Shown one piece after another: positions 1-64,000 of a stretch of 64,000 bases of DNA; the first letter of the stretch is position 1, and every line of letters starts with the position of its first letter. Origin of the DNA: Pseudomonas mosselii (GTDB lineage Bacteria > Pseudomonadota > Gammaproteobacteria > Pseudomonadales > Pseudomonadaceae); assembly GCF_019823065.1 (NCBI RefSeq), contig NZ_CP081966.1, forward strand, positions 124,001-188,000, given 5' to 3'. A model generated the notes under the pieces. It ran no database searches, was not told where the DNA came from, and worked only from the letters and a program-made list of their open reading frames with translations. Both the position numbers and the translations under genes were made by a program.

Positions 1-388
1 CGCGTTCTTTGATAACAATGCGCGCGCTATCACTACCCCTGAGCAGATAAAATTCTTCGCTCGAGTCTTTATAGACATCCAGGTCGCCGATGCTTCGGAT
101 GTAAGAGGCCCCGTCAAGCATGCGATCTAACCGATGCGTCGAGTCGACATGGTATAGAAGGAGGTGAATGGTCTCCCCCCGCCATGCCGAGTCAACGACT
201 TTACCTTCCGGATAGCTGAGGCGCATCGGGATGATGGGCCCATCAATATACGAGATCGTACGGCATTCAGCCTCTGACAGATTCAACTCGTAGACGGCGT
301 TGTTACGAGTGTCACGAAACGTACAGGCGATGCTGGCACTGGAAAACAGATACAAGAAAACTATTGGGATTAATCGAGCCGGCGTCAT
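1..388 (-). CDS. Hypothetical secreted or lipoprotein, 3' end cut by window edge
   Basis: An open frame with no stop runs on the minus strand from an ATG at 388 to the left edge (129 codons visible). The product begins with a basic residue and a hydrophobic stretch (IPIVFLYLFSSASIAC) that reads as a signal peptide; the Cys at about residue 22 could be a lipobox Cys, though Ser at -3 is unusual. The rest is polar with no motif I recognise. It lies 90 bases downstream of the HlyD-like gene on the same strand, so it may belong to the type I secretion operon. GC content is lower than in neighbours, which fits recent acquisition. Function unknown. Confidence 0.6.
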   Translation of the reverse strand, partial: MTPARLIPIVFLYLFSSASIACTFRDTRNNAVYELNLSEAECRTISYIDGPIIPMRLSYPEGKVVDSAWRGETIHLLLYHVDSTHRLDRMLDGASYIRSIGDLDVYKDSSEEFYLLRGSDSARIVIKER

Positions 389-478
389 TGGAGTGATTCC
401 TGGGTTGCCATATTCGGCGTACTTGGATGTTTAATGGATGTGCTCGAATTCTGGATAAGCCAGCCCAGGTCTCAAGCG

Positions 479-1894
479 TTATCGTTCCCGCAAACTTTCT
501 TGCGCATGCTGTTGCAACGGACTCAGGAAGTAATCGATCACCGTCCGCTGATCGGTCTTGATCTCGGCGCTCACCGCCATGCCCGGCGTCAGCGCCACGG
601 CCTGGCCGTTGACCTGCAGGTGGTCGCTGGCCAGGCGGATGCGGCTGCTGTACACCAACCCGCGGCGTTCGTCCTCGATGGCGTCGCGTGACACGCTCAG
701 CACTTCGCCCTGTACCGTGCCGTAGCGGGTGTAGGTGAAGGTCTCGACCTTGACCGTGACTGCCTGCCCGACCTGGACGAAGCCGACGTCCTTGTTCTCC
801 AGCAGTGCCTCGACCTCCACCGGCTGGTCACCGGGCACGATGACCATCAACGCCTGGGCCGGGGTGACCACGCCGCCGACGGTGTGCACCGCCAGCTGCT
901 GGACGGTGCCGTCGACCGGGGCCAGCAGCTGGGTGCGGGCTTCCTGGTAGCGCGCCTTGGCCAGTTCCTGGCGCAGGCTGGCGACCTTCTGCCCGGCGGT
1001 CTGCTGCAGGTCGAGCAGGCTGCGCCGGGCCTGGGCCACCACGCCCTCGCGGCGGCGGCGGGCCTCGGACTGCGCGGCGGTCGACTGCAGCACGCTGGCT
1101 TGCTGCACCTGCAGCTGGCGCTCCAGGTCGAGGCGGGCCTGTTCCTTGTCGAGGTATTCGTGGCGGGCCACGTACTGCTGCTCCAGCAGGTTCTGGTAGT
1201 CCCGGGCCAGCTGCGTGGCGATCGGCAGGGTCTTGCGCAGGCTCGCCACCTGCACCTGTGCGGCCTGGATCTCGGCGCCGCGCTGCTGGATCTCGGCATC
1301 GACCTGGTCGAGGTTGTTGCGGTATTCCTGGTACTGCCCCTGCAGCCAGCGTTCGGCATCCTGCACCTGTTGCGCGTCGGCGTGCTCGATGTCGCCTTGC
1401 AACCCCTGCGGTGGCTGGCCGCTGGCGATGGCCTGGAGCATCGCGCTGCTGCGCGCCACGTCGATGCGCGCGGCCAGCAGTTCGCTTTCGCTGCGACGCA
1501 CATCGGCGTCGGCGGTGGTCGGGTCGAGTTCGAGCAGCAACTCGCCAGCCTTCACGCGCTGGCCATCGCTGACGTGGATGGCCTTGACCACCGCGGTCTC
1601 GCTGGGCTGGACCAGCTTGGTGCGCCCGCTCGGCACCACCTTGCCCGAGGCCACCGCGACCACGTCGATATGACCGAGGCAGGCCCACAGCAGGGCCAGG
1701 GCGGCAAAGCCCATGATGCTCCAGACGAACACCCGCGGCGCCGGGTGCGGTGGACGCTCTTGCAGGGCCAGGGCGGCGGGCAGGAACTCGATTTCGTGGG
1801 CGGCGCGCAGGGGCGCGTCGAGCGCCTTGCGTTGGCGCCAGGCGTGCTGCCAGGCCTCGCGGTAGCGCTGCCAGAGGCTGGAATAGGCGGACAT
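479..1894 (-). CDS. HlyD-family periplasmic adaptor of a type I secretion system
   Basis: Membrane-fusion subunit linking an inner-membrane ABC exporter to an outer-membrane TolC channel. The 471-residue product starts at an ATG preceded by AAGGAGAG; the open frame extends 50 codons further, but that part overlaps the upstream gene and reads as out-of-frame sequence. Residues ~55-74 form the single membrane anchor, followed by a lipoyl-like half (VKAIHVSDGQRVKAGELLLELD), a long Gln/Ala/Arg-rich coiled coil (~130-310), and the C-terminal barrel with the HlyD signature region GMAVSAEIKTDQRTV near residue 445. It follows the ABC exporter gene by 31 bases on the same strand. Length is typical of HlyD/LapC-type adaptors. 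Substrate unknown. Confidence 0.92.
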   Translation of the reverse strand: MSAYSSLWQRYREAWQHAWRQRKALDAPLRAAHEIEFLPAALALQERPPHPAPRVFVWSIMGFAALALLWACLGHIDVVAVASGKVVPSGRTKLVQPSETAVVKAIHVSDGQRVKAGELLLELDPTTADADVRRSESELLAARIDVARSSAMLQAIASGQPPQGLQGDIEHADAQQVQDAERWLQGQYQEYRNNLDQVDAEIQQRGAEIQAAQVQVASLRKTLPIATQLARDYQNLLEQQYVARHEYLDKEQARLDLERQLQVQQASVLQSTAAQSEARRRREGVVAQARRSLLDLQQTAGQKVASLRQELAKARYQEARTQLLAPVDGTVQQLAVHTVGGVVTPAQALMVIVPGDQPVEVEALLENKDVGFVQVGQAVTVKVETFTYTRYGTVQGEVLSVSRDAIEDERRGLVYSSRIRLASDHLQVNGQAVALTPGMAVSAEIKTDQRTVIDYFLSPLQQHAQESLRER

Positions 1895-1925
1895 GGCCTC
1901 TCCTTGGTATGAGGTGGTGAGAGGA

Positions 1926-4052
1926 TCAGCCCTGTTGCAGGCGGTGCAGCCTGGCGTAGTGCCCGGCCTGGTGCGCGAGCAGTTCGGCGTGGCTGCCTTG
2001 TTCGACGATCTGCCCACGGTCCACCACGACGATGCGGTTGGCATCGCGCACGGCGGACAGGCGGTGGGCGATGATGATCACCGTGCGCCCCTGGCAGATC
2101 GAACGCATGTTCTGCTGGATGATGCGTTCGGACTCGTAGTCCAGCGCGCTGGTGGCTTCGTCGAAGATCAGGATGCGCGGGTCGCCGATCAGCGCCCGGG
2201 CAATGGCGATGCGCTGGCGTTGCCCGCCCGAGAGCGAGGCGCCGTGCTCGCCCACCATCGTGTCGTAGCCTTCGGCGAGTTCGAGGATGAAGTCGTGGGC
2301 ACCGGCCAGGCGCGCCGCCTGCATCACGTTTTCCAACGGGGTGCCGGGGTCGGCCAGGGCGATGTTCTCGCGGATGCTGCGGTTGAACAGCAGGTTGTCC
2401 TGCTGCACCACGCCGATCTGTCGGCGCAGCGAGGACGCATCGGCCAGGGCCAGGTCCATACCGTCGACCAGCACCCGGCCGCGTTCGGGCACATACAGCC
2501 GCTGCAGCAGGCGGGTCAGGGTGCTCTTGCCGGAGCCGGAGCGGCCGACCACGCCGATCACTTCGCCCGGCGCGATACGCAGGCTGACCCCGCGCAAGAT
2601 CTCCGAGCCGTCGGCACGGTAGCGGAAATGCACCTGGTCGAACTCGATGCCACCTTGCAACGGCGGCAGTGCGCTGCGGGCCGAGGACGACAGTTCGGTG
2701 CGGGTATTGAGGATGTCGCCCAGGCGCTGCACCGACACGCCGGTCTGCTGGAAGCTGGTCCACAGCTGGGCCAGGCGCATGATCGGCTGGGCCACGCGCC
2801 CGGCCAGCATGTTGAAGGCGATCAGCTCGCCGACCGTGAGCTGGCCGTCGATCACCAGGCGTGCGCCGAGCCAGAGGGTGGCGACGGTCACCAGCTTGCC
2901 GATCAGGCCGACGCTTTCGTTGGCCAGGGTCGACAGGGTCTGGGTCTTGAAGCCCGCGGCGACATAGGCCGCCAGCTGGTTGTCCCAGCGCCGCAGGACT
3001 TGCGGCTCGACGGCCATCGACTTGAGGGTGTCGATGCCGTTGACCGTCTCGACCAGGAACGCCTGGTTCTCGGCGCCACGGTTGAAGCTGTCCTGCAGGC
3101 GCTGGCGCAGCACCGGTGTGATCAGCAGCGAAACCAGCGCGTAGAGCGGCAGCGAAGCCACCACCACCAAGGTCAGCCAGCCGCTGTAGTAGAACATCAC
3201 GGCGATGAACACCACTGAGAACAACACGTCCATCACCAGGGTGATGGCGTTGCCGGTGAGGAAGTTGCGGATGTTCTCCAGCTCGCGCACCCGCGCCACC
3301 GAGTCGCCGACCCGGCGCGCCTGGAAGTAGGCCAGCGGCAGGTGGATCAGGTGGTGGAACAGGCGTGAGCCCAGTTCGACGTCGATGCGGCTGGCGGTGT
3401 GGGCGAAGACGAAGCTGCGCAGGCCGCTCAAGGCAGTTTCGAACAGCATGATGCCGAGCAGGCCGATGGCGATCACGTCCAGGGTGGTCAGGCCGTGGTG
3501 CACCAGGACCTTGTCCATCACCACCTGGAAGAACAGCGGTGTCAGCAGGGCGAAGATCTGCAGCACGAAGGACACCAGGGTCACTTCGCCGAGCAGCTTG
3601 CGGTGCTTGACGATGGCCGGGATGAACCAGGTGAAATCGAAGCGCGAGGACTCGCCGGGGGCCATTGCTTCGCTGCGCACCAGCAGCAACTCGCCGCTCC
3701 AGCGTTGCTCGAGGGTGGCCAGGTCGATGACCTCGGGTCGCTCGGCACGCGGATCCTGGATCAGCACCTTGGCCTGGTCCATGCGGGCGATGATGAAGAA
3801 ACCGCCCTCACGGTCGGCGGCAATCGCCGGCAGTGGCGTCTGCGCCAGGCGCTCTGCGCGGGTCTCGACGCGTTTTGCCTTGAGGCCAAGTTTGCGCGAA
3901 GCCAGCAGCAGCTGCGGGATAGCGAAGGCTTGCTGGCCATCGGTGAATTCGTGGGCCAACTGTTCGCTGGAGGCTGCCACACTGTGGAAACGGGCCAGCA
4001 TCAGCAGGCAGATCAGCCCGGTGTCCGGGGTGCCTGTTTGGTGTTCACTCAT
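1926..4052 (-). CDS. Type I secretion ABC exporter with degenerate C39 domain (HlyB/LapB type)
   Basis: Inner-membrane ATPase-permease of 708 residues. Domain order: an N-terminal C39 peptidase-like domain (~1-130), six membrane segments (~150-440), then the nucleotide-binding domain with Walker A GRSGSGKST (~503-511), signature LSGGQ (~607-611) and Walker B ILIFDE (~627-632). The peptidase motif that normally reads DCG reads DTG at residues 10-12, so the catalytic Cys is lost; in HlyB-like exporters such a domain binds the substrate instead of cutting a leader. This suggests an RTX- or adhesin-type substrate with a C-terminal signal, not a double-glycine leader peptide. Middle gene of the TolC-ABC-HlyD operon. 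Confidence 0.94.
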   Translation of the reverse strand: MSEHQTGTPDTGLICLLMLARFHSVAASSEQLAHEFTDGQQAFAIPQLLLASRKLGLKAKRVETRAERLAQTPLPAIAADREGGFFIIARMDQAKVLIQDPRAERPEVIDLATLEQRWSGELLLVRSEAMAPGESSRFDFTWFIPAIVKHRKLLGEVTLVSFVLQIFALLTPLFFQVVMDKVLVHHGLTTLDVIAIGLLGIMLFETALSGLRSFVFAHTASRIDVELGSRLFHHLIHLPLAYFQARRVGDSVARVRELENIRNFLTGNAITLVMDVLFSVVFIAVMFYYSGWLTLVVVASLPLYALVSLLITPVLRQRLQDSFNRGAENQAFLVETVNGIDTLKSMAVEPQVLRRWDNQLAAYVAAGFKTQTLSTLANESVGLIGKLVTVATLWLGARLVIDGQLTVGELIAFNMLAGRVAQPIMRLAQLWTSFQQTGVSVQRLGDILNTRTELSSSARSALPPLQGGIEFDQVHFRYRADGSEILRGVSLRIAPGEVIGVVGRSGSGKSTLTRLLQRLYVPERGRVLVDGMDLALADASSLRRQIGVVQQDNLLFNRSIRENIALADPGTPLENVMQAARLAGAHDFILELAEGYDTMVGEHGASLSGGQRQRIAIARALIGDPRILIFDEATSALDYESERIIQQNMRSICQGRTVIIIAHRLSAVRDANRIVVVDRGQIVEQGSHAELLAHQAGHYARLHRLQQG

Positions 4053-4089
4053 AACGCGTCCATGCAGGCTGGTATGGCCTGGTAAAGCT

Positions 4090-4154
4090 ACCTATTTCAA
4101 TAGGTTAGCGAAGTTCCGCAAAACTTTGTAATCATTTTGCCATCATCAGATGAT
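4090..4154. promoter_or_regulatory. Two perfect dyads in the TolC-ABC gap
   Basis: The 121-base AT-rich gap between the TolC-like and ABC exporter genes holds ACCTATT-TC-AATAGGT (4090-4105) and ATCATC-A-GATGAT (4142-4154), both perfect. The first lies about 40 bases upstream of the exporter ATG. Neither is followed by a T-run on the minus strand, so operator or RNA-structure roles are more likely than termination. Function is inferred only. Confidence 0.35.
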
Positions 4155-4173
4155 TGTTATTTCATTCGACTGT

Positions 4174-5589
4174 TTAACCGGCGACAGGCCGCCTGGCCTC
4201 TGGCGGCAGGAAGTCGCGATCCGGGTCGTAGTCCCGGCTCAAGTAGTGGGACAGCTCAAGCAGGTCCTGGGGGGCCAGGCTGCCGGCGGCCTGCTTGAGC
4301 TTCAGCGAGTCGATGATGTAGTCGTAGCGGGCGTCGTTGTATTCGCGCACGGCACGGTACAACTGGCGTTCGGCATTGAGCACATCAGCGGTGTTGCGTG
4401 AGCCGAGTGCCCTGCCCACCAGGTTGGCCTTGAGCGACGCCTGGCTGGAGCGGATGCTTTGCTGGCGGGCCTGGACCTGTTCCACATCGGCGTTGACCGC
4501 GCGGTGCAGGTTGCGGGTCTGCAGCACCACCTCGCGGCGGCGATCCTCATGTTCGTCTTCGCTCTGGGCCAGGCGTTCGCCTGCCTCACGGACCTGCGAG
4601 CTGGTCAATCCACCTGCGTACAGTGGAATGTTCAGCTCCAGCCCCAAGGTGCACTGCGCAATGTCGTCGCGGTAGCCGTTGCGGCCGAAGTCGGTCGGGT
4701 TGCTGTAGCCGAAACGGTCGTTGTCGCCCTTGCGATAGGACGCGACGGCATCCAGGGTGGGAGCATGTCCGGCCTTGCGTTGGCGATTGGCCTGCATGGC
4801 GGCATCAACGGCGTGTCCGCTGGACAGCAGGCTGAGGTTGCTCTGCACCGCCTGCTCGACCCAGGTGCTGGCATCGTTGGGCACCGGCGCCTGGACCGGC
4901 AGCTGGTGGGCGATGCCGGCGATCTGCGCATAGTCCTGGCGGGTCAGGCGGTACAGCGTCTCGAAGGCGTCGTCGACCTTGCGTTGCGCCAGTTGGCGGT
5001 TGGCGCTGGCGTTGTCGTAGGCTGCCTGGGCATCGAGCACATCGGTGATGCTGGAGGCGCCGTTGGCCAGACGTCCCTGGGCCTGTTCCTGCTGGCGCTT
5101 GAGGGCCTTGGCTTCGGCCTTGGCCGCGGCCAGCGCATCGAGCGCGCGCAGGGTATCGAAGTAGGCCTCTGCGGTTTGCAGGATGAGCGACTGTTCCTTT
5201 GCGGCGAGGTCCAGGCCGGCTTGCGCCGTACCGGCCTCGGCGGCCTTGAGGGCGTACCAGCGATCCAGGCGCAGCAGCGGTTGGTTGAGGTTGGCCTGGT
5301 AGACCATGCCGCTGCGGGTACGGGTGAGCGCGGGCTCGTCGCGCTGCAGGCGGGTGCTTTCGAAGGTGGCGCCGGCATTGAGGGTTGGCAGCAGCCCCGC
5401 CCGTGCTTGCGGCACGCGTTCGCTGAGTGCCTGGAACTCGTGGCGGGCGGCGCTCAGACGCGCATCCTGTTCGACGGCGTGTTGATAGACCTGCAGCAGT
5501 TCGGCGCGTTGCGGCTCGGCAAGCAATGGCGTGCACAAGATCAGGCCTGCCAGGAAGGTGGTGTGGATCAAGGTATTGCGGAGGCGCAT
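4174..5589 (-). CDS. TolC-family outer-membrane protein of the type I secretion system
   Basis: Outer-membrane channel subunit. The 471-residue form starts at an ATG at 5589 and begins MRLRNTLIHTTFLAGLILCT, a clear signal peptide with cleavage after LLA. An upstream in-frame ATG at 5625 would add 12 residues in front of the signal and is less likely. The product shows two OEP-type repeats rich in Ala, Gln and Leu, with the usual pattern of long helices and conserved Asn-Gln-Pro and IPLYAGG segments (LNIPLYAGGLTSSQVREAGE). It is the first gene of the minus-strand operon with the ABC exporter and HlyD-like adaptor, which marks it as the dedicated channel and not a general efflux TolC. Confidence 0.9.
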   Translation of the reverse strand: MRLRNTLIHTTFLAGLILCTPLLAEPQRAELLQVYQHAVEQDARLSAARHEFQALSERVPQARAGLLPTLNAGATFESTRLQRDEPALTRTRSGMVYQANLNQPLLRLDRWYALKAAEAGTAQAGLDLAAKEQSLILQTAEAYFDTLRALDALAAAKAEAKALKRQQEQAQGRLANGASSITDVLDAQAAYDNASANRQLAQRKVDDAFETLYRLTRQDYAQIAGIAHQLPVQAPVPNDASTWVEQAVQSNLSLLSSGHAVDAAMQANRQRKAGHAPTLDAVASYRKGDNDRFGYSNPTDFGRNGYRDDIAQCTLGLELNIPLYAGGLTSSQVREAGERLAQSEDEHEDRRREVVLQTRNLHRAVNADVEQVQARQQSIRSSQASLKANLVGRALGSRNTADVLNAERQLYRAVREYNDARYDYIIDSLKLKQAAGSLAPQDLLELSHYLSRDYDPDRDFLPPEARRPVAG

Positions 5590-5848
5590 GACGGTCCGTG
5601 TCTGGCGGTGACGAAGGACGCGCATCCTATACTGGCGAAGTGCCTCTAAAAAATCGGAAGAGCGACATGAATGTTGTCAGAAAGCTCGCAGTAGAGCGTC
5701 TCCTTGGGTTTTTGACTGCATTTCCCACGCGGCTAGGCGCCTGGCACGGCATGCACTGCATCAGCGCAACTAAAACAACCCTGTAATTTCACTCATGACC
5801 CTTGGCATCTGATGCTTTTTTGCTATTATCCAGCACTCCCCTCGCTCA

Positions 5849-5868
5849 TCTAGAACGCCCGTTCTAGA
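5849..5868. promoter_or_regulatory. Perfect 9-bp dyad, candidate operator
   Basis: TCTAGAACG-CC-CGTTCTAGA is a perfect 9-bp inverted repeat with a 2-bp spacer. It lies in the 441-base intergenic region between the divergently transcribed TolC-like gene and the carbonic anhydrase gene. The size and symmetry fit a homodimeric repressor site. I do not recognise the regulator. Confidence 0.5.
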
Positions 5869-5878
5869 GCCTGCGCAA

Positions 5879-5898
5879 TTAAGTTTCAGTTAAGTTTC
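5879..5898 (+). promoter_or_regulatory. Direct repeat TTAAGTTTC with 11-bp period
   Basis: TTAAGTTTC occurs at 5879-5887 and again at 5890-5898, one helical turn apart. Direct repeats with an 11-bp period are the usual form of OmpR/PhoB-family response-regulator sites. Together with the dyad 11 bases to the left it makes this divergent intergenic region a likely control point for the secretion operon, the carbonic anhydrase gene, or both. The rest of 5590-6030 shows no gene I can support. Confidence 0.4.
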
Positions 5899-6030
5899 CT
5901 ACGCTAGCGTGAGTCATGAGTCAGCAGTGACTGTGATTATTTACCCGTGCGCGTCATCTAAATCCCCGCGTCACCCCAATCTTTCCCCGGTAACATGGCA
6001 TTCACTTTCAAACCGTCAAGAGGATGAATC

Positions 6031-6750
6031 ATGCCCGTCAAGGACCCATCCAAGGTTGTCCCGGCCGCACCCGCCGAAAGCGCCGATGCCGCCCTCAAGC
6101 ATATCGTCGACGGCTTCCTGCGGTTCCACACCGAAGTCTTCCCCGAGCAGCAAGAGCTGTTCAAGAAACTGGCCACCGCGCAGAAGCCGCGCGCCATGTT
6201 CATCACCTGCGCCGACTCGCGCATCGTGCCTGAGCTGATTACCCAGAGCTCGCCGGGCGACCTGTTCGTCACCCGTAACGTCGGCAACGTCGTGCCGCCG
6301 TATGGCCAGATGAACGGCGGTGTGTCGAGCGCCATTGAATACGCGGTGCTGGCGCTGGGCGTGCACCACATCATCGTCTGCGGTCATTCCGACTGCGGCG
6401 CCATGCGCGCGGTGCTCAACCCACAGTCGCTGAGCAAGATGCCGACCGTTTCCGCCTGGTTGCGCCATGCCGAAGTGGCGCGGACCGTGATCGAGGACAA
6501 CTGCTCCTGCGGCAGCGAGCACGAAAGCATGCAGTTGGTGACCAAGGAAAACGTCATCGCCCAGCTGCACCACCTGCGTACCCATCCGTCGGTCGCTTCG
6601 CGCCTGGCCGCCGGACAGCTGCACATCCATGGCTGGATCTACGACATCGAAACCAGCCAGATCGAAGCCTACGATGCCGCCAGCGATCGCTTCCTGCCGC
6701 TGACCGCCGGCGAGCCGATCCCCTCTGCCACACCGAGAGGCCGCTACTAA
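6031..6750 (+). CDS. Beta-class carbonic anhydrase
   Basis: Interconverts CO2 and bicarbonate in the cytoplasm. The 239-residue product has the beta-class zinc ligands Cys60 and Asp62 (CADSR), His119 and Cys122 (HSDCG), and the conserved TRNVGN and SSAIEYAV segments, so it should be active. Start: ATG preceded by AAGAGGA. The next gene, 188 bases downstream, encodes a SulP transporter, an arrangement seen with bicarbonate uptake. A stable hairpin lies between the two genes near 6783-6810, so they may be partly separate transcription units. Confidence 0.95.
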   Translation: MPVKDPSKVVPAAPAESADAALKHIVDGFLRFHTEVFPEQQELFKKLATAQKPRAMFITCADSRIVPELITQSSPGDLFVTRNVGNVVPPYGQMNGGVSSAIEYAVLALGVHHIIVCGHSDCGAMRAVLNPQSLSKMPTVSAWLRHAEVARTVIEDNCSCGSEHESMQLVTKENVIAQLHHLRTHPSVASRLAAGQLHIHGWIYDIETSQIEAYDAASDRFLPLTAGEPIPSATPRGRY

Positions 6751-6938
6751 GCGACCCGAACACGCTGAACAAGCCTTGATTGCCGGCTGCACCCGACGGG
6801 TGCGGCGCGGCCTTCGCCTGCCTTGAATCTCCCTGAATGCCTTGCCGGCAGACCTGCTGGCGGCTCGCGCCTGCGCGTCATTCAGGGTTCCCCGTGCTGG
6901 CGGCCAGCGGAATGGCCGTGAATCTAGAAAGGAGCTAC

Positions 6939-8474
6939 ATGGTGAACATGACACAGATAAAGGCGGCCCTGCCGCGCGAGTTGCTGGCTTCGGTGGTGGT
7001 TTTCCTGGTCGCCCTGCCGTTGTGCATGGGCATTGCCATCGCCTCGGGCATGCCACCGGCCAAAGGACTGATCACCGGCATCATTGGCGGTATCGTGGTG
7101 GGTTTTCTTGCCGGCTCGCCATTGCAGGTCAGCGGCCCGGCGGCGGGGCTGGCAGTGCTGGTGTTCGAACTGGTGCGCCAGCATGGCGTGGCGATGCTCG
7201 GGCCGATCCTGCTGCTGGCCGGCCTGCTGCAACTGCTGGCCGGGCGCCTACGCCTGGGCTGTTGGTTCCGGGTCACGGCGCCGGCGGTGGTGTACGGCAT
7301 GCTCGCCGGGATCGGCGTGCTGATCGTGCTATCCCAGGTGCATGTGATGTTCGACACGGCGCCACAACCCTCGGGCGTGGACAACCTGCTGGGCTTCCCG
7401 GCGACGCTGGCTTCGGCCCTGCCGCTGGAAAGCGCGGGCAACGGCTGGCAAGCCGGCGCGCTCGGGCTGGGCACGATCGCCATCATGTGGGGCTGGGAGC
7501 GCCTGCGCCCGCAGCGGCTGCGCTTCATCCCCGGTGCCCTGCTTGGGGTGGCGACGATGACGGCCGTCAGCCTGTGGCTGGCGCTGCCGGTTAACCGCGT
7601 TCAGGTGCCGGCCGATCTGTCCGAGGCCATCGACTGGTTGCGTCCGGATGACCTGCTCAAGTTGGCCGACCCGACCCTGCTGGTGGCGGCTTTCGCCCTG
7701 GCCTTCATCGCCAGTGCCGAGACCTTGCTGTCCGCCGCAGCCGTCGACCGCATGCACAGCGGCCAGCGTTCGGACTTCGACCGTGAGTTGTCGGCGCAAG
7801 GTGTTGGCAACATGCTCTGCGGGGTGCTTGGTGCGCTGCCGATGACCGGGGTGATCGTGCGCAGCTCGGCCAACGTCCAGGCCGGCGCGCAGACACGGGC
7901 CTCGGCGATCTTCCACGGTATCTGGCTGCTGGCCTTCGTGGTGGCGCTGAGCAGCGTGCTGCAGCAGATCCCGGTGGCCAGCCTGGCTGGGGTGTTGGTC
8001 TATACCGGCGTCAAGCTGGTGGACTTCAGGGCGTTCCGTGGTCTTGGCCGCTATGGACGGATGCCGATGTTCACCTATGCGGCGACTGCACTGGCAATCA
8101 TCTTTACTGACCTGTTGACCGGCGTGTTGCTGGGCTTTGCCCTCACCCTGCTGAAGCTGGCGTTCAAGGCGGCGCGTTTGAAGATCAACCTGGTGGCGCT
8201 GGACGTGCCGGGGCACATGGAGCTGCGCCTGAGCGGGGCGGCGACCTTCCTCAAGGTGCCGGCGCTGACCCAGGTGCTGGACACGGTACCGGAAGGGACC
8301 ACGTTGCATGTGCCGCTGGGCAACCTGAATTATATCGACCATTCCTGCCTGGAACTGCTGGAGGACTGGGGGCGCAGTGGCGCGGCCAAGGGCTCGCGGC
8401 TGGTGCTGGAGCAGCGGCGTTTGAAGCGGCGGGTCGAGGGACGGCTGCGGACTACGGCGGGGGTTGGGGCCTAG
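6939..8474 (+). CDS. SulP-family anion transporter, probably bicarbonate or sulfate
   Basis: Inner-membrane anion transporter of 511 residues with about 11-12 membrane segments. The N-terminal transport core contains ASGMPPAKGLITGIIGG and PMTGVIVRSSANVQAG, both typical of SulP. The C-terminal ~70 residues look like a reduced STAS domain (LDTVPEGTTLHVPLGNLNYI). The ATG at 6939 was chosen because AAAGGAG stands just upstream; the frame is open 34 codons further but without a ribosome site. SulP members next to carbonic anhydrase genes generally carry bicarbonate, which I infer here; sulfate remains possible. Confidence 0.9.
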   Translation: MVNMTQIKAALPRELLASVVVFLVALPLCMGIAIASGMPPAKGLITGIIGGIVVGFLAGSPLQVSGPAAGLAVLVFELVRQHGVAMLGPILLLAGLLQLLAGRLRLGCWFRVTAPAVVYGMLAGIGVLIVLSQVHVMFDTAPQPSGVDNLLGFPATLASALPLESAGNGWQAGALGLGTIAIMWGWERLRPQRLRFIPGALLGVATMTAVSLWLALPVNRVQVPADLSEAIDWLRPDDLLKLADPTLLVAAFALAFIASAETLLSAAAVDRMHSGQRSDFDRELSAQGVGNMLCGVLGALPMTGVIVRSSANVQAGAQTRASAIFHGIWLLAFVVALSSVLQQIPVASLAGVLVYTGVKLVDFRAFRGLGRYGRMPMFTYAATALAIIFTDLLTGVLLGFALTLLKLAFKAARLKINLVALDVPGHMELRLSGAATFLKVPALTQVLDTVPEGTTLHVPLGNLNYIDHSCLELLEDWGRSGAAKGSRLVLEQRRLKRRVEGRLRTTAGVGA

Positions 8475-8492
8475 TCTGATCTGAGGATCCTG

Positions 8493-8612
8493 GGGCTGCT
8501 GCGCAGCCCTTTCGCGACACAAGGCCGCTCCCACAGATACAGCGCAGAAATTGAATCATGCACTGAACCTGTGGGAGCGGCCTTGTGTCGCGAAAGGGCC
8601 GCAAAGCGGCCC
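8493..8612. repeat. REP-type inverted repeat pair
   Basis: Two ~43-base arms (8493-8535 and 8570-8612) are near-perfect inverted copies of each other, with core GCGACACAAGGCCGCTCCCACA. They fill the junction between the convergent SulP gene and the 213-residue protein gene. A very similar pair in the same arrangement is found at 38012-38123. Such elements are typical Pseudomonas extragenic palindromes and can act as bidirectional terminators. Confidence 0.85.
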
Positions 8613-8631
8613 CGGCAATTTTGAGGTTTGC

Positions 8632-9273
8632 TCAGGCCGATTGCCCCAGCTCCACACCAAGCTGGCGCGAAAGGCACGGCCAGCGCTTCCATGCTGCGCC
8701 GGTAACCGGGCTCGACAGCTTGTCGCGGTAGACCTCCACCGATTCCACGGCAAAGCTCTCGTCATCAAGCATCTCATCCACCGAATGATGCACCACCTCA
8801 TCCAGCTGGTTGGCAAACGTCTCGCCGATCAGCTGATGGGCGATCAGGTTGGCGACCGTGGTATCCACCGGAATCAGCGGCTGCTGGAAATGGCGGATAT
8901 ACAGGTCGTTGACCTCCTCGACCAGGCGATGCGCCAGGTAGGCCTCGTCCAGCAGGCAGTCCAGCCCGACCTGCCCCGCCATCACGCTCGGCGGCTGCAG
9001 GAAGTAGGCCTCGGCAATTTTCAGTACCGGTTTGATCTGCGTCTCGATGCCGGCTTCGAGCGCCACGTTGTGCGCGGCTTCGAGCAGTTCCGGAACCTCG
9101 TTGATGTAGGCGCCGACAAAGCGCGCCAGGGTACCCTGGGCATCCTGCTGGGGTAGTTGGATCGATGGATGCAGGTGTGGCAGTTGCAGTTCGAGGCGGG
9201 CTTTCAGTTGGCCTGTACGGCTCTCATGTTGATGGGCATTTTCGATCTGCTCGCGTACAGCAGCGATGTTCAT
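8632..9273 (-). CDS. Conserved hypothetical protein, upstream of the cox operon
   Basis: A 213-residue soluble, acidic and mostly helical protein with no signal peptide, no membrane segment and no motif I recognise. Start: ATG with GGAG six bases upstream. Conserved-looking stretches include AYFLQPPSVMAGQVGLD and PLIPVDTTVANLIAHQLIGE. It is divergent from coxB across a 381-base gap. I know an unnamed protein at this position in other P. putida genomes. Function unknown. Confidence 0.8.
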   Translation of the reverse strand: MNIAAVREQIENAHQHESRTGQLKARLELQLPHLHPSIQLPQQDAQGTLARFVGAYINEVPELLEAAHNVALEAGIETQIKPVLKIAEAYFLQPPSVMAGQVGLDCLLDEAYLAHRLVEEVNDLYIRHFQQPLIPVDTTVANLIAHQLIGETFANQLDEVVHHSVDEMLDDESFAVESVEVYRDKLSSPVTGAAWKRWPCLSRQLGVELGQSA

Positions 9274-9475
9274 GACAACTCCAGGGACATGGCGTTACAA
9301 ACGGAAGACACTAAGTTAGCTTGCTTACGAGAATGGCTAAGACGCATTTGTTATATCTCTCACGTGCGTGTAGGAAATTGGCTATATCAAAGTGCCATTA
9401 TTGTGTCCCGGCCCAGTATTCATGAGGCTTTCAGAGCAAACGTTTGGTTGAGCCAAGATCATTTCAAGTGCTGCG

Positions 9476-9503
9476 TTGCGCACCATTGGTCGGTGTCTAT
9501 ACT
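9476..9503 (+). promoter_or_regulatory. Sigma-S-like promoter of the cox operon
   Basis: TTGCGC at 9476-9481 and CTATACT at 9497-9503 with a 16-base spacer. CTATACT is the textbook -10 form for RpoS. The position, about 150 bases upstream of coxB, is suitable. Starvation induction of aa3 oxidase through RpoS is established in P. aeruginosa. The rest of 9274-9654 shows no other feature I can support. Confidence 0.5.
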
Positions 9504-9654
9504 CCGGGTGAAACGTGATTCGTTGATGAGGCCCGACTGCCTTAAGCAGGGGGCTCGGTCGTCGAAGCCAGGCAGTCTTGGCCACCGTTCCCCCCTTTGT
9601 CGTAGCAGGTCGTCCACGCCTCCGGGACTACAAGAACGATAAGGGGAACCCGCA

Positions 9655-10782
9655 ATGATGCGACATCCACATGTCTGGATGGGCCTGTTGCTGTGGTCGT
9701 TGTTCGGTCAGGCACAGGCAGCATGGACGGTGAACATGGCGCCCGGGGCGACGGAAGTCTCCCACGCAGTGTTCGACCTGCACATGACCATCTTCTGGAT
9801 CTGCGTGATCATCGGCATCGTGGTGTTCGGCGCGATGTTCTGGTCGATGGTCATCCACCGCCGCTCGACCGGGCAGCAGGCCGCGCACTTCCACGAGCAC
9901 ACCTGGGTCGAGATCCTCTGGACAGTGGTTCCCTTCCTGATCCTGGTGGCCATGGCCATTCCGGCCACCAAGACCCTGATCGACATCTACGACGCCAGCG
10001 ACTCGGACATCGACATCCAGGTCACCGGCTACCAGTGGAAGTGGCACTACAAGTACCTGGGCCAGGACGTCGAGTTCTTCAGCAACCTGGCCACCCCCGC
10101 CGAGCAGATCCACAACAAATCGCCGAAGGATGAGCACTACCTGCTCGAGGTCGACCAGCCGCTGGTGCTGCCGGTGGGCGCCAAGGTGCGCTTTTTGGTG
10201 ACCGCCGCCGACGTCATTCACTCCTGGTGGGTGCCGGCCTTCGCGGTCAAGCGCGACGCCATCCCCGGTTTCGTCAACGAGGCCTGGACCCGGGTCGAGA
10301 AGCCGGGCATCTACCGTGGCCAGTGCACCGAGCTGTGCGGCAAGGACCACGGCTTCATGCCGGTGGTGGTCGAGGTGAAGTCCAAGGCCGACTACGACAC
10401 CTGGCTTGGCGAGCGCAAGGCCGAGGCGGCCAAGCTCAAGGAGCTGACCAGCAAGGACTGGACCCTCGAAGAGCTGGTGGCTCGCGGCGACAAGGTCTAC
10501 CACACCACCTGCGTGGCCTGTCACCAGGCCGAAGGCCAGGGCCTGCCGCCGATGTTCCCGGCGCTCAAGGGCTCGAAGATCGCCACCGGGCCCAAGGAAG
10601 CCCACCTGGGCATCGTCTTCCACGGCAAGCCCGGCACCGCCATGGCGGCGTTCGGCAAGCAACTCTCGGAAGTCGATATCGCCGCCGTGGTCACCTACGA
10701 ACGCAACGCCTGGGGCAACAACAAGGGCGACATGGTCACGCCGAAGGACGTGCTGGCGCTCAAGCAGGCGGAAAGCAAATGA
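9655..10782 (+). CDS. coxB: Cytochrome c oxidase subunit II (aa3/caa3 type) with fused cytochrome c domain
   Basis: Electron entry subunit of the terminal oxidase, 375 residues. Signal peptide (cleavage after AQA), two membrane helices (~43-63, 85-104), then a periplasmic cupredoxin domain with CuA ligands His189, Cys224, Cys228 and His232 (CTELCGKDH) and the YQWKWHYKY aromatic patch. A C-terminal class I cytochrome c domain carries CVACH at 286-290, so the enzyme is caa3-like. Start: ATG preceded by AAGGGGA. First gene of coxB-coxA-ctaG-coxC. Confidence 0.97.
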   Translation: MMRHPHVWMGLLLWSLFGQAQAAWTVNMAPGATEVSHAVFDLHMTIFWICVIIGIVVFGAMFWSMVIHRRSTGQQAAHFHEHTWVEILWTVVPFLILVAMAIPATKTLIDIYDASDSDIDIQVTGYQWKWHYKYLGQDVEFFSNLATPAEQIHNKSPKDEHYLLEVDQPLVLPVGAKVRFLVTAADVIHSWWVPAFAVKRDAIPGFVNEAWTRVEKPGIYRGQCTELCGKDHGFMPVVVEVKSKADYDTWLGERKAEAAKLKELTSKDWTLEELVARGDKVYHTTCVACHQAEGQGLPPMFPALKGSKIATGPKEAHLGIVFHGKPGTAMAAFGKQLSEVDIAAVVTYERNAWGNNKGDMVTPKDVLALKQAESK

Positions 10783-10813
10783 ACCGGTGCCTTAGGGTTG
10801 CAGGAGACAGGAC

Positions 10814-12403
<1,590 letters not shown>

Positions 12404-12413
12404 GAGCCTGCCC

Positions 12414-12971
12414 ATGGACGGCCTGTCGCTCAAACGCCTGGTCAGCCGCTTGCTGATGCTGACCGTGGTGATGTTCGCCTTCGGCTTCGCCCTGGTGCCG
12501 ATCTACGATGTGATGTGCAAGGCTTTCGGCATCAATGGCAAGACCGGCGGGCAGTACGCGGGCACCCAGGTGAGCGACCCGTCGCGTTCGGTGCGGGTGC
12601 AGTTCATGTCCACCAACGCAGGCGACATGAGCTGGGAATTTCATTCCACCGCCGACCAGATCGAGGTCAACCCGGGGGCGGTGAACCAGATGATCTTCAT
12701 CGCCCGCAATCCGACCAACCAGCCGATGAGCGCCCAGGCCATCCCCAGCATCACCCCGGCCGAGGCTGCGGCGTACTTCCACAAGACCGAGTGCTTCTGC
12801 TTCACCCAGCAGGTGCTGCAGCCGGGCGAGCGCATCGAAATGCCGGTGCGCTTCATCGTCGACCGCGACCTGCCGGAGTCGGTGAAGCACCTGACCCTGG
12901 CCTACACCCTGTTCGACATCACCGCTCGCCACCCGCCGGTCGCCCATGTCGCGACCGAGGCCGCCCGTTGA
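12414..12971 (+). CDS. ctaG: Cytochrome c oxidase assembly protein CtaG/Cox11
   Basis: Inserts copper into the CuB site of subunit I. The 185-residue product has an N-terminal membrane anchor (~12-32), then a periplasmic immunoglobulin-like domain with the copper-binding ECFCFTQQ motif near residue 127. The YDVMCKAFG segment is typical of the family. It sits 10 bases after coxA and 16 bases before coxC, in the usual order. Start: ATG after GGAGCCTGCCC. Confidence 0.96.
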   Translation: MDGLSLKRLVSRLLMLTVVMFAFGFALVPIYDVMCKAFGINGKTGGQYAGTQVSDPSRSVRVQFMSTNAGDMSWEFHSTADQIEVNPGAVNQMIFIARNPTNQPMSAQAIPSITPAEAAAYFHKTECFCFTQQVLQPGERIEMPVRFIVDRDLPESVKHLTLAYTLFDITARHPPVAHVATEAAR

Positions 12972-12987
12972 GGGAAGGAGATCAAGC

Positions 12988-13875
12988 ATGGCAAGCCACG
13001 AGCACTACTACGTCCCGGCGCAGAGCAAGTGGCCGATCATCGCCACGATCGGCATGTTCATCACCGTGTTCGGCCTGGGCACCTGGTTCAACGATCTCAA
13101 GGCCGGCCACCCGGAGTCCCACGGGCCGCTGATCTTCTTCATCGGGGGGCTGTTCCTGGCGTACATGCTGTTCGGCTGGTTCGGCGCGGTGGTCAAGGAG
13201 AGCCATGCCGGCCTATACAGCGCGCAGATGGACCGTTCCTTCCGCTGGGGCATGAGCTGGTTCATTTTCTCCGAGGTGATGTTCTTCCTGGCCTTCTTCG
13301 GCGCGCTGTTCTACGTACGGGTGCTGGCCGGGCCGTGGCTGGGGGGCGATGGAGCCAAGGGCGTGGCGCACATGCTCTGGCCCAACTTCGAGTTCGTCTG
13401 GCCGCTGCTGCACACACCGGACCCGAAACTGTTCCCGCCACCGAAGGAAGTCATCGACCCGTGGCACCTGCCACTGATCAACACCATTCTGCTGGTTAGC
13501 TCCAGCGTGACCGTGACCATCGCCCACCATGCCCTGCGCAAAGGCCATCGTGGCCCGCTGAAACTGTGGTTGGGGCTGACCATCCTGCTGGGGCTGGGGT
13601 TCCTTGCGCTGCAGGCCTACGAGTACCACGAGGCCTATAACAAGCTGGGGCTGACCCTGGGATCGGGGATCTATGGCGCGACGTTCTTCATGCTCACCGG
13701 CTTTCACGGCGCGCACGTGACGCTGGGGACATTGATCCTGTTCGTGATGTTCTGCCGGGTGATGCGCGGGCACTTCGAGCCGGACAAGCACTTCGGTTTC
13801 GAGGCGGCGAGCTGGTACTGGCACTTCGTGGATGTGGTGTGGGTGGGGTTGTTCATATTCGTGTATGTGCTTTGA
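12988..13875 (+). CDS. coxC: Cytochrome c oxidase subunit III
   Basis: Heme-free core subunit of 295 residues with seven membrane helices. Typical segments are MSWFIFSEVMFFLAFFGALF, the lipid-site region LQAYEYHEAY, and the C-terminal SWYWHFVDVVWVGLFIFVYV. The start at 12988 follows GGAAGGAG and gives MASHEHYYVP; an in-frame ATG at 12946 lies within ctaG and lacks a ribosome site. Last gene of the structural oxidase operon. Confidence 0.97.
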   Translation: MASHEHYYVPAQSKWPIIATIGMFITVFGLGTWFNDLKAGHPESHGPLIFFIGGLFLAYMLFGWFGAVVKESHAGLYSAQMDRSFRWGMSWFIFSEVMFFLAFFGALFYVRVLAGPWLGGDGAKGVAHMLWPNFEFVWPLLHTPDPKLFPPPKEVIDPWHLPLINTILLVSSSVTVTIAHHALRKGHRGPLKLWLGLTILLGLGFLALQAYEYHEAYNKLGLTLGSGIYGATFFMLTGFHGAHVTLGTLILFVMFCRVMRGHFEPDKHFGFEAASWYWHFVDVVWVGLFIFVYVL

Positions 13876-13908
13876 AGGGCGGCGCGCTCCTACAGGGATC
13901 GAGGTAAG

Positions 13909-14112
13909 TCAGAACGGCGCGTGGGAGACCAACTGCCCGCTGATAAAGCCCCAGGCCACCAGCGCGATGGTCAGGGTGGCGAGGGCGACACGCACGGTAA
14001 GGGCCTTGAGCAGGCGGGTCGACTGGTCGTCGTCCTTGACCAGGAACACCAGGCCACTGAACAGGCTGGCGATGGTGGCCAGCAGCATCAGGACAATCGC
14101 GGCCTTGAGCAT
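13909..14112 (-). CDS. Small twin-transmembrane protein (DUF2909)
   Basis: A 67-residue protein with two membrane helices (residues ~4-24 and ~42-60) separated by a charged turn KDDDQSTRLLKAL. This matches the DUF2909 family found next to SURF1 in pseudomonads. It is on the opposite strand to the oxidase genes, between coxC and SURF1, starting at ATG 14112. The long open frame that continues upstream is antisense to SURF1 and not real. A role in oxidase assembly is only suggested by position. Confidence 0.85.
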   Translation of the reverse strand: MLKAAIVLMLLATIASLFSGLVFLVKDDDQSTRLLKALTVRVALATLTIALVAWGFISGQLVSHAPF

Positions 14113-14175
14113 GGCGTAACTCCAGGGGGATGCGGTGATGAGTACAAGTATAGCGCTCGACCTGACGAGGCCCTG

Positions 14176-14919
14176 GTGAGGCCGTTTCGCCCCGGCCTGT
14201 TGCCGACCCTGGTGGTGCTCGCGCTGCTGCCGGGCCTGATCGTGCTCGGCTGCTGGCAACTGCGCCGCGCCGATGAGAAGCGCGACCTGCTCGCCGCGTA
14301 CACCGAGCGCCAGATCGAGGCGCCGGTCGCTGTCGATCAACTGCGCCAGCTGCCGGATCCGGCGTTCTATCCCGTGCATTTGTATGGCCGCTTCGACGCC
14401 ACCCACAGCCTGCTGCTGGACAACCAGATGCGCGACGGCAAGGCCGGCGTCGAGTTGCTGCAACCTTTCCACGACCAGGCCAGCGGGCTGTGGCTGCTGG
14501 TCAACCGCGGCTGGCTGCCCTGGCCCGACCGTCGGGTGCCGGTGCGTTTCGACACCCCGGACCAGGCCCTGGCGCTGGACACCACGGTATACGTGGCGCC
14601 GGGCAAGACCTTCCAACTGCACCCGGACAATCCGGATGGCCGCTGGCCGCAACTGCTGACGGCCATCGACCCTGCCGGGCTCTGGCAGCAGCTGGGCCGC
14701 GAAGGCTTCGCCCAGGAACTGCGCCTGCAGCCCGGTTCGGCCGCCTACCGCCTGGACTGGCCGGTGGTCGCCATGGGGCCGGAAAAGCACCAGGGCTATG
14801 CCGTGCAGTGGTTCGCCCTGGCCACCACGCTGGTGCTGCTCTACCTGTACTTCGGCTGGCATCACAACGACAAGGAGAACCGCCATGGCCGCCGCCACGA
14901 GTCCACTGGACGCGCCTGA
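14176..14919 (+). CDS. SURF1-family oxidase assembly protein
   Basis: Membrane protein for heme a insertion into subunit I, 247 residues. Two membrane helices flank a periplasmic domain: LPTLVVLALLPGLIVLGCWQL near the N-terminus and YAVQWFALATTLVLLYLYF near the C-terminus, both SURF1 hallmarks, plus LVNRGWLPWP. The start is GTG at 14176 with GAGG six bases upstream; no ATG fits. The 3' end overlaps the next gene by 35 bases, pointing to translational coupling. Confidence 0.93.
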   Translation: MRPFRPGLLPTLVVLALLPGLIVLGCWQLRRADEKRDLLAAYTERQIEAPVAVDQLRQLPDPAFYPVHLYGRFDATHSLLLDNQMRDGKAGVELLQPFHDQASGLWLLVNRGWLPWPDRRVPVRFDTPDQALALDTTVYVAPGKTFQLHPDNPDGRWPQLLTAIDPAGLWQQLGREGFAQELRLQPGSAAYRLDWPVVAMGPEKHQGYAVQWFALATTLVLLYLYFGWHHNDKENRHGRRHESTGRA

Positions 14920-15463
14920 CCACCGCAAGCCCCGGGGGCGTCTGCAACTGTTGCTGATCCTGTTCGTCGTGCTCGGGCCGATGATCCTTGCCACCTTCAT
15001 GTACAAGCTCAAGTTCTGGGTGCCGGAGGGGCGCAGCTATCACGGCGTGATGATCGGCAATGGCGAGGGCCGCGCGGACATCGGCATCGATGCCCAGGAC
15101 GAGCGCTGGCAGCTGCTGGTCAGCGCCCCCGAGGCCTGCGCCGAGGAGTGCCGGCAACTGGTGTACCTGGCCCGGCAGATCCAGGTCGGCCTGGGCCGTG
15201 ACGCCAGCCGCGCCAGCCATGCCCTGGCGGCGGCCCAACCGCTGGCCGCCGACTACCAGGCCCTGCTGGGCCGCGAATACCCGCAGTTGCGGCGCTACCC
15301 GCTGGATGTTCAGCGTTATGTCCAGAAGGTCGGCGAAGTGGGCCCGCAGCTGTGGATCGTCGACCCCCACGGCAACCTGGTGCTGCGCTACGACGCCAAG
15401 GTCAACGGCAAGCATGTGCTGGACGACCTGCGTCACCTGCTCAAGCTGTCCAACATCGGCTAG
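14885..15463 (+). CDS. Membrane-anchored SCO-like protein with CxxxC motif
   Basis: A 192-residue protein with one N-terminal membrane helix (~20-40) and a periplasmic domain. It has Cys85 and Cys89 in a CxxxC arrangement (PEACAEEC) after a WQLLVS strand, and ends with LWIVDPHGNLVLRYD, which resembles the SCO/thioredoxin-like fold in the Sco protein encoded at 17427. The copper-binding His that follows in true Sco proteins is not seen at the expected place. It overlaps SURF1 and is followed by ctaA after 9 bases, so a role in oxidase assembly is likely. Start: ATG with AAGGAG upstream. Confidence 0.85.
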   Translation: MAAATSPLDAPDHRKPRGRLQLLLILFVVLGPMILATFMYKLKFWVPEGRSYHGVMIGNGEGRADIGIDAQDERWQLLVSAPEACAEECRQLVYLARQIQVGLGRDASRASHALAAAQPLAADYQALLGREYPQLRRYPLDVQRYVQKVGEVGPQLWIVDPHGNLVLRYDAKVNGKHVLDDLRHLLKLSNIG

Positions 15464-15472
15464 GAGGCCGCC

Positions 15473-16546
15473 ATGGCCAGACCCGGATTCCGTCTCGCTG
15501 TGTTCGCCACCCTGCTGGCGCTGCTGGTGGTGCTGCTCGGCGCCTATACCCGGCTGACCCATGCCGGCCTGGGCTGCCCCGACTGGCCGGGGTGCTATGG
15601 CTTCATCAGCGTGCCCAAGACCGATGCCCAGCTGGCCCATGCCGAGCTGCACTTCCCCGAGCACCCGGTGGAAGAAGCCAAGGGCTGGGCCGAGATGGTC
15701 CATCGCTATTTCGCCGGCACCCTGGCGCTGGTGATCGCCCTGCTCGCCTTCCAGGCCGTGCGCCGGCATGCCCGCGACGGCCAGCCCTACCGCCTGCCGG
15801 TGTTGCTGCTGGGCGTGGTGCTGGCCCAGGCGGCGTTCGGCATGTGGACGGTTACCTTGAAGCTTTGGCCCCAGGTAGTCACCGCGCACCTGCTCGGCGG
15901 ATTTACCACGGTGAGCCTGCTTTTCCTGCTTTCCCTGCGTCTATCCCGGGCCTTTGCGCCATTGCCGAAACTGCCGCTGAGCCTGCGCCGCATCGCCGCG
16001 CTGGCGCTGCTGGTGGTCATCGGCCAGATCGCCCTGGGGGGCTGGGTCAGCGCCAACTACGCCGCCGTTGCCTGCATCGACCTGCCCACCTGCCATGGCC
16101 AGTGGTGGCCTGCGGCCGACTTCAGCAACGGCTTCCACCTGACCCAGCACGTCGGCCCCAATTACCTCGGTGGGCAACTGGACAGTGACGCGCGCACCGC
16201 GATTCATATCAGCCATCGCCTGGGCGCGCTGCTGGTCATGCTGGTGTTGCTGACCCTGAGCTGGAAGCTGCACCGCCACGGCCTGGGTGGCCTGGCTCGC
16301 CTGGTGTTGCTGGCGCTGGCGCTGCAACTGGGCCTGGGCATCAGCAACGTGCTGTTCCACCTGCCCCTGGGCGTGGCTGTCGCGCACAACGCTGGTGGCG
16401 CCTTGCTGCTGATGTGCATGGTACTGGTCAACTACCGCATCCGCGTGGTCGACAAGGTCCGTGTGGGCCACGGCTGGCGCCTGACGCCGGTGACCGGCGT
16501 GCACCTTTCCCATCAAATGAGGAACGATTCGTGGCGACGCTTCTGA
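15473..16546 (+). CDS. ctaA: Heme A synthase (CtaA/Cox15)
   Basis: Oxidises the C8 methyl of heme O to make heme A for the oxidase. 357 residues, eight membrane helices. Typical motifs: GAYTRLTHAGLGCPDWPGCYG at the first helix end, EMVHRYFAG, GGWVSANYAAVACIDLPTC and ISHRLGAL with the heme-ligand His residues. Start: ATG with AGGAGG upstream, 9 bases after the preceding gene. The 3' end overlaps cyoE by 16 bases. Confidence 0.96.
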   Translation: MARPGFRLAVFATLLALLVVLLGAYTRLTHAGLGCPDWPGCYGFISVPKTDAQLAHAELHFPEHPVEEAKGWAEMVHRYFAGTLALVIALLAFQAVRRHARDGQPYRLPVLLLGVVLAQAAFGMWTVTLKLWPQVVTAHLLGGFTTVSLLFLLSLRLSRAFAPLPKLPLSLRRIAALALLVVIGQIALGGWVSANYAAVACIDLPTCHGQWWPAADFSNGFHLTQHVGPNYLGGQLDSDARTAIHISHRLGALLVMLVLLTLSWKLHRHGLGGLARLVLLALALQLGLGISNVLFHLPLGVAVAHNAGGALLLMCMVLVNYRIRVVDKVRVGHGWRLTPVTGVHLSHQMRNDSWRRF

Positions 16547-17430
16547 GCACGGAACGCCAGCGCGCCGGATGGCGCGACTACATGGAGCTGACCAAGCCGA
16601 AGGTGGTGGTGCTGATGCTGATCACCTCGCTGGTGGGGATGTTTCTTGCCACCCGCGCGGGGGTGGCCTGGAGCGTCCTGCTGTTCGGCAACCTGGGGAT
16701 TGGCTTGTGCGCGGGTGCCGCGGCGGCGGTCAACCACGTCGTCGACCGCCGCGTCGATGCACTGATGGCCCGCACCCACAAGCGCCCGCTGGCCCAGGGC
16801 CGGGTCGCGCCCTTGCCGGCCTTGCTGTTCGCCTTGCTGTTGGCCGTGGCGGGGATGGCCCTGCTGCTGGCCTTCACCAACCCCCTCACCGCCTGGCTCA
16901 CCCTGGCTTCGCTGCTCGGTTACGCGGTGCTCTATACCGGCTTTCTCAAGCGTGCCACGCCGCAGAACATCGTGATCGGTGGCCTGGCCGGAGCGGCTCC
17001 GCCGTTGCTGGGCTGGGTGGCGGTCAGCGGGCACCTGGGCGCCGAACCACTGCTGCTGGTGCTGATCATCTTCGCCTGGACGCCACCGCACTTCTGGGCC
17101 CTGGCGATCCATCGCAAGGAGGAGTACGCAAAAGCTGATATTCCCATGCTCCCCGTTACCCACGGCGAGCGCTACACGGCCCTGCACATCCTGCTCTACA
17201 CCTTGATATTGCTGGCGGTGAGCCTGTTGCCCTATGCCATCCACATGAGCGGACCGTTGTACCTGGCCTGTGCCATGGTCCTGGGCTTGCGCTTCCTGCA
17301 CTGGGCCTGGGTGTTGTACCGTGGCACCCGGCCGCACGCGGCGATCAAGACGTTCAAGTACTCTATCGGCTACCTGTTCGCCTTGTTCATCGCGTTGCTC
17401 GTAGACCACTACCTGTTGCTGAACCTATGA
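16531..17430 (+). CDS. cyoE: Protoheme IX farnesyltransferase (heme O synthase)
   Basis: Attaches farnesyl to heme B to make heme O, the substrate of CtaA. The 299-residue UbiA-family enzyme has about nine membrane helices, the prenyl-diphosphate motif NHVVDRRVDALMARTHKRPL and the second conserved loop YTGFLKRATPQNIVIGGLAGA. The start is GTG at 16531 with GAGG upstream and overlaps ctaA; the stop overlaps the sco start (ATGA). This copy belongs to the aa3 oxidase cluster (P. putida carries another with cyo). Confidence 0.96.
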   Translation: MATLLSTERQRAGWRDYMELTKPKVVVLMLITSLVGMFLATRAGVAWSVLLFGNLGIGLCAGAAAAVNHVVDRRVDALMARTHKRPLAQGRVAPLPALLFALLLAVAGMALLLAFTNPLTAWLTLASLLGYAVLYTGFLKRATPQNIVIGGLAGAAPPLLGWVAVSGHLGAEPLLLVLIIFAWTPPHFWALAIHRKEEYAKADIPMLPVTHGERYTALHILLYTLILLAVSLLPYAIHMSGPLYLACAMVLGLRFLHWAWVLYRGTRPHAAIKTFKYSIGYLFALFIALLVDHYLLLNL

Positions 17431-18059
17431 CCCGAACCCAGAAAACCGTCTTCATCCTCGTTGCCCTGGTCGCGCTGATCATGGGCCTGACCGTCAACAA
17501 GGTGCTCAACGACCGTGGTCAGTTGAATCCCACCGAGCTGATCGACGCCGGCATCATCCTGCTGCCGCAGAGCCGCACCGTGCCGGACGTGACCATGACC
17601 GACCAGAACGGCCAGCCGCTGGTGTTGGACCAGCTCAAGGGCAAGTGGTCGTTGCTGTTCTTCGGCTATACCTACTGCCCGGACATCTGTCCGACCACCC
17701 TGGCCCAGCTGCGCCAGGTGAAGAGCGAGCTGCCCAAGGAGGCGCTGGAGCGTCTGCAGGTGGTGCTGGTGAGCGTCGACCCGAACCGCGACACGCCGAA
17801 CCAGCTCAAACAGTACCTGGGCTACTTCGACAAGGATTTCGTCGGGGTGGCGGGGTCGATCGAGGACACCCAGAAGCTGGCCAATGCCTTGAGCATTCCG
17901 TTCATCCCGGCCGATACCAGCAAGCCGGGCTACACCGTTGATCACAGCGGCAACCTGGCGGTGGTCGGGCCGGACGGGCGCCAGCGCGGGTTCATCCGTG
18001 CGCCGTTCAACAACCAGAAGCTGGTGGCGCAGTTGCCGGGGCTGGTCAAGCGCGACTGA
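17427..18059 (+). CDS. SCO1/SenC-family copper chaperone
   Basis: Delivers copper to, or reduces, the CuA site of subunit II. 210 residues: an N-terminal membrane anchor (~8-24) and a thioredoxin-like domain with the metal motif CPDIC preceded by FFGYTY, VSVDPNRDTP, and the later conserved His in TVDHSGNLAVVGPDG. All three copper ligands are present. Start overlaps the cyoE stop by ATGA. Last gene of the assembly operon; a long palindrome follows. Confidence 0.96.
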   Translation: MTRTQKTVFILVALVALIMGLTVNKVLNDRGQLNPTELIDAGIILLPQSRTVPDVTMTDQNGQPLVLDQLKGKWSLLFFGYTYCPDICPTTLAQLRQVKSELPKEALERLQVVLVSVDPNRDTPNQLKQYLGYFDKDFVGVAGSIEDTQKLANALSIPFIPADTSKPGYTVDHSGNLAVVGPDGRQRGFIRAPFNNQKLVAQLPGLVKRD

Positions 18060-18070
18060 CCGTAGAAATG

Positions 18071-18138
18071 AATCGCGGGGCCAGCCCGCTCCCACACCAG
18101 AACGCAATCTGGCGTGGGAGCGGGCTGGCCCCGCGATT
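18071..18138. repeat. Perfect 25-bp inverted repeat between convergent genes
   Basis: Arms 18071-18095 and 18114-18138 are exact inverted copies with an 18-base loop. They lie between the sco and metQ stop codons, so the hairpin can serve as terminator for both strands. The sequence is of the REP type common in P. putida. Confidence 0.88.
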
Positions 18139-18196
18139 GGTGTTCGTTCCTCGGGCCTGCCGCGATGGGCCGCAAAGCGGCCCCGGGGATGTCAGC

Positions 18197-18967
18197 TTAG
18201 AACGCCGGAATCACCGCGCCCTTGTACTTCTCGGTGATGAACTGCTTCACCTCAGGCGAATGCAGGGCCGCAGCCAGCTTCTTCATGGCATCGGCGTCCT
18301 TGTTGTCCGGACGCGCCACCAGGATGTTCACGTAAGGCGAATCGCTGCCTTCGATCACCAGGGCGTCCTTCTCCGGATTCAGCTTGGCTTCCAGCGCATA
18401 GTTGGTGTTGATCAGCGCCAGGTCGACCTGGGTCAGCACGCGCGGGATGGTGGCCGCTTCCAGCTCGCGGAATTTCAGCTTCTTGTCGTTGCCGGTGATG
18501 TCCTTCACGGTCGACAGGATGTTCTTGCTGTCCTTGAGCTTGATCACGCCAGCCTTGTCCAGCAGCAGCAGGGCACGGCCGCCGTTGGTGGCGTCGTTGG
18601 GGATGACCACGGTGGCGCCGGATGGCAGTTCGTCGAGCTTCTTGTACTTGCTCGAGTAGGCGCCCAGCGGCTCCAGGTGCACGCCGGCAACGCTGACCAG
18701 CTGGGTGCCCTTGGCCTTGTTGAACTCATCCAGGTAAGGCTGGTGCTGGAAGAAGTTGGCGTCCAGGCGCTTTTCCGCGACCTGCACGTTCGGCTGGATG
18801 TAGTCGGTGAACTCCTTGACCTTCAGCTCCACGCCCTCCTTCGCCAGCTGCGGCTTGACGAAGTTGAGGATCTCGGCGTGCGGCACCGGGGTGGCGGCGA
18901 CGGTCAGGGTCTCGGCGTGGGCCGAGAAGGCCGCGACGGCGGCGACAACAGCAAGCAGCTTCTTCAT
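18197..18967 (-). CDS. metQ: Methionine ABC transporter substrate-binding protein (NlpA family)
   Basis: Periplasmic methionine-binding protein, 256 residues. Signal peptide of about 18 residues ending SAHA, without a lipobox Cys, so it should be soluble, unlike E. coli MetQ. NlpA-family segments: VAATPVPHAEIL, FFQHQPYLDEFN, IPNDATNGGRALLLL and YKGAVIPAF at the end. Start ATG with GGAG upstream. It is the third gene of metN-metI-metQ on the minus strand; a GC-rich hairpin fills the 64-base gap to metI. Confidence 0.95.
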   Translation of the reverse strand: MKKLLAVVAAVAAFSAHAETLTVAATPVPHAEILNFVKPQLAKEGVELKVKEFTDYIQPNVQVAEKRLDANFFQHQPYLDEFNKAKGTQLVSVAGVHLEPLGAYSSKYKKLDELPSGATVVIPNDATNGGRALLLLDKAGVIKLKDSKNILSTVKDITGNDKKLKFRELEAATIPRVLTQVDLALINTNYALEAKLNPEKDALVIEGSDSPYVNILVARPDNKDADAMKKLAAALHSPEVKQFITEKYKGAVIPAF

Positions 18968-19031
18968 TGATCACTCCTTGTGAGGGCCGCGACGGCCCCC
19001 GAACGGGTCGGCCGGGCCGACCCCATTGGGG

Positions 19032-19703
19032 TTACTTACGGGAAAAATGCACGACCAGCTTGTCGCCGATCATCTGTAGCACCTGGACCAGGATCACCAG
19101 CAGTACCACGGTGACGATCATCACGTCGGTCTGGAAGCGCTGGTAGCCGAAGCGGATCGACAGGTCGCCCAGGCCACCGGCACCGACCACGCCGGCCATG
19201 GCGGTGTAGGACACCAGGGTGATGGCCGTTACGGTGATAGCGGCGATGATGCCCGGCATGGCTTCAGGGAGCACTGCCTTGAAGATGATCTGGCGGGTGG
19301 TGGCGCCCATCGACTGGGTGGCCTCGATGATGCCGCGATCCACTTCACGCAGGGCCGTCTCGACCAGGCGTGCGAAGAACGGCGTCGTGCCGACCACCAG
19401 CGGCGGAATCGCGCCCGCGACACCCAGCGAGGTACCGGTGATCAGTACCGTGATCGGGATCATCACGATCAGCAGGATGATGAATGGCACCGAGCGCACG
19501 ATGTTGACGATGGTCGCCAGCACTGCGTAGATCTTCTTGTGCTCGAACATCTGCCGAGGGCTGAACAGGAACAGCACGACGCCCAGCGGCAGGCCGAGCA
19601 GGATGATGAAGGCCAGTGAGATGAACAGCATGACCATGGTGTCGTTGGTCGCTTGCCAGATCTCGACCCAGTCGACGTTGGCGAAATAGCTGAGGATGTC
19701 CAT
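19032..19703 (-). CDS. metI: Methionine ABC transporter permease
   Basis: Inner-membrane permease of 223 residues with about five helices and the ABC coupling loop EATQSMGATTRQIIFKAVLPEAMPG. SYTAMAGVVGAGGLGDLSIRFGYQRF near the C-terminus is typical of MetI. Its ATG overlaps the metN stop (TGATG), so translation is coupled. Substrate by family: L- and D-methionine. Confidence 0.96.
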   Translation of the reverse strand: MDILSYFANVDWVEIWQATNDTMVMLFISLAFIILLGLPLGVVLFLFSPRQMFEHKKIYAVLATIVNIVRSVPFIILLIVMIPITVLITGTSLGVAGAIPPLVVGTTPFFARLVETALREVDRGIIEATQSMGATTRQIIFKAVLPEAMPGIIAAITVTAITLVSYTAMAGVVGAGGLGDLSIRFGYQRFQTDVMIVTVVLLVILVQVLQMIGDKLVVHFSRK

Positions 19704-20710
19704 CAGCGCAGTACCTCCATATGTACATCAGCTGCAGTGAAGCGGGCGAATGCCGCGTCCATGTCTCCGCCGATCAAGGCGAGGGTCAGCTGGCCATAGG
19801 GAATGTCCTTGATGCGGTCGATGCGTCCGGCCAGGATGCTGTAGTCGACACCGGTTTCGCGGGCCACGGTGCCCAGCAGAGGCGCGTAGGTGGCGCAACC
19901 CTGGAATGTCAGGCGCACGATACGGCCCGGCACATGGGCGAAGTCGTCGCGTTGCTCGTTCTCGTCGATCTGCTCGTCCTCCTGGACGAAGCGCCGGGTG
20001 GTGGCGTGCTGCGGGTGCAGGAACACTTCAGCCACCGGGCCTTGCTCGACGATCTGCCCGGCGTCCATCACCGCCACGCGGTCGCAGACCCGGCGGATCA
20101 CGTCCATCTCGTGGGTGATCAGTACGATGGTCAGTTTCAGCTCGCGGTTGATCTCGGCCAGCAGTTGCAGCACCGAGGCGGTGGTCTGCGGGTCGAGGGC
20201 GCTGGTGGCCTCGTCGCACAGCAGGATCTTCGGGTTGGTGGACAGGGCGCGGGCGATGCCGACGCGTTGTTTCTGCCCGCCCGACAGCTGCGCCGGGTAC
20301 TTCTTCGCATGCTCGGACAGGCCGACACGGGCCAGCAGCTCGGTGACGCGCTTGTCGATCTCGCCACGCGACAGCTCGCCGGCCAGCACCAGCGGCAGGG
20401 CGACGTTGTCGGCGACGGTCTTGGACGCCAGCAGGTTGAAGTGCTGGAAGATCATACCGACCTGCTGGCGGAAGCGGCGCAGCTGGTTGGCGTCGAAGGC
20501 GGTGACGTCTTCGCCGTCGACCACGATCTTGCCGCCGGACGGCTCCTCGAGGCGGTTGATCAGACGCAGCATGGTGCTCTTGCCGGCACCGGAGTGGCCG
20601 ATCAGGCCGAACACCTGGCCATCTTCGATGGTCAGGCTGGTCGGGTTCAGGGCCGGGATATCCCTACCGGCGACGCGGTAGGTCTTGTGGACATTTTGAA
20701 ACTCGATCAC
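19703..20710 (-). CDS. metN: Methionine ABC transporter ATP-binding protein
   Basis: ATPase of 335 residues. Walker [10 protein letters not shown] (~39-47), signature LSGGQKQR, Walker [14 protein letters not shown], and a C-terminal NIL regulatory domain (~270-335) that senses methionine in this family. First gene of the metNIQ operon, divergent from katE over a 223-base gap. I saw no clear S-box or SAM riboswitch there. Confidence 0.96.
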
Positions 20711-20933
20711 TGAGCGAACCTTGTGGGGCGCATGGAATTTGGGTCAGCGGTTAGCCGGGGTCGCGCATTTTAGCCTTTTCCCCTGCCTGTTCTTAGCATT
20801 AATTTCGCAATGCTCCAATCCAATCGGCATATCGCGACGGTCGGCAATCCGATTGAACGCATCCGACGGCGGCCCAGTCACTAATTGAACAAGCCCGAAT
20901 GGGCAGCCTGATGACTGATGAGGAGAGCCGAAG

Positions 20934-23078
20934 ATGCCCAGCAAGACGCCCCAGGCGCCACAGCCCAGCCCTGTCGCCGGCACCGACACCCCGGACAAGG
21001 CCAACACCAACGCCAAGCTGCAGAGCCTGGAGGCTTTTCGCAGCGACGCCAGCGGCCAGGCGCTGCGCACCAACCAGGGGGTGAAGGTCGCCGACAACCA
21101 GAACAGTCTCAAGGCCGGTGTCCGCGGGCCTTCGCTGCTCGAAGACTTCATCATGCGCGAGAAGATCACCCACTTCGATCATGAGCGCATACCCGAGCGT
21201 ATCGTCCATGCCCGCGGGACCGGCGCCCATGGATACTTCCAAAGCTACGGCTGCCATGCCGAACTGACCAAGGCCGGTTTCCTGCAAGATCCCGAGAAAA
21301 TAACCCCGGTGTTTGTACGCTTTTCCACCGTGCAGGGCCCACGTGGCTCGGGTGACACGGTGCGAGACGTGCGCGGCTTTGCGGTGAAGTTCTACACCGA
21401 TGAGGGCAATTTCGATCTGGTCGGCAACAACATGCCGGTGTTCTTCATCCAGGACGCGATCAAGTTTCCCGACTTCGTCCACGCGGTCAAACCCGAACCG
21501 CACAACGAGATACCCACCGGTGGCTCTGCCCACGATACCTTCTGGGACTTCGTATCGCTGGTGCCGGAATCCGCGCACATGGTCATGTGGGCCATGTCCG
21601 ACCGCGCCATCCCGCGCAGCCTGCGGATGATGGAAGGCTTTGGCGTGCATACCTTCCGGTTGATCAATGCCCAAGGCGTGGCCAGCTTCGTCAAGTTCCA
21701 CTGGAAGCCGCGCCAGGGCGTGCACTCGGTGCTGTGGGACGAAGCCCAGAAGCTTGCAGGCAAGGACACCGACTACCACCGCCGCGACCTGTGGGAAGCG
21801 ATCGAGACCGGTCATTACCCGGAATGGGAACTGGGCGTGCAGATCGTGCCGGAGGCCGACGAGCACAAGTTCGACTTCGACCTGCTCGACCCGACCAAGC
21901 TCATCCCCGAGGAGCTGGTGCCGGTGACGCCGCTGGGCAAGATGGTGCTCGACCGCAACCCGGACAACTTCTTCGCCGAAGTGGAGCAGATTGCCTTCTG
22001 CCCGGGGCATATCGTGCCGGGCATCGATTTCAGCAATGATCCCTTGCTGCAGGGCCGGTTGTTCTCGTACACCGACACCCAGATAAGCCGCCTGGGCGGA
22101 CCGAACTTCCACGAGATCCCGATCAACCGCCCTGTCGCGCCCAATCACAGCAGCCAGCGCGATGCCATGCACCGCATGACCATCGACAAGGGGCGGGCCT
22201 CCTACGAGCCTAACTCGATCGATGGCGGTTGGCCGAAGGAAACGCCGGCTGCCGCGCAGGATGGCGGTTTCGAGAGTTACCAGGAACGTATCGATGCGAA
22301 CAAGATCCGCCAGCGCAGCGAGTCGTTCGGCGACCATTTCTCCCAGGCGCGGCTGTTCTTCCAGAGCATGAGCCCCACCGAGCAGCAGCACATAATCAAG
22401 GCCTACAGCTTCGAGCTGGGCAAGGTCGAGCGCGAGGCGATCCGGGCGCGGGAGGTGAACGAGATTCTGGCCAACATCGATCTCAAGTTGGCGGCAGCGG
22501 TGGCGGCCAACCTCGGGCTGCCGGCGCCGAAGGCCGGCACGGTCAAGGTCAAGGGCAGCAAGCCGGCGCAGTCAAAGGCCTTGAGCCAGATGAACCACCT
22601 CGGGGACATCGGCATCAGTGGGCGCAAGATTGCCATCCTGGTGGCTGATGGCGTGGATGACGCGAGTGTCGACAAGGTGGTCAAGGCGCTGGAGGCGCAA
22701 AGTGCGCGCCCCATGCTGCTCGGGCCGACTTCGGCACCAGTGAAGACTGCCGATGGCAAGCAGCTGCCGGTGGATGCGTCGATGGAGGGCATGCCGTCGG
22801 TGATGTTCGACGGCGTGTGGGTGCCGGCGGGCAAGGTGTCGTTGGAGGCGCTGGAAAACAGTGGCGTGGCCAAGCATTTTTTGCTCGAGGCCTACAAGCA
22901 TCTGAAGCCCATGGGCGTAGCCAGTGAGGGCAAGCTCCTGCTGAACAAACTGGGGCTCAAGGAAGATGTGGGGCTGTTGCTGGGCGATGACCCGAAGGTG
23001 CTCGAGGCGTTTTTCAAGGCAGTCGAGGGTCACCGGGTGTGGGCGCGGGAGGCGGCTGCCGAAGTTGTTCCGGCATAG
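20934..23078 (+). CDS. katE: Large-subunit catalase (HPII type)
   Basis: Breaks down hydrogen peroxide. 714 residues, the long clade with a C-terminal flavodoxin/DJ-1-like domain (~610-710, [19 protein letters not shown]). Catalytic His92 (RIVHARG) and Asn165 (NNMPVFF) are spaced by 73, as in E. coli HPII (128/201). The proximal heme Tyr is in [10 protein letters not shown] Pro/Thr-rich N-terminal tail precedes the core. Start: ATG preceded by GAGGAGAG. Monocistronic, followed by a REP-type hairpin. Confidence 0.97.
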
Positions 23079-23096
23079 TCGGGGGCTGCTATGAAG

Positions 23097-23159
23097 CCCA
23101 TCGCCGGCAAGCCGGCTTCCACAGGGATCATGTGTGGGAGCCGGCTTGCCGGCGATGGG
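23097..23159. repeat. REP-type inverted repeat
   Basis: Arms 23097-23123 and 23133-23159, 27 bases each with one mismatch, core GCCGGCAAGCCGGCTT. It lies between the convergent katE and lipoprotein genes and may end transcription from both sides. Confidence 0.85.
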
Positions 23160-23171
23160 GCCCTGTCAGGT

Positions 23172-23879
23172 TTATTGCTGGTGGGGAATCAACACCACCT
23201 GCGCCGGCAATGAGCGCTGGATCTCATGCTTTTGCTCAAGCTCGAAACCCCCGTCGAGCTTGCGCACGCGCTTCTCCAGCAGGGTCTTGAGCCACGGCGC
23301 GTCCTGGGTGCGCGGGACCTGGAACACCACCTCGCACTGGTAATTCACTACATCGGCGGCAATGTCATCCAACTGGCGGCGCATCGCCCGACTGTCGGTG
23401 GTCTTCAGCGCCACCACGGTGCTGGGCGCGGTCGGGTCGATGACCCGGGCCCTGGGCTTGGACTCGGCCGCCTTCAGCGCTGCCTCGGCCTTTTCCAGCT
23501 CGGCCTTGCGCGCCTGGGCCATGGCATCGCCGCCGGTCAGGGCCGGTGCCTGGGGCATCAGCGCCCGGGCGCGGGCCAGCGCGGTGGCGGCGGCATTCAC
23601 GTCGCCTTTTTGCAGGACGATGCGGCTGCGTTGCAGGTAGGCCTCGGCCAGCTGGCGCTGGTGCGGCTCGAGGCGCGCATCGCCCGGTGCCTGGGCCTGC
23701 AGCGCTGCCAGCTGGTCTTCGGCGGTGGCCAGTTCGTTGCTGGCAATGCTTTGTTCCAGCTGCTGCCAGGCATCCGGCTGGGCAGGCGCGACCGGCTGCT
23801 CGACCGGCTTGCTGGAGCAGGCGGTCAGGAACAGGGAAAACGCGGCAACAAGCAGATAACGTGAGGCGAACGGCTTCAT
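23172..23879 (-). CDS. Lipoprotein of unknown function beside the zinc uptake genes
   Basis: A 235-residue lipoprotein: signal peptide with lipobox LTAC and Cys21. The middle (~40-150) is helical with TPR-like repeats of Ala, Leu and Gln (AEDQLAALQAQAPGDARLEP); the C-terminal part (~165-235) is a mixed domain with no motif I know. The same gene stands between met and znu genes in P. aeruginosa (PA5502 position). It lies 129 bases downstream of znuB on the same strand. Role unknown. Confidence 0.82.
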   Translation of the reverse strand: MKPFASRYLLVAAFSLFLTACSSKPVEQPVAPAQPDAWQQLEQSIASNELATAEDQLAALQAQAPGDARLEPHQRQLAEAYLQRSRIVLQKGDVNAAATALARARALMPQAPALTGGDAMAQARKAELEKAEAALKAAESKPRARVIDPTAPSTVVALKTTDSRAMRRQLDDIAADVVNYQCEVVFQVPRTQDAPWLKTLLEKRVRKLDGGFELEQKHEIQRSLPAQVVLIPHQQ

Positions 23880-24008
23880 TCCTGCGACTCTCTATTTGCG
23901 CAAAAAGCGAGCAAGTCTACACCCAGGTGCGCACGCTCGAAAACGGGTCTTGTGTGACCTGCAAGCGATGAAAAGGTTGCAGGACGCGTCAGCGTGCGCC
24001 CTGGAATC

Positions 24009-24791
24009 TCAGCGTTTCGGCAACGCCAGGCTCAGCAAGAATAGCACCGCCGCACAGACCACGATCGAAGGCCCAGCCGGGGTGTCCTTGAACCAGGACA
24101 GCGCCAGGCCGCCGCAGACCGCGGTAACCCCCAGCAGGCTGGCGCCCACGGCCATCTGTTCCGGTGAGCGGGCGTGACGCTGTGCCGCGGCGGCCGGGAT
24201 GATCAGCAGCGAGGTGATCAGCAGCACGCCCACGATCTTCATCGCCACCGCGATCACCACGGCGATCAGCAGCATCAGCGCCAAGCGCAGGCCGGCCACC
24301 GGCAGGCCCTCGACCATCGCCAGTTCCTCGTGCACGGTGACCGCCAGCAGCGGCCGCCAGAACATCGCCAGCAGCACCAGCACCAGCGCGCTGCCGCCGA
24401 GTATCCAGGCCAAGTCGGTGGGGCTGATTGCCAGCAGGTCGCCGAACAGGTAGGCCATCAGGTCGATCCGCACATCGTGCATGAAGCTCAGCACCACCAG
24501 GCCCAGCGACAGGGTGCTGGGCGCGAGGATCCCGAGCAGGGTGTCCGAGGCCAGTGGCTGGCGCTGTTGCAGGGTCACCAGCAGGATCGCCAGCAACAGG
24601 CAGCCGACGGTCACCGCCAACGCCGGGCTGACGTCCAGGGCGAAGCCCAGCGCCACGCCGAGCAGCGCGGCGTGGGACAGGGTGTCGCCGAAGTAGGCCA
24701 TGCGCCGCCAGACCACGAAGGAGCCCAGCGGGCCGGCGACGAGCGCTAGCGACAGGCCGGCAAGCAGGGCGTAGAGAAGAAAATCAGCCAT
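24009..24791 (-). CDS. znuB: Zinc ABC transporter permease
   Basis: Inner-membrane permease of the ABC-3 family, 260 residues and about eight helices. Typical text: [26 protein letters not shown], and [25 protein letters not shown]. The start was set at ATG 24791, which overlaps the znuC end by 8 bases; the open frame extends 8 codons upstream within znuC. Third gene of zur-znuC-znuB. Confidence 0.95.
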
Positions 24792-25557
24792 GCTTGCAGT
24801 GCTCTCCGTGGACATGGGCGCCGGGGGCGATCACCGAGCCGTGCAGGTCGTGGCTGTGATCGTGATGGTGGTGGTAGATGGCCAGGCTCGGCGCGTTCTG
24901 GCCGAACAGTTCGACGAAGGCCGGGTCGTTGCTGACCTGCTCCGGGTGGCCCGAGCAGCACACATGGCGGTTGAGGCAGACCACCTGATCGGTGGCGCTC
25001 ATCACCAGGTGCAGGTCGTGGGAGACCATCAGCACGCCGCAGCCATGGCGGTCGCGCAGGCGGGTGATCAGGTTGTACAGCTCGGTCTGGCCGACCACGT
25101 CGACGCCCTGCACCGGCTCATCCAGCACCAGCAGCTCGGGTTCGCGCAGCAGGGCACGGGCCAGCAGCACGCGCTGCATCTCGCCGCCGGAGATGGTCTG
25201 GATCGGGTTGTCGATCACCTGCTCGGCGCCGACTTCCTGCAGCGCCGCCAAGGCTGCCGCGCGGTCTACCCCGGGAACCAGGCGCAGGAAGCGCAGCACC
25301 GACAGCGGCAGCGTGGCGTCTACCTGGATCTTCTGGGGCATGTAGCCGATGCGCAGTTTCGGCTTGCGCCACACCGTGCCGCGGTGCGGCTTGAGCAGGC
25401 CGAGCACGGCGCGCACCAGGGTGGTCTTGCCGGCGCCGTTGGGGCCGATCAGAGTGACGATCTGCCCGGGCGCGACGGCCAGGTCGATGCTGTCGAGCAC
25501 CGCCTCGCCGCCGAAGCTGACGCCGACCTGCTCAAGGCGGATCAGGGCGTCGCTCAT
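24784..25557 (-). CDS. znuC: Zinc ABC transporter ATP-binding protein with His-rich tail
   Basis: ATPase of 257 residues. Walker [10 protein letters not shown], signature ISGGEMQR, Walker [13 protein letters not shown]. The last ~30 residues are strikingly rich in His ([13 protein letters not shown], then more His and a Cys), a likely zinc-binding extension. Start ATG 25557 overlaps the zur stop (ATGA); the open frame upstream is antisense shadow of zur. Confidence 0.96.
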
Positions 25558-26039
25558 GCCTTGCCCCGGCAGTTGCCGCACAACCCGACCACTTCGACCG
25601 TCTGCGTCTCCACGGCGAAGCCCACGGCCTTGGCGCTGCTGACGATGGCGTCGCTGATGCTGTTCTGCTCCAGCTCGATGGCCACATGGCAGGCGCGGCA
25701 GATCAGGAACTGGCCCTGGTGCGCATGCTCGGGGTGGCTGCAGCCGATGAAGGCGTTGAGCGAGGCGATGCGGTGCACCAGGCCGTTCTCCAGCAGGAAG
25801 TCCAGCGCCCGGTAGACGGTGGGCGGCGCGGCGCGACGGCCGTCCTGCTCGCTGAGCACGGCGAGGATGTCGTAGGCGCCCAGCGGCTTGTGGCTCTGCC
25901 ACACCAGCTCCAGCACGCGGCGGCGCAGGGCGGTCAGGCGCAGGCCCTGACGGTTGCACAGCGCGTCGGCCTCGGCCAGCGCACTGTGGACGCAGTGGGA
26001 ATGATCGTGGGGACGGTGGGCCAGCGGCGTGATGGACAT
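25554..26039 (-). CDS. zur: Zinc uptake regulator Zur (Fur family)
   Basis: Zinc-responsive repressor, 161 residues. Winged-helix domain ~25-90 ([34 protein letters not shown]), then the dimer domain with the structural zinc Cys pairs CRAC and CGNC, and HAHQGQFLI. The N-terminus has a His cluster ([12 protein letters not shown]) not usual in Fur proteins. It heads the zur-znuC-znuB operon and is divergent from znuA, so it probably represses both from the 66-base gap. Confidence 0.95.
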
Positions 26040-26065
26040 GGGCAGCGACGGTTCAGGATGGAGAC

Positions 26066-26078
26066 GTTATTATGTTAC
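26066..26078. promoter_or_regulatory. Candidate Zur box between zur and znuA
   Basis: GTTATTATGTTAC in the 66-base divergent gap is AT-rich with half sites GTTAT and GTTAC, similar in look to the Zur sites of other proteobacteria, but its dyad is imperfect. It stands 27 bases from the zur start and 28 from the znuA start. Assignment rests mostly on position. Confidence 0.45.
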
Positions 26079-26105
26079 CTGTTTCTGACGACCCGAGTAT
26101 CCACC

Positions 26106-27014
26106 GTGTCCCGATTCCTTGCCCTCTTTGTCGCTTTCATCGCTTTTTCGGCCCACGCCGACGTGCGCGTGCTGACCAGCATCAAGCCCCTTCAGCAGAT
26201 CGCCGCCGCCGTCCAGGACGGTGTCGGCAGCCCCGACGTGTTGCTGCCGCCGGGGGCGTCTCCGCACAACTACGCGCTACGCCCCTCCGATGTACGCAAG
26301 GTCGCCGATGCCGACCTGCTGTACTGGATCGGCCCGGACATGGAAGGCTTCCTGCCCCGTGTGCTGAAGAGCCGCGCCAAGCCGACCGTGGCCGTGCAGT
26401 CGCTGTCGGGTATGCAGTTGCGTCACTTCGGCGAGGATAGCCACTCCCACGACGAGGAGGACCACGACGATCACGATCACGACCACCGTCCGGGCAGCCT
26501 CGATGCGCACCTGTGGCTGTCGTCGGTGAATGCCCGGGTGATCGCGGCGAAGATGGCCGGCGACCTGGCGGCAGCGGATCCGGCTAATGCGGCGCGCTAC
26601 CAGGCCAACCTCAAGCTGTTCGTCGAGCGCATGGATGCCCTGGATGGGCGGATCAAACAGCGGGTAGCGGGGATCGCCGGCAAGCCGTACTTCGTGTTCC
26701 ACGAGGCCTTCGACTACTTCGAGGCCGCTTATGGCCTGAAGCACGCCGGTGTGTTCAGCGTCGCCTCGGAAGTGCAGCCGGGCGCGCAGCACGTCGCCGC
26801 CATGCGCAAGCGCCTGCAGGCAGTGGGCAAGACTTGTGTGTTCAGCGAGCCGCCGCTGCGCCCGCGCCTGGCCGAGACGCTGACGGCCGGGTTGCCGGTG
26901 CGCCTGGCGGAGCTGGATGCGTTGGGGGGTAGCGATACAGTGGATGCCAGGGGCTATGAGCGCTTGCTGGAGAAGCTGGGCAGCGACCTGACCGGCTGTC
27001 TGGAACAGCTGTAG
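26106..27014 (+). CDS. znuA: Zinc ABC transporter periplasmic binding protein
   Basis: High-affinity zinc-binding protein, 302 residues. GTG start at 26106 gives a clean signal peptide (cleavage after FSAHA); an in-frame ATG at 26058 is possible but overlaps the operator region. Cluster A-I features: a first zinc His in PPGASPHNYALRPS, the charged His-rich loop HSHDEEDHDDHDHDH (~118-132), HLWLS, and FVFHEAFDYFE. A Cys pair (CVFSEPP and TGCLEQL) near the end fits the disulfide seen in ZnuA. Divergent from zur. Confidence 0.93.
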   Translation: MSRFLALFVAFIAFSAHADVRVLTSIKPLQQIAAAVQDGVGSPDVLLPPGASPHNYALRPSDVRKVADADLLYWIGPDMEGFLPRVLKSRAKPTVAVQSLSGMQLRHFGEDSHSHDEEDHDDHDHDHRPGSLDAHLWLSSVNARVIAAKMAGDLAAADPANAARYQANLKLFVERMDALDGRIKQRVAGIAGKPYFVFHEAFDYFEAAYGLKHAGVFSVASEVQPGAQHVAAMRKRLQAVGKTCVFSEPPLRPRLAETLTAGLPVRLAELDALGGSDTVDARGYERLLEKLGSDLTGCLEQL

Positions 27015-27019
27015 GAGCA

Positions 27020-27062
27020 GCCGCGAAGCAGGCGCCACGTTGTGTGGCACCCGCTTCGCGGC
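27020..27062. terminator. Hairpin between znuA and thrB
   Basis: Arms 27020-27038 and 27044-27062 (19 bases, two G-U or mismatched pairs, 5-base loop) stand just after the znuA stop and before the convergent thrB stop. A run of T is lacking, so it is a REP-like or bidirectional terminator. Confidence 0.65.
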
Positions 27063-27092
27063 CAATCATCGATAACTTGAACGAGCTGCCCT

Positions 27093-28043
27093 TTAAAGCG
27101 CGAACGGCAGCTTCAGCGCCACCTGCTGACGCTGCGCCAGGCGCACTTCGAATTCGCTCGGATCATGGATCATCACGTCCATCCCGGCGAAGGCCTGCGC
27201 CGCGATCAGGCGCGACAGCCAGAAGCGCACGCAGGCCACCCGCAGCATCACCGGCCACAGCTCGGCCTCGGCGGCGGTGAACGGCCGCAGCGCCGCATAG
27301 GCGCCCAGCAGGGCCTGGGCGCGCGGCAGGTCGATACCGCCCTGCTCGTCCAGGCACCAGTCGTTCACGGTGATGGCAATGTCATACAGCATCGGCCCGG
27401 AGCAGGCGTTGTAGAAGTCGATCAGCCCGGTCAGGTGGGTGCCTTCGAACATCACGTTGTCGCGGAACAGGTCGGCGTGCAGGTTGGCCTTGGGCAGGGC
27501 GAGGATCTGCACCTTGTGCGCGGTGATTTCCGCCAGTGCCGGCTGCAGCAGCCCGGCCTGTTCCCGGTTCAGGCCCGGCAGCAATTCGGCGCCCGATTCC
27601 AGCATCCAGTCCAGGCCACGGTCGGTGCGGCGCTCGATGATGCGCTCGCGGGTGGCCAGGTGGATATGCGCCAACAGCTCGCCGACCTGGGCGCAGTGCT
27701 GGTTGTTCGGGGCCTTGATGTGCTTGCCCGACAGCCGTGGCTGCAGCAGCGCCGGCTTGCCGCACAGCTCGCGCAGGCCGTTGCCGTCGTGGTCGCGCAG
27801 GGCATAGGGCACCGGCATGTCGGCAGCGTGCAGCACGTCGAGCAGCTCGATGAAGAACGGCATGTCCTCAGCCGGCCCGCGCTCGATCAGTGTGAGGACG
27901 AACTCCCCTTTTTCCAGGCTGACGAAGAAGTTGCTGTTCTCGGTACCGGCGGCGATACCCTGGAAGTCGAGCAGGCGACCCAGCTCGTACGGCGCCAGAA
28001 AGGTTTCCAGCTCAGGCCGGGACACAGGGGTGAAGACTGACAT
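27093..28043 (-). CDS. thrB: Homoserine kinase (APH-like type)
   Basis: Phosphorylates homoserine in threonine synthesis. 316 residues of the aminoglycoside-phosphotransferase fold used for this step in pseudomonads, unlike the GHMP type of E. coli. Kinase motifs: GTENSNFFV (nucleotide loop), catalytic NLHADLFRDNVMF and metal-binding LIDFYNAC. Downstream of the DUF2782 gene on the same strand, separated by a short hairpin. Confidence 0.93.
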   Translation of the reverse strand: MSVFTPVSRPELETFLAPYELGRLLDFQGIAAGTENSNFFVSLEKGEFVLTLIERGPAEDMPFFIELLDVLHAADMPVPYALRDHDGNGLRELCGKPALLQPRLSGKHIKAPNNQHCAQVGELLAHIHLATRERIIERRTDRGLDWMLESGAELLPGLNREQAGLLQPALAEITAHKVQILALPKANLHADLFRDNVMFEGTHLTGLIDFYNACSGPMLYDIAITVNDWCLDEQGGIDLPRAQALLGAYAALRPFTAAEAELWPVMLRVACVRFWLSRLIAAQAFAGMDVMIHDPSEFEVRLAQRQQVALKLPFAL

Positions 28044-28063
28044 GTTGAAGAATTGCCCATGCG

Positions 28064-28084
28064 GGCACTTCCGCCGGAAGTGCC
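28064..28084. other. Perfect 9-bp hairpin between the DUF2782 gene and thrB
   Basis: GGCACTTCC-GCC-GGAAGTGCC sits 21 bases upstream of the thrB ATG and 31 bases past the DUF2782 stop. No T-run follows on the minus strand, so attenuation or mRNA processing is as likely as termination. Confidence 0.5.
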
Positions 28085-28114
28085 TGGTTGATAAGAACGA
28101 TACGCGTTACTAGC

Positions 28115-28402
28115 TTACCACTCGAAGATCTTCCAGGACGGAATCAGCATGTCCGGCTGGTCGGAACGAATGAAATTGCCTTCGGAGCCATCGGCGCGTA
28201 CCAGGAAATAAGGCTTGCCGTTCTTCGGCGTGACCTTGATCGCATACAGGAAGCCGTTTTGACGGTACTCCTGGATGGTCTTGTCGCCTTCCGTGCGAAT
28301 GGTTACATCGGGATCGGCCGATGGGGCTTCGTCCGCCGCCTGGGTGACGACTGGCATGGTGACCAGCAGACCGAGCAGTAACAGGCGAATGGGTGTGCGC
28401 AT
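28115..28402 (-). CDS. DUF2782-family secreted protein
   Basis: A 95-residue protein with a signal peptide (cleavage near TQA-ADE) and a small domain that fits DUF2782: VTIRTEGDKTIQEYRQNG, IKVTPKNGKPYFLVRAD and DMLIPSWKIFEW at the end. It is divergent from polA across a 74-base gap and upstream of thrB. Function unknown; likely periplasmic. Confidence 0.9.
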   Translation of the reverse strand: MRTPIRLLLLGLLVTMPVVTQAADEAPSADPDVTIRTEGDKTIQEYRQNGFLYAIKVTPKNGKPYFLVRADGSEGNFIRSDQPDMLIPSWKIFEW

Positions 28403-28476
28403 GATAACCTAGTCCTTTTGTCGTCATTGATCTGGCTATTCTAGCGCCGGACCCGTCGAAAAGGTTGATTCTCCTC

Positions 28477-31227
28477 ATGAGCCAAGCGCCCCTCGTCCTG
28501 GTGGACGGTTCGTCCTACCTCTACCGCGCCTTTCACGCGCTGCCGCCGCTGACCACCTCCAAGGGCATGCCCACCGGCGCGGTCAAGGGCGTGCTGAACA
28601 TGCTCAAGAGCCTGCGCAAGCAGTACCCGGACAGCCTGTTCGCGGTGGTTTTCGACGCCAAGGGCGGGACCTTCCGTGACGCCATGTTCGCCGAGTACAA
28701 GGCCAACCGCCCAAGCATGCCCGACGACCTGCGGGTGCAGGTCGAGCCGCTGCACGCCAGCGTCCGCGCCCTCGGCTACCCGCTGTTGTGCGTCGAAGGC
28801 GTGGAGGCCGACGACGTCATCGGCACCCTGGCGCGCAGCAGCGCCGCCGCCGGCCGTCCGGTGATCATCTCGACCGGCGACAAGGACATGGCCCAGCTGG
28901 TGGACGGCCACGTCACCCTGGTCAACACCATGACCGGCAGCGTGCTGGACATCGCCGGCGTGCACGAGAAGTTCGGCGTAGGTCCCGAGCACATCATCGA
29001 TTTTCTCGCCCTGATGGGCGACAAGGTCGACAACATCCCCGGCGTGCCGGGCGTTGGCGAGAAGACCGCGGTCGGCCTGCTGACCGGTATCGGCGGCGGC
29101 CTGCGCGACCTGTACGACAACCTCGACAAGGTGCCGGCCCTGGCCATCCGTGGCGCCAAGACCCTGCCGGCCAAGCTGGAGGAGCACCGCGACGCGGCCT
29201 TCCTGTCCTACGAGCTGGCGACCATCAAGTGCGATGTCGAGCTGGATGTCGAAGTGGACGCCCTGGTCTGCGGCGAGCCGGACCGCGAGGCGCTGCTGGC
29301 GCTGTATACCGAGATGGAGTTCAAGAGCTGGGTGGCCGAGGTCCAGCGTAGCGCGCCCCAGGCCGGTGGCAGCGTTGCTGCCGACGTTGAGCCAGTGGCC
29401 GAGAAGGTCGAGCCGAAGTACGAGACCATCCTCGACCAGGCGCGTTTCGACGCCTGGCTGGAGAAACTGCGCCAGGCGCCGCTGTTCGCCTTCGACACCG
29501 AGACCACCGGCCTCGACGCGCAGCAGGCGCAACTGGTCGGCCTGTCATTCGCCGTCGAACCCCACGAGGCCGCCTACGTACCGTTGGCACACGATTACGA
29601 AGGCGCCCCCGCCCAGCTCGACCGTGACGCCGTGCTGCTGGCCCTGAAGCCCCTGCTGGAAGACCCGGCCAAGGGCAAGATCGGCCAGAACGCCAAGTAC
29701 GACATCAACATCCTGGCCAACGGCAGCCCGGCCATCCTGATGCGCGGCGTGGCCTACGACACCATGCTCGAGTCCTATGTGCTCGACTCCACCGCCACCC
29801 GTCACGACATGGACAGCCTGGCGCAGAAGTACCTGGACCACACCACCATCGGTTTCGAGGACATCGCCGGCAAGGGCGCCAAGCAACTGACCTTCAACCA
29901 GATCCCCCTGGAAAAGGCCGGCCCCTACGCGGCCGAGGACGCCGACATCACCCTGCGTCTGCATCACGCGTTGCAGGCGCGCCTGGCCACGACGCCGAGC
30001 GTGCTGCCGGTGCTGATGGACATCGAGATGCCGCTGGTGCCGGTGCTGGCGAAGATCGAGCGCCAGGGCGCGCTGGTCGACGCCGCGCTGCTTGGCGTGC
30101 AGAGCGGCGAGCTGGGGGCGAAGCTGGTGGAGCTTGAGCGTGAGGCGTACGCCCTGGCCGGCGAGGCGTTCAACCTGGGCTCGCCCAAGCAACTGGGCGC
30201 GATTCTCTACGACAAGCTGGGCATGCCCGTGCTGAGCAAGACCGCCAAGGGCCAGCCGTCCACCGCCGAGGCGGTCCTGGATGACCTGGCCGAGCAGGGC
30301 TACCCGCTGCCCAAGGTACTGATGCAGTACCGCAGCCTGAGCAAGCTCAAGAGCACCTACACCGACAAGCTGCCGGGGCAGATCAACCCGCGCACCGGGC
30401 GCATCCACACCTCCTATCAGCAGGCCGTGGCCGCCACCGGCCGGCTGTCGTCCAGCGACCCGAACCTGCAGAACATCCCGGTACGCACCGCCGAAGGCCG
30501 GCGCATTCGCCAGGCCTTCGTCGCCAGCCCCGGCTACAAACTGCTGGCGGCGGACTATTCGCAGATCGAGCTGCGCATCATGGCTCATCTGGCCAAGGAC
30601 GAAGGCCTGCTGCATGCCTTCCGCAACGACCTGGACGTGCACCGCGCCACCGCCGCCGAGGTGTTCGGCGTGGCCCTGGCGGACGTCACCAGCGACCAGC
30701 GCCGTAGCGCCAAGGCGATCAACTTCGGCCTGATCTATGGCATGAGCGCGTTCGGCCTGGCCAAGCAGATCGGGGTCGATCGCAAGCAGTCCCAGGACTA
30801 CATCGACCGCTACTTCACCCGTTACCCCGGCGTGCTCGCCTATATGGAGCGCACCCGCGCCCAGGCCGCCGAGCAAGGCTTCGTCGAGACCCTGTTCGGC
30901 CGCCGCCTGTACCTGCCGGACATCAACGCCAAGAACCCGGCCCTGCGTAAAGGCGCCGAGCGCACCGCGATCAACGCCCCGATGCAGGGCACCGCGGCGG
31001 ACATCATCAAGCGCGCGATGGTAGCGGTGGACAACTGGCTGACCGACAGCAAGCTGGATGCGCGAGTGATCCTGCAGGTGCACGACGAACTGGTGCTTGA
31101 GGTGCGCGAGGACCTGGTCGAGCAGGTGAAAGATGAAATTCGTGGCTATATGAGTGGTGCTGCGGATCTCGACGTGCCGCTGCTGGTGGAAGTGGGTGTC
31201 GGCTCGAATTGGGACGAAGCTCACTAA
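28477..31227 (+). CDS. polA: DNA polymerase I
   Basis: Repair and Okazaki-fragment polymerase, 916 residues. Domains: 5' nuclease (1-~300, [33 protein letters not shown]), 3'-5' exonuclease (~320-510, FAFDTETTG with Asp340 and Glu342) and polymerase (~520-916) with Asp693 in motif A (DYSQIELR), the O-helix ([14 protein letters not shown]) and Asp870-Glu871 in motif C (VHDELV). All three activities should be present. Start at ATG 28477 ([13 protein letters not shown]); an in-frame ATG 12 bases upstream is less likely. ErsA follows, as in P. aeruginosa. Confidence 0.98.
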
Positions 31228-31340
31228 ACCCCGCGTGAAAGCTGTGTAGGATCTGCGGCGTGGTGTCGCGGATCCGGTGCTGGCCTCGGGCCTTAGATCA
31301 GGAGTTTCATGAAACTATCGCAAATAGTTTCGAGGGGCTC

Positions 31341-31369
31341 GGAACTAAACCGGTGAACCGCCACTCAGA
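31341..31369 (+). promoter_or_regulatory. AlgU (sigma-22) type promoter of ersA
   Basis: GGAACTA (31341-31347) and TCAGA (31365-31369) with a 17-base spacer fit the GAACTT-N16/17-TCTGA form of AlgU/RpoE promoters. It would start RNA near 31376, at the 5' end of the predicted small RNA. AlgU control of ersA is established in P. aeruginosa. Confidence 0.7.
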
Positions 31370-31375
31370 GGTACT

Positions 31376-31505
31376 GAATGGCTGGTGAAGCCTTTCGATG
31401 CTCCTATGTTGTGTTAAGTGTTGGCAGATATCTGGACCCCGCCCTAGCGGTCCGGACTTGGACCCCGAACTTCCCCCTCCCCATACGAAGTCCGGGGTTT
31501 TTTTT
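31376..31505 (+). ncRNA. ersA: Small regulatory RNA ErsA
   Basis: About 130 bases between polA and engB, the place of Spot 42 in enterics and of ErsA in Pseudomonas. It has an AlgU-type promoter, an internal stem GGACCCCGC-CCTA-GCGGTCC (about 31434-31453), a single-stranded pyrimidine stretch TTCCCCCTCCCC (31471-31482) suitable as seed, and a terminator ending in eight T. In P. aeruginosa ErsA (about 130 nt) binds Hfq and controls algC and oprD; targets here are not shown. Ends are estimated to within a few bases. Confidence 0.85.
31462..31505 (+). terminator. Rho-independent terminator of ersA
   Basis: ACCCCGAAC (31462-31470) pairs with GTCCGGGGT (31490-31498) with one mismatch; the loop is the pyrimidine stretch, and eight T follow (31498-31505). 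Confidence 0.8.
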
Positions 31506-31536
31506 GCCCGGAATTCGGCCTGAAGCCTGGGAAATC

Positions 31537-31592
31537 CGTGGGAGCGGGCGTGCCCCGCGATCGACTGATCGCGGGGCACGCCCGCTCCCACG
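31537..31592. repeat. Perfect 26-bp inverted repeat (REP type)
   Basis: Arms 31537-31562 and 31567-31592 are exact with a 4-base loop. It lies between ersA and the engB stop and probably ends the minus-strand engB transcript. Its core GGAGCGGGC(G)TGCCCCGCGATC resembles the repeat at 18071-18138. Confidence 0.88.
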
Positions 31593-31609
31593 TAATTATC
31601 CCTTGGCCT

Positions 31610-32242
31610 TCAGACAGCTGGCTTGTCTTCCAGCTCCATCCAGTCCGCCAGCACCCGGTAGGCCTCTTCCAGCCCCTGGCGCTTGGGCGCCGAGAACAGC
31701 TGGATGGTCGCCGCATCGCCCCAGCCCTTGCGGATTTCCGCCTGCACCTTGAGCAAGGTGTTCTTGCCGGCGCCGTGAGTCAGCTTGTCGGCCTTGGTCA
31801 GCAGGATGTGCATGGGCATGCCGCTGGCCTTGGCCCAATCGAGCATCATCTTGTCGAAGTCGGTCATCGGGTGGCGGGTGTCCATCATCAGGATCACTCC
31901 GCGCAGGCACTCGCGGCTGCCCAGGTAGGCTTCCAGGTGTTTCTGCCAGTGCTGCTTGAGCGGAATCGGCACTTTTGCATAACCGTAGCCCGGCAGGTCG
32001 ACCAAACGCCGTTCATCGTCCAGACTGAAGAAATTCAGCAGCTGGGTGCGCCCGGGGGTCTTCGAGGTGCGCGCCAGGCTGGCGTGGGTCAGGGTGTTGA
32101 GGGCGCTGGATTTACCGGCGTTGGAACGGCCGGCGAAAGCCACCTCGTAACCCTGGTCTTCGGGGCATTGTTCGACCTTGGCGGCGCTGAGGGCGAATTT
32201 GGCTTTCTGGCAGAGGCCGAGGATGGGGTTCTTGACTTGCAT
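31610..32242 (-). CDS. engB: Ribosome-biogenesis GTPase EngB/YihA
   Basis: Essential GTPase, 210 residues. G1 GRSNAGKS (38-45), G3 DLPGYG (82-87), G4 TKADK (149-153). The start at ATG 32242 ([10 protein letters not shown]) gives the normal family length; the open frame extends 99 codons further but without family similarity. Same position next to polA in many gammaproteobacteria. Confidence 0.96.
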
Positions 32243-32450
32243 GGGATTTCCGATGTGGGTGTTGCCCAGCGCTGGAGGCGTAGGACCAGGCCTGGCAAGC
32301 GGTGTCGTTTCCGTTTGGCTGGCGGAAGTATATAATGCCCCAGTTTTTGTGTGCTCATTCGCCCAGCGAAGGCAATTGAGCATGGGGTGTCGAACAATAG
32401 CTCGCGCAACAGAACGCAGCGCGGCCCCCAACCCTGTCAGGTCGTTTCGC

Positions 32451-32753
32451 ATGGCGAAATGGCTGCTTGCTGTCGGTATGTTCCTGCCGTTTTTCAGCGC
32501 ACAGGCTACACAGGATCCCGAGGCGTTGTACAACCGCACGTGCGCGGCCTGTCACGCCGGACAACTGCCCCAGGCACCCCAAAGCGGTGACCGGGCGGCC
32601 TGGGAGCCAAGGCTGGCGCGAGGCATGGAGCAACTGGTGGCACATGTTACACAGGGTTTCAAGGCTATGCCGCCGCGTGGATTGTGCATGGACTGCAGTG
32701 CCGAGGACTACCGTTTGGTCATCCTTTGGATGAGCGGCAGTCCCGATACATAA
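32451..32753 (+). CDS. c5-type cytochrome c, periplasmic
   Basis: A 100-residue cytochrome: signal peptide (cleavage near SAQA), heme motif CAACH at 31-35, probable axial Met73 (FKAMPPRG) and a Cys pair 79/82 seen in c5-like cytochromes. ATG 32451 gives the best signal peptide; an upstream ATG at 32382 would put 23 basic residues before it. It stands 31 bases before the c4 gene and is likely co-transcribed with it. Probably an electron carrier to oxidases. Confidence 0.9.
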
Positions 32754-32784
32754 CATTTCACCCTTAGCCGTGTTGGATTAGCTG

Positions 32785-33402
32785 ATGAACAAACTATTCG
32801 TGAGTCTGCTGTTGACCATGGGGGTCGCAGGTGCGGCAACTGCTGCGGGCCCCATCAAAGGCGATGCTGCTGCCGGTCAGGCCAAAACAGCTGTCTGTGG
32901 GGCCTGCCACAACCCTGACGGCAACAGCCTGGCACCGAACTTCCCGAAACTCGCCGGCCAAGGTGAGCCCTACCTGAACAAGCAGTTGCATGACATCAAG
33001 GACGGCAAGCGTACCGTGCTGGAGATGACCGGCATGCTGGCCAACTTCAACGACCAGGACCTGGCCGATATCGCCGCCTACTTCGCCAGCCAGAAAGGCA
33101 GCGTTGGTGCCGCCGATCCGAAACTGGTCGAGCGTGGCCGTGCCCTGTTCAATGGCGGCAACCTCGAGAAAGGCATGCCCGCCTGCACCGGCTGTCACTC
33201 GCCCAACGGCGCGGGCATCGCCCTGGCGAAATTCCCGCACCTGAGCGGCCAGCACGCGCAGTACGTCAGCAAGCAGCTGACCGACTTCCGCGAAGGCAAC
33301 CGCACCAACGACGGCGACGCCATGACCATGCGCACCATCGCCGGCAAGCTGAGCAACAAGGACATCGAAGCACTGTCCAGCTACATTCAAGGCCTGCACT
33401 GA
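32785..33402 (+). CDS. Diheme cytochrome c4
   Basis: Periplasmic electron carrier, 205 residues. Signal peptide to about AAGP, then two class I heme domains with CGACH (38-42) and CTGCH (134-138), each with a later Met ligand (EMTGM and DAMTM). The tandem arrangement is characteristic of c4. Known in Pseudomonas as donor to cbb3 oxidase. Confidence 0.96.
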   Translation: MNKLFVSLLLTMGVAGAATAAGPIKGDAAAGQAKTAVCGACHNPDGNSLAPNFPKLAGQGEPYLNKQLHDIKDGKRTVLEMTGMLANFNDQDLADIAAYFASQKGSVGAADPKLVERGRALFNGGNLEKGMPACTGCHSPNGAGIALAKFPHLSGQHAQYVSKQLTDFREGNRTNDGDAMTMRTIAGKLSNKDIEALSSYIQGLH

Positions 33403-33444
33403 CATACGCGTTAACACTCGGTTAATGCACCAGCGCTAAAGATG

Positions 33445-33472
33445 AAAAGGGCAGCCCAGGCTGCCCTTTTTT
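33445..33472 (+). terminator. Rho-independent terminator after cytochrome c4
   Basis: GGGCAGC-CCAG-GCTGCCC followed by six T, preceded by A-run. It separates the cytochrome pair from dsbA. Confidence 0.9.
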
Positions 33473-33567
33473 CTGTCCATAGCCGTTACACTACAGAACT
33501 CGAGCCCTATCCGGCCTGTCCTACACGGGTCGCGTCGAGGCGACCAAAGACTGCTCAGGAGTAAAGC

Positions 33568-34203
33568 ATGCGTAAACTGATTCTCAGCGCCGCGCTGGTC
33601 GCCGCCAGCGTACTCGGTATGGCCGCCGTGCAGGCCGCGGAGCCTGCAACCGCCGGCAAGGAATATATCGAGCTGAGCAACCCGGTGCCTGTTTCGGTAC
33701 CCGGCAAGATCGAAGTCGTCGAGCTGTTCTGGTACGGCTGCCCGCACTGCTACCACTTCGAACCGGTCATCAATCCCTGGATCGACAAGCTGCCCAAGGA
33801 TGTCAATTTCAAGCGCGTACCGGCCATGTTCGGTGGCCCATGGGATGCCCACGGCCAGATGTTCCTGACCCTGGAAGCCATGGGTGTGGAGCACAACGTC
33901 CACAACGCGGTATTCGATGCCATCCAGAACAAGCGCATGCGTCTTACCAAGCCTGAAGAAATGGCTGACTTCCTGGCCACCCAGGGCGTGGACAAGGACA
34001 AGTTCCTCGCCACCTTCAATTCCTTCGCCATCAAGGGCCAGGTCAACCAGGCCAAGGAGCTGGCCAAGAAGTACGAGATCACTGGCGTACCGAGCATGGT
34101 CGTCAACGGTAAATACCGCTTCGACCTGGGCACCGCCCAAGGTCCGGAAGGCGTGCTGAACGTCGCCGACCAACTGATCGCCAAGGAGCGCGCCGCTAAG
34201 TAA
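33568..34203 (+). CDS. dsbA: Thiol:disulfide oxidoreductase DsbA
   Basis: Introduces disulfides into exported proteins. 211 residues; signal peptide ending VQAA, active site CPHC (58-61) in FWYGCPHCYHF, and the cis-Pro loop TGVPSMVV. Start: ATG preceded by AGGAG. It is followed after 12 bases by a nuclease-family gene. Substrates may include the CSS-type phosphodiesterase encoded at 38210 (see findings). Confidence 0.97.
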   Translation: MRKLILSAALVAASVLGMAAVQAAEPATAGKEYIELSNPVPVSVPGKIEVVELFWYGCPHCYHFEPVINPWIDKLPKDVNFKRVPAMFGGPWDAHGQMFLTLEAMGVEHNVHNAVFDAIQNKRMRLTKPEEMADFLATQGVDKDKFLATFNSFAIKGQVNQAKELAKKYEITGVPSMVVNGKYRFDLGTAQGPEGVLNVADQLIAKERAAK

Positions 34204-34215
34204 GCGGCGATTGCC

Positions 34216-35067
34216 ATGCGCTTGCGTGCCACGCGAGGCATCGGCCTGCCCCAGCCGCAGGTCAACGAGCATCACCTGCGGGCCACCGGCTTGCCGGAAG
34301 ATGGTCGCCTGCGGCTGCTCAGCTTCAACATCCAGGTCGGCATCAGCACCGAGCGTTATCGGCACTATGTCACCCGCAGCTGGCAGCACCTGCTGCCGCA
34401 CAACGGGCGCGCCGGCAACCTGCAGAAGATCGGCGACCTGCTCGGCGACTTCGACCTGGTGGCCCTGCAGGAGGCCGACGGCGGCAGCCTGCGCTCCGGC
34501 TTCGTCAACCAGGTCGAGCACTTGGCACAGCTGGGCGCCTTTCCCTACTGGTACCAGCAGCTCAACCGCAACCTCGGGCGTTTCGCCCAGCACAGCAACG
34601 GCGTACTCAGCCGTCTCAAGCCCCAGCACCTGGAAGACCATCCCCTGCCCGGCCCGTCCGGCCGCGGGGCGATCCTGGTGCGCTTCGGCGAGGGCGAGGA
34701 TGCGCTGATCGTGGTGATGATGCACCTGGCCCTTGGCGCCAAGACCCGCGCCCGTCAGCTGGCCTACATCCGCGAGCTGATCGGCGGCTATCGCCATCAG
34801 ATCCTCATGGGTGACATGAACACCCACGCCAACGACCTGATCGACCACTCGCCACTGCGTGATCTGGGCCTGATCGCGCCCCAGGTCGAGGCCACCTTCC
34901 CCAGTTGGCGCCCCCAGCGTTGCCTTGACCATATCCTGCTCAGCCCAAGCCTGACGCTCGAACGTGTCGAGGTGCTGGCGCAGCCTATTTCCGACCACCT
35001 TCCGGTTGCCGTCGAGATACGATTGCCTGATGCCCTGACTGTGGATACGCTGCCGGTCCTGAGTTAG
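34216..35067 (+). CDS. Endonuclease/exonuclease/phosphatase-family protein
   Basis: A 283-residue protein of the EEP fold. Metal and catalytic residues are visible: SFNIQVG (Asn), LQEADGG (Glu), MMHLALG (His), GDMNTH (Asp, Asn) and the terminal SDHLPV (Asp-His). No signal peptide, so probably cytoplasmic. It could act on nucleic acid, phospholipid or sugar phosphate; the sequence does not decide. Same position after dsbA in P. aeruginosa. Confidence 0.9.
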   Translation: MRLRATRGIGLPQPQVNEHHLRATGLPEDGRLRLLSFNIQVGISTERYRHYVTRSWQHLLPHNGRAGNLQKIGDLLGDFDLVALQEADGGSLRSGFVNQVEHLAQLGAFPYWYQQLNRNLGRFAQHSNGVLSRLKPQHLEDHPLPGPSGRGAILVRFGEGEDALIVVMMHLALGAKTRARQLAYIRELIGGYRHQILMGDMNTHANDLIDHSPLRDLGLIAPQVEATFPSWRPQRCLDHILLSPSLTLERVEVLAQPISDHLPVAVEIRLPDALTVDTLPVLS

Positions 35068-35136
35068 TCCTGCCTGGGCAAATCCGGCACTCAAGTGTTG
35101 GGCTTTTCCGCCGAAATCCAGTGATTGCAGGACTAG

Positions 35137-37122
35137 ATGCCACTACCCGTTGCGGATCCAGGCATGACCGAAGAAGCCGAGCGCTGGAAAGAAAAATACC
35201 TCAAGAGCATCGAGCAGCAGGAAAAGCTCGAGCGGCGCTGGGAAGCCCGTCTCGACCTGCTGCGCCGTGGCCTGGTGCGCAGCACCCTGGCGGCTGAAGG
35301 TAGCGACAAGACCGTTGACCAGTGCATGAAGGAAATGCGCGAGGTCATCCGCAGCGACAACATGGACGCCGGCCTCGCCGGGCTGATTCCGCGCCTGGAA
35401 AAAGCCGTACTCGACTCCGAGCAGCGCCGCGAAACCCGCATGAACCAGGTCAGCGACGCGCTGACTGCGCTGGTTACCCAGTTGCAGACCCTGCCGCTGC
35501 CAGGCGAGGTGTCGCGACCGCTGAAAAAACTGGCGAAGAAGCTTGATGGCGGGGTCAGCCAGTCCCGTGAGCTGCCGCCCTTGCTGGGTGAACTCAGTGG
35601 CTTGCAGGGACGCGCCCTGAGTGCGATGCAAAAGCCCGAGGACGAGACTCGCCCGGGCTTCCTGCAGCGTCTGTTCGGGGGTCGTGACGAGCCCCAGGCT
35701 GAGCTGGCGCCTGCGACGGTCGACGCCCCTGTGCCTGCGTCGCTGGAGGCGCCCGTCATTGCGCCTGAGGTGCAGCCAAGGGACGCTGATGAGCTGCATG
35801 CCGTGGCACCCGCGCCGCATGTCACGCCTGAGCCTGCCGAATTGTCCGGGCCCGAGGTCGAGTTACCTGGTCCCGCACTGGTTGAAGCCACGCCGGTGCC
35901 CGTTGCCGAGCCGCAACCTGAACCGCAAGCACTGGTGCAGCCGGTCGAACACATCGATCCGCAAGCCGAGGCCTCTGTCGAGGACGAAGGCGCCGCTGCG
36001 CGCGAACCTGAGGCCACGGTCGAGGAGGTCGTCGGCGAGGACGGTCCCTACGCCCTCCCTGACGCGGTCGAGCCGCCGTACAGTCAGGTCGCCGCTCATA
36101 TCGAGCAGACCCTGATCGGTCTGCTCGACGACCTCAGCCTGCCGGAGCGTCACAAGGCCCAGGCCCTGGAGATGCGCGAGCGGGTTTCACGGGGGCTGAA
36201 CTGGTACGAACTGATCCCGGTCCTGGATGACCTGGCTGTGCTCATGCTGGCGATCACCGACAGTGGCCAGCATGAATTCGAAGCCTACCTGCAACAGCTC
36301 AACGAGCGCCTGGAGTCCTTCCAGAGCCACCTGCACGAAGCCAGCGCCGGCCATGCCGACAACAGCTCCGCCGCCCGCGCGCTGGACAGCCAGCTACGCG
36401 AGCAGGTCGATGGTCTGCAAAGCAGCGTGCAGGGCGCCGTCGATGTCGACAGCCTCAAGCACATCCTGGAGAACCGCCTCGAAGGCCTGCTGGTGACCAT
36501 GGACGATCACCAGCACGAGCGTGATCGCCGTGAGCACGAGCTGGCCAGCCGCCTGCAAGGCCTGGCCGAGCGTGTGGCAAGCATGGAGCAGGAGGCCCTC
36601 GGTTACCGCGAGCATCTCGAGGAGCAGCGCCAGAAAGCCATGATCGATCCGCTGACCGGTCTGCCCAACCGTGCAGCCTGGAGTGAGCAGGTCGAGCGCG
36701 AGGTACTCGACTGGCAGGAAAATGGTGGCCACCTGGCCATGGCGATCCTCGACCTTGATCATTTCAAGCGCATTAACGACGGCTATGGCCATCTGGCGGG
36801 CGACAAAGTGCTGAAGATCGTTGCTGATCAGTTGCGCAAGCGCTTGCGCGGCCGCGACTTCATCGCCCGTTTCGGCGGCGAGGAATTTGTCCTGCTGATG
36901 CCGCAGACTTCGCCGCCGGCAGCGGTGCAGGTGGCCGAGGCAATGCGTGCGGCCATCGAGGCCTGCCCGTTCCACTTCAAGGGCGAGCGGGTGGTCATCA
37001 CCACTTCCATCGGCATCAGCGCCTTCCGCTCCGGCGAGCGCGGCGACCAGGTGCTCAAGCGCGCCGACGAGGCGTTGTACCGGGCCAAGGAGCTGGGACG
37101 CAATCGGGTGGAGCAGGGTTAG
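35137..37122 (+). CDS. dgcH: Diguanylate cyclase (GGEEF), DgcH-like
   Basis: Makes c-di-GMP. 661 residues, soluble. The N-terminal ~180 are helical, then a Pro/Glu/Val-rich linker (~190-305), a second helical part (~310-490) and a GGDEF domain (~500-661) with DPLTGLPNR and active-site GGEEF (580-584). An inhibitory site RGRD (571-574) five residues upstream fits feedback control by c-di-GMP. ATG 35137 has GCAGGA upstream; ATG 35164 is an alternative. Position matches PA5487 (DgcH) of P. aeruginosa. Confidence 0.92.
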   Translation: MPLPVADPGMTEEAERWKEKYLKSIEQQEKLERRWEARLDLLRRGLVRSTLAAEGSDKTVDQCMKEMREVIRSDNMDAGLAGLIPRLEKAVLDSEQRRETRMNQVSDALTALVTQLQTLPLPGEVSRPLKKLAKKLDGGVSQSRELPPLLGELSGLQGRALSAMQKPEDETRPGFLQRLFGGRDEPQAELAPATVDAPVPASLEAPVIAPEVQPRDADELHAVAPAPHVTPEPAELSGPEVELPGPALVEATPVPVAEPQPEPQALVQPVEHIDPQAEASVEDEGAAAREPEATVEEVVGEDGPYALPDAVEPPYSQVAAHIEQTLIGLLDDLSLPERHKAQALEMRERVSRGLNWYELIPVLDDLAVLMLAITDSGQHEFEAYLQQLNERLESFQSHLHEASAGHADNSSAARALDSQLREQVDGLQSSVQGAVDVDSLKHILENRLEGLLVTMDDHQHERDRREHELASRLQGLAERVASMEQEALGYREHLEEQRQKAMIDPLTGLPNRAAWSEQVEREVLDWQENGGHLAMAILDLDHFKRINDGYGHLAGDKVLKIVADQLRKRLRGRDFIARFGGEEFVLLMPQTSPPAAVQVAEAMRAAIEACPFHFKGERVVITTSIGISAFRSGERGDQVLKRADEALYRAKELGRNRVEQG

Positions 37123-37201
37123 TCGGGTTCAGGGTGAGCAATCGTGACCGGCACGTTATACTGTAGCATTGTTGCCGCTGACTCCATGACGTGCCCCTGC
37201 T

Positions 37202-37978
37202 ATGAAAAGACTCTTCACCGCCCTGCTCCTGCTGGCCCTGGCAGGTTGTTCCAGTGGCCTGCGCATCGACCGCAGCCATCCTTCGGCCAACCAGGACAGC
37301 CGTATCCAGTTTGTCGTGCTGCATTACACCAATGCCTCGCTGGAGCGCTCCCTTGCCCTGCTGACCCATGGCGAAGTCAGCAGCCACTACCTGATCGGTG
37401 ACGGCCCGGCCACGGTCTATCAACTGGTGGACGAGAATCGTCGTGCCTGGCACGCCGGGGACAGTCAGTGGCAGGGGCGTACCTGGCTCAATTCAAGCTC
37501 CATTGGCATCGAGATCGTCAACGAGGGGTATACCGACACCCCGACCGGGCGGGTCTGGCACCCGTACAGTGAAGCACAGGTGCAGGCGCTGATCGCGTTG
37601 CTCAAGGATATCGTCAAGCGCAACAACATCGACCCGCGCCATATCATTGGCCACAGTGATATCGCGCCGTTGCGCAAGCTCGACCCGGGCCCGCTGTTCC
37701 CTTGGAAGCGCCTGGCCGACGCCGGTCTGGGCATCTGGCCGGACGCCGCGTCGGTGGCACGCCAGCAGGCCTATTTCGAGGTCAACCCGCCGAGCGTCAC
37801 CTGGTACCAGCAGCAGCTGGCGCGCTTTGGCTACGCCATCGACCAGACCGGCGAATGGGATGTGGCCACTCGTCATGTGATCGCCGCCTTCCAGATGCGC
37901 TTCCGTGCGCAGCGCTTCGATGGTGTGCCGGATGCGCAGACCGCTGCGATGTTGCAGGTGCTCAACCGCAAGCGGTGA
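37202..37978 (+). CDS. ampDh2: N-acetylmuramyl-L-alanine amidase, AmpDh2-like lipoprotein
   Basis: Cuts the stem peptide from muramic acid in the periplasm. 258 residues; lipobox LALAGC with Cys16, so anchored in a membrane. Amidase_2 domain with zinc ligands His41 (VVLHYT), His151 (GHSDIAP) and Asp161 (KLDPG), catalytic Glu in SIGIEIVNEG; then a peptidoglycan-binding domain (~190-258, LARFGYAIDQTGEWDVATR). Same gene neighbours as PA5485. Recycling role inferred. Confidence 0.92.
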   Translation: MKRLFTALLLLALAGCSSGLRIDRSHPSANQDSRIQFVVLHYTNASLERSLALLTHGEVSSHYLIGDGPATVYQLVDENRRAWHAGDSQWQGRTWLNSSSIGIEIVNEGYTDTPTGRVWHPYSEAQVQALIALLKDIVKRNNIDPRHIIGHSDIAPLRKLDPGPLFPWKRLADAGLGIWPDAASVARQQAYFEVNPPSVTWYQQQLARFGYAIDQTGEWDVATRHVIAAFQMRFRAQRFDGVPDAQTAAMLQVLNRKR

Positions 37979-38011
37979 GGCAGCTTTCATAGCATAGAAA
38001 CTGGTCTTGCC

Positions 38012-38123
38012 CTGTGGGAGCGGCCTTGTGTTGCGAAAGGGCCGCAGCGCGGCCCCAGGATCTCGAGTCTGACTAAAGATTGCCGGGGCTGCTGCGCAGC
38101 CCTTTCGCGACACAAGGCCGCTC
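38012..38123. repeat. REP-type inverted repeat pair
   Basis: Arms of about 40 bases (38012-38059 and 38083-38123) share the core of the pair at 8493-8612 (GCGACACAAGGCCGCT and GGCTGCTGCGCAGCCC) in the other order. It lies between the amidase and EAL genes, both on the plus strand. Confidence 0.82.
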
Positions 38124-38209
38124 AGGGGAGCGAGCAAATCCTGGCAATCACACGCCCAGCGGCCACGCCAATCATCGATTCAGTTGCTATACCTTTGGTA
38201 TTCAACTGG

Positions 38210-39838
38210 ATGCCACGCATGTTTGACCTCCTCGCATCGGTGCGTCAATTTTTCCACCGACCCTGGCTGTTGGCCGCGCTCGCGGCGTTGGCCAGTGCCG
38301 CACTGTTGCTGGCGATCAGCGTCAATGTGGCCTTGCAGCAGATGAAGCAGAGCGAAAGCGCACAGATGAACGCCCAGGGCGAGCGTTTTCTGGAGCGCCT
38401 TGAGCAGGTCTTTGGTCAGTTGCGCGAGGGTGTGGACCAGCTCCAGGCGCAACCCCTGCGCGGCTGCGATCCGCAGATGCTGGCACAGTTGCAGCAGGTG
38501 GCGTTGGAGTCGCGGTTCATTTACGAGGCGTCCTATGTGGAAGGCACGCTTGCCTGTTCGAACCGCGGCGGCGAGCGGATCATCGAACCCTTGCGCAGCC
38601 CGGACATCCAGGGGCCGACCTACAGCTACTGGCTGAACACCACCACCGAGCCCAACGAAAACCTCGCGGCGCTGATGCTGGGTCGGGGCCGCTTCGTGGT
38701 GTCCACCTCCCGTGGCCACCTCACGGACGTGGTCGATTTGCCCCCAGGCGGCAGCTTGCTGGTGGTGCTCGATCGGGGCACGCGGGCCATTCCGGTACTG
38801 GGGCCGGCGCAACCCTGGCCACCCATCGCCGATTGGCCGCCGCCCCAGGGCAAGTCGCTGATCGAGCTGCCCGATCGCCTGGTCTATCGCATGTCCACCA
38901 AATCGCCGGACTACCAACTGGTGCTGATCGCCCCGCGCGCCAGCCTGCCCCTGAAGCTTAATGGCCTGCTCTGGTTGCTTTTTCCCGGCAGCCTGGTGCT
39001 GGCGGCGTGCATCGGCTGGCTGGTGCTGCAACTGATCCTGCAACGCCGCTCGATGAGTTCTGAGCTGCAGCAGGCCTTGCGCCGGGGCGAGCTGCAGGTG
39101 CTGTACCAGCCGATCTTCGAGCTGGACAGCCGGCGCTGTGTCGGGGCCGAGGCTCTGGTGCGCTGGCGCCGTCCGGATGGCAGCCTGACCAGCCCGGACT
39201 TGTTCATTCCCCTGGCAGAGAACACCGGGCAGATTCGCCAGATCACCGACTTCGTCTTACAGCGGGTGCTCGAGCAGCTTGGGCAGTTGCTGCGGGCCAA
39301 CCGCCAGTTGTATATCTCGGTGAACCTGGCGGCCTGCGACGTCATGGCGCCGCGTATCGGTCGAGTGGCGGCGCGACTGCTGGCCCATCATCGGGTGGCG
39401 CCCCGGCAGATCGCCTTCGAGGTGACCGAGCGCGGGCTGATCGATGTGGTGGTGGCGCGGGACAACCTGCAGGCCCTGCGCGCCGTGGGGCACCAAGTGT
39501 TGATCGATGACTTCGGCACCGGCTATTGCAGCCTGGCCTACCTGCAGACGTTGCCGGTGGATTGCCTGAAGATCGACAAGTCATTTATCGACGCCCTCGG
39601 CCATGACGCCGCCAGCAGCGGTGTGGCGCCGCACATCATCCGCATGGCCCATGACTTGCACCTGCGGGTCATCGCCGAGGGTATCGAGTCAGAGGACCAG
39701 GCGGTGCTACTTAACAGCGAGGGTGTCAACTATGGACAGGGCTGGTTGTTCGCCCATCCGTTGAACGCGCGTCAGTTTGCCGAGCTGATTACCCGGGGGC
39801 GGCGGGTGGCAGGGCGGCGGATCGATGATGAGCCTTGA
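38210..39838 (+). CDS. CSS-motif c-di-GMP phosphodiesterase (EAL)
   Basis: Breaks down c-di-GMP. 542 residues: membrane helix (~20-42), periplasmic CSS domain (~45-250) with Cys86 (RGCDPQM) and Cys116 (ACSNRGG), second helix (~255-280), then the cytoplasmic EAL domain with EALVRW (Glu314), and DDFGTG (Asp433-Asp434), so catalytic residues are present. In related enzymes a periplasmic disulfide made by DsbA/DsbB lowers activity. ATG 38210 chosen; ATG 38219 and TTG 38195 are alternatives, none with a strong ribosome site. Confidence 0.92.
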   Translation: MPRMFDLLASVRQFFHRPWLLAALAALASAALLLAISVNVALQQMKQSESAQMNAQGERFLERLEQVFGQLREGVDQLQAQPLRGCDPQMLAQLQQVALESRFIYEASYVEGTLACSNRGGERIIEPLRSPDIQGPTYSYWLNTTTEPNENLAALMLGRGRFVVSTSRGHLTDVVDLPPGGSLLVVLDRGTRAIPVLGPAQPWPPIADWPPPQGKSLIELPDRLVYRMSTKSPDYQLVLIAPRASLPLKLNGLLWLLFPGSLVLAACIGWLVLQLILQRRSMSSELQQALRRGELQVLYQPIFELDSRRCVGAEALVRWRRPDGSLTSPDLFIPLAENTGQIRQITDFVLQRVLEQLGQLLRANRQLYISVNLAACDVMAPRIGRVAARLLAHHRVAPRQIAFEVTERGLIDVVVARDNLQALRAVGHQVLIDDFGTGYCSLAYLQTLPVDCLKIDKSFIDALGHDAASSGVAPHIIRMAHDLHLRVIAEGIESEDQAVLLNSEGVNYGQGWLFAHPLNARQFAELITRGRRVAGRRIDDEP

Positions 39839-39864
39839 GGCTGATTGCCTGAAAAAAAGCCGTG

Positions 39865-41643
39865 TCAGACCGGTAAGGCCATGTAGAACTGCGTACCCTG
39901 CCCAGGCCGCGAGAATACGCCCATCCGCCCGCCATGCAGCTGGACGATCTCCTTGCACAGCGCCAGGCCCAGGCCGGCCCCGCCCTTCTTGCGCCCGACC
40001 TGGACGAACGGCTCGAAGATCCGCCCTTGCTGGCCGTAGGCGATGCCTTCGCCGTTGTCTTCGACACTGATGATCACCCGTTCGGCATGGCGCCGTGCGT
40101 GCAGGCGGATACGCCCTCCACTGCCGGTGTGGCGGATGGCGTTGTGCAGCAGGTTGTCGAGCACCCGGTCGAGCTGCGTGACGTCGGCCTGGATGCGCGG
40201 CAGTGGTGACTCCAGCTCGAGTATCAGCTCGATCTGCTTGCTCGAAGCCTGCTCGGCAGAACGTGCCCGGGCGCGCTCGAACAGTTCGTCGAGGGCGCAG
40301 GGAGCCAGCTCCAGCTTCTGCAGGCCGCTTTGATAGCGGGAGAAATTGAGCAGGTCGTTGATCAGCTGGGTAAGGCGCTGCATTTCTTCGGCGATGGTTT
40401 CGAGCAGATCGTTCTCCCGCGCCTCAGGCGGGAAACTGACCCGCTCGCGCAGCAGGCCGAAGGCCATGTGCATGCCAGTGACCGGCGTGCGCAATTCGTG
40501 GGAGGCGCGCAGCACGAATTCGCTGCGTACCCGCTCGAAAGCGCGCTGCTCGGTAACATCGTGCAGCACCATCACCGCGCCAAGGATCGGCCCCTCGGGG
40601 TGGCTGACCGGGGTCAGGCTGTAGGTCAGCAGGCGGGTTTCCTCATCCACCTCCAGACTCAGGTCGTCCGGTGGACGATCCAGGCTGCCGCCGCGCAGTA
40701 CCTGGCGCAGTTGCAGGTCCAGCTCCGGGCGTTGCAAGGCCTCGGCCAGGCCTGTGCCCCGGCGGCTCGGATCCCAGCCGAGTTGACGCTGGGCTACCGG
40801 ATTGAGGTGTTCCAGGCGGCCCTGGCGATCGATGATCAGCAGACCGTCATCGATGCTGTCGAGTACCGCCTGCAGGCGTTGCTGGCCGGCCTGCAGTTCA
40901 TCGATGTTGGTGGCCTGGTGTTTGCGCAGGGCATCGGCCATCAGGCCGAAGCGGCGGGTCAGCTGATTGAGCTCGGTGGCCTGGGTCACCGGCAGGGTGA
41001 CGTCGAAGTTGCCCTGGCCGATCTGGTCGGCGGCCTTGGCCAGTGCCTCGATCGGCTGGCCGAAGCGCCTGGCTATGTTGTGGGCAGTGATGAAACCTAG
41101 TACCAGCACAGTGAGGCCAACCATGCCGAGCATGCCACTGATGAGCAGGGCTTGATTGCGCGACTGCTCCTCGCTGCGGGTGATTTTTTCCAAGGCGTGG
41201 CGGTGGGACTCCAGCAGGTCCATGCGTACCTGGTTGAAGGCCGCTCCGAGGGGCTGCTCGACACCCATGCTGCGTGCAGGCGAGGGGCTCTGTCGATAGG
41301 CCTGGACAAATGCCTGGTAGTTGCTGGCGGCCTTGCTCAAGCCGGTGCGTTCTCCGCCTTGTTCCAGTCCCTGATCGAGGAGTGTCTGGAATTGGTCCTG
41401 CAGGGTGACGAGGGTATTCGGGGTGGTGTCCTCGTCGAGAATCAGATTCAGCTGTTCGCCCAGGTTCTGCCGCAACTTGAGGGCCAGCTCGAGCGTGTAG
41501 GTGGTGTCCTTGACGACGTGCTGCTGCAGGGCTGCCATCTGCAGCACGCTGAAAAGGCCCAGCAACAGGCCAAGCAAAGCCACGGTAACCAGTGCCGAGA
41601 TGCTCAGGAACAGCCGTGTGCGTAGCTTCATCGGCCATTTCAT
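39865..41643 (-). CDS. kinB: Sensor histidine kinase KinB
   Basis: Membrane kinase-phosphatase for AlgB. 592 residues: helix ~10-35, periplasmic helical sensor ~36-165, helix ~166-188, HAMP ~189-242, PAS ~255-370, HisKA with His382 (SHELRTP) and HATPase with NLLHNAIRHTG, DNGEGI and GLGLALC boxes. Complete. Its ATG overlaps the algB stop (ATGA), so it is translated after algB. In P. aeruginosa KinB dephosphorylates AlgB and holds back alginate production. Confidence 0.95.
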   Translation of the reverse strand: MKWPMKLRTRLFLSISALVTVALLGLLLGLFSVLQMAALQQHVVKDTTYTLELALKLRQNLGEQLNLILDEDTTPNTLVTLQDQFQTLLDQGLEQGGERTGLSKAASNYQAFVQAYRQSPSPARSMGVEQPLGAAFNQVRMDLLESHRHALEKITRSEEQSRNQALLISGMLGMVGLTVLVLGFITAHNIARRFGQPIEALAKAADQIGQGNFDVTLPVTQATELNQLTRRFGLMADALRKHQATNIDELQAGQQRLQAVLDSIDDGLLIIDRQGRLEHLNPVAQRQLGWDPSRRGTGLAEALQRPELDLQLRQVLRGGSLDRPPDDLSLEVDEETRLLTYSLTPVSHPEGPILGAVMVLHDVTEQRAFERVRSEFVLRASHELRTPVTGMHMAFGLLRERVSFPPEARENDLLETIAEEMQRLTQLINDLLNFSRYQSGLQKLELAPCALDELFERARARSAEQASSKQIELILELESPLPRIQADVTQLDRVLDNLLHNAIRHTGSGGRIRLHARRHAERVIISVEDNGEGIAYGQQGRIFEPFVQVGRKKGGAGLGLALCKEIVQLHGGRMGVFSRPGQGTQFYMALPV

Positions 41644-42968
41644 AAGTTGTATTGCTTGCGCTTGCGATAAAGGGTGGAGGCATCGATGCCCAGGGTCTTG
41701 GCTGCCTGGTCGAGGGTGTCGCTGGCAGCGAGCACCGCCCCGATATGGGCACGCTCAAGCTCATCCAGGCTCAGCGCCGCACCGACCCTGGGCGCGTTGC
41801 TGGCGGGTTGTTCGGCCATGCCCAGGTGGATGATCTCCACCCGCTCCTGGGGACAGATGATGCTGGCGCGCTCAATCACGTTGCGCAGTTCGCGAATGTT
41901 GCCCGGCCAGCGGTAGTTGAGCAGCGCCGTGCGTGCTTCATCGCTGAAGCCGCGGGCCGGGCGCGAGTACTCCTTGACGAAGCGGGCAAGGAAGCGGTCG
42001 GCCAGGGTCAGTATGTCCTCGCAGCGCTCGCGCAGCGGCGGCAGGTGCAGGGTGATGACGTTCAGTCGGTACAGCAAGTCTTCACGGAAGCGGTTCTCGC
42101 GGACCATCTCGTCGAGGTTGAGATTGGTGGCCGCGAGGATCCGCACATCCGCCCGGCGGGTGACCGGGTCGCCGACCCGCTCGTATTCCTTGTCCTGGAT
42201 GAAACGCAGCAGTTTTGGTTGTAGCGTGAGGGGAAAATCGCCGATTTCGTCAAGAAACAGCGTGCCGCCATCGGCCTGGCTGACTCGGCCCAGTGTGCTT
42301 TCACTGGCGCCGGTGAAGGCGCCGCGCGTGTGGCCGAACAGCTCGCTCTCCATCAGCTCGGCATTCAGCGAGGGGCAGTTGATGGTCACGCAGGCCTTGC
42401 GTGCCCGCTTGCTCCAGCCGTGGATGGCACGGGCCAGCTCGCCCTTGCCGGTGCCCGACTCGCCCAGGATGAGAATGTTGGCGTCGGTGGTCGCCACCTG
42501 GCGCGCGGTTTCCAGCACCGCCATCATCGCCGGGCTGTGGGAGTCCAGGCCGTCCTTGGGTTTGCGCACCTCGCCTTCGAGGGCCTCCAGGCCCGCCGAC
42601 AGTTGCCGGACCTCCAGCTGCTTGGCGGTAGCCAGGCGCAGCTGGTCGGGGCTGCAGGGTTTGACCAGGTAGTCTGCGGCGCCGGCCTGGATGGCATCCA
42701 CCGCAGTGTCGATGGCCGAGTGGGCGGTGACGATCACCACCCGCATCCACGGTGCCTGGATACGCATCTGTGCCAGTACGTCCAGGCCATTGTCCTCGCC
42801 CAGGCGCAGGTCGAGGAAACACAGGTCGAACACCTGGCGCTGCAAAAGTGCCTCGGCCTGAATCGCCCCCAAGACAATCGTACGCAGAGCGCTGTAGTCC
42901 CCCTGCACCAGCTGTTGTTCCTCGGCATGGCCTTGCTGCTCACCCTGGCGGCGGGCCTCTTCTACCAC
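41640..42968 (-). CDS. algB: AlgB, sigma-54 response regulator with missing receiver start
   Basis: Two-component activator. The frame is open for 442 codons, but similarity to AlgB begins only at residue ~37 (QAEALLQRQVFDLCFLDLR); the first ~42 AlgB residues, with the acidic pair VDDE and the true start, are absent. Codons 1-20 are antisense to the neighbouring gene at 42927. The phosphoacceptor Asp53 remains, as do the AAA domain (ILGESGTGKGE, GAFTGA) and the helix-turn-helix (DQAAKTLGIDASTLYRKRKQ). Translation might begin at GTG 42908, with GAGGAA nearby by chance. The frame is likely a deletion product; activity is doubtful for phosphorylation but possible for DNA binding. Confidence 0.75.
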   Translation of the reverse strand: MVEEARRQGEQQGHAEEQQLVQGDYSALRTIVLGAIQAEALLQRQVFDLCFLDLRLGEDNGLDVLAQMRIQAPWMRVVIVTAHSAIDTAVDAIQAGAADYLVKPCSPDQLRLATAKQLEVRQLSAGLEALEGEVRKPKDGLDSHSPAMMAVLETARQVATTDANILILGESGTGKGELARAIHGWSKRARKACVTINCPSLNAELMESELFGHTRGAFTGASESTLGRVSQADGGTLFLDEIGDFPLTLQPKLLRFIQDKEYERVGDPVTRRADVRILAATNLNLDEMVRENRFREDLLYRLNVITLHLPPLRERCEDILTLADRFLARFVKEYSRPARGFSDEARTALLNYRWPGNIRELRNVIERASIICPQERVEIIHLGMAEQPASNAPRVGAALSLDELERAHIGAVLAASDTLDQAAKTLGIDASTLYRKRKQYNL

Positions 42969-43142
42969 AGCTGGCAGACCGCCCGGCTGGCCGAGCAGGT
43001 GGCGGTGCAGACCGCGCTGTTGACGCAGTTACGGACAACCCATGCCTCTACCCTGGTCAAGGCCGCCGAGCCACTGCCCAGTGCCGACAATGCGCCTGCC
43101 GTTCTCGAGCGTGTTCAGCCCGAGGAGCGTTGGGTGTTCTGA
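42927..43142 (+). CDS. Small membrane protein, probably missing its N-terminus
   Basis: From ATG 42927 a 71-residue product begins with the hydrophobic run MALLLTLAAGLFYHSWQ, then a polar tail ending EERWVF. The frame is open upstream, with PLHQLLFLG just before the ATG reading as the start of the same hydrophobic segment, so the true start seems to lie in the part that is missing, where algB is also truncated. No ribosome site precedes the ATG. It is followed by the DUF1328 gene after 39 bases. Family unknown to me. Confidence 0.55.
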   Translation: MALLLTLAAGLFYHSWQTARLAEQVAVQTALLTQLRTTHASTLVKAAEPLPSADNAPAVLERVQPEERWVF

Positions 43143-43342
<200 letters not shown>

Positions 43343-43343
<1 letters not shown>

Positions 43344-43819
43344 TGACCATGAGCAGGATGCTCCCCAAGGCCCTGCTTGTCGCGCTGCTGCTGGGCAGCG
43401 GCGCGACAGCGCTGGCGGCCAATGACGGCCAGGTCCGGGCCAACCAGTTGCTTGGCTCGGACCCCGAATACCAGAAAACCTGGCAGAAGACCCTCAAGAA
43501 CGAGGAGCGCCTGCCCGAGTGGGTGATCAACCTCAGCGGCAGCTCGGCGCAGCAGATGTCTGCGGTAACCGAGGACGGCGACAAGTACTTGGTCGGCCCG
43601 CTGTGCGAGTCCGAAGGCAACTGTACCTACAAGCGCCTGATCGTGGCCTTCAGCTGGGACAAGGACGAAGCCTACGGCATGCTAGTGGAGGTGCCCGAAG
43701 GGCTGCCTGCCGACAAGTCACCTACCCGTCATGCCGACTACCGCTGGCTGGGCAAGCCGGATGACGGGATGAAGGCTCTGCTGCGGGAGCAGCTCAAGCG
43801 CGACCCGAACTGGTACTGA
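43343..43819 (+). CDS. Ivy-family inhibitor of C-type lysozyme
   Basis: Periplasmic lysozyme inhibitor, 158 residues. Signal peptide ending ALAAN; the body fits Ivy: a disulfide-closed loop CESEGNC (the inhibitory CKPHDC loop in E. coli Ivy), VAFSWDKDEAYGMLVEVPE, and the end YRWLGKPDDGMKALLREQL. Two starts three codons apart are possible (43343, 43349). P. aeruginosa has a second Ivy homologue (PA5481) at this same position. Confidence 0.88.
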
Positions 43820-43843
43820 CCAGCGGTCGCGGACTGTAATGCT

Positions 43844-43908
43844 ATAGAAGCTGAACCTTTTTACCTTTCAGGCTTCTATGGTGCGCCGCCCCGAGGAGGG
43901 GCGGCGCA
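43844..43908 (+). terminator. Double hairpin after the Ivy gene
   Basis: A first hairpin pairs ATAGAAGC (43844-43851) with GCTTCTAT (43872-43879); a second pairs TGCGCCGCCCC (43882-43892) with its exact complement (43898-43908) over a 5-base loop. No T-run follows the second stem. Confidence 0.6.
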
Positions 43909-44548
43909 TGACCAGGGGGCCGGGCCGCTCTGACTGTTGCAGGGTCGCAGTGGCCTAGGGGTACAGGGAGTGCCTCCGTCATGGGCCGGGTCAGGAGAGG
44001 GTGGCATCGGAAGTTGCAGGTCGGTTGGGTCCGAACAGGACGATGTAACCGATCTGGCTTCCGAAGCGCCTGTGGGAGTTCTTCCTTTAATACGAGCGAC
44101 TTTTTACTTCAGACACATTTTGTCGCTACCGTATATCGAATTTTTTTTACTTGTCCGACAGGTCAGCTCATGTGGCATTTCAGCCATTCGGATTGTCGAA
44201 CACGCCACTTCACACCTTTCTGTGCTCCCGTCAAATCGGCCTAAAAATGGCGCTTTGGCCTTGTTCGGAAATCCGAACGTTGAAAATCAAGGACTTGGCG
44301 ATGCCCGATTTCGCCTTCCGGTCTCATGCCGATTCGGCATAGGGTAGTCGTTTCCGGCATTAGACTGCCCCTCCCCACGTCGCAATAGTTGCCGCCTTTT
44401 TCCTCGGCCCGAGCGCCAGCAATGTTCGCTCGCGGTGTCCTTACAGTGGGACGCCGGATCGACCAGGCGCAACCGGAATGGCTTCAAGCCGCTCTGGCAT
44501 GCACCTTTTCGGCCGGTGCCCGTGACCACTACAACAAAGGGTAATGAC
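43909..44548 (+). other. Long intergenic region upstream of gltP
   Basis: 640 bases without a gene I can support. It holds the AauR-like box described separately, T-rich tracts near 44100-44155, and further GC-rich stretches. Short open frames here have no ribosome site and no family features. A long leader or a small RNA cannot be ruled out. Confidence 0.5.
44264..44277. promoter_or_regulatory. AauR-type box upstream of gltP
   Basis: TTCGG-AAAT-CCGAA exactly fits TTCGG-N4-CCGAA, the motif I recall for AauR, the activator of acidic amino acid genes in P. putida. It stands 285 bases upstream of the glutamate transporter start. I found no fully canonical sigma-54 promoter between them; the best look-alike at 44356-44368 has GG and GC one base too close. 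Confidence 0.65.
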
Positions 44549-45883
44549 ATGAAGAAGGCAAAACTGAGCCTCGCCTGGCAGATCGTCATCGGTCTGTTGC
44601 TGGGCGTTGCAGTCGGCGCGCTACTGAATCATTTCAGTGCAGAAAAGGCATGGTGGATCAGCAACGTCCTCCAGCCAGCCGGCGACATCTTCATTCGCCT
44701 GATCAAGATGATCGTCGTCCCGATCGTGATTTCGTCGCTGATCGTGGGCATCGCTGGGGTTGGCGACGCGAAGAAACTGGGCAGCATCGGCCTGAAGACC
44801 ATCATCTACTTCGAGGTGGTGACCACCATCGCCATCGTCGTCGGCCTGGTCCTGGCCAACGTGTTCCACCCGGGCGCCGGCATCGACATGAGCACCCTGG
44901 GCACCGTCGACATCTCCAAGTACCAGGCCACCGCGGCCGAGGTGCAGCATGAGCACGCGTTCATCGAGACCCTGCTCAACCTGATCCCGTCGAATATCTT
45001 CGCGGCGCTGATGCGTGGCGAGATGCTGCCGATCATCTTCTTCTCGGTGATGTTCGGCATGGGCCTGTCGAGCCTCAACGCAGACCTGCGCGAGCCGCTG
45101 GTGCGCACCTTCCAGGGCGTGTCGGAGACCATGTTCAAGGTCACCCACATGATCATGAACTACGCCCCGATCGGCGTGTTCGCCCTGATCGCCGCCACCG
45201 TCGCCAACTTTGGCTTCGCCTCCCTGCTGCCGCTGGCCAAGCTGGTGCTGCTGGTGTACTTCGCCATCGCCTTCTTCGCCTTCATGGTGCTGGGCCTGGT
45301 GGCGCGCGTGTTCGGCTTCTCGATCATCAAGATCATGCGCATCATGAAGGACGAGCTGATCCTCGCCTACTCCACCTCCAGCTCCGAGACCGTGCTGCCG
45401 CGCGTGATCGAGAAGATGGAGAAGTACGGCGCGCCGAAGTCGATCTGCTCGTTCGTGGTACCGACCGGCTACTCGTTCAACCTCGACGGTTCGACCCTGT
45501 ACCAGAGCATCGCGGCGATCTTCATCGCCCAGCTGTACGGCATCGACCTGTCCTGGAGCCAGCAACTGCTGCTGGTGCTGACCCTCATGGTCACCTCCAA
45601 GGGTATCGCCGGCGTGCCGGGCGTGTCCTTCGTGGTACTGCTGGCCACCCTGGGCAGCGTGGGCATTCCGCTGGAAGGCCTGGCCTTCATCGCCGGTGTC
45701 GACCGCATCATGGACATGGCTCGTACCGCGCTGAACGTGGTGGGCAACGCCCTGGCCGCAGTGGTCATCGCCAAGTGGCAGGGCATGTACGACGCCGAGA
45801 AAGGCGCGGCGTACTACCAGTCGCTGGTGCTGGAAAAAGGCAAGAAAGAGGCTGTGATGGCGGGCAAGACCGTCAACCAGTAA
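44549..45883 (+). CDS. gltP: Glutamate/aspartate:proton symporter
   Basis: Secondary transporter of the DAACS family, 444 residues. Family text: LIKMIVVPIVISSLIVG, the serine-rich loop STSSSETVLPRVIEKMEKYG, the NMDGT-like motif FNLDGSTLYQ, and GIAGVPGVSFVVL in hairpin 2; VDRIMDMARTALNVVGNALA completes the substrate site. Start at ATG 44549 gives MKKAKLSLAWQIVIG; GGGTAA just upstream. Followed by a strong terminator. Probably activated by AauR. Confidence 0.94.
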   Translation: MKKAKLSLAWQIVIGLLLGVAVGALLNHFSAEKAWWISNVLQPAGDIFIRLIKMIVVPIVISSLIVGIAGVGDAKKLGSIGLKTIIYFEVVTTIAIVVGLVLANVFHPGAGIDMSTLGTVDISKYQATAAEVQHEHAFIETLLNLIPSNIFAALMRGEMLPIIFFSVMFGMGLSSLNADLREPLVRTFQGVSETMFKVTHMIMNYAPIGVFALIAATVANFGFASLLPLAKLVLLVYFAIAFFAFMVLGLVARVFGFSIIKIMRIMKDELILAYSTSSSETVLPRVIEKMEKYGAPKSICSFVVPTGYSFNLDGSTLYQSIAAIFIAQLYGIDLSWSQQLLLVLTLMVTSKGIAGVPGVSFVVLLATLGSVGIPLEGLAFIAGVDRIMDMARTALNVVGNALAAVVIAKWQGMYDAEKGAAYYQSLVLEKGKKEAVMAGKTVNQ

Positions 45884-45902
45884 GCCACTGAGCTGAACGA
45901 AG

Positions 45903-45925
45903 AGCCCCGACTTGTCGGGGCTTTT
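45903..45925 (+). terminator. Rho-independent terminator of gltP
   Basis: AGCCCCGAC-TT-GTCGGGGCT followed by T-run (five T in all). Confidence 0.92.
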
Positions 45926-46009
45926 TGTTGTCTGCGCAATAGTCGAGGGCGCAGCCCTCGCCCGCAATCTTCGCTATCATTCGGGCACTTTTCACGGGGG
46001 AACACACGG

Positions 46010-47239
46010 ATGCTCAACGGCCTCTGGCTCGGCTTTTTCCTGGTGGCGGCCATCTCCGCCCTGGCCCAGTGGCTGGTGGGCGGCAACGCCGGCATCTTCG
46101 CCGCGATGGTCGAGAGCATCTTCGCCATGGCCAAGCTGTCGGTGGAGGTCATGGTCCTGCTGTTCGGCACCCTGACCCTGTGGCTGGGTTTCCTGAAAAT
46201 CGCCGAGAAGGCCGGCATCGTCGAATGGTTGGCCAAGGTCCTTGGCCCGCTGTTCGCCCGGCTGATGCCGGAAGTGCCGCCCGGCCACCCGGCCCTGGGC
46301 CTGATCACCATGAACTTCGCCGCCAATGGCCTGGGCCTGGACAACGCCGCCACGCCCATCGGCCTGAAGGCCATGCGCGCGCTGCAGGAGCTCAACCCCA
46401 GCAGTACCACGGCGAGCAACGCGCAGATCCTGTTCCTGGTGCTAAACGCTTCGTCGCTGACCCTGCTGCCGGTGACCGTCTTCATGTACCGCGCCCAGCA
46501 AGGCGCGCCCGATCCGACCATGGTGTTCCTGCCGATCCTGCTGGCCACCAGCTGCTCGACCCTGGTCGGCCTGCTGTCGGTGGCGGTGATGCAGCGCCTG
46601 CGCCTGTGGGACCCGGTGGTGCTTGCCTACCTGATTCCCGGTGCCCTGCTGCTGGGCGGTTTCATGGCCTTCCTCGGCACCCTGTCGGCGGCCGCGCTGG
46701 CCAGCCTGTCGTCGATCCTCGGCAACCTGACGCTGTTCGGGGTGATCATCCTGTTCCTGGTGATCGGCGCGTTGAGGCGGGTGCAGGTGTACGAGGCCTT
46801 CGTCGAAGGCGCCAAGGAAGGCTTCGACGTGGCCAAGAGCCTGCTGCCTTACCTGGTGGCGATGCTGGTGGCAGTCGGTGTATTGCGCGCCTCAGGGGCG
46901 CTGGAGCTGGCCCTGGACGGCATTCGCCATGCGGTGAACTGGATGGGCCTGGACACCCGCTTCGTCGAAGGATTGCCCACCGCGCTGGTCAAGCCGTTCT
47001 CCGGCAGCGCGGCGCGGGCCATGCTGATCGAGACTATGCAGACCCAAGGCGTGGACAGCTTCCCGGCCTTGGTGGCGGCGACCATCCAGGGCAGCACCGA
47101 GACCACCTTCTACGTATTGGCGGTGTACTTCGGCGCGGTGGGCATCCAGCGGGTGCGCCACGCCGTCGGCTGTGCGTTGCTGGCCGAGCTGTCGGGGGTG
47201 ATCGCGGCGATCTTCGTCTGCTATTGGTTCTTCGCCTGA
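46010..47239 (+). CDS. SpmA-SpmB fusion membrane protein (nucleoside-recognition domains)
   Basis: A 409-residue membrane protein with two Gate/nucleoside-recognition domains that correspond to spore maturation proteins SpmA (first half, NFAANGLGLDNAATPIGLKAM) and SpmB (second half, KPFSGSAARAMLIETM, STETTFYVLAVYFG). Such fusions occur in non-sporulating bacteria, where the substrate is unknown. Start: ATG after GGGGGAA. Its end overlaps the convergent lipoprotein gene by 19 bases. Confidence 0.9.
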   Translation: MLNGLWLGFFLVAAISALAQWLVGGNAGIFAAMVESIFAMAKLSVEVMVLLFGTLTLWLGFLKIAEKAGIVEWLAKVLGPLFARLMPEVPPGHPALGLITMNFAANGLGLDNAATPIGLKAMRALQELNPSSTTASNAQILFLVLNASSLTLLPVTVFMYRAQQGAPDPTMVFLPILLATSCSTLVGLLSVAVMQRLRLWDPVVLAYLIPGALLLGGFMAFLGTLSAAALASLSSILGNLTLFGVIILFLVIGALRRVQVYEAFVEGAKEGFDVAKSLLPYLVAMLVAVGVLRASGALELALDGIRHAVNWMGLDTRFVEGLPTALVKPFSGSAARAMLIETMQTQGVDSFPALVAATIQGSTETTFYVLAVYFGAVGIQRVRHAVGCALLAELSGVIAAIFVCYWFFA

Positions 47240-47835
47240 GCCTGGCTGACGGTCCAGTCGATTACCTGGCGCGCCAGCTGGTCGCTGGCCGCGCCGAAGC
47301 CGGCGACCACCGCCGGGACCTGCTGTTCGCCCAGCACCTGGCGCACCTCGAAGCGTTTACTCGCGAGGATGCGCTGGCTGCGGCCCTGCACCAGCCGCGC
47401 GTCGTAGCGGATCACCACCTCCACCGCCCCGCCTGGGTGGTATTCGCTCTGGAAGGCCTGTAGCTCGCCGCCCAGCTCGTAGTCAGCCTGCAGGTTGCTG
47501 TCATCGGCGCTCAGGCGCTGCACCCGGCCATCGCGCTGGAAACCGTCGAGCAGGCGGTTGCGCACCAGCATCGGCGTCGGGTCGCTCCAGCGTGCGCCCT
47601 TGTAACTGCTGATCACATCGCCCTGGGGGATCACCGCGATACGCGGTCCGCCCAGGGCTTCGCTGGTCAGCGGCTTGTTCAGGCGCAGCGACCAGTCCAG
47701 CGGTGCGGCGGCGCGGGCCGACTGGTTCACCGGCAGGCGGTAGATATCCACAGGCTCGCTCTGCGGCAGGATCGAACAGGCCGAAACCAGGCTCAGCGTG
47801 GCGGCGGCGAAGGCCAGGCGCAGCGATGGGATCAT
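47221..47835 (-). CDS. ABC-transport auxiliary lipoprotein (PqiC type) of an MCE system
   Basis: A 204-residue lipoprotein; lipobox VSAC with Cys20. The body fits the ABC-type transport auxiliary/PqiC family: VDIYRLP, PRIAVIPQGDVISSYKGARWSDPTP, and YELGGELQAF. It is the last gene of the minus-strand operon with MlaE/F/D-type genes; ATGA overlaps the MlaD-type gene. It probably sits in the outer membrane and binds the MCE ring for lipid transport. Confidence 0.9.
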   Translation of the reverse strand: MIPSLRLAFAAATLSLVSACSILPQSEPVDIYRLPVNQSARAAAPLDWSLRLNKPLTSEALGGPRIAVIPQGDVISSYKGARWSDPTPMLVRNRLLDGFQRDGRVQRLSADDSNLQADYELGGELQAFQSEYHPGGAVEVVIRYDARLVQGRSQRILASKRFEVRQVLGEQQVPAVVAGFGAASDQLARQVIDWTVSQAQAKNQ

Positions 47836-48770
47836 GGCTGGAACTCCTTGTTGTTGTCGCGGCCCAGCAGGTAGCCGCTGGGGTCGGCTTCCAGGCGCCG
47901 GGAGATGCCCTTGAGCGAGTTGAGGGTCTCACGCAGTTCGCGGATCGCTGGGGCGATCTGGTTCAGGCCCTGGGCACCGTCGTCCAGAGACTGGCGGTTG
48001 TCCTGCAACAGGCTGTTGATGGTGGCGGTGCTTTCGGCCAGCGACTGCATGGCCTGTTCGGCACTGCCGATGGCCTGCTTGCCCTGGGTGCCGAGCAGGC
48101 CGTTGGCGTTGCGCATCAGCGCCTGGGTCTCGGCCAGGGTGGCGTTGGCCTGCTTGCCGACCTGGGCCAGTTGCTCGATGGCATCGGCGATGCCGCCCTT
48201 CTGGCTGGCGAAGGCGCCAGTGGTCTGCTCCAGGTTGGCCAGGGTGTTGCTCAGGCGCTCGATATTGCTTTCGGAGAACATCAGGTTGGCGTTGTGTAGC
48301 AGCAGGTTGATGTTGGTCACCAGGTCGCTGCTATCGTTGAGCAGGCGTGAGATCGGCGACGGCGAGGCGACGATCACCGGCAGTTTGCCGCCCTTGCCCT
48401 TGAGTTCTGGGCTCTGCGGGGTACCGCCGCTGAGCTGGATGAAGGAGTTGCCAGTCACCCCGGCCAGGGTCAGCTTGGCCTGGGTGTCCTCCTTGACCGG
48501 CGTGTCGCCGCTCAGGCGCACGCGGGCCAGCACCCGGCGCGGATCGTTCGGGTCCAGGCGCAGGCTGCTGACGTCACCGACCTTGATGCCGTTGTACTGC
48601 ACCGGGCTGCCGCGGGACAGGCCTGAGACCGCCTCGTTGAATACCACTTCGTAGTCCTTGAAGGCGTCGTCGACGCTGGACTTGGTCAGCCACAGGCCGA
48701 ACAGCATGGCGCCGGCCACCACCAGCACGGTGACCAGGCCGATCAGGACATGATGAGCTCGGGTTTCCAT
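47832..48770 (-). CDS. MlaD/MCE-domain protein
   Basis: A 312-residue protein: one N-terminal helix (~8-28), an MCE domain (~35-120, GLSRGSPVQYNGIKVGDVSSLRLD) and a long helical tail (~150-312) rich in Ala, Gln and Asn. It is longer than MlaD of E. coli; the tail probably forms a tube or coiled coil across the periplasm. Placed between the ATPase and lipoprotein genes. Role: phospholipid or other lipid transport between membranes. Confidence 0.93.
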   Translation of the reverse strand: METRAHHVLIGLVTVLVVAGAMLFGLWLTKSSVDDAFKDYEVVFNEAVSGLSRGSPVQYNGIKVGDVSSLRLDPNDPRRVLARVRLSGDTPVKEDTQAKLTLAGVTGNSFIQLSGGTPQSPELKGKGGKLPVIVASPSPISRLLNDSSDLVTNINLLLHNANLMFSESNIERLSNTLANLEQTTGAFASQKGGIADAIEQLAQVGKQANATLAETQALMRNANGLLGTQGKQAIGSAEQAMQSLAESTATINSLLQDNRQSLDDGAQGLNQIAPAIRELRETLNSLKGISRRLEADPSGYLLGRDNNKEFQP

Positions 48771-48773
48771 CGT

Positions 48774-49559
48774 TCAGCGCTCCTGGCGGGCGCGCAGGGC
48801 GGCGTCTTCGGCCGCCCGACCACGCGGGCCGTGAAAGTATTCATGAATCCAGGGGTCTTCAGTCTGCTCGACCTCGGCCAGGGGCCCTGCCACGAGCACC
48901 TTCTTCTGCGACAGCACCGCCACCCGGTCGGTGATGGTGTAGAGGGTGTCCAGGTCGTGGGTGATGAGGAACACCGACAGCCCCAGGGCGTCGCGCAGGG
49001 TCAGGATCAACTGGTCGAAGGCGGCGGCGCCGATCGGGTCGAGGCCGGCGGTGGGCTCGTCGAGGAACAGGATGTCCGGGTCCAGGGCCAGGGCGCGGGC
49101 CAGGGCGGCGCGCTTGATCATGCCGCCGGACAGCGACGCGGGGTACTTGTCGGCGGCGCTGATCGGCAGCCCGGCCAGGGCCAGCTTGACTCCTGCCAGG
49201 TGCTCGGCGTCGGCCCGCGACAGCCCGGCATGCTCGATCAGCGGCAGGGCGACGTTCTCGGTCACGGTCAGCGACGAGAACAGCGCGCCCTTCTGGAACA
49301 GCACGCCGAAGCGGCGTTCGACCAGCGAGCGCTGGATTTCGTCGAGGCTGGCCAGGTCCTGGCCGAACACCTTGACCGTGCCTTCGTTGGGCCGGCGCAG
49401 GCCGACGATGCTGCGCAACAGCACCGACTTACCGCTGCCCGAGCCGCCGACCACGGCGAGGATCTCGCCGCGGTACAGGTCCAGGTCGAGGTTCTCGTGC
49501 ACGCTCTGGCTGCCAAAGCGGTTGCACAGACCCCGGGCTTCGATCACGGCTTCAGTCAC
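48774..49559 (-). CDS. MlaF-type ATP-binding protein
   Basis: ATPase of 261 residues. Walker A GGSGSGKSV, signature LSGGMIKR, Walker B ILFLDEPTAGLDP. GTG start at 49559 overlaps the permease stop (GTGA). An extension of about 25 residues follows the core (HEYFHGPRGRAAED). Drives the MCE lipid transporter with the STAS-MlaE permease. Confidence 0.95.
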   Translation of the reverse strand: MTEAVIEARGLCNRFGSQSVHENLDLDLYRGEILAVVGGSGSGKSVLLRSIVGLRRPNEGTVKVFGQDLASLDEIQRSLVERRFGVLFQKGALFSSLTVTENVALPLIEHAGLSRADAEHLAGVKLALAGLPISAADKYPASLSGGMIKRAALARALALDPDILFLDEPTAGLDPIGAAAFDQLILTLRDALGLSVFLITHDLDTLYTITDRVAVLSQKKVLVAGPLAEVEQTEDPWIHEYFHGPRGRAAEDAALRARQER

Positions 49560-50680
49560 CAGCCCATCTCCATGAAGAACAGCGCGGCCACCGCGTCCAG
49601 CACGATCACCACGAAGATCGATTGCACCACGGCAGAGGTGGTGTGGGCGCCCACTGATTCGGCGCTGCCGCTGACCTTGAAGCCTTCCAGGCAACCGATG
49701 GCGGCGATCAGGAAGGCGAAGAACGGTGCCTTGGCCAGGCCCACCAGGAAATGCTGCACGCCAATGTCGCTCTGCAGCAGCGAGAGGAACATGGCCGGCG
49801 AGATATCCAGGGTCAGTGCGCAGACCACCGCGCCGCCGATCATGCCGCAGAGCATCGCGACAAAGGTCAACAGCGGCAGCGCGATCAGCAGCGCCAGCAC
49901 CCGGGGTACCACCAGCAGTTCGATGGGGTTCAGGCCCAGGGTACGGATGGCGTCGATCTCTTCGTTGGCCTTCATCGAGCCGATCTGCGCGGTGAACGCG
50001 CTGGCGGTGCGACCGGCCATGAGGATGGCGGTCAGCAGCACGGCGAATTCACGCAGGAAGGAGAAGGCCACCAGATCGACGGTGAAGATGGTCGCGCCGA
50101 AGTCGGCCAGCACCGTGGCGCCGAGGAAGGCCACCACCGCGCCCACCAGGAAGGTCAGCAAGGCGACGATGGGCGCGGCGTCCAGGCCGGTTTGCTCGAG
50201 GTGCGCGACCACCGGCGTGACGCGCCAGCGGTGCGGCTGGAACAAGCGCAGGAACAGGGTCTGCAGGATCAGGCCGACGAAGCCCAGCACCTGGTTGGTG
50301 TCCTGCCACAGCTGGTCGACGGCGCGGCCGATGCGCGCCAGCAGCAGGAGCAGCACCGGTTGCTCCGGCTCCTTGACCGGGATGCAGTAGTCCTGCACCG
50401 AGCAGTAGACGTTCTTCAGCAGCGCGCGGCTGGCATCGGGGAGTTCGTCAGTGCAGCGCGACAGGCGTTCGGAACCCAGCAGCTCGGCCAGCAGCGAGGC
50501 GCCGGCGGTGTCCAGGCGGCCCAGCTGGCTGAGGTCGACCTGGGTGTCATCGCCGTACTGGCTGCCCAGGCGCTCGCATTCGCGCTTGAGGCTGGCGTAG
50601 TGGGCCAGGGTCCAGTCGCCGACGATGCGCAGGCGCGAGGGCTGCTCGGTGGTGTCCAGGGTGGCGCTGGGGACGGTCAT
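49556..50680 (-). CDS. MlaE-type permease with N-terminal STAS domain
   Basis: A 374-residue permease. Residues ~5-100 form a STAS domain (VQ..LDTAGASLLAELLG); then five membrane helices of MlaE with the motif EIDAIRTLGLNPIELLVVPR and SAESVGAHTTSAVVQS. The STAS domain on the permease replaces the separate MlaB subunit of E. coli. ATG 50680 has GGAG 5 bases upstream; an ATG at 50689 is weaker. First gene of the four-gene operon. Confidence 0.94.
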   Translation of the reverse strand: MTVPSATLDTTEQPSRLRIVGDWTLAHYASLKRECERLGSQYGDDTQVDLSQLGRLDTAGASLLAELLGSERLSRCTDELPDASRALLKNVYCSVQDYCIPVKEPEQPVLLLLLARIGRAVDQLWQDTNQVLGFVGLILQTLFLRLFQPHRWRVTPVVAHLEQTGLDAAPIVALLTFLVGAVVAFLGATVLADFGATIFTVDLVAFSFLREFAVLLTAILMAGRTASAFTAQIGSMKANEEIDAIRTLGLNPIELLVVPRVLALLIALPLLTFVAMLCGMIGGAVVCALTLDISPAMFLSLLQSDIGVQHFLVGLAKAPFFAFLIAAIGCLEGFKVSGSAESVGAHTTSAVVQSIFVVIVLDAVAALFFMEMGW

Positions 50681-50772
50681 AGGCTCCATGCGTCTGACTG
50701 AGGGCATAGAGGCTGATCATAGCGCATGTTGAATGTGTGCTGACTGGAGGGCTGCACAGCAGCCCCAGCCCT

Positions 50773-51795
50773 TCACTGCGCAGGCGCGCCGTCGACCACC
50801 TTGAAGCGCAACACCCCGATCACCTGCCCGTCCTCGGTCAGCACCCTCACCTGCCACTTGCCCACCGGATTGGGCGGGAAGTTCTGCTTGTGGGTCCAGG
50901 CCCGGTAGCCTTCCTTGCGCCCGCCGTGGATATCCAGGGCGATACGGTCCACTTCCTTACCGTCCAGCTGCCACACATGGTAGATGCGCTCGTTCAGGCC
51001 ACGGGGCGCGTTGATGGCGGTATAGGCGTAAAGTCCGCCGCTGCGGATGCGGCTGGCGGCCACTTCGTCCAGCGAGGCGCCCGGCTGGCGGTTGAGCACT
51101 TCGGTGCTGATCGCCACGTCGGTCATCCACAGCGTGGCCGGCGGTACCCAGGAGCGCAGCAGCCAGCCGCCGCCACCGACCGCCAGGGTCACCAGCACCA
51201 GGGCCACGCCGCGGCGCCAGTTGTTGATCGGGAAGCTGCTGGCCAGGCTCGGGAACGACAGCACCATGGCGGCGATCAACGCCAGCTTGAAGCTCTGCGC
51301 GGTGGTCAGGTGGAGGATGATCGGCAGCGCCGTGAGCATCGCGGCGAACAGCGTCAGGGTGTGCAGTGCGAGGAACAGCCAGCGGCGTGGCGCCAGCCAC
51401 TTGTGGTACAGCGGGTCGACGATCGAGATCAGCCCGGCGGCGCCGAGCAGGCCGGTGAAGATCAGCTGGCCGCTGTTCCAGGTGGTGGTGATGAAGAAGA
51501 ACGGCAGGACGAAGAACAGGCTTTCCTGGTGGATCATCTGCGTCGCGAAGCGCAGCAGGGGCTGCGGGATTTCGCGCTTGAAGGTGCGGGCGAACAGCTC
51601 GGTGAGGGTGTTCTCGAGCATCAGCCAGATCCAGCTGACCAGCATGACGATGGCGATCCAGCTGGCCAGGCCGGCCTGGCGGTCGACCAAGATGAAACTG
51701 CCGATCCCCGAGAGGAAACCGTAGAGCGCGATGATGCCGGGGTAGCGTTTGAGCAGTTCGATGATGCGCAGGATGAAGCCGGGGATCGGGGGCAT
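50773..51795 (-). CDS. DUF5924 membrane protein with C-terminal DUF2914 domain
   Basis: A 340-residue protein with about eight membrane helices (~15-230) and a periplasmic C-terminal part (~240-340) that fits DUF2914: AINAPRGLNERIYHVWQLDGK, GGRKEGYRAWTHKQNFP, GKWQVRVLTEDGQVIGVLRF. Start ATG 51795, with upstream in-frame codons shared with the adjacent gene end being unlikely. Downstream of the M16 peptidase gene on the same strand (gap 74). Function unknown. Confidence 0.88.
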   Translation of the reverse strand: MPPIPGFILRIIELLKRYPGIIALYGFLSGIGSFILVDRQAGLASWIAIVMLVSWIWLMLENTLTELFARTFKREIPQPLLRFATQMIHQESLFFVLPFFFITTTWNSGQLIFTGLLGAAGLISIVDPLYHKWLAPRRWLFLALHTLTLFAAMLTALPIILHLTTAQSFKLALIAAMVLSFPSLASSFPINNWRRGVALVLVTLAVGGGGWLLRSWVPPATLWMTDVAISTEVLNRQPGASLDEVAASRIRSGGLYAYTAINAPRGLNERIYHVWQLDGKEVDRIALDIHGGRKEGYRAWTHKQNFPPNPVGKWQVRVLTEDGQVIGVLRFKVVDGAPAQ

Positions 51796-51869
51796 GGGTT
51801 TAAAACAGGAAGAGGCGTGTTCGAGGCGTCCGGGACGTGGACGCTGTTGGCTGACAGGATACCGCCGAA

Positions 51870-53276
51870 TCACGGCTCCCGTGTAGCACCACTGGGGCGC
51901 TTGGCCAGCACGCGGCGCCGACGGATCAGCCCCGCAGCCAGGATCAGCCCCAGCAGCAGCGCCACCAGACCATACAGTTCGTCATACCCCAGCAACGGCT
52001 TCTCGATGCGCAGGTACCCCGGTTCCTTGAGCAGTTCGCGCAGCGCCGCGTCGGCTTGCTTGAGGCTGACCTGGCGCAGTTGCCGCACCGGATCGGTGAA
52101 ACGCCCGTCCTCGTAGGCGTTGAGCGCCCCCCAGTAGTAGTCGGCGAGCGCCGCGTTGCCCTGGGTGGTCCAGCTTTCCCGGGCAATCGCCGCTTGCTTG
52201 ATCCGGGCGAAGGTGTCCGGGTCCAGACCGTGCTTGCGTAGGTGGTCGAACAGCTCCCCGAGCACCTTCAGCGCCGCGTCGAGGTCCTGGCGCTCAAGGT
52301 CGGCATTGAGGCTGAGCATCCCACTGTCGCCGAAGCTTTCGCGTTGCACCGACGGGCCATAGGACAGGCCGTGACGCAGGCGCAGCTGGTCGTACAGCGC
52401 CCAGTCCAGGTAACGCGAAAGCAGCTCGAGGGTCTGGTCATGGCCCTCTTCCAGCGTCGGCTCGATGAACAGCCAGTGCAGCTTGACGTTGTCGCCCAGC
52501 CAGCCGCGGGTCAGGTCGCGGCGCTGCTCGGCCTGCTGGCTGATGCTCTCCAGGTTGCGGCGTTCCCCGGGTTCGGTGGCCGGCAGCTCGCCGAAGGTGC
52601 GCTCCAGATAGGCCGGCAGCAGGCGGTCGAGGCCGCCGACGACGATCAGCGACATGTTGTTGGCCACGTACCAGTGCTCACGCAGTTGCCGCACCTGCTC
52701 CAGGGTCATATCGTCGAGGCTGGAGCGCTCGGGGCACTTCAGGCCCAGCTCGGTGGCCAGCTGGTCGCTGGCCGGGTGGCCGATGTCCTGGCGGTCGAGC
52801 CAGCGCTGCAGGCGGCCGTAGTGCCCGCCGTCCTCGCGTTCGATGATCTTCTTCGCCGTGGCCAGCGCTTTTTCGTCGATGCGGGTGTCACGAATGATCG
52901 CCAGCAGCAGGTCGAGCACCTTGCGCTGGTTGCGCGCCGGGGCCTCGATGACGAAGGTGGTGTCGGCGCTGCTGGTGAAGGCGTTCCATTCCCCGCCCAG
53001 GGCCTGCATGCGCTCTTCCAGGCCGCCCTCGCCCGTCTCGTCGATCCCGCTGAACAGCAGGTGCTCGAGCAGGTGCGGCAGTTCGCGCTGGTCGCAATCG
53101 AAGTCGTCCAGGCCCACGCCAACCACCAGGCGGATCGACACATGGTCGCGCTCGTAGCCAGACTTGAGGATCACTTGCAGGCCGTTGGGCAGCAGGTAGC
53201 CCTCGACCCGCGAGCGGTCGAGGGCGAGCGTGGGCAGGCTGAGGATCAGCAGGCAGGCGAACAACAGGCAACGCAT
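51870..53276 (-). CDS. M16 (pitrilysin-family) zinc peptidase, membrane-anchored
   Basis: A 468-residue peptidase with a signal peptide (~1-18). The inverted zinc motif HLLEH (His68, Glu71, His72) is complete, with a third ligand Glu near 146-148 (KKIIERED). A C-terminal hydrophobic helix (~437-455, LVALLLGLILAAGLIRRRR) anchors it. It therefore acts at the periplasmic face of the inner membrane. Lies between the Na/Pi cotransporter and DUF5924 genes on the same strand. Substrate unknown. Confidence 0.93.
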   Translation of the reverse strand: MRCLLFACLLILSLPTLALDRSRVEGYLLPNGLQVILKSGYERDHVSIRLVVGVGLDDFDCDQRELPHLLEHLLFSGIDETGEGGLEERMQALGGEWNAFTSSADTTFVIEAPARNQRKVLDLLLAIIRDTRIDEKALATAKKIIEREDGGHYGRLQRWLDRQDIGHPASDQLATELGLKCPERSSLDDMTLEQVRQLREHWYVANNMSLIVVGGLDRLLPAYLERTFGELPATEPGERRNLESISQQAEQRRDLTRGWLGDNVKLHWLFIEPTLEEGHDQTLELLSRYLDWALYDQLRLRHGLSYGPSVQRESFGDSGMLSLNADLERQDLDAALKVLGELFDHLRKHGLDPDTFARIKQAAIARESWTTQGNAALADYYWGALNAYEDGRFTDPVRQLRQVSLKQADAALRELLKEPGYLRIEKPLLGYDELYGLVALLLGLILAAGLIRRRRVLAKRPSGATREP

Positions 53277-53307
53277 AGGCGAGCTTCGGTCTCCGGGGTG
53301 TCTGGGC

Positions 53308-54966
53308 TCAGGGCTGGCGGGCTTCGTCCGGCACGCTGTCGAGCATCAGCCCGCCGGTATCGGTGCCGCCCAGTACCACATAGGCACTGCTGCAGAACAA
53401 AGAGTTCAAACGCTTCATGTCGGCAATGAGCTCCAAGTGTAGCGAACTGGTCTCGATGCTCTGCACCACTTTACGTTGCAGGCGGCTGACATGGGCATGG
53501 GCCAGACGCCGTTCCTGGGCGCGGAAGCGGCGTTTCTCGCGCAGCAACTGGTGCGCGCTCTGCGGGTCGGCGCTGAGGAATACCGAGAGGCCCAGGCGCA
53601 GGTTTGCCAGCAGCTGCTCCTGCAGTCCGGTCAGTTCCTCGAGGCCGACCTGGGAGAACTCCCGACGCTGCGAAGTCTTCTGCTGCTGGACCTTGCGCAG
53701 CATGCGCTCGATCAAGTCGCTGGCCAGCTTGAGGTTGATCGCCAGCTCGATGATCTCCGCCCAGCGCCGGTTGTCCTGCTCGCCAAGATCCTCGCGGGGC
53801 ATCTGTGCCAGGTACAGCTTGATGGCGTTGTACAGGGCCTCGGCGTCCTCGCCCAGGGCACGCACCTGTTGTGGCATGGCGGTCTGGGTGCCGCGTAGGG
53901 CGCCGAGCATGGCGTCAAGCAGGCTGTCGACGATATCGCCCAGGCGCAGGGTTTCGCGCACGGCGTTGGCCAGGGCCAGGCTGGGCGTGTTCAGTGCGGT
54001 CGGGTCGAGGTGGCGTGGCTGGTGGTGGCCGTTGCCGTTGTCGCGCTCGGGCAGCAGGTAGTTGCACACCCGGCCCATGGGGTTGACCGTCGGCAGCATC
54101 AGCAGGCAGCGCAGGGTGTTGTAGAGCAGGTGGAAGCCGATCACCAGCTCCTGCGGGCTGAAGCTCAGGCTGTCCATCCATTCCACCAGCGGGTGCAGTA
54201 TCGGGATGATCAGCAGCAGGCCGATGATCTTGTACAGCAGGCTGCCCAGCGCCACCCGGCGCCCGGCGCTGTTCTGCAGGCTGGTGGTGAGGAAGGCGAG
54301 CAGGCCGCTGCCGATGTTGGCGCCGATCACCAGGCCGATGGCCACCGGCAGGCTGATTACCTCGGCGCCGGCCAGGGTGGCGGTGAGCAGCACGGCGGCC
54401 AGGCTGGAGTAGGAAATCATGGCGAACAACGCGCCAATCAGGGCGTCGAGCAGGATGTCTCCGGTCAGCGAGGCGAACAGTACCTTGACCCCCTGGGCAT
54501 GGGTGATCGGCGCGGCGGCGTGGACGATCAGCTGCAGCGCCAGGATGATCAGGCCCAGGCCGATGCCCACCCGGCCCAGCTGGCCGGCGCGGGTCTGCTT
54601 GCGCGAGAGGAAGAAGATCACCCCGAGGAAGATCAGCAGTGGCGACAGCCAGGACAGGTCGAAGGTCAGCACCCGCGCCATCAGCGCGGTGCCCACGTCA
54701 GCGCCGAGCATGATCGCCAGGGCCGGAGTCATGGCCATCAGGCCCTGGCCGACGAACGAGGTGACCAGCATGGCGGTGGCGTTGCTGCTCTGCACCATGG
54801 CGGTTACCAGGATCCCGGCGATGAACGCCAGCGGACGTTTGTTCATGTTCTGGCCGAGCACCCGGCGCAGGTTCGAGCCATAGACCCGCAGGATACCGGT
54901 CCGCACGATATGGGTGCCCCACACCAGCAATGCCACGGCGGAGAGCAGGTTGAGCAGAGTCAGCAT
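53308..54966 (-). CDS. Na/Pi cotransporter family protein with PhoU-like tail
   Basis: A 552-residue protein. The first half has the two inverted Na/Pi repeats with QSSNATAMLV (~60) and ISYSSLAAVLL (~190); the C-terminal third (~340-540) is helical and PhoU-like (LGDIVDSLLDAMLGALRG). Typical of YjbB-type phosphate exporters/transporters; direction of transport is not shown by the sequence. First gene before the M16 peptidase (31-base gap). Confidence 0.93.
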   Translation of the reverse strand: MLTLLNLLSAVALLVWGTHIVRTGILRVYGSNLRRVLGQNMNKRPLAFIAGILVTAMVQSSNATAMLVTSFVGQGLMAMTPALAIMLGADVGTALMARVLTFDLSWLSPLLIFLGVIFFLSRKQTRAGQLGRVGIGLGLIILALQLIVHAAAPITHAQGVKVLFASLTGDILLDALIGALFAMISYSSLAAVLLTATLAGAEVISLPVAIGLVIGANIGSGLLAFLTTSLQNSAGRRVALGSLLYKIIGLLLIIPILHPLVEWMDSLSFSPQELVIGFHLLYNTLRCLLMLPTVNPMGRVCNYLLPERDNGNGHHQPRHLDPTALNTPSLALANAVRETLRLGDIVDSLLDAMLGALRGTQTAMPQQVRALGEDAEALYNAIKLYLAQMPREDLGEQDNRRWAEIIELAINLKLASDLIERMLRKVQQQKTSQRREFSQVGLEELTGLQEQLLANLRLGLSVFLSADPQSAHQLLREKRRFRAQERRLAHAHVSRLQRKVVQSIETSSLHLELIADMKRLNSLFCSSAYVVLGGTDTGGLMLDSVPDEARQP

Positions 54967-55132
54967 GGTCGGGCCCCCTTTTTTCTTCTATGCCCCTGTG
55001 CGGGGCCAATGGGTACAACGGTGAGCCTGGCCCGGGGGTGGGCTGGTTTTTTCAGTGCTCACTGAAGCTTTAGTTGTTTTGCGCGATGGGTGCCAGCTTG
55101 GCATGACTGAAATCTATTTGAAACACGGGTGC

Positions 55133-55175
55133 CTGTAGGAGCGGCCTTGTGTCGCGATAGGGGGCGCTCCTACAG
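55133..55175. repeat. Short REP-type hairpin
   Basis: Arms CTGTAGGAGCG (55133-55143) and CGCTCCTACAG (55165-55175), exact, with 21 bases between that share GGCCTTGTGTCGCGA with the larger pairs at 8493 and 38012. A lone copy in the gap between the Na/Pi and TerC genes. Confidence 0.75.
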
Positions 55176-55188
55176 GGACGTGGATGCG

Positions 55189-55212
55189 AAAAGGGCCCCG
55201 AAGGGCCCTTTT
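55189..55212 (-). terminator. Rho-independent terminator of the TerC gene
   Basis: AAAAGGGCCC-CGAA-GGGCCCTTTT is symmetric and works on both strands; it lies 18 bases past the TerC stop (minus strand). Confidence 0.85.
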
Positions 55213-55229
55213 GTACTGCGCTCCTGATC

Positions 55230-56000
55230 TTACTGACCGGGAATGTCCTTGCGCAGTTTCACCGGATCGTGCTCCTTGCCCTTCTTGCGCGCCAGCGCCG
55301 TGCGCATGCGGATGTTGATCGCTTCAACCGCCAGCGAGAAGGCCATGGCGAAGTAGACATAGCCCTTCGGTACGTGCACGTCGAAAGATTCGGCGATCAG
55401 CACGGTACCAACGACGATCAGGAACGAAAGCGCAAGCATCTTCAGCGACGGGTGCTTGTCGATGAAGTCGCTGATGGTGCCGGCGCAGAGCATCATCACC
55501 AGCACCGCGACGATGATCGCGGCGATCATCACCGGTACGTGGGAGACCATGCCCACCGCAGTGATCACCGAGTCCAGGGAGAACACGATGTCGATGATGG
55601 CGATCTGGATGATGGTGTAGAAGAACTTGCCGCCCGCCCCTTTCGGCGCGTCCGCGCTCTCGTCCTCGCCTTCCAGGCCGTGGTAGATCTCCTGGGAGCT
55701 CTTCCACAGCAGGAACAGGCCGCCGAAGAACAGGATCAGGTCGCGCCCGGAGATGCCCTGGCCGAGCACATGGAACAGGTCGTCGGTCAGGCGCATGACC
55801 CAGGTGATCGACAGCAGCAGCATGATCCGCGTGACCATGGCCAGGGCCAGGCCGAAGATCCGCGTGCGCGGCTGCATGTGCTTGGGCATGCGGCTGACCA
55901 GGATCGAGATCATGATGATGTTGTCGATCCCGAGCACAATCTCAAGCGCGGTGAGGGTGAAAAAGGCAACCCAGATTTCCGGGCTGGTCAGCCATTCCAT
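55230..56000 (-). CDS. TerC-family integral membrane protein
   Basis: A 256-residue membrane protein with about seven helices. TerC hallmarks: ALEIVLGIDNIIMISIL (acidic Asp-Asn pair), and IIDIVFSLDSVITAVGM. Members move or sense metal ions such as manganese, or confer tellurite resistance. Start ATG 56000 with GAAGGAA upstream. Monocistronic, with terminators on both sides. Confidence 0.93.
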   Translation of the reverse strand: MEWLTSPEIWVAFFTLTALEIVLGIDNIIMISILVSRMPKHMQPRTRIFGLALAMVTRIMLLLSITWVMRLTDDLFHVLGQGISGRDLILFFGGLFLLWKSSQEIYHGLEGEDESADAPKGAGGKFFYTIIQIAIIDIVFSLDSVITAVGMVSHVPVMIAAIIVAVLVMMLCAGTISDFIDKHPSLKMLALSFLIVVGTVLIAESFDVHVPKGYVYFAMAFSLAVEAINIRMRTALARKKGKEHDPVKLRKDIPGQ

Positions 56001-56023
56001 GTGTATTCCTTCGAGCGTTAAAG

Positions 56024-56053
56024 GCAAAGCGCCCAAGAGGCCGGGCGCTTTGC
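56024..56053 (-). terminator. Terminator-like hairpin after citN
   Basis: GCAAAGCGCCC (56024-56034) and GGGCGCTTTGC (56043-56053), exact 11-base arms with an 8-base loop, on the minus strand past the CitMHS gene stop, followed by a short T-run. Confidence 0.75.
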
Positions 56054-56073
56054 AGTTGGATGATGCGCTTGTA

Positions 56074-57381
56074 TTACAGACTGCTGAACAGCGGGAAAGT
56101 CCCCAGTGCCAGCGCGCCGGCCATTATGCACAGGCACACCAGCACTGCCCACTTGAGGGTGAAGCGCTGGTGGTCGCCGAACTCGATGCCGGCCAGGGCA
56201 ACCAGCAGGTAGGTGGAGGGTACCAGCGGGCTGAGCAGGTGCACCGGCTGTCCGACGATCGACGCGCGAGCCATTTCCACCGGGGTGACGCCGTAGTGGC
56301 TGGCGAACTCCGACAGCACCGGCAGCACGCCGTAGTAGAAGGCGTCGTTGGACATGAAGAAGGTGAACGGCATGCTGACGATCGCGGTGATCACCGCCAT
56401 GTACGGGCCGAACGCTTCCGGGATCACCGCCAGCAGGCTCTTGGACATGGCGTCGACCATGCCGGTGCCCGACAGAATGCCGGTGAAGATGCCGGCGGCG
56501 AAGATCAGCCCGCTGACGGCCAGCACGCTGGAGGCGTGGGCGGCGATGCGGTCCTTCTGCTGCTGCAGGCACGGGTAGTTGACGATCATGGCGATGCTGA
56601 AGGCAATCATGAACAGCACCGGCAGCGGCAGCACGCCGGCGATCAGCGCGACCATCAGCGCTGCGGTCAGGGCACCGTTGAACCAGATCAGTTTCGGCCG
56701 GCGCGCTTCGGGGAACTGCGACACGCTGATCTCGCTGTGGTCGATGTCGTCGGTCGGCAGGTGCAGCTCGCCCAGGCGGGCACGCTCGCGCTTGCCGTAC
56801 CAGTAGGCGATGGCCAGGATCGCCGCCACGCCGAAGGCCATGGCCGGGATCATCGGTACGAAGATGTCCGACGGGTCCACGTGCAGGGCGCTGGCGGCGC
56901 GGGCGGTGGGGCCGCCCCACGGAGTCATGTTCATCACTCCGCCGGCGAGGATGATCAGGCCGGCCATGATCCGCGGGCTCATGCCCAGGCGGCTGTACAG
57001 CGGCAGCATGGCGGCGCAGCAGATCATGTAGGTGGTGGCGCCGTCACCGTCGAGGGACACCACCAGGGCCAGCACCGCGGTGCCGACCGAGACTTTCAGC
57101 GGGTCGCCCTTGACCAGCTTGAGGATCTTGCGCACGGCCGGGTCGAACAGGCCGGAGTCGATCATCAGGGCGAAGTAGAGAATGGCGAACATCAGCATCA
57201 CGCCGGTGGGCGCGAGCTTGCTGATGCCTTCGAGCATCATTGGGCCGATCTTGGCGGAAAAGCCACCGAACAGGGCGAACAGGATCGGTACCAGGATCAG
57301 CGCGATCAAGGCCGACAGGCGCTTGGTCATGATCAGGTACATGAAGGTGATGACCATGGCGAAGCCGAGGAAGGTCAGCAT
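56074..57381 (-). CDS. CitMHS-family citrate:metal transporter
   Basis: Secondary transporter of divalent-metal citrate, 435 residues with about 12 helices. Typical segments: SLDGDGATTYMICCAAMLPLY, GGVMNMTPWGGPTARAASALH, and ILSGTGMVDAMSK. Start: ATG with GGAG eight bases upstream. Preceded on the minus strand by a small leader frame and a CA-motif. Metal partner (Mg, Ca or Fe) not clear from sequence. Confidence 0.93.
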   Translation of the reverse strand: MLTFLGFAMVITFMYLIMTKRLSALIALILVPILFALFGGFSAKIGPMMLEGISKLAPTGVMLMFAILYFALMIDSGLFDPAVRKILKLVKGDPLKVSVGTAVLALVVSLDGDGATTYMICCAAMLPLYSRLGMSPRIMAGLIILAGGVMNMTPWGGPTARAASALHVDPSDIFVPMIPAMAFGVAAILAIAYWYGKRERARLGELHLPTDDIDHSEISVSQFPEARRPKLIWFNGALTAALMVALIAGVLPLPVLFMIAFSIAMIVNYPCLQQQKDRIAAHASSVLAVSGLIFAAGIFTGILSGTGMVDAMSKSLLAVIPEAFGPYMAVITAIVSMPFTFFMSNDAFYYGVLPVLSEFASHYGVTPVEMARASIVGQPVHLLSPLVPSTYLLVALAGIEFGDHQRFTLKWAVLVCLCIMAGALALGTFPLFSSL

Positions 57382-57430
57382 GGCGGTACTCCAGGCGTGG
57401 CGCGGCGAAAGGAAGGACGATTCGGGCGGA

Positions 57431-57511
57431 TCAGCGCGTCAGGCGCTGCGCGAGGAGCAGGCGGAGGGATACTGCGAGAAGGCGGGCACAGGAAAACATC
57501 AGAATCACCAT
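57431..57511 (-). other. Possible 26-residue leader ORF with upstream CA motif
   Basis: A short frame on the minus strand, 49 bases before the citrate transporter start, begins ATGGTGATTCTG directly after AACAACAACAA (57511-57521), a perfect AAnAAnAA site as bound by Hfq/Crc. The product is Leu/Arg-rich and ends in LAQRLTR. No Shine-Dalgarno precedes it. It may be a leader peptide or chance; the CA motif itself is the firmer part. Confidence 0.3.
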
Positions 57512-57650
57512 TGTTGTTGTTGATTGGGCCGGGGCGCGGAGGTTTCCGGGTGCCCTGGCTGGCCGGTCTGCTGCCGGTGGTGGCGCTATCCTATGTGGGC
57601 AAGCTTTCAGCCAGCTTTCGCCTGCGCTCAGGCGACGGGAGGTCATTTCG

Positions 57651-58052
57651 ATGGTGGATGTCGTGGAAGGCGGGTGTCATTGCGGGGCGTTGCGCTACCG
57701 GCTGCAGGCCGATCTGGGCGATGTCGCCCATTGCCATTGCTCGATCTGCCGGCGGGTCAGCGGCGGTACGCTGGTGACCTGGGTCACCCTGCCCCTCGCG
57801 GGTTTCCAGTGGCTGGCGGGCTCGCCCCAGCGCTACATGGCGCCGCAGAGCTGCAGCCGGTATTTCTGTGGCAACTGCGGGGCGCACGTGGCGCTGGTGA
57901 CCGCGCATAGCCCTGAAACGATCGATGTGACGGTGGCGACGCTGGATCACCCGGAGCGGGTGCCGGCCAATCGGCATATCTGGGTGGGGAGCCGGTTGCC
58001 ATGGTTGCAGGTGGATCAAGGGTTGCCGGAGGAGGACGAGGAAAGCCTGTAG
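57651..58052 (+). CDS. GFA-family zinc-binding protein
   Basis: A 133-residue protein of the GFA/CENP-V type. Zinc-binding Cys sets: GGCHCGALRY, HCHCSICRR and FCGNCGAHVAL. The family was named for glutathione-dependent formaldehyde activation, but for most members the reaction is unknown. Start: ATG with GGGAGG upstream. Stands alone on the plus strand. Confidence 0.92.
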   Translation: MVDVVEGGCHCGALRYRLQADLGDVAHCHCSICRRVSGGTLVTWVTLPLAGFQWLAGSPQRYMAPQSCSRYFCGNCGAHVALVTAHSPETIDVTVATLDHPERVPANRHIWVGSRLPWLQVDQGLPEEDEESL

Positions 58053-58090
58053 GGCATTGTGCTACCTCTGTTCGGCCTTATCGCCATGCG

Positions 58091-60049
58091 CTAGGGCAGC
58101 TGCAACCCCCCGGCCGCCTTGTGCAACGCCCGCAGATGCTCGCCCACCTGCTTGATATTGGCCTCCACGGCCTTGATCTCCCTGCCCCGTTCCGGCCCCA
58201 GCAGCGCCCTCACCTGCTGGTCCAAGTCGGTGCTCAGCCGTAGCAGCTGCGCCTGGCGCTCGCTGCTCACCTGCTCCAGCTGCTTGCGCTCGGCAGGCTG
58301 CGGCAGGCCATAGCCCCCTGCCCCCAGCAATTCCGCCGGGCGGCTGAGGAAGCCGCTGTTGGCCAGCATCGCCTGCAAGGTTTCGTTGGCCTTGTCGAAG
58401 CTGCCGTCCTTGAGCGCCCGGCCATTCAGGTAGCGTTGCTTGACCTCGTCCTGGGCCAGCAGCAGCTGGCGGCGCAGGCCGGCCTGCTCGAGCAGCAGCA
58501 AGGCCGCGCTGGTACGCAGGTCGGCGCGGTCGAACCATTGGCGGCGCTGCTCGGCGTCCAGCGCCAGCCAGTCTTCCACGCTCGTCTGCTTGATCGGCAA
58601 CTGCTTGCGCAGCACCTCGAACATTGCCTGGTAGCGGTCGCGATAAGAGTCGAAGCGATAACCCAGGCGCAGTGCCTCCCGCGGGTCGTCGAGCACGTGG
58701 GTATCGGCCAGTCCCCTGCCCTTGAGTACCTCCAGCAAGCCGTTGGGCATGATGCTGTCAAGGTCGTTCAGGCGCGGGTTGCCGGTGCCGCTGCGCAGCA
58801 GCTTGAGCGATTCCACGGCGCAGTTGTTGGACAGGAAGTAGTAGTTACCGTCGTAGCTCCAGTGCATCTCGGCGGCCTGGCGCACCAGGTTCTCGATCTC
58901 GCCGCGGCTGAGCTTGAGCGGCACCGAGGCCAGGCTGCGCAGCTCGGTCTTGGTGTATTCGTCGATCACCTGCCCCAGCGGCAGCACGAACAGCCGCGAG
59001 GGATAGGCGCCGGTCAGGCCGTCCCAGCTGGACAGCTGCACGTCGTTGACGAAGGCGCGGTACGACAGCACCAGGCTCTGGTCCAAGTCCAGGCGGCAGG
59101 CTGGACCGCGCGGGCGGCCCGGGGCGCAGATCACCAGGCGCAGCATGCTGTGGCCCCAACGGCTGACCCAGTTCTGGTTGGCTTCGGCCAGCAGGTAGTC
59201 CACCTCGTAGACCCGCTCCGGGTCGATCTCACCCAATGGCTGGCGGGCGAAATCGTTGCCGGCATTGAGGAACGGCAGGCCCCTGGCGCAGGTGTCCTGT
59301 TGCGGCGCCCAGCCGAAATGGTCGCGCAGGTACTGGTTTAGCGCAGGGCGACGGCAGCCGTAGCTCGGGTCGAGGAGGAAGTATTCCATGTTGACCGCGA
59401 TGAACTCTTTCGGGCTGCTCAGCTCGTAGGCGTCCGGGCTGCGTACCAGCTGGCCGTTGTGCTGCTCGCGCTCGCCGCGCCGGCCGACGTACTGTGGCCA
59501 GCCGGCCAAGTCCAGCAGGCGCGGGTCGTCGCTCAGGGTAAAGCGGCGTTCGGCCTGGCCACGGCAGTCCTGCGGCAGCCCGACCTTGCCCAGGGCGCCT
59601 TGCTGGCGCTTGCAGCGGCTGATCAGCTGGCGCTCGGCGTCCGGCCACAGGCGCGCGCGGTCATAGATATGGGTGAGTTCGTGGAGCACGGTGGCCAGCA
59701 ATTCCTCGCGGACCGTGCCGTGGGGACGGTTGGTCTTCTCGCGGGCGGCGCTGCCGTCGACCAGGCCCGGCAGCAGGCGCCGGTTGAGTTCCAGGCTGGC
59801 CACCGGAGAGGCCTGGCCGTAGGCGTCCTCGGGCATGCGCTCGGTCCAGCCGACCAGGATTTGCCGGTCCAATTGCTGCTTGAAGCGCGGTGGCAGCTTG
59901 GCCATGGCTTCGTCGAGCAACGTCTGGGTCGCCTGCTGTTGTGCAGGGTCGAGGCCGTCGCGCTGCAGCACCAGCTGCAGGTCGGCCAGGGCGGGCGTGC
60001 CGAGCAGCGTCAGGGCGCAGCCCAGCAGCCAGGCACGCACGCGCTTCAC
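58091..60049 (-). CDS. Large periplasmic DUF4105 protein with N-terminal HExxH motif
   Basis: A 652-residue exported protein (signal peptide ending PALA). First part (~25-270) has HELTH at 123-127 and a later EFIAVNMEYF (Glu ~215/222), which looks like a gluzincin metallopeptidase site. Second part (~280-470) fits DUF4105, with WGHSMLRL (His300) and SNNCAVES (Cys410), a His-then-Cys order typical of permuted NlpC/P60-like enzymes. The last ~180 residues are helical. DUF4105 has been linked to lipoprotein N-acylation in Bacteroides; here the substrate is unknown. Overlaps the DUF2388 gene (ATGA). Confidence 0.88.
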   Translation of the reverse strand: MKRVRAWLLGCALTLLGTPALADLQLVLQRDGLDPAQQQATQTLLDEAMAKLPPRFKQQLDRQILVGWTERMPEDAYGQASPVASLELNRRLLPGLVDGSAAREKTNRPHGTVREELLATVLHELTHIYDRARLWPDAERQLISRCKRQQGALGKVGLPQDCRGQAERRFTLSDDPRLLDLAGWPQYVGRRGEREQHNGQLVRSPDAYELSSPKEFIAVNMEYFLLDPSYGCRRPALNQYLRDHFGWAPQQDTCARGLPFLNAGNDFARQPLGEIDPERVYEVDYLLAEANQNWVSRWGHSMLRLVICAPGRPRGPACRLDLDQSLVLSYRAFVNDVQLSSWDGLTGAYPSRLFVLPLGQVIDEYTKTELRSLASVPLKLSRGEIENLVRQAAEMHWSYDGNYYFLSNNCAVESLKLLRSGTGNPRLNDLDSIMPNGLLEVLKGRGLADTHVLDDPREALRLGYRFDSYRDRYQAMFEVLRKQLPIKQTSVEDWLALDAEQRRQWFDRADLRTSAALLLLEQAGLRRQLLLAQDEVKQRYLNGRALKDGSFDKANETLQAMLANSGFLSRPAELLGAGGYGLPQPAERKQLEQVSSERQAQLLRLSTDLDQQVRALLGPERGREIKAVEANIKQVGEHLRALHKAAGGLQLP

Positions 60050-60366
60050 AGGGCGAGGATGGCTTCGGCCAGCACCTGGTCGCTGGCGTCACGGGCCTCG
60101 GGGACGCGGGCGCGCAGGGTGTCGAAGGCGGCCTCGAGCTGGGCGCCGCGGATATCACCGTTGCTGGCGACGAAGCTGGCGGCGTCGTCGTGGGCTTCAC
60201 GCACCACTTTCGAGTCGCGGATCGAGGTGGTGGTGTCGGAGGTGAAATCGATCGAACGGCCAAAGGCGCGGACGATGATGTTGCTGGTGGCCACCAGGGT
60301 GTGGGCCTGGGCCAGGTCGGCGAGCAGCAGCATGCCGAGGGTGGCGGCGATCAGCGGTTTACGCAT
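60046..60366 (-). CDS. DUF2388 secreted protein, copy 1
   Basis: A 106-residue protein with signal peptide (cleavage near AQA). The shared core reads DSKVVREAHDDAASFVASNGDIRGAQLEAAF, closely like its two neighbours. Its stop overlaps the start of the DUF4105 gene by ATGA, so the two are translationally coupled. Nearest copy to that gene and the first gene in the ATGA pair. Function unknown. Confidence 0.9.
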   Translation of the reverse strand: MRKPLIAATLGMLLLADLAQAHTLVATSNIIVRAFGRSIDFTSDTTTSIRDSKVVREAHDDAASFVASNGDIRGAQLEAAFDTLRARVPEARDASDQVLAEAILAL

Positions 60367-60402
60367 GGAGCATCTCCGGAAGTACAGGGGAGTCGAATGT
60401 AG

Positions 60403-60696
60403 TTATTGGACGAGAATCGCTTCGGCCAGTTCACGGTCGCCGACGCAAGGCCGGGCCAGGTCCTGGTGCAGCATGTCCAGCGCCGCCTGCAGGCGCGCGC
60501 CACGGATCCGGCCGTCGCTGGCGACGAACGCGGCGGCGTCGTCACGGGCGGCGGCGACCAGCTTGTGGTCGAACGGCGCGGCGGTAACCTGGCTGGTGAC
60601 GTAGCCGCTGATGACCAGGCTCTGGGTGGTGGTATCCATGGCCTGGGCGCTGCTCATGCAGGCCAGGGCGAACAGTGAAGGCAACAGGTAACGCAT
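60403..60696 (-). CDS. DUF2388 secreted protein, copy 2
   Basis: A 97-residue paralogue with signal peptide (cleavage near SSAQA) and the core AARDDAAAFVASDGRIRGARLQAALDML. It differs in the N-terminal half (TTTQSLVISGYVTSQ), and has one extra Cys near the end (RPCVGDRELAEAILV). 36 bases upstream of copy 1. Confidence 0.9.
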   Translation of the reverse strand: MRYLLPSLFALACMSSAQAMDTTTQSLVISGYVTSQVTAAPFDHKLVAAARDDAAAFVASDGRIRGARLQAALDMLHQDLARPCVGDRELAEAILVQ

Positions 60697-60777
60697 GGGC
60701 GGTCTGGCGATGATCTCGGGCTGCGAAGGCTACCCCGGATCCACGGGCGGGGCCAGTGAATCCGGGCGGTGCGGGGC

Positions 60778-61095
60778 TCAGATGGCGAGGATGGCGCGGG
60801 CCAGTTGCGCGTCGCTGGCCTGCAGCTCCGGCAGTTGCTGGCGAATATGCGCGAACGCGCTCTCCAGCTTGGCGCCGCGAATGGCGCCGTCGCTGCCAAC
60901 GAAGCTGGCGGCATCGTCACGGGCGGCCTTGACGATCTTGTCGTCGCGGAACGAGGAGGAGATGTCGGAGGTGGCGTCGGTGGAGGCGGCTACTGCGCCT
61001 ACCACAGCGTCGGTGGTGACGACGAAGCTGGTGGCATTGGCCGCGCCGGCGAGCGACAGCAGCAAGGCGGCGCCAAACAGGTGATAACGGGACAT
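60778..61095 (-). CDS. DUF2388 secreted protein, copy 3
   Basis: A 105-residue paralogue; signal peptide ending NAT-SFV, core AARDDAASFVGSDGAIRGAKLESAF, and a Ser/Thr/Ala-rich front (VVGAVAASTDATSDISSSFRDD). ATG 61095 chosen for GGAG upstream; ATG 61113 is in frame. First gene of the set, with an AT-rich promoter region upstream. Confidence 0.9.
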   Translation of the reverse strand: MSRYHLFGAALLLSLAGAANATSFVVTTDAVVGAVAASTDATSDISSSFRDDKIVKAARDDAASFVGSDGAIRGAKLESAFAHIRQQLPELQASDAQLARAILAI

Positions 61096-61319
61096 GGTCG
61101 GGGACTCCTGCACAGGGTCTGGATGGTTCTGCTTATCGGACGCTCGCTTGGCTCGTCACGGTACTTTTCTCTGCCAGGCGCGTAAGACAAGCGTAACACG
61201 TGCTGGTTCGGCCATTTGGCTCGAGAAAAGATCACAAATAGTAACTGTACCTGTCGATTTGTAAGTTATAAAAACTGTTATGTTTGGTCGTGCGAATGCT
61301 CTAGTCCGGGCCTTGAAAC

Positions 61320-61352
61320 AAAAAAACCCGCCGCAGTTTCCTGCAACGGGTT
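61320..61352 (-). terminator. Rho-independent terminator of the DUF1127 gene
   Basis: On the minus strand AACCCGTTGCAG pairs with CTGCGGCGGGTT (two G-U pairs), then seven T. The wobble pairs form only on this strand, which supports the direction. Confidence 0.85.
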
Positions 61353-61393
61353 CTTGTGAGTTTGCGGTGCCGGCCTGGGCCGGCGTCCGGCGC

Positions 61394-61606
61394 TTAGCGC
61401 CAGAACGGCTTGCTCAGCTCTTCGTAGCGCTGCGACTCGCTGATGCCGGCGTCAGCCAGCAGGCGGGAGTCCAGGCGTGCCAGCTGGCGGCGGCTGGCCA
61501 TGCGGCGCTGCCACAGTACCAGGGTGGACAGGACGCGCAGCGGCAGGGCGGCGTTGGAGGCTTGGGCTTTTTCGAAAACCAGGTCGGAACTGAGGGTACG
61601 TTCCAT
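61394..61606 (-). CDS. DUF1127 small protein (YjiS-like)
   Basis: A 70-residue protein: ~30 polar residues, then the Arg-rich DUF1127 helix pair WQRRMASRRQLARLDSRLLADAGI with the end SESQRYEELSKPFWR. Soluble, basic. Family members occur across proteobacteria and act in stress, phosphate or virulence control; in E. coli yjiS lies beside a MocR-type regulator gene (yjiR). Here no such regulator is next to it; upstream repeats are listed apart. Confidence 0.93.
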   Translation of the reverse strand: MERTLSSDLVFEKAQASNAALPLRVLSTLVLWQRRMASRRQLARLDSRLLADAGISESQRYEELSKPFWR

Positions 61607-61690
61607 GATGTGTCATCCTTCCGCTTGTGGCGGCATTAGGGAGTGATTTAACTGGTGCCCATCTTCCTCTTCTCTCGTCCAGAACAGTAG

Positions 61691-61895
61691 GTACAGTTCA
61701 GGTGTATTGTGAGGGGGCAGTTAACTGTTGGAAGGGACTGTTGCACTTGTTATTGGCAAAACTGTACTGGTGTGCGCTTTTTTGGTGCGGTTTTGTGGAG
61801 GTAGTAGGGAAGTGATGAACAGAAAGTGATGTTTATGGCGGTACAGTAGTACAGTTTTAGACGGTTTTTACTTCAAGGTGTTCGACGGTACAGTT
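61691..61895. promoter_or_regulatory. Array of GTACAGT repeats upstream of the DUF1127 gene
   Basis: GTACAGTT occurs at 61691-61698, 61849-61856 and 61888-61895; GTACAGTA at 61841-61848 directly abuts the second; the inverse AACTGTAC is at 61760-61767, and a perfect palindrome CAGTTAACTG at 61718-61727. All lie in the 342-base gap between the MATE and DUF1127 genes, 85-290 bases upstream of the DUF1127 start, an arrangement that suggests binding of a multimeric regulator, perhaps MocR-like. Confidence 0.6.
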
Positions 61896-61948
61896 GCAGC
61901 GCCAGGTACTTGTCCGCCATCACGTGATCCCCAGCGCCCCCAAACCCC

Positions 61949-63337
61949 TCAAACCGACACCGCCGCCCCCCGCGCCCGCTCTGCCTTGCCCAGCAACCGC
62001 TTCATCCGCCATTCAAAGCCGAACGTCAGCGCCACCGCCGCGCAGGCCAGGCCCAGCGCCAGCCCCCACCAGATCCCCTGCGCGCCGCCGCCGAGGTTGA
62101 AGGCGAACAGCCACGCGCTCGGGGCGCCTACCAACCAGTAGCACACCAGGCCGATCAGGAAGGTGGTCTTGGCGTCCTTCAGACCACGGATCGAGCCCAT
62201 GGCGATGGTCTGCACGCCATCGAACAGCTCGAACCATGCCGCCACCATCACCAACTGTACCGCCAGCATGAAGATCGCCGCGAAGGCCGGGTCGTTACGG
62301 TCGATGAACAAGCCGACCAGGACGTCCGGCAACAACCAGAACAGTGCGGCGAAGGCGAACATCAGCGAGGCACCGAAGCCGATACCCACGCGCCCGGCGC
62401 TGCGAGCCGCCAACAGGTTGCCGGCACCATAGTAGAGTCCGACGCGCATGGTCACCGCATACGAAAGGCCGGTCGGGACCATGAATGCGGTCGAGACGAT
62501 CTGCAGTGCGATCTGGTGCGCCGCCAGTTCCGTGCTGCCCAGCACGCCCATGCACAGGGCGGCGAAGGCAAACAGGCCCACTTCGACCATATAGGTACCG
62601 CCAATCGGCAGGCCCAGCCGCCACAGCTCGCGCAGTGCCGGCAGGGAAGGGCGCGACAGCCCCTTGCGCAGCGGGTAGGCGGCATAGGCCTTGTGCCAGC
62701 GAATATAAAGCGCGAGGGCGATGGCCATGCCCAGGGTCACCACGGCGGTGACCAGGCCGATGCCCATCAGCCCGAGCTTGGGCAGGCCGAACATGCCCTC
62801 GATCAGCGCATGGTTGAACAGGTAGTTGAACACTGTGCCCACCAGGCTGATGACCATCACCGGGGTTGAGTGACCCAGGGCGCTGGTGAAGCCGCGCAGG
62901 GCCATGAAGGTCATGTAGCCGGGGAGGGCGAGCGGCAGCAGGGTGAGCAGCTGCATCGCCGAGTCGACGTTCTCCGGCTTCTGGCCGAACAGCAGCAGCA
63001 CTGGCTTGAGGTTCCACATCACCAGCGCCGAGACCAACGCCAAGCCCCAGGCCAGCCACAGGCCGCTCTGGGCCAGGCGGGTGACGCCCTCGGTGTCGTT
63101 GGCGCCCTTGCGGATCGCCACCAGCGTGCCGACCGCGGCGATCACACCCAGGCAGAAGATCGACACGAACGAATAGCTCGCCGCGCCCAGGCCGCCACCG
63201 GCCAAGGCCTGAGGGCTGATGCGGGCCATCATCAGGGTGTCGGTGAGTACCATCAGCATGTGCGCCAACTGCGAGGCGATCAGCGGCCCGGCCAGGCGCA
63301 GCAAAGCCTTGAGTTCAGTGGTGGGCGCGACATGCAT
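61949..63337 (-). CDS. MATE-family multidrug efflux transporter
   Basis: Sodium or proton driven drug exporter, 462 residues with 12 helices in two six-helix halves. MATE features: PLIASQLAHMLMVLTDTLMM at the start, ALPGYMTFMALRGFTSALG, and PTGLSYAVTMRVGLYYGAGN at the second half. Related to NorM/PmpM. Start: ATG with AAGGACC upstream. Divergent from a LysR-type gene 157 bases away. Confidence 0.93.
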   Translation of the reverse strand: MHVAPTTELKALLRLAGPLIASQLAHMLMVLTDTLMMARISPQALAGGGLGAASYSFVSIFCLGVIAAVGTLVAIRKGANDTEGVTRLAQSGLWLAWGLALVSALVMWNLKPVLLLFGQKPENVDSAMQLLTLLPLALPGYMTFMALRGFTSALGHSTPVMVISLVGTVFNYLFNHALIEGMFGLPKLGLMGIGLVTAVVTLGMAIALALYIRWHKAYAAYPLRKGLSRPSLPALRELWRLGLPIGGTYMVEVGLFAFAALCMGVLGSTELAAHQIALQIVSTAFMVPTGLSYAVTMRVGLYYGAGNLLAARSAGRVGIGFGASLMFAFAALFWLLPDVLVGLFIDRNDPAFAAIFMLAVQLVMVAAWFELFDGVQTIAMGSIRGLKDAKTTFLIGLVCYWLVGAPSAWLFAFNLGGGAQGIWWGLALGLACAAVALTFGFEWRMKRLLGKAERARGAAVSV

Positions 63338-63494
63338 GGGGGCGGTCCTTCTGGATGAGTCGGGGAAGCGAGCCGTCGATTCTGAGGCCTCGGTCAGCTT
63401 TGCACAAAAGGATAAATGCGATCACAGGCATGAGCCTGACTCATGGATGTATGATCCTGTGCATCCGACCTACGCCCCGCCTAACAGGTGCGCC

Positions 63495-64000
63495 ATGACC
63501 CGCCAACTGCCTCCGCTCTATGCGCTGCGCGCATTCGAAGCTGCCGCCCGGCTCAGTTCGTTCACCCGTGCCGGTGAAGAACTGTCGATCACCCAGAGCG
63601 CGGTCAGCCGGCATATCCGCACCCTTGAGGAGCATTTCGCCTGCCGCCTGTTCATACGCAGCGGGCGAAGCCTGCAACTGACCGAAGCCGCGCGCATGCT
63701 GCTGCCCGGTGTGCGCGACGGCTTCGCGTCGCTGGAGCGGGCCTGCGATACCTTGCGCGGCGAGGACGACATCCTGCGCATGAAGGCGCCCTCGACCCTG
63801 ACCATGCGCTGGCTGCTGGCGCGCCTGAGCCGTTTTCGCCACCTGCAGCCGGGCAACGAGGTGCAGCTGACCAGCGCCTGGATGGATGTCGATCATGTCG
63901 ACTTCAACCAGGAGCCGTTCGACTGCGCGGTGCTGCTCAGCGATGGCAGCTTTCCGGCAGACTGGGAGGTGCGCCGGCTGTTCTCCGAGTTGCTGATCCC
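63495..64000 (+). CDS. LysR-family transcriptional regulator, 3' end cut by window edge
   Basis: 168 codons are visible. The N-terminal winged helix (~5-65) reads LYALRAFEAAARLSSFTRAGEELSITQSAVSRHI, typical of LysR proteins of the GcvA type; the effector domain starts near residue 90 and is cut off. Start ATG 63495. It is divergent from the MATE gene, so the pump may be its target, as is usual for LysR genes. Confidence 0.9.
   Translation, partial: MTRQLPPLYALRAFEAAARLSSFTRAGEELSITQSAVSRHIRTLEEHFACRLFIRSGRSLQLTEAARMLLPGVRDGFASLERACDTLRGEDDILRMKAPSTLTMRWLLARLSRFRHLQPGNEVQLTSAWMDVDHVDFNQEPFDCAVLLSDGSFPADWEVRRLFSELLI

What the first reader, a model, noticed from the sequence alone, without database searches (positions are those of the whole stretch)
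41640..43142. algB has lost the start of its receiver domain, likely by a deletion that also clipped the divergent gene
Seen: AlgB similarity begins at QAEALLQRQVFDLC near 42860; codons before that are antisense to the plus-strand gene whose own start is missing. Known: AlgB of P. aeruginosa starts ~42 residues earlier, with the VDDE acidic pair needed for phosphorylation. Inferred: a deletion joined algB to its neighbour across the shared promoter region, leaving KinB without a normal partner and algB without its promoter. Such change could alter alginate, stress and quorum-linked control. It may also be an assembly error.
Basis: partly seen in the sequence, partly recalled or inferred. Interest (0 to 1): 0.75.

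Follow-up and report, generated by a model that had tools for sequence, protein, structure and literature searches.

The report
Regulator gene algB beheaded by deletion
In this Pseudomonas genome one deletion has removed the front of the biofilm and alginate regulator gene algB together with the promoter region it shares with a neighbouring gene, an apparently strain-level loss that nearly all relatives examined do not have.

Summary
AlgB homology starts at window 42860, codon 43 of the normal gene; upstream is antisense to a plus-strand ORF whose own start codon is gone. All 29 unnamed same-genus loci and all 80 named loci, four of them the same DNA, carry the missing 42 residues. In a 398-genome genus sample, 374 match the N-terminal region strongly, 22 hold only paralog-level matches, and 2 are damaged: this genome and G129, with a frame break. 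The window lacks 520 bp (L035 layout) or 1,336 bp (G195 layout, with an extra BON-domain gene). The lost block holds a sequence conserved in 80 relatives, both ribosome-binding sites and both start codons, and is nowhere else in the genome (positive control). A database AlgB with intact receiver (P0002) shares two substitutions absent from the 80 relatives, so the deletion looks recent. Likeliest result: a null or signal-blind AlgB, with kinB and a three-gene plus-strand cluster also cut off from their upstream promoter. An assembly error cannot be excluded without reads. It is a real but ordinary loss-of-function allele.

The parts
41640..42860 (-). algB remnant: codons 43-448 (rest of receiver, linker, AAA+ sigma-54 domain, Fis-type HTH), 406 residues and stop
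   Evidence: 99% identical over 1-406 to the two best named Pseudomonas loci; Pfam Sigma54_activat, AAA_lid_14, HTH_8
41640..42968 (-). open frame that fuses antisense of the divergent ORF (36 residues) to the algB remnant, 442 residues from GTG 42968
   Evidence: candidate starts between 42500 and 43028 have only weak ribosome-binding-site matches, 4 bases at best
42854..42861 (.). deletion junction; CGGCCTG (42854-42860) matches the algB side exactly and the divergent-gene side in 6 of 7 bases
   Evidence: L035 resumes 520 bp further on; L122 (G195) 1,336 bp further on
42861..43142 (+). divergent small ORF from codon 2 (93 residues); start codon and ribosome-binding site missing
   Evidence: tblastn match at E<=1e-5 in 31 of 80 named loci and in 164 of 398 genus genomes, this one included, at E<=0.001; L035 and most others printed begin ATGAAT after GGAGGAGCCGGC
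42591..42593 (-). codon for residue 132 of normal AlgB: Gly here, Arg in all relatives compared (receiver-AAA+ linker)
   Evidence: R in 80 of 80 named loci and in P0002, R in 29 of 29 G loci, invariant in the 24 proteins of A2
39865..41643 (-). kinB, intact 592 residues, overlapping the algB stop by 4 bp
   Evidence: Pfam KinB_sensor, HAMP, PAS, HisKA, HATPase_c; same length as in L035, L034, L038 and L054, 593 in L037
43182..43343 (+). DUF1328 small membrane protein gene, 39 bp after the divergent ORF
   Evidence: Pfam PF07043
43343..43819 (+). ivy-type lysozyme inhibitor gene, overlapping the DUF1328 stop
   Evidence: Pfam PF08816

Best explanation
A recent single deletion in this strain, probably by slippage or end joining at a short near-repeat, joined codon 43 of algB to codon 2 of the divergent small ORF. 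SHOWN: algB lacks residues 1-42, including the acidic residues D15, D16 and E17. The whole intergenic region, both ribosome-binding sites and both start codons are absent, while kinB, DUF1328 and ivy remain intact. INFERRED: AlgB is either not made or is made as a protein without a working receiver, so it can neither be phosphorylated nor answer KinB; kinB, overlapping algB and behind the same lost promoter, is under-expressed; the divergent ORF is not translated from its normal start; the two genes behind it lose any upstream promoter. Predicted phenotype: that of an algB null, possibly together with reduced kinB.
For: Full receiver in 29 of 29 unnamed and 80 of 80 named loci, 105 distinct. 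Clean collinear junction against L035 and G195. Missing block absent from the own genome, while the same search finds it in G123, G195 and G025. Receiver profile truncated. Block GCAACTTGCCCGAT upstream of algB is at least 95% conserved per column in the 80 named relatives, with no copy in the 64-kb window even with 3 substitutions in 17 bases. P0002, with intact receiver, shares C322 and I386, which 0 of 80 named relatives have. R132, invariant elsewhere, is G here, as relaxed constraint would allow.
Against: No reads, transcript or protein data. The frame stays open across the junction and the remnant shows no stops. Inferred changes on the window branch in algB are mostly synonymous (31 synonymous, 4 not), so decay is not visible. 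Both signs fit a recent event but also a remnant still in use. Promoter scans say little: no sigma-70-type site was found in 42700-43400, but shuffles give only 0.1 on average, and the AlgU-type scan also found nothing on the algB strand in L035, L034 or L054. The lost block is thus a promoter by position and conservation only.
Confidence: 0.76

Rival explanations
1. Assembly or culture artefact: the isolate carries the intact region and the contig lost it, or a laboratory passage selected the deletion.
For: An intact allele of apparently the same lineage exists in a public contig (P0002). A short 6-of-7 near-repeat sits at the junction.
Against: The block is found once in G123, the nearest genome with this layout, and 7 bp is far too short to collapse an assembly. 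The genome is in 2 contigs with completeness 100. G132 shows that this allele differs from P0002 elsewhere too. Selection during passage would still be a real deletion.
Confidence: 0.14
2. Gain of function: the remnant is expressed from a new start or a read-through transcript as AlgB with the receiver disabled, working independently of phosphorylation and blind to KinB.
For: AAA+ domain with GAFTGA and HTH intact. Open frame of 442 residues. Few amino-acid changes. The title of Ma et al. 1998, seen only in the reference list of PMC6932827, reports phosphorylation-independent AlgB activity in alginate production.
Against: No promoter-like site found upstream, though the scans are weak. Only weak ribosome-binding-site matches, 4 bases at best. 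BphP-AlgB signalling needs D59 in P. aeruginosa (PMC6932827, passage). A half receiver is likely to misfold: the model of the fused form has pLDDT 27-41 over residues 1-60, though both models are poor.
Confidence: 0.1

Closest known systems
[quoted passage not shown] aeruginosa)
   Same: Gene order algB-kinB, D59 region, AAA+ GAFTGA and Fis-type HTH kept; the dicistron is reported as conserved in all sequenced pseudomonads (PMC6932827, passage)
   Different: Residues 1-42 with the acidic set, start codon and promoter region are absent
Spontaneous algB suppressor mutants of a kinB deletion in P. aeruginosa PA14 (PMC6932827)
   Same: 8 of 12 suppressors had deletions or missense changes in algB (passage), so loss of algB arises readily under selection
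   Different: Here kinB is intact and the deletion also takes the shared promoter region and the neighbour's start
algB frame break in another Pseudomonas genome, G129
   Same: Single-contig genome with AlgB broken near codon 43
   Different: Frame break, not a deletion; a different genome of the one-per-species set; may be a sequencing error

Membership tests
AlgB (NtrC-family response regulator) | Sigma-54 AAA+ domain with GAFTGA and Fis-type HTH | tested here: met
   Pfam PF00158, PF25601, PF02954; GAFTGA in translation
AlgB (NtrC-family response regulator) | Complete receiver with acidic set D15/D16/E17 and acceptor D59 | tested here: not met
   D59 kept, but D15-D16-E17, invariant in the 24 proteins aligned (of 120 listed), absent; receiver profile positions 33-109 only
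AlgB (NtrC-family response regulator) | Lies directly upstream of kinB | tested here: met
   kinB 39865-41643 overlaps algB stop; KinB_sensor domain
AlgB (NtrC-family response regulator) | Phosphorylated by BphP or KinB and dephosphorylated by KinB | not testable with these tools
   needs protein assays
algB loss-of-function allele | No functional AlgB made | not testable with these tools
   promoter region and start absent in sequence, expression not measured

The most novel reading that the evidence does not exclude
The fusion is a working allele: AlgB with the first part of its receiver replaced by a 36-residue antisense-coded segment, plus R132G in the linker, is expressed and acts as a constitutive regulator that answers neither light nor KinB, so one deletion rewired the node.
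Probability: 0.07. Interest if true: 0.5.

Novelty: new member of a known kind. Interest (0 to 1): 0.22.

Why it matters
AlgB is described as the node joining light and quorum signals in P. aeruginosa and as part of a module present in all pseudomonads (PMC6932827, abstract as shown). A strain that has lost its receiver and shared promoter is a natural test of what the node is needed for, and a warning for anyone using this genome as a reference: the 442-residue frame looks normal by length alone.

Tried and rejected
Species-wide trait: not so for the genus; within the species nothing but P0002 (intact, and only presumed to be of the same species) could be seen. Deleted block moved elsewhere: no match in the own genome; the same query matched G123, G195 and G025 (run as positive control). 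BON-domain gene elsewhere in the own genome: only a 34% partial match, as in G123 and G025. Mucoid background as cause: a mucA-type RseA_C domain is present in an open frame in the own genome, so no evidence for a suppressor of a mucA break; the rest of mucA was not checked. Decay of kinB: window branch 19 nonsynonymous and 47 synonymous against 5 and 28 on the L035 branch, Fisher p 0.21, not significant. AlgU-type promoter at 9 of 11 or better: none in window 42700-43340, none on the algB strand in L035, L034 or L054, one in L038; on the divergent strand one, in L054, so the conserved block is not identified as AlgU-dependent. Structure prediction: both models have low confidence (mean pLDDT 50.4 and 55.6) and are used only as a hint. 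Naming the strain through its 65-kb plasmid: its first 12 kb matched P. aeruginosa, P. putida and other Pseudomonas plasmids at 100%, which does not name the host; not pursued. Literature: searches. No title or abstract start in those listings reports such an allele; they cover open-licence papers only, and passages were read from three papers (PMC6932827, PMC13001231, PMC5874919).

Full report
WHAT IS THERE. On the minus strand, 41640-42860 encodes AlgB from normal residue 43 to the stop: 406 residues, 99% identical to the two nearest named Pseudomonas loci. The frame runs on upstream, but as antisense of a plus-strand ORF, to a GTG at 42968. This makes a 442-residue frame that looks normal in length. 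The plus-strand ORF (42861-43142) is recognisable from its codon 2. Its ATG and ribosome-binding site are not there.

COMPARISON WITH RELATIVES. Four of the 29 are the same DNA as named loci, so these are 105 distinct loci. The 80 are the best of at least 585 candidate stretches, so they are the closest relatives, not a random draw. A genus survey with residues 2-82 over 398 genomes gave strong matches in 374 (weakest 2.1e-36, by reading the table; match coordinates were listed for only part of them) and weaker ones in 24. Of these 24, 22 hold only matches of 40-45% identity to the rest of AlgB, so they seem to have no ortholog; 5 of the 22 are less than 90% complete. One is this genome. One is G129, where a frame break lies near codon 43. 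So 374 of 376 sampled genomes with an AlgB ortholog appear to carry the region.

THE DELETION. Against L035 (P. peradeniyensis BW13M1, evidently the same genome as G123: same DNA) the window matches up to algB codon 43 and resumes at codon 2 of the divergent ORF. 520 bp are missing: 126 bp of algB, 391 bp between the genes and the ATG of the divergent ORF. Against G195, 1,336 bp are missing, because G195 has a gene with BON domains in between. Over stretches of different length G195 is slightly closer on the plus-gene side (96.1% against 95.4%) and L035/G123 on the algB side (91.1% against 90.5%). The own genome lacks that BON gene apart from a 34% partial match. Which layout the ancestor had is open. 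At the junction CGGCCTG matches the algB side fully and the divergent side (CGGCATG) in 6 of 7. In 674 positions of the L035 region 5 reach 6 of 7, the two at the junction included, so the near-repeat is suggestive at most. The missing block has no match elsewhere in the own genome, while the same query matches G123, G195 and G025.

WHAT WAS LOST. D15, D16 and E17, invariant in the 24 proteins aligned (chosen from the 120 listed), are gone; D59 is kept. Pfam sees receiver positions 33-109 of 111. The block GCAACTTGCCCGAT upstream of algB is at least 95% conserved in each column across the 80 named relatives and has no copy in the window with up to 3 substitutions in 17 bases. No sigma-70-type site was found in 42700-43400, where shuffles give 0.1 on average, and no AlgU-type site at 9 of 11 in 42700-43340. 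The AlgU-type scan also fails on the algB strand in three of four intact relatives, so the kind of promoter lost is unknown. Candidate starts left for the remnant have weak ribosome-binding-site matches, 4 bases at best. kinB starts inside the algB stop and is intact, with the KinB sensor domain. DUF1328 begins 39 bp after the divergent ORF, and ivy overlaps DUF1328, so these three plus-strand genes may share a promoter that is gone; this is inference.

AGE. P0002 (447 residues, intact receiver, from a public contig) differs from the remnant only at residue 132 and by a one-residue gap, and shares C322 and I386, which none of the 80 named relatives has. It is the nearest allele seen and is intact, so the deletion most likely postdates that split. 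Gly132, where 80 of 80 named and 29 of 29 unnamed loci have Arg, is the one substitution in the remnant since then; it fits relaxed constraint but is a single change. Changes inferred on the window branch in algB are 31 synonymous and 4 not, most of which may predate the deletion.

HOW IT MOST LIKELY WORKS. In P. [quoted passage not shown] By analogy this strain should behave as an algB null. The own genome has two AlgF-type matches and a phytochrome, so parts of the surrounding pathways exist. Structure prediction agrees weakly: the intact form shows beta1-alpha1 at residues 10-30, while the fused form has pLDDT 27-41 over residues 1-60 and no strands there, but both models are poor.

VERDICT. 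It is an ordinary, recent loss-of-function deletion of a known regulator, interesting mainly as a natural mutant and as a trap for annotation. An assembly or culture artefact stays possible until reads are mapped.

Noticed in passing
G129:C1:86652-87866 (L118): Another single-contig Pseudomonas genome has algB broken near codon 43, by a frame break; real or a sequencing error is not known.
   Followed up: partly
G000:C1:2062692-2063210 (L116): The own phytochrome kinase is followed by a CheY-like response regulator (matches 5ic5, RcpA and Rcp1 among others), so this genome seems to hold both a BphR-type partner and an algB locus, whereas PMC6932827 (passage) reports that none of the bphP-encoding bacteria in its tree has both BphR and AlgB.
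   Followed up: partly
L035, L054, L045, L051 versus L034, L038, L122: The distance between algB and the small divergent ORF is about 0.5-0.6 kb in some genomes and 1.3 kb in others; in G195 the extra DNA is a BON-domain gene, so this spot seems to lose or gain DNA repeatedly.
   Followed up: partly
window 38010-38123: A stretch of about 114 bp matches two places of L122 at 76-79%, one of them in both orientations, like a dispersed palindromic repeat.
   Followed up: no
G000:C2 (65,474 bp; first 12 kb is L124): The second contig is plasmid-like: its first 12 kb are 100% identical to P. aeruginosa and other Pseudomonas plasmids, several from human sources.
   Followed up: no
[quoted passage not shown] 5 of the 22 are less than 90% complete.
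   Followed up: partly
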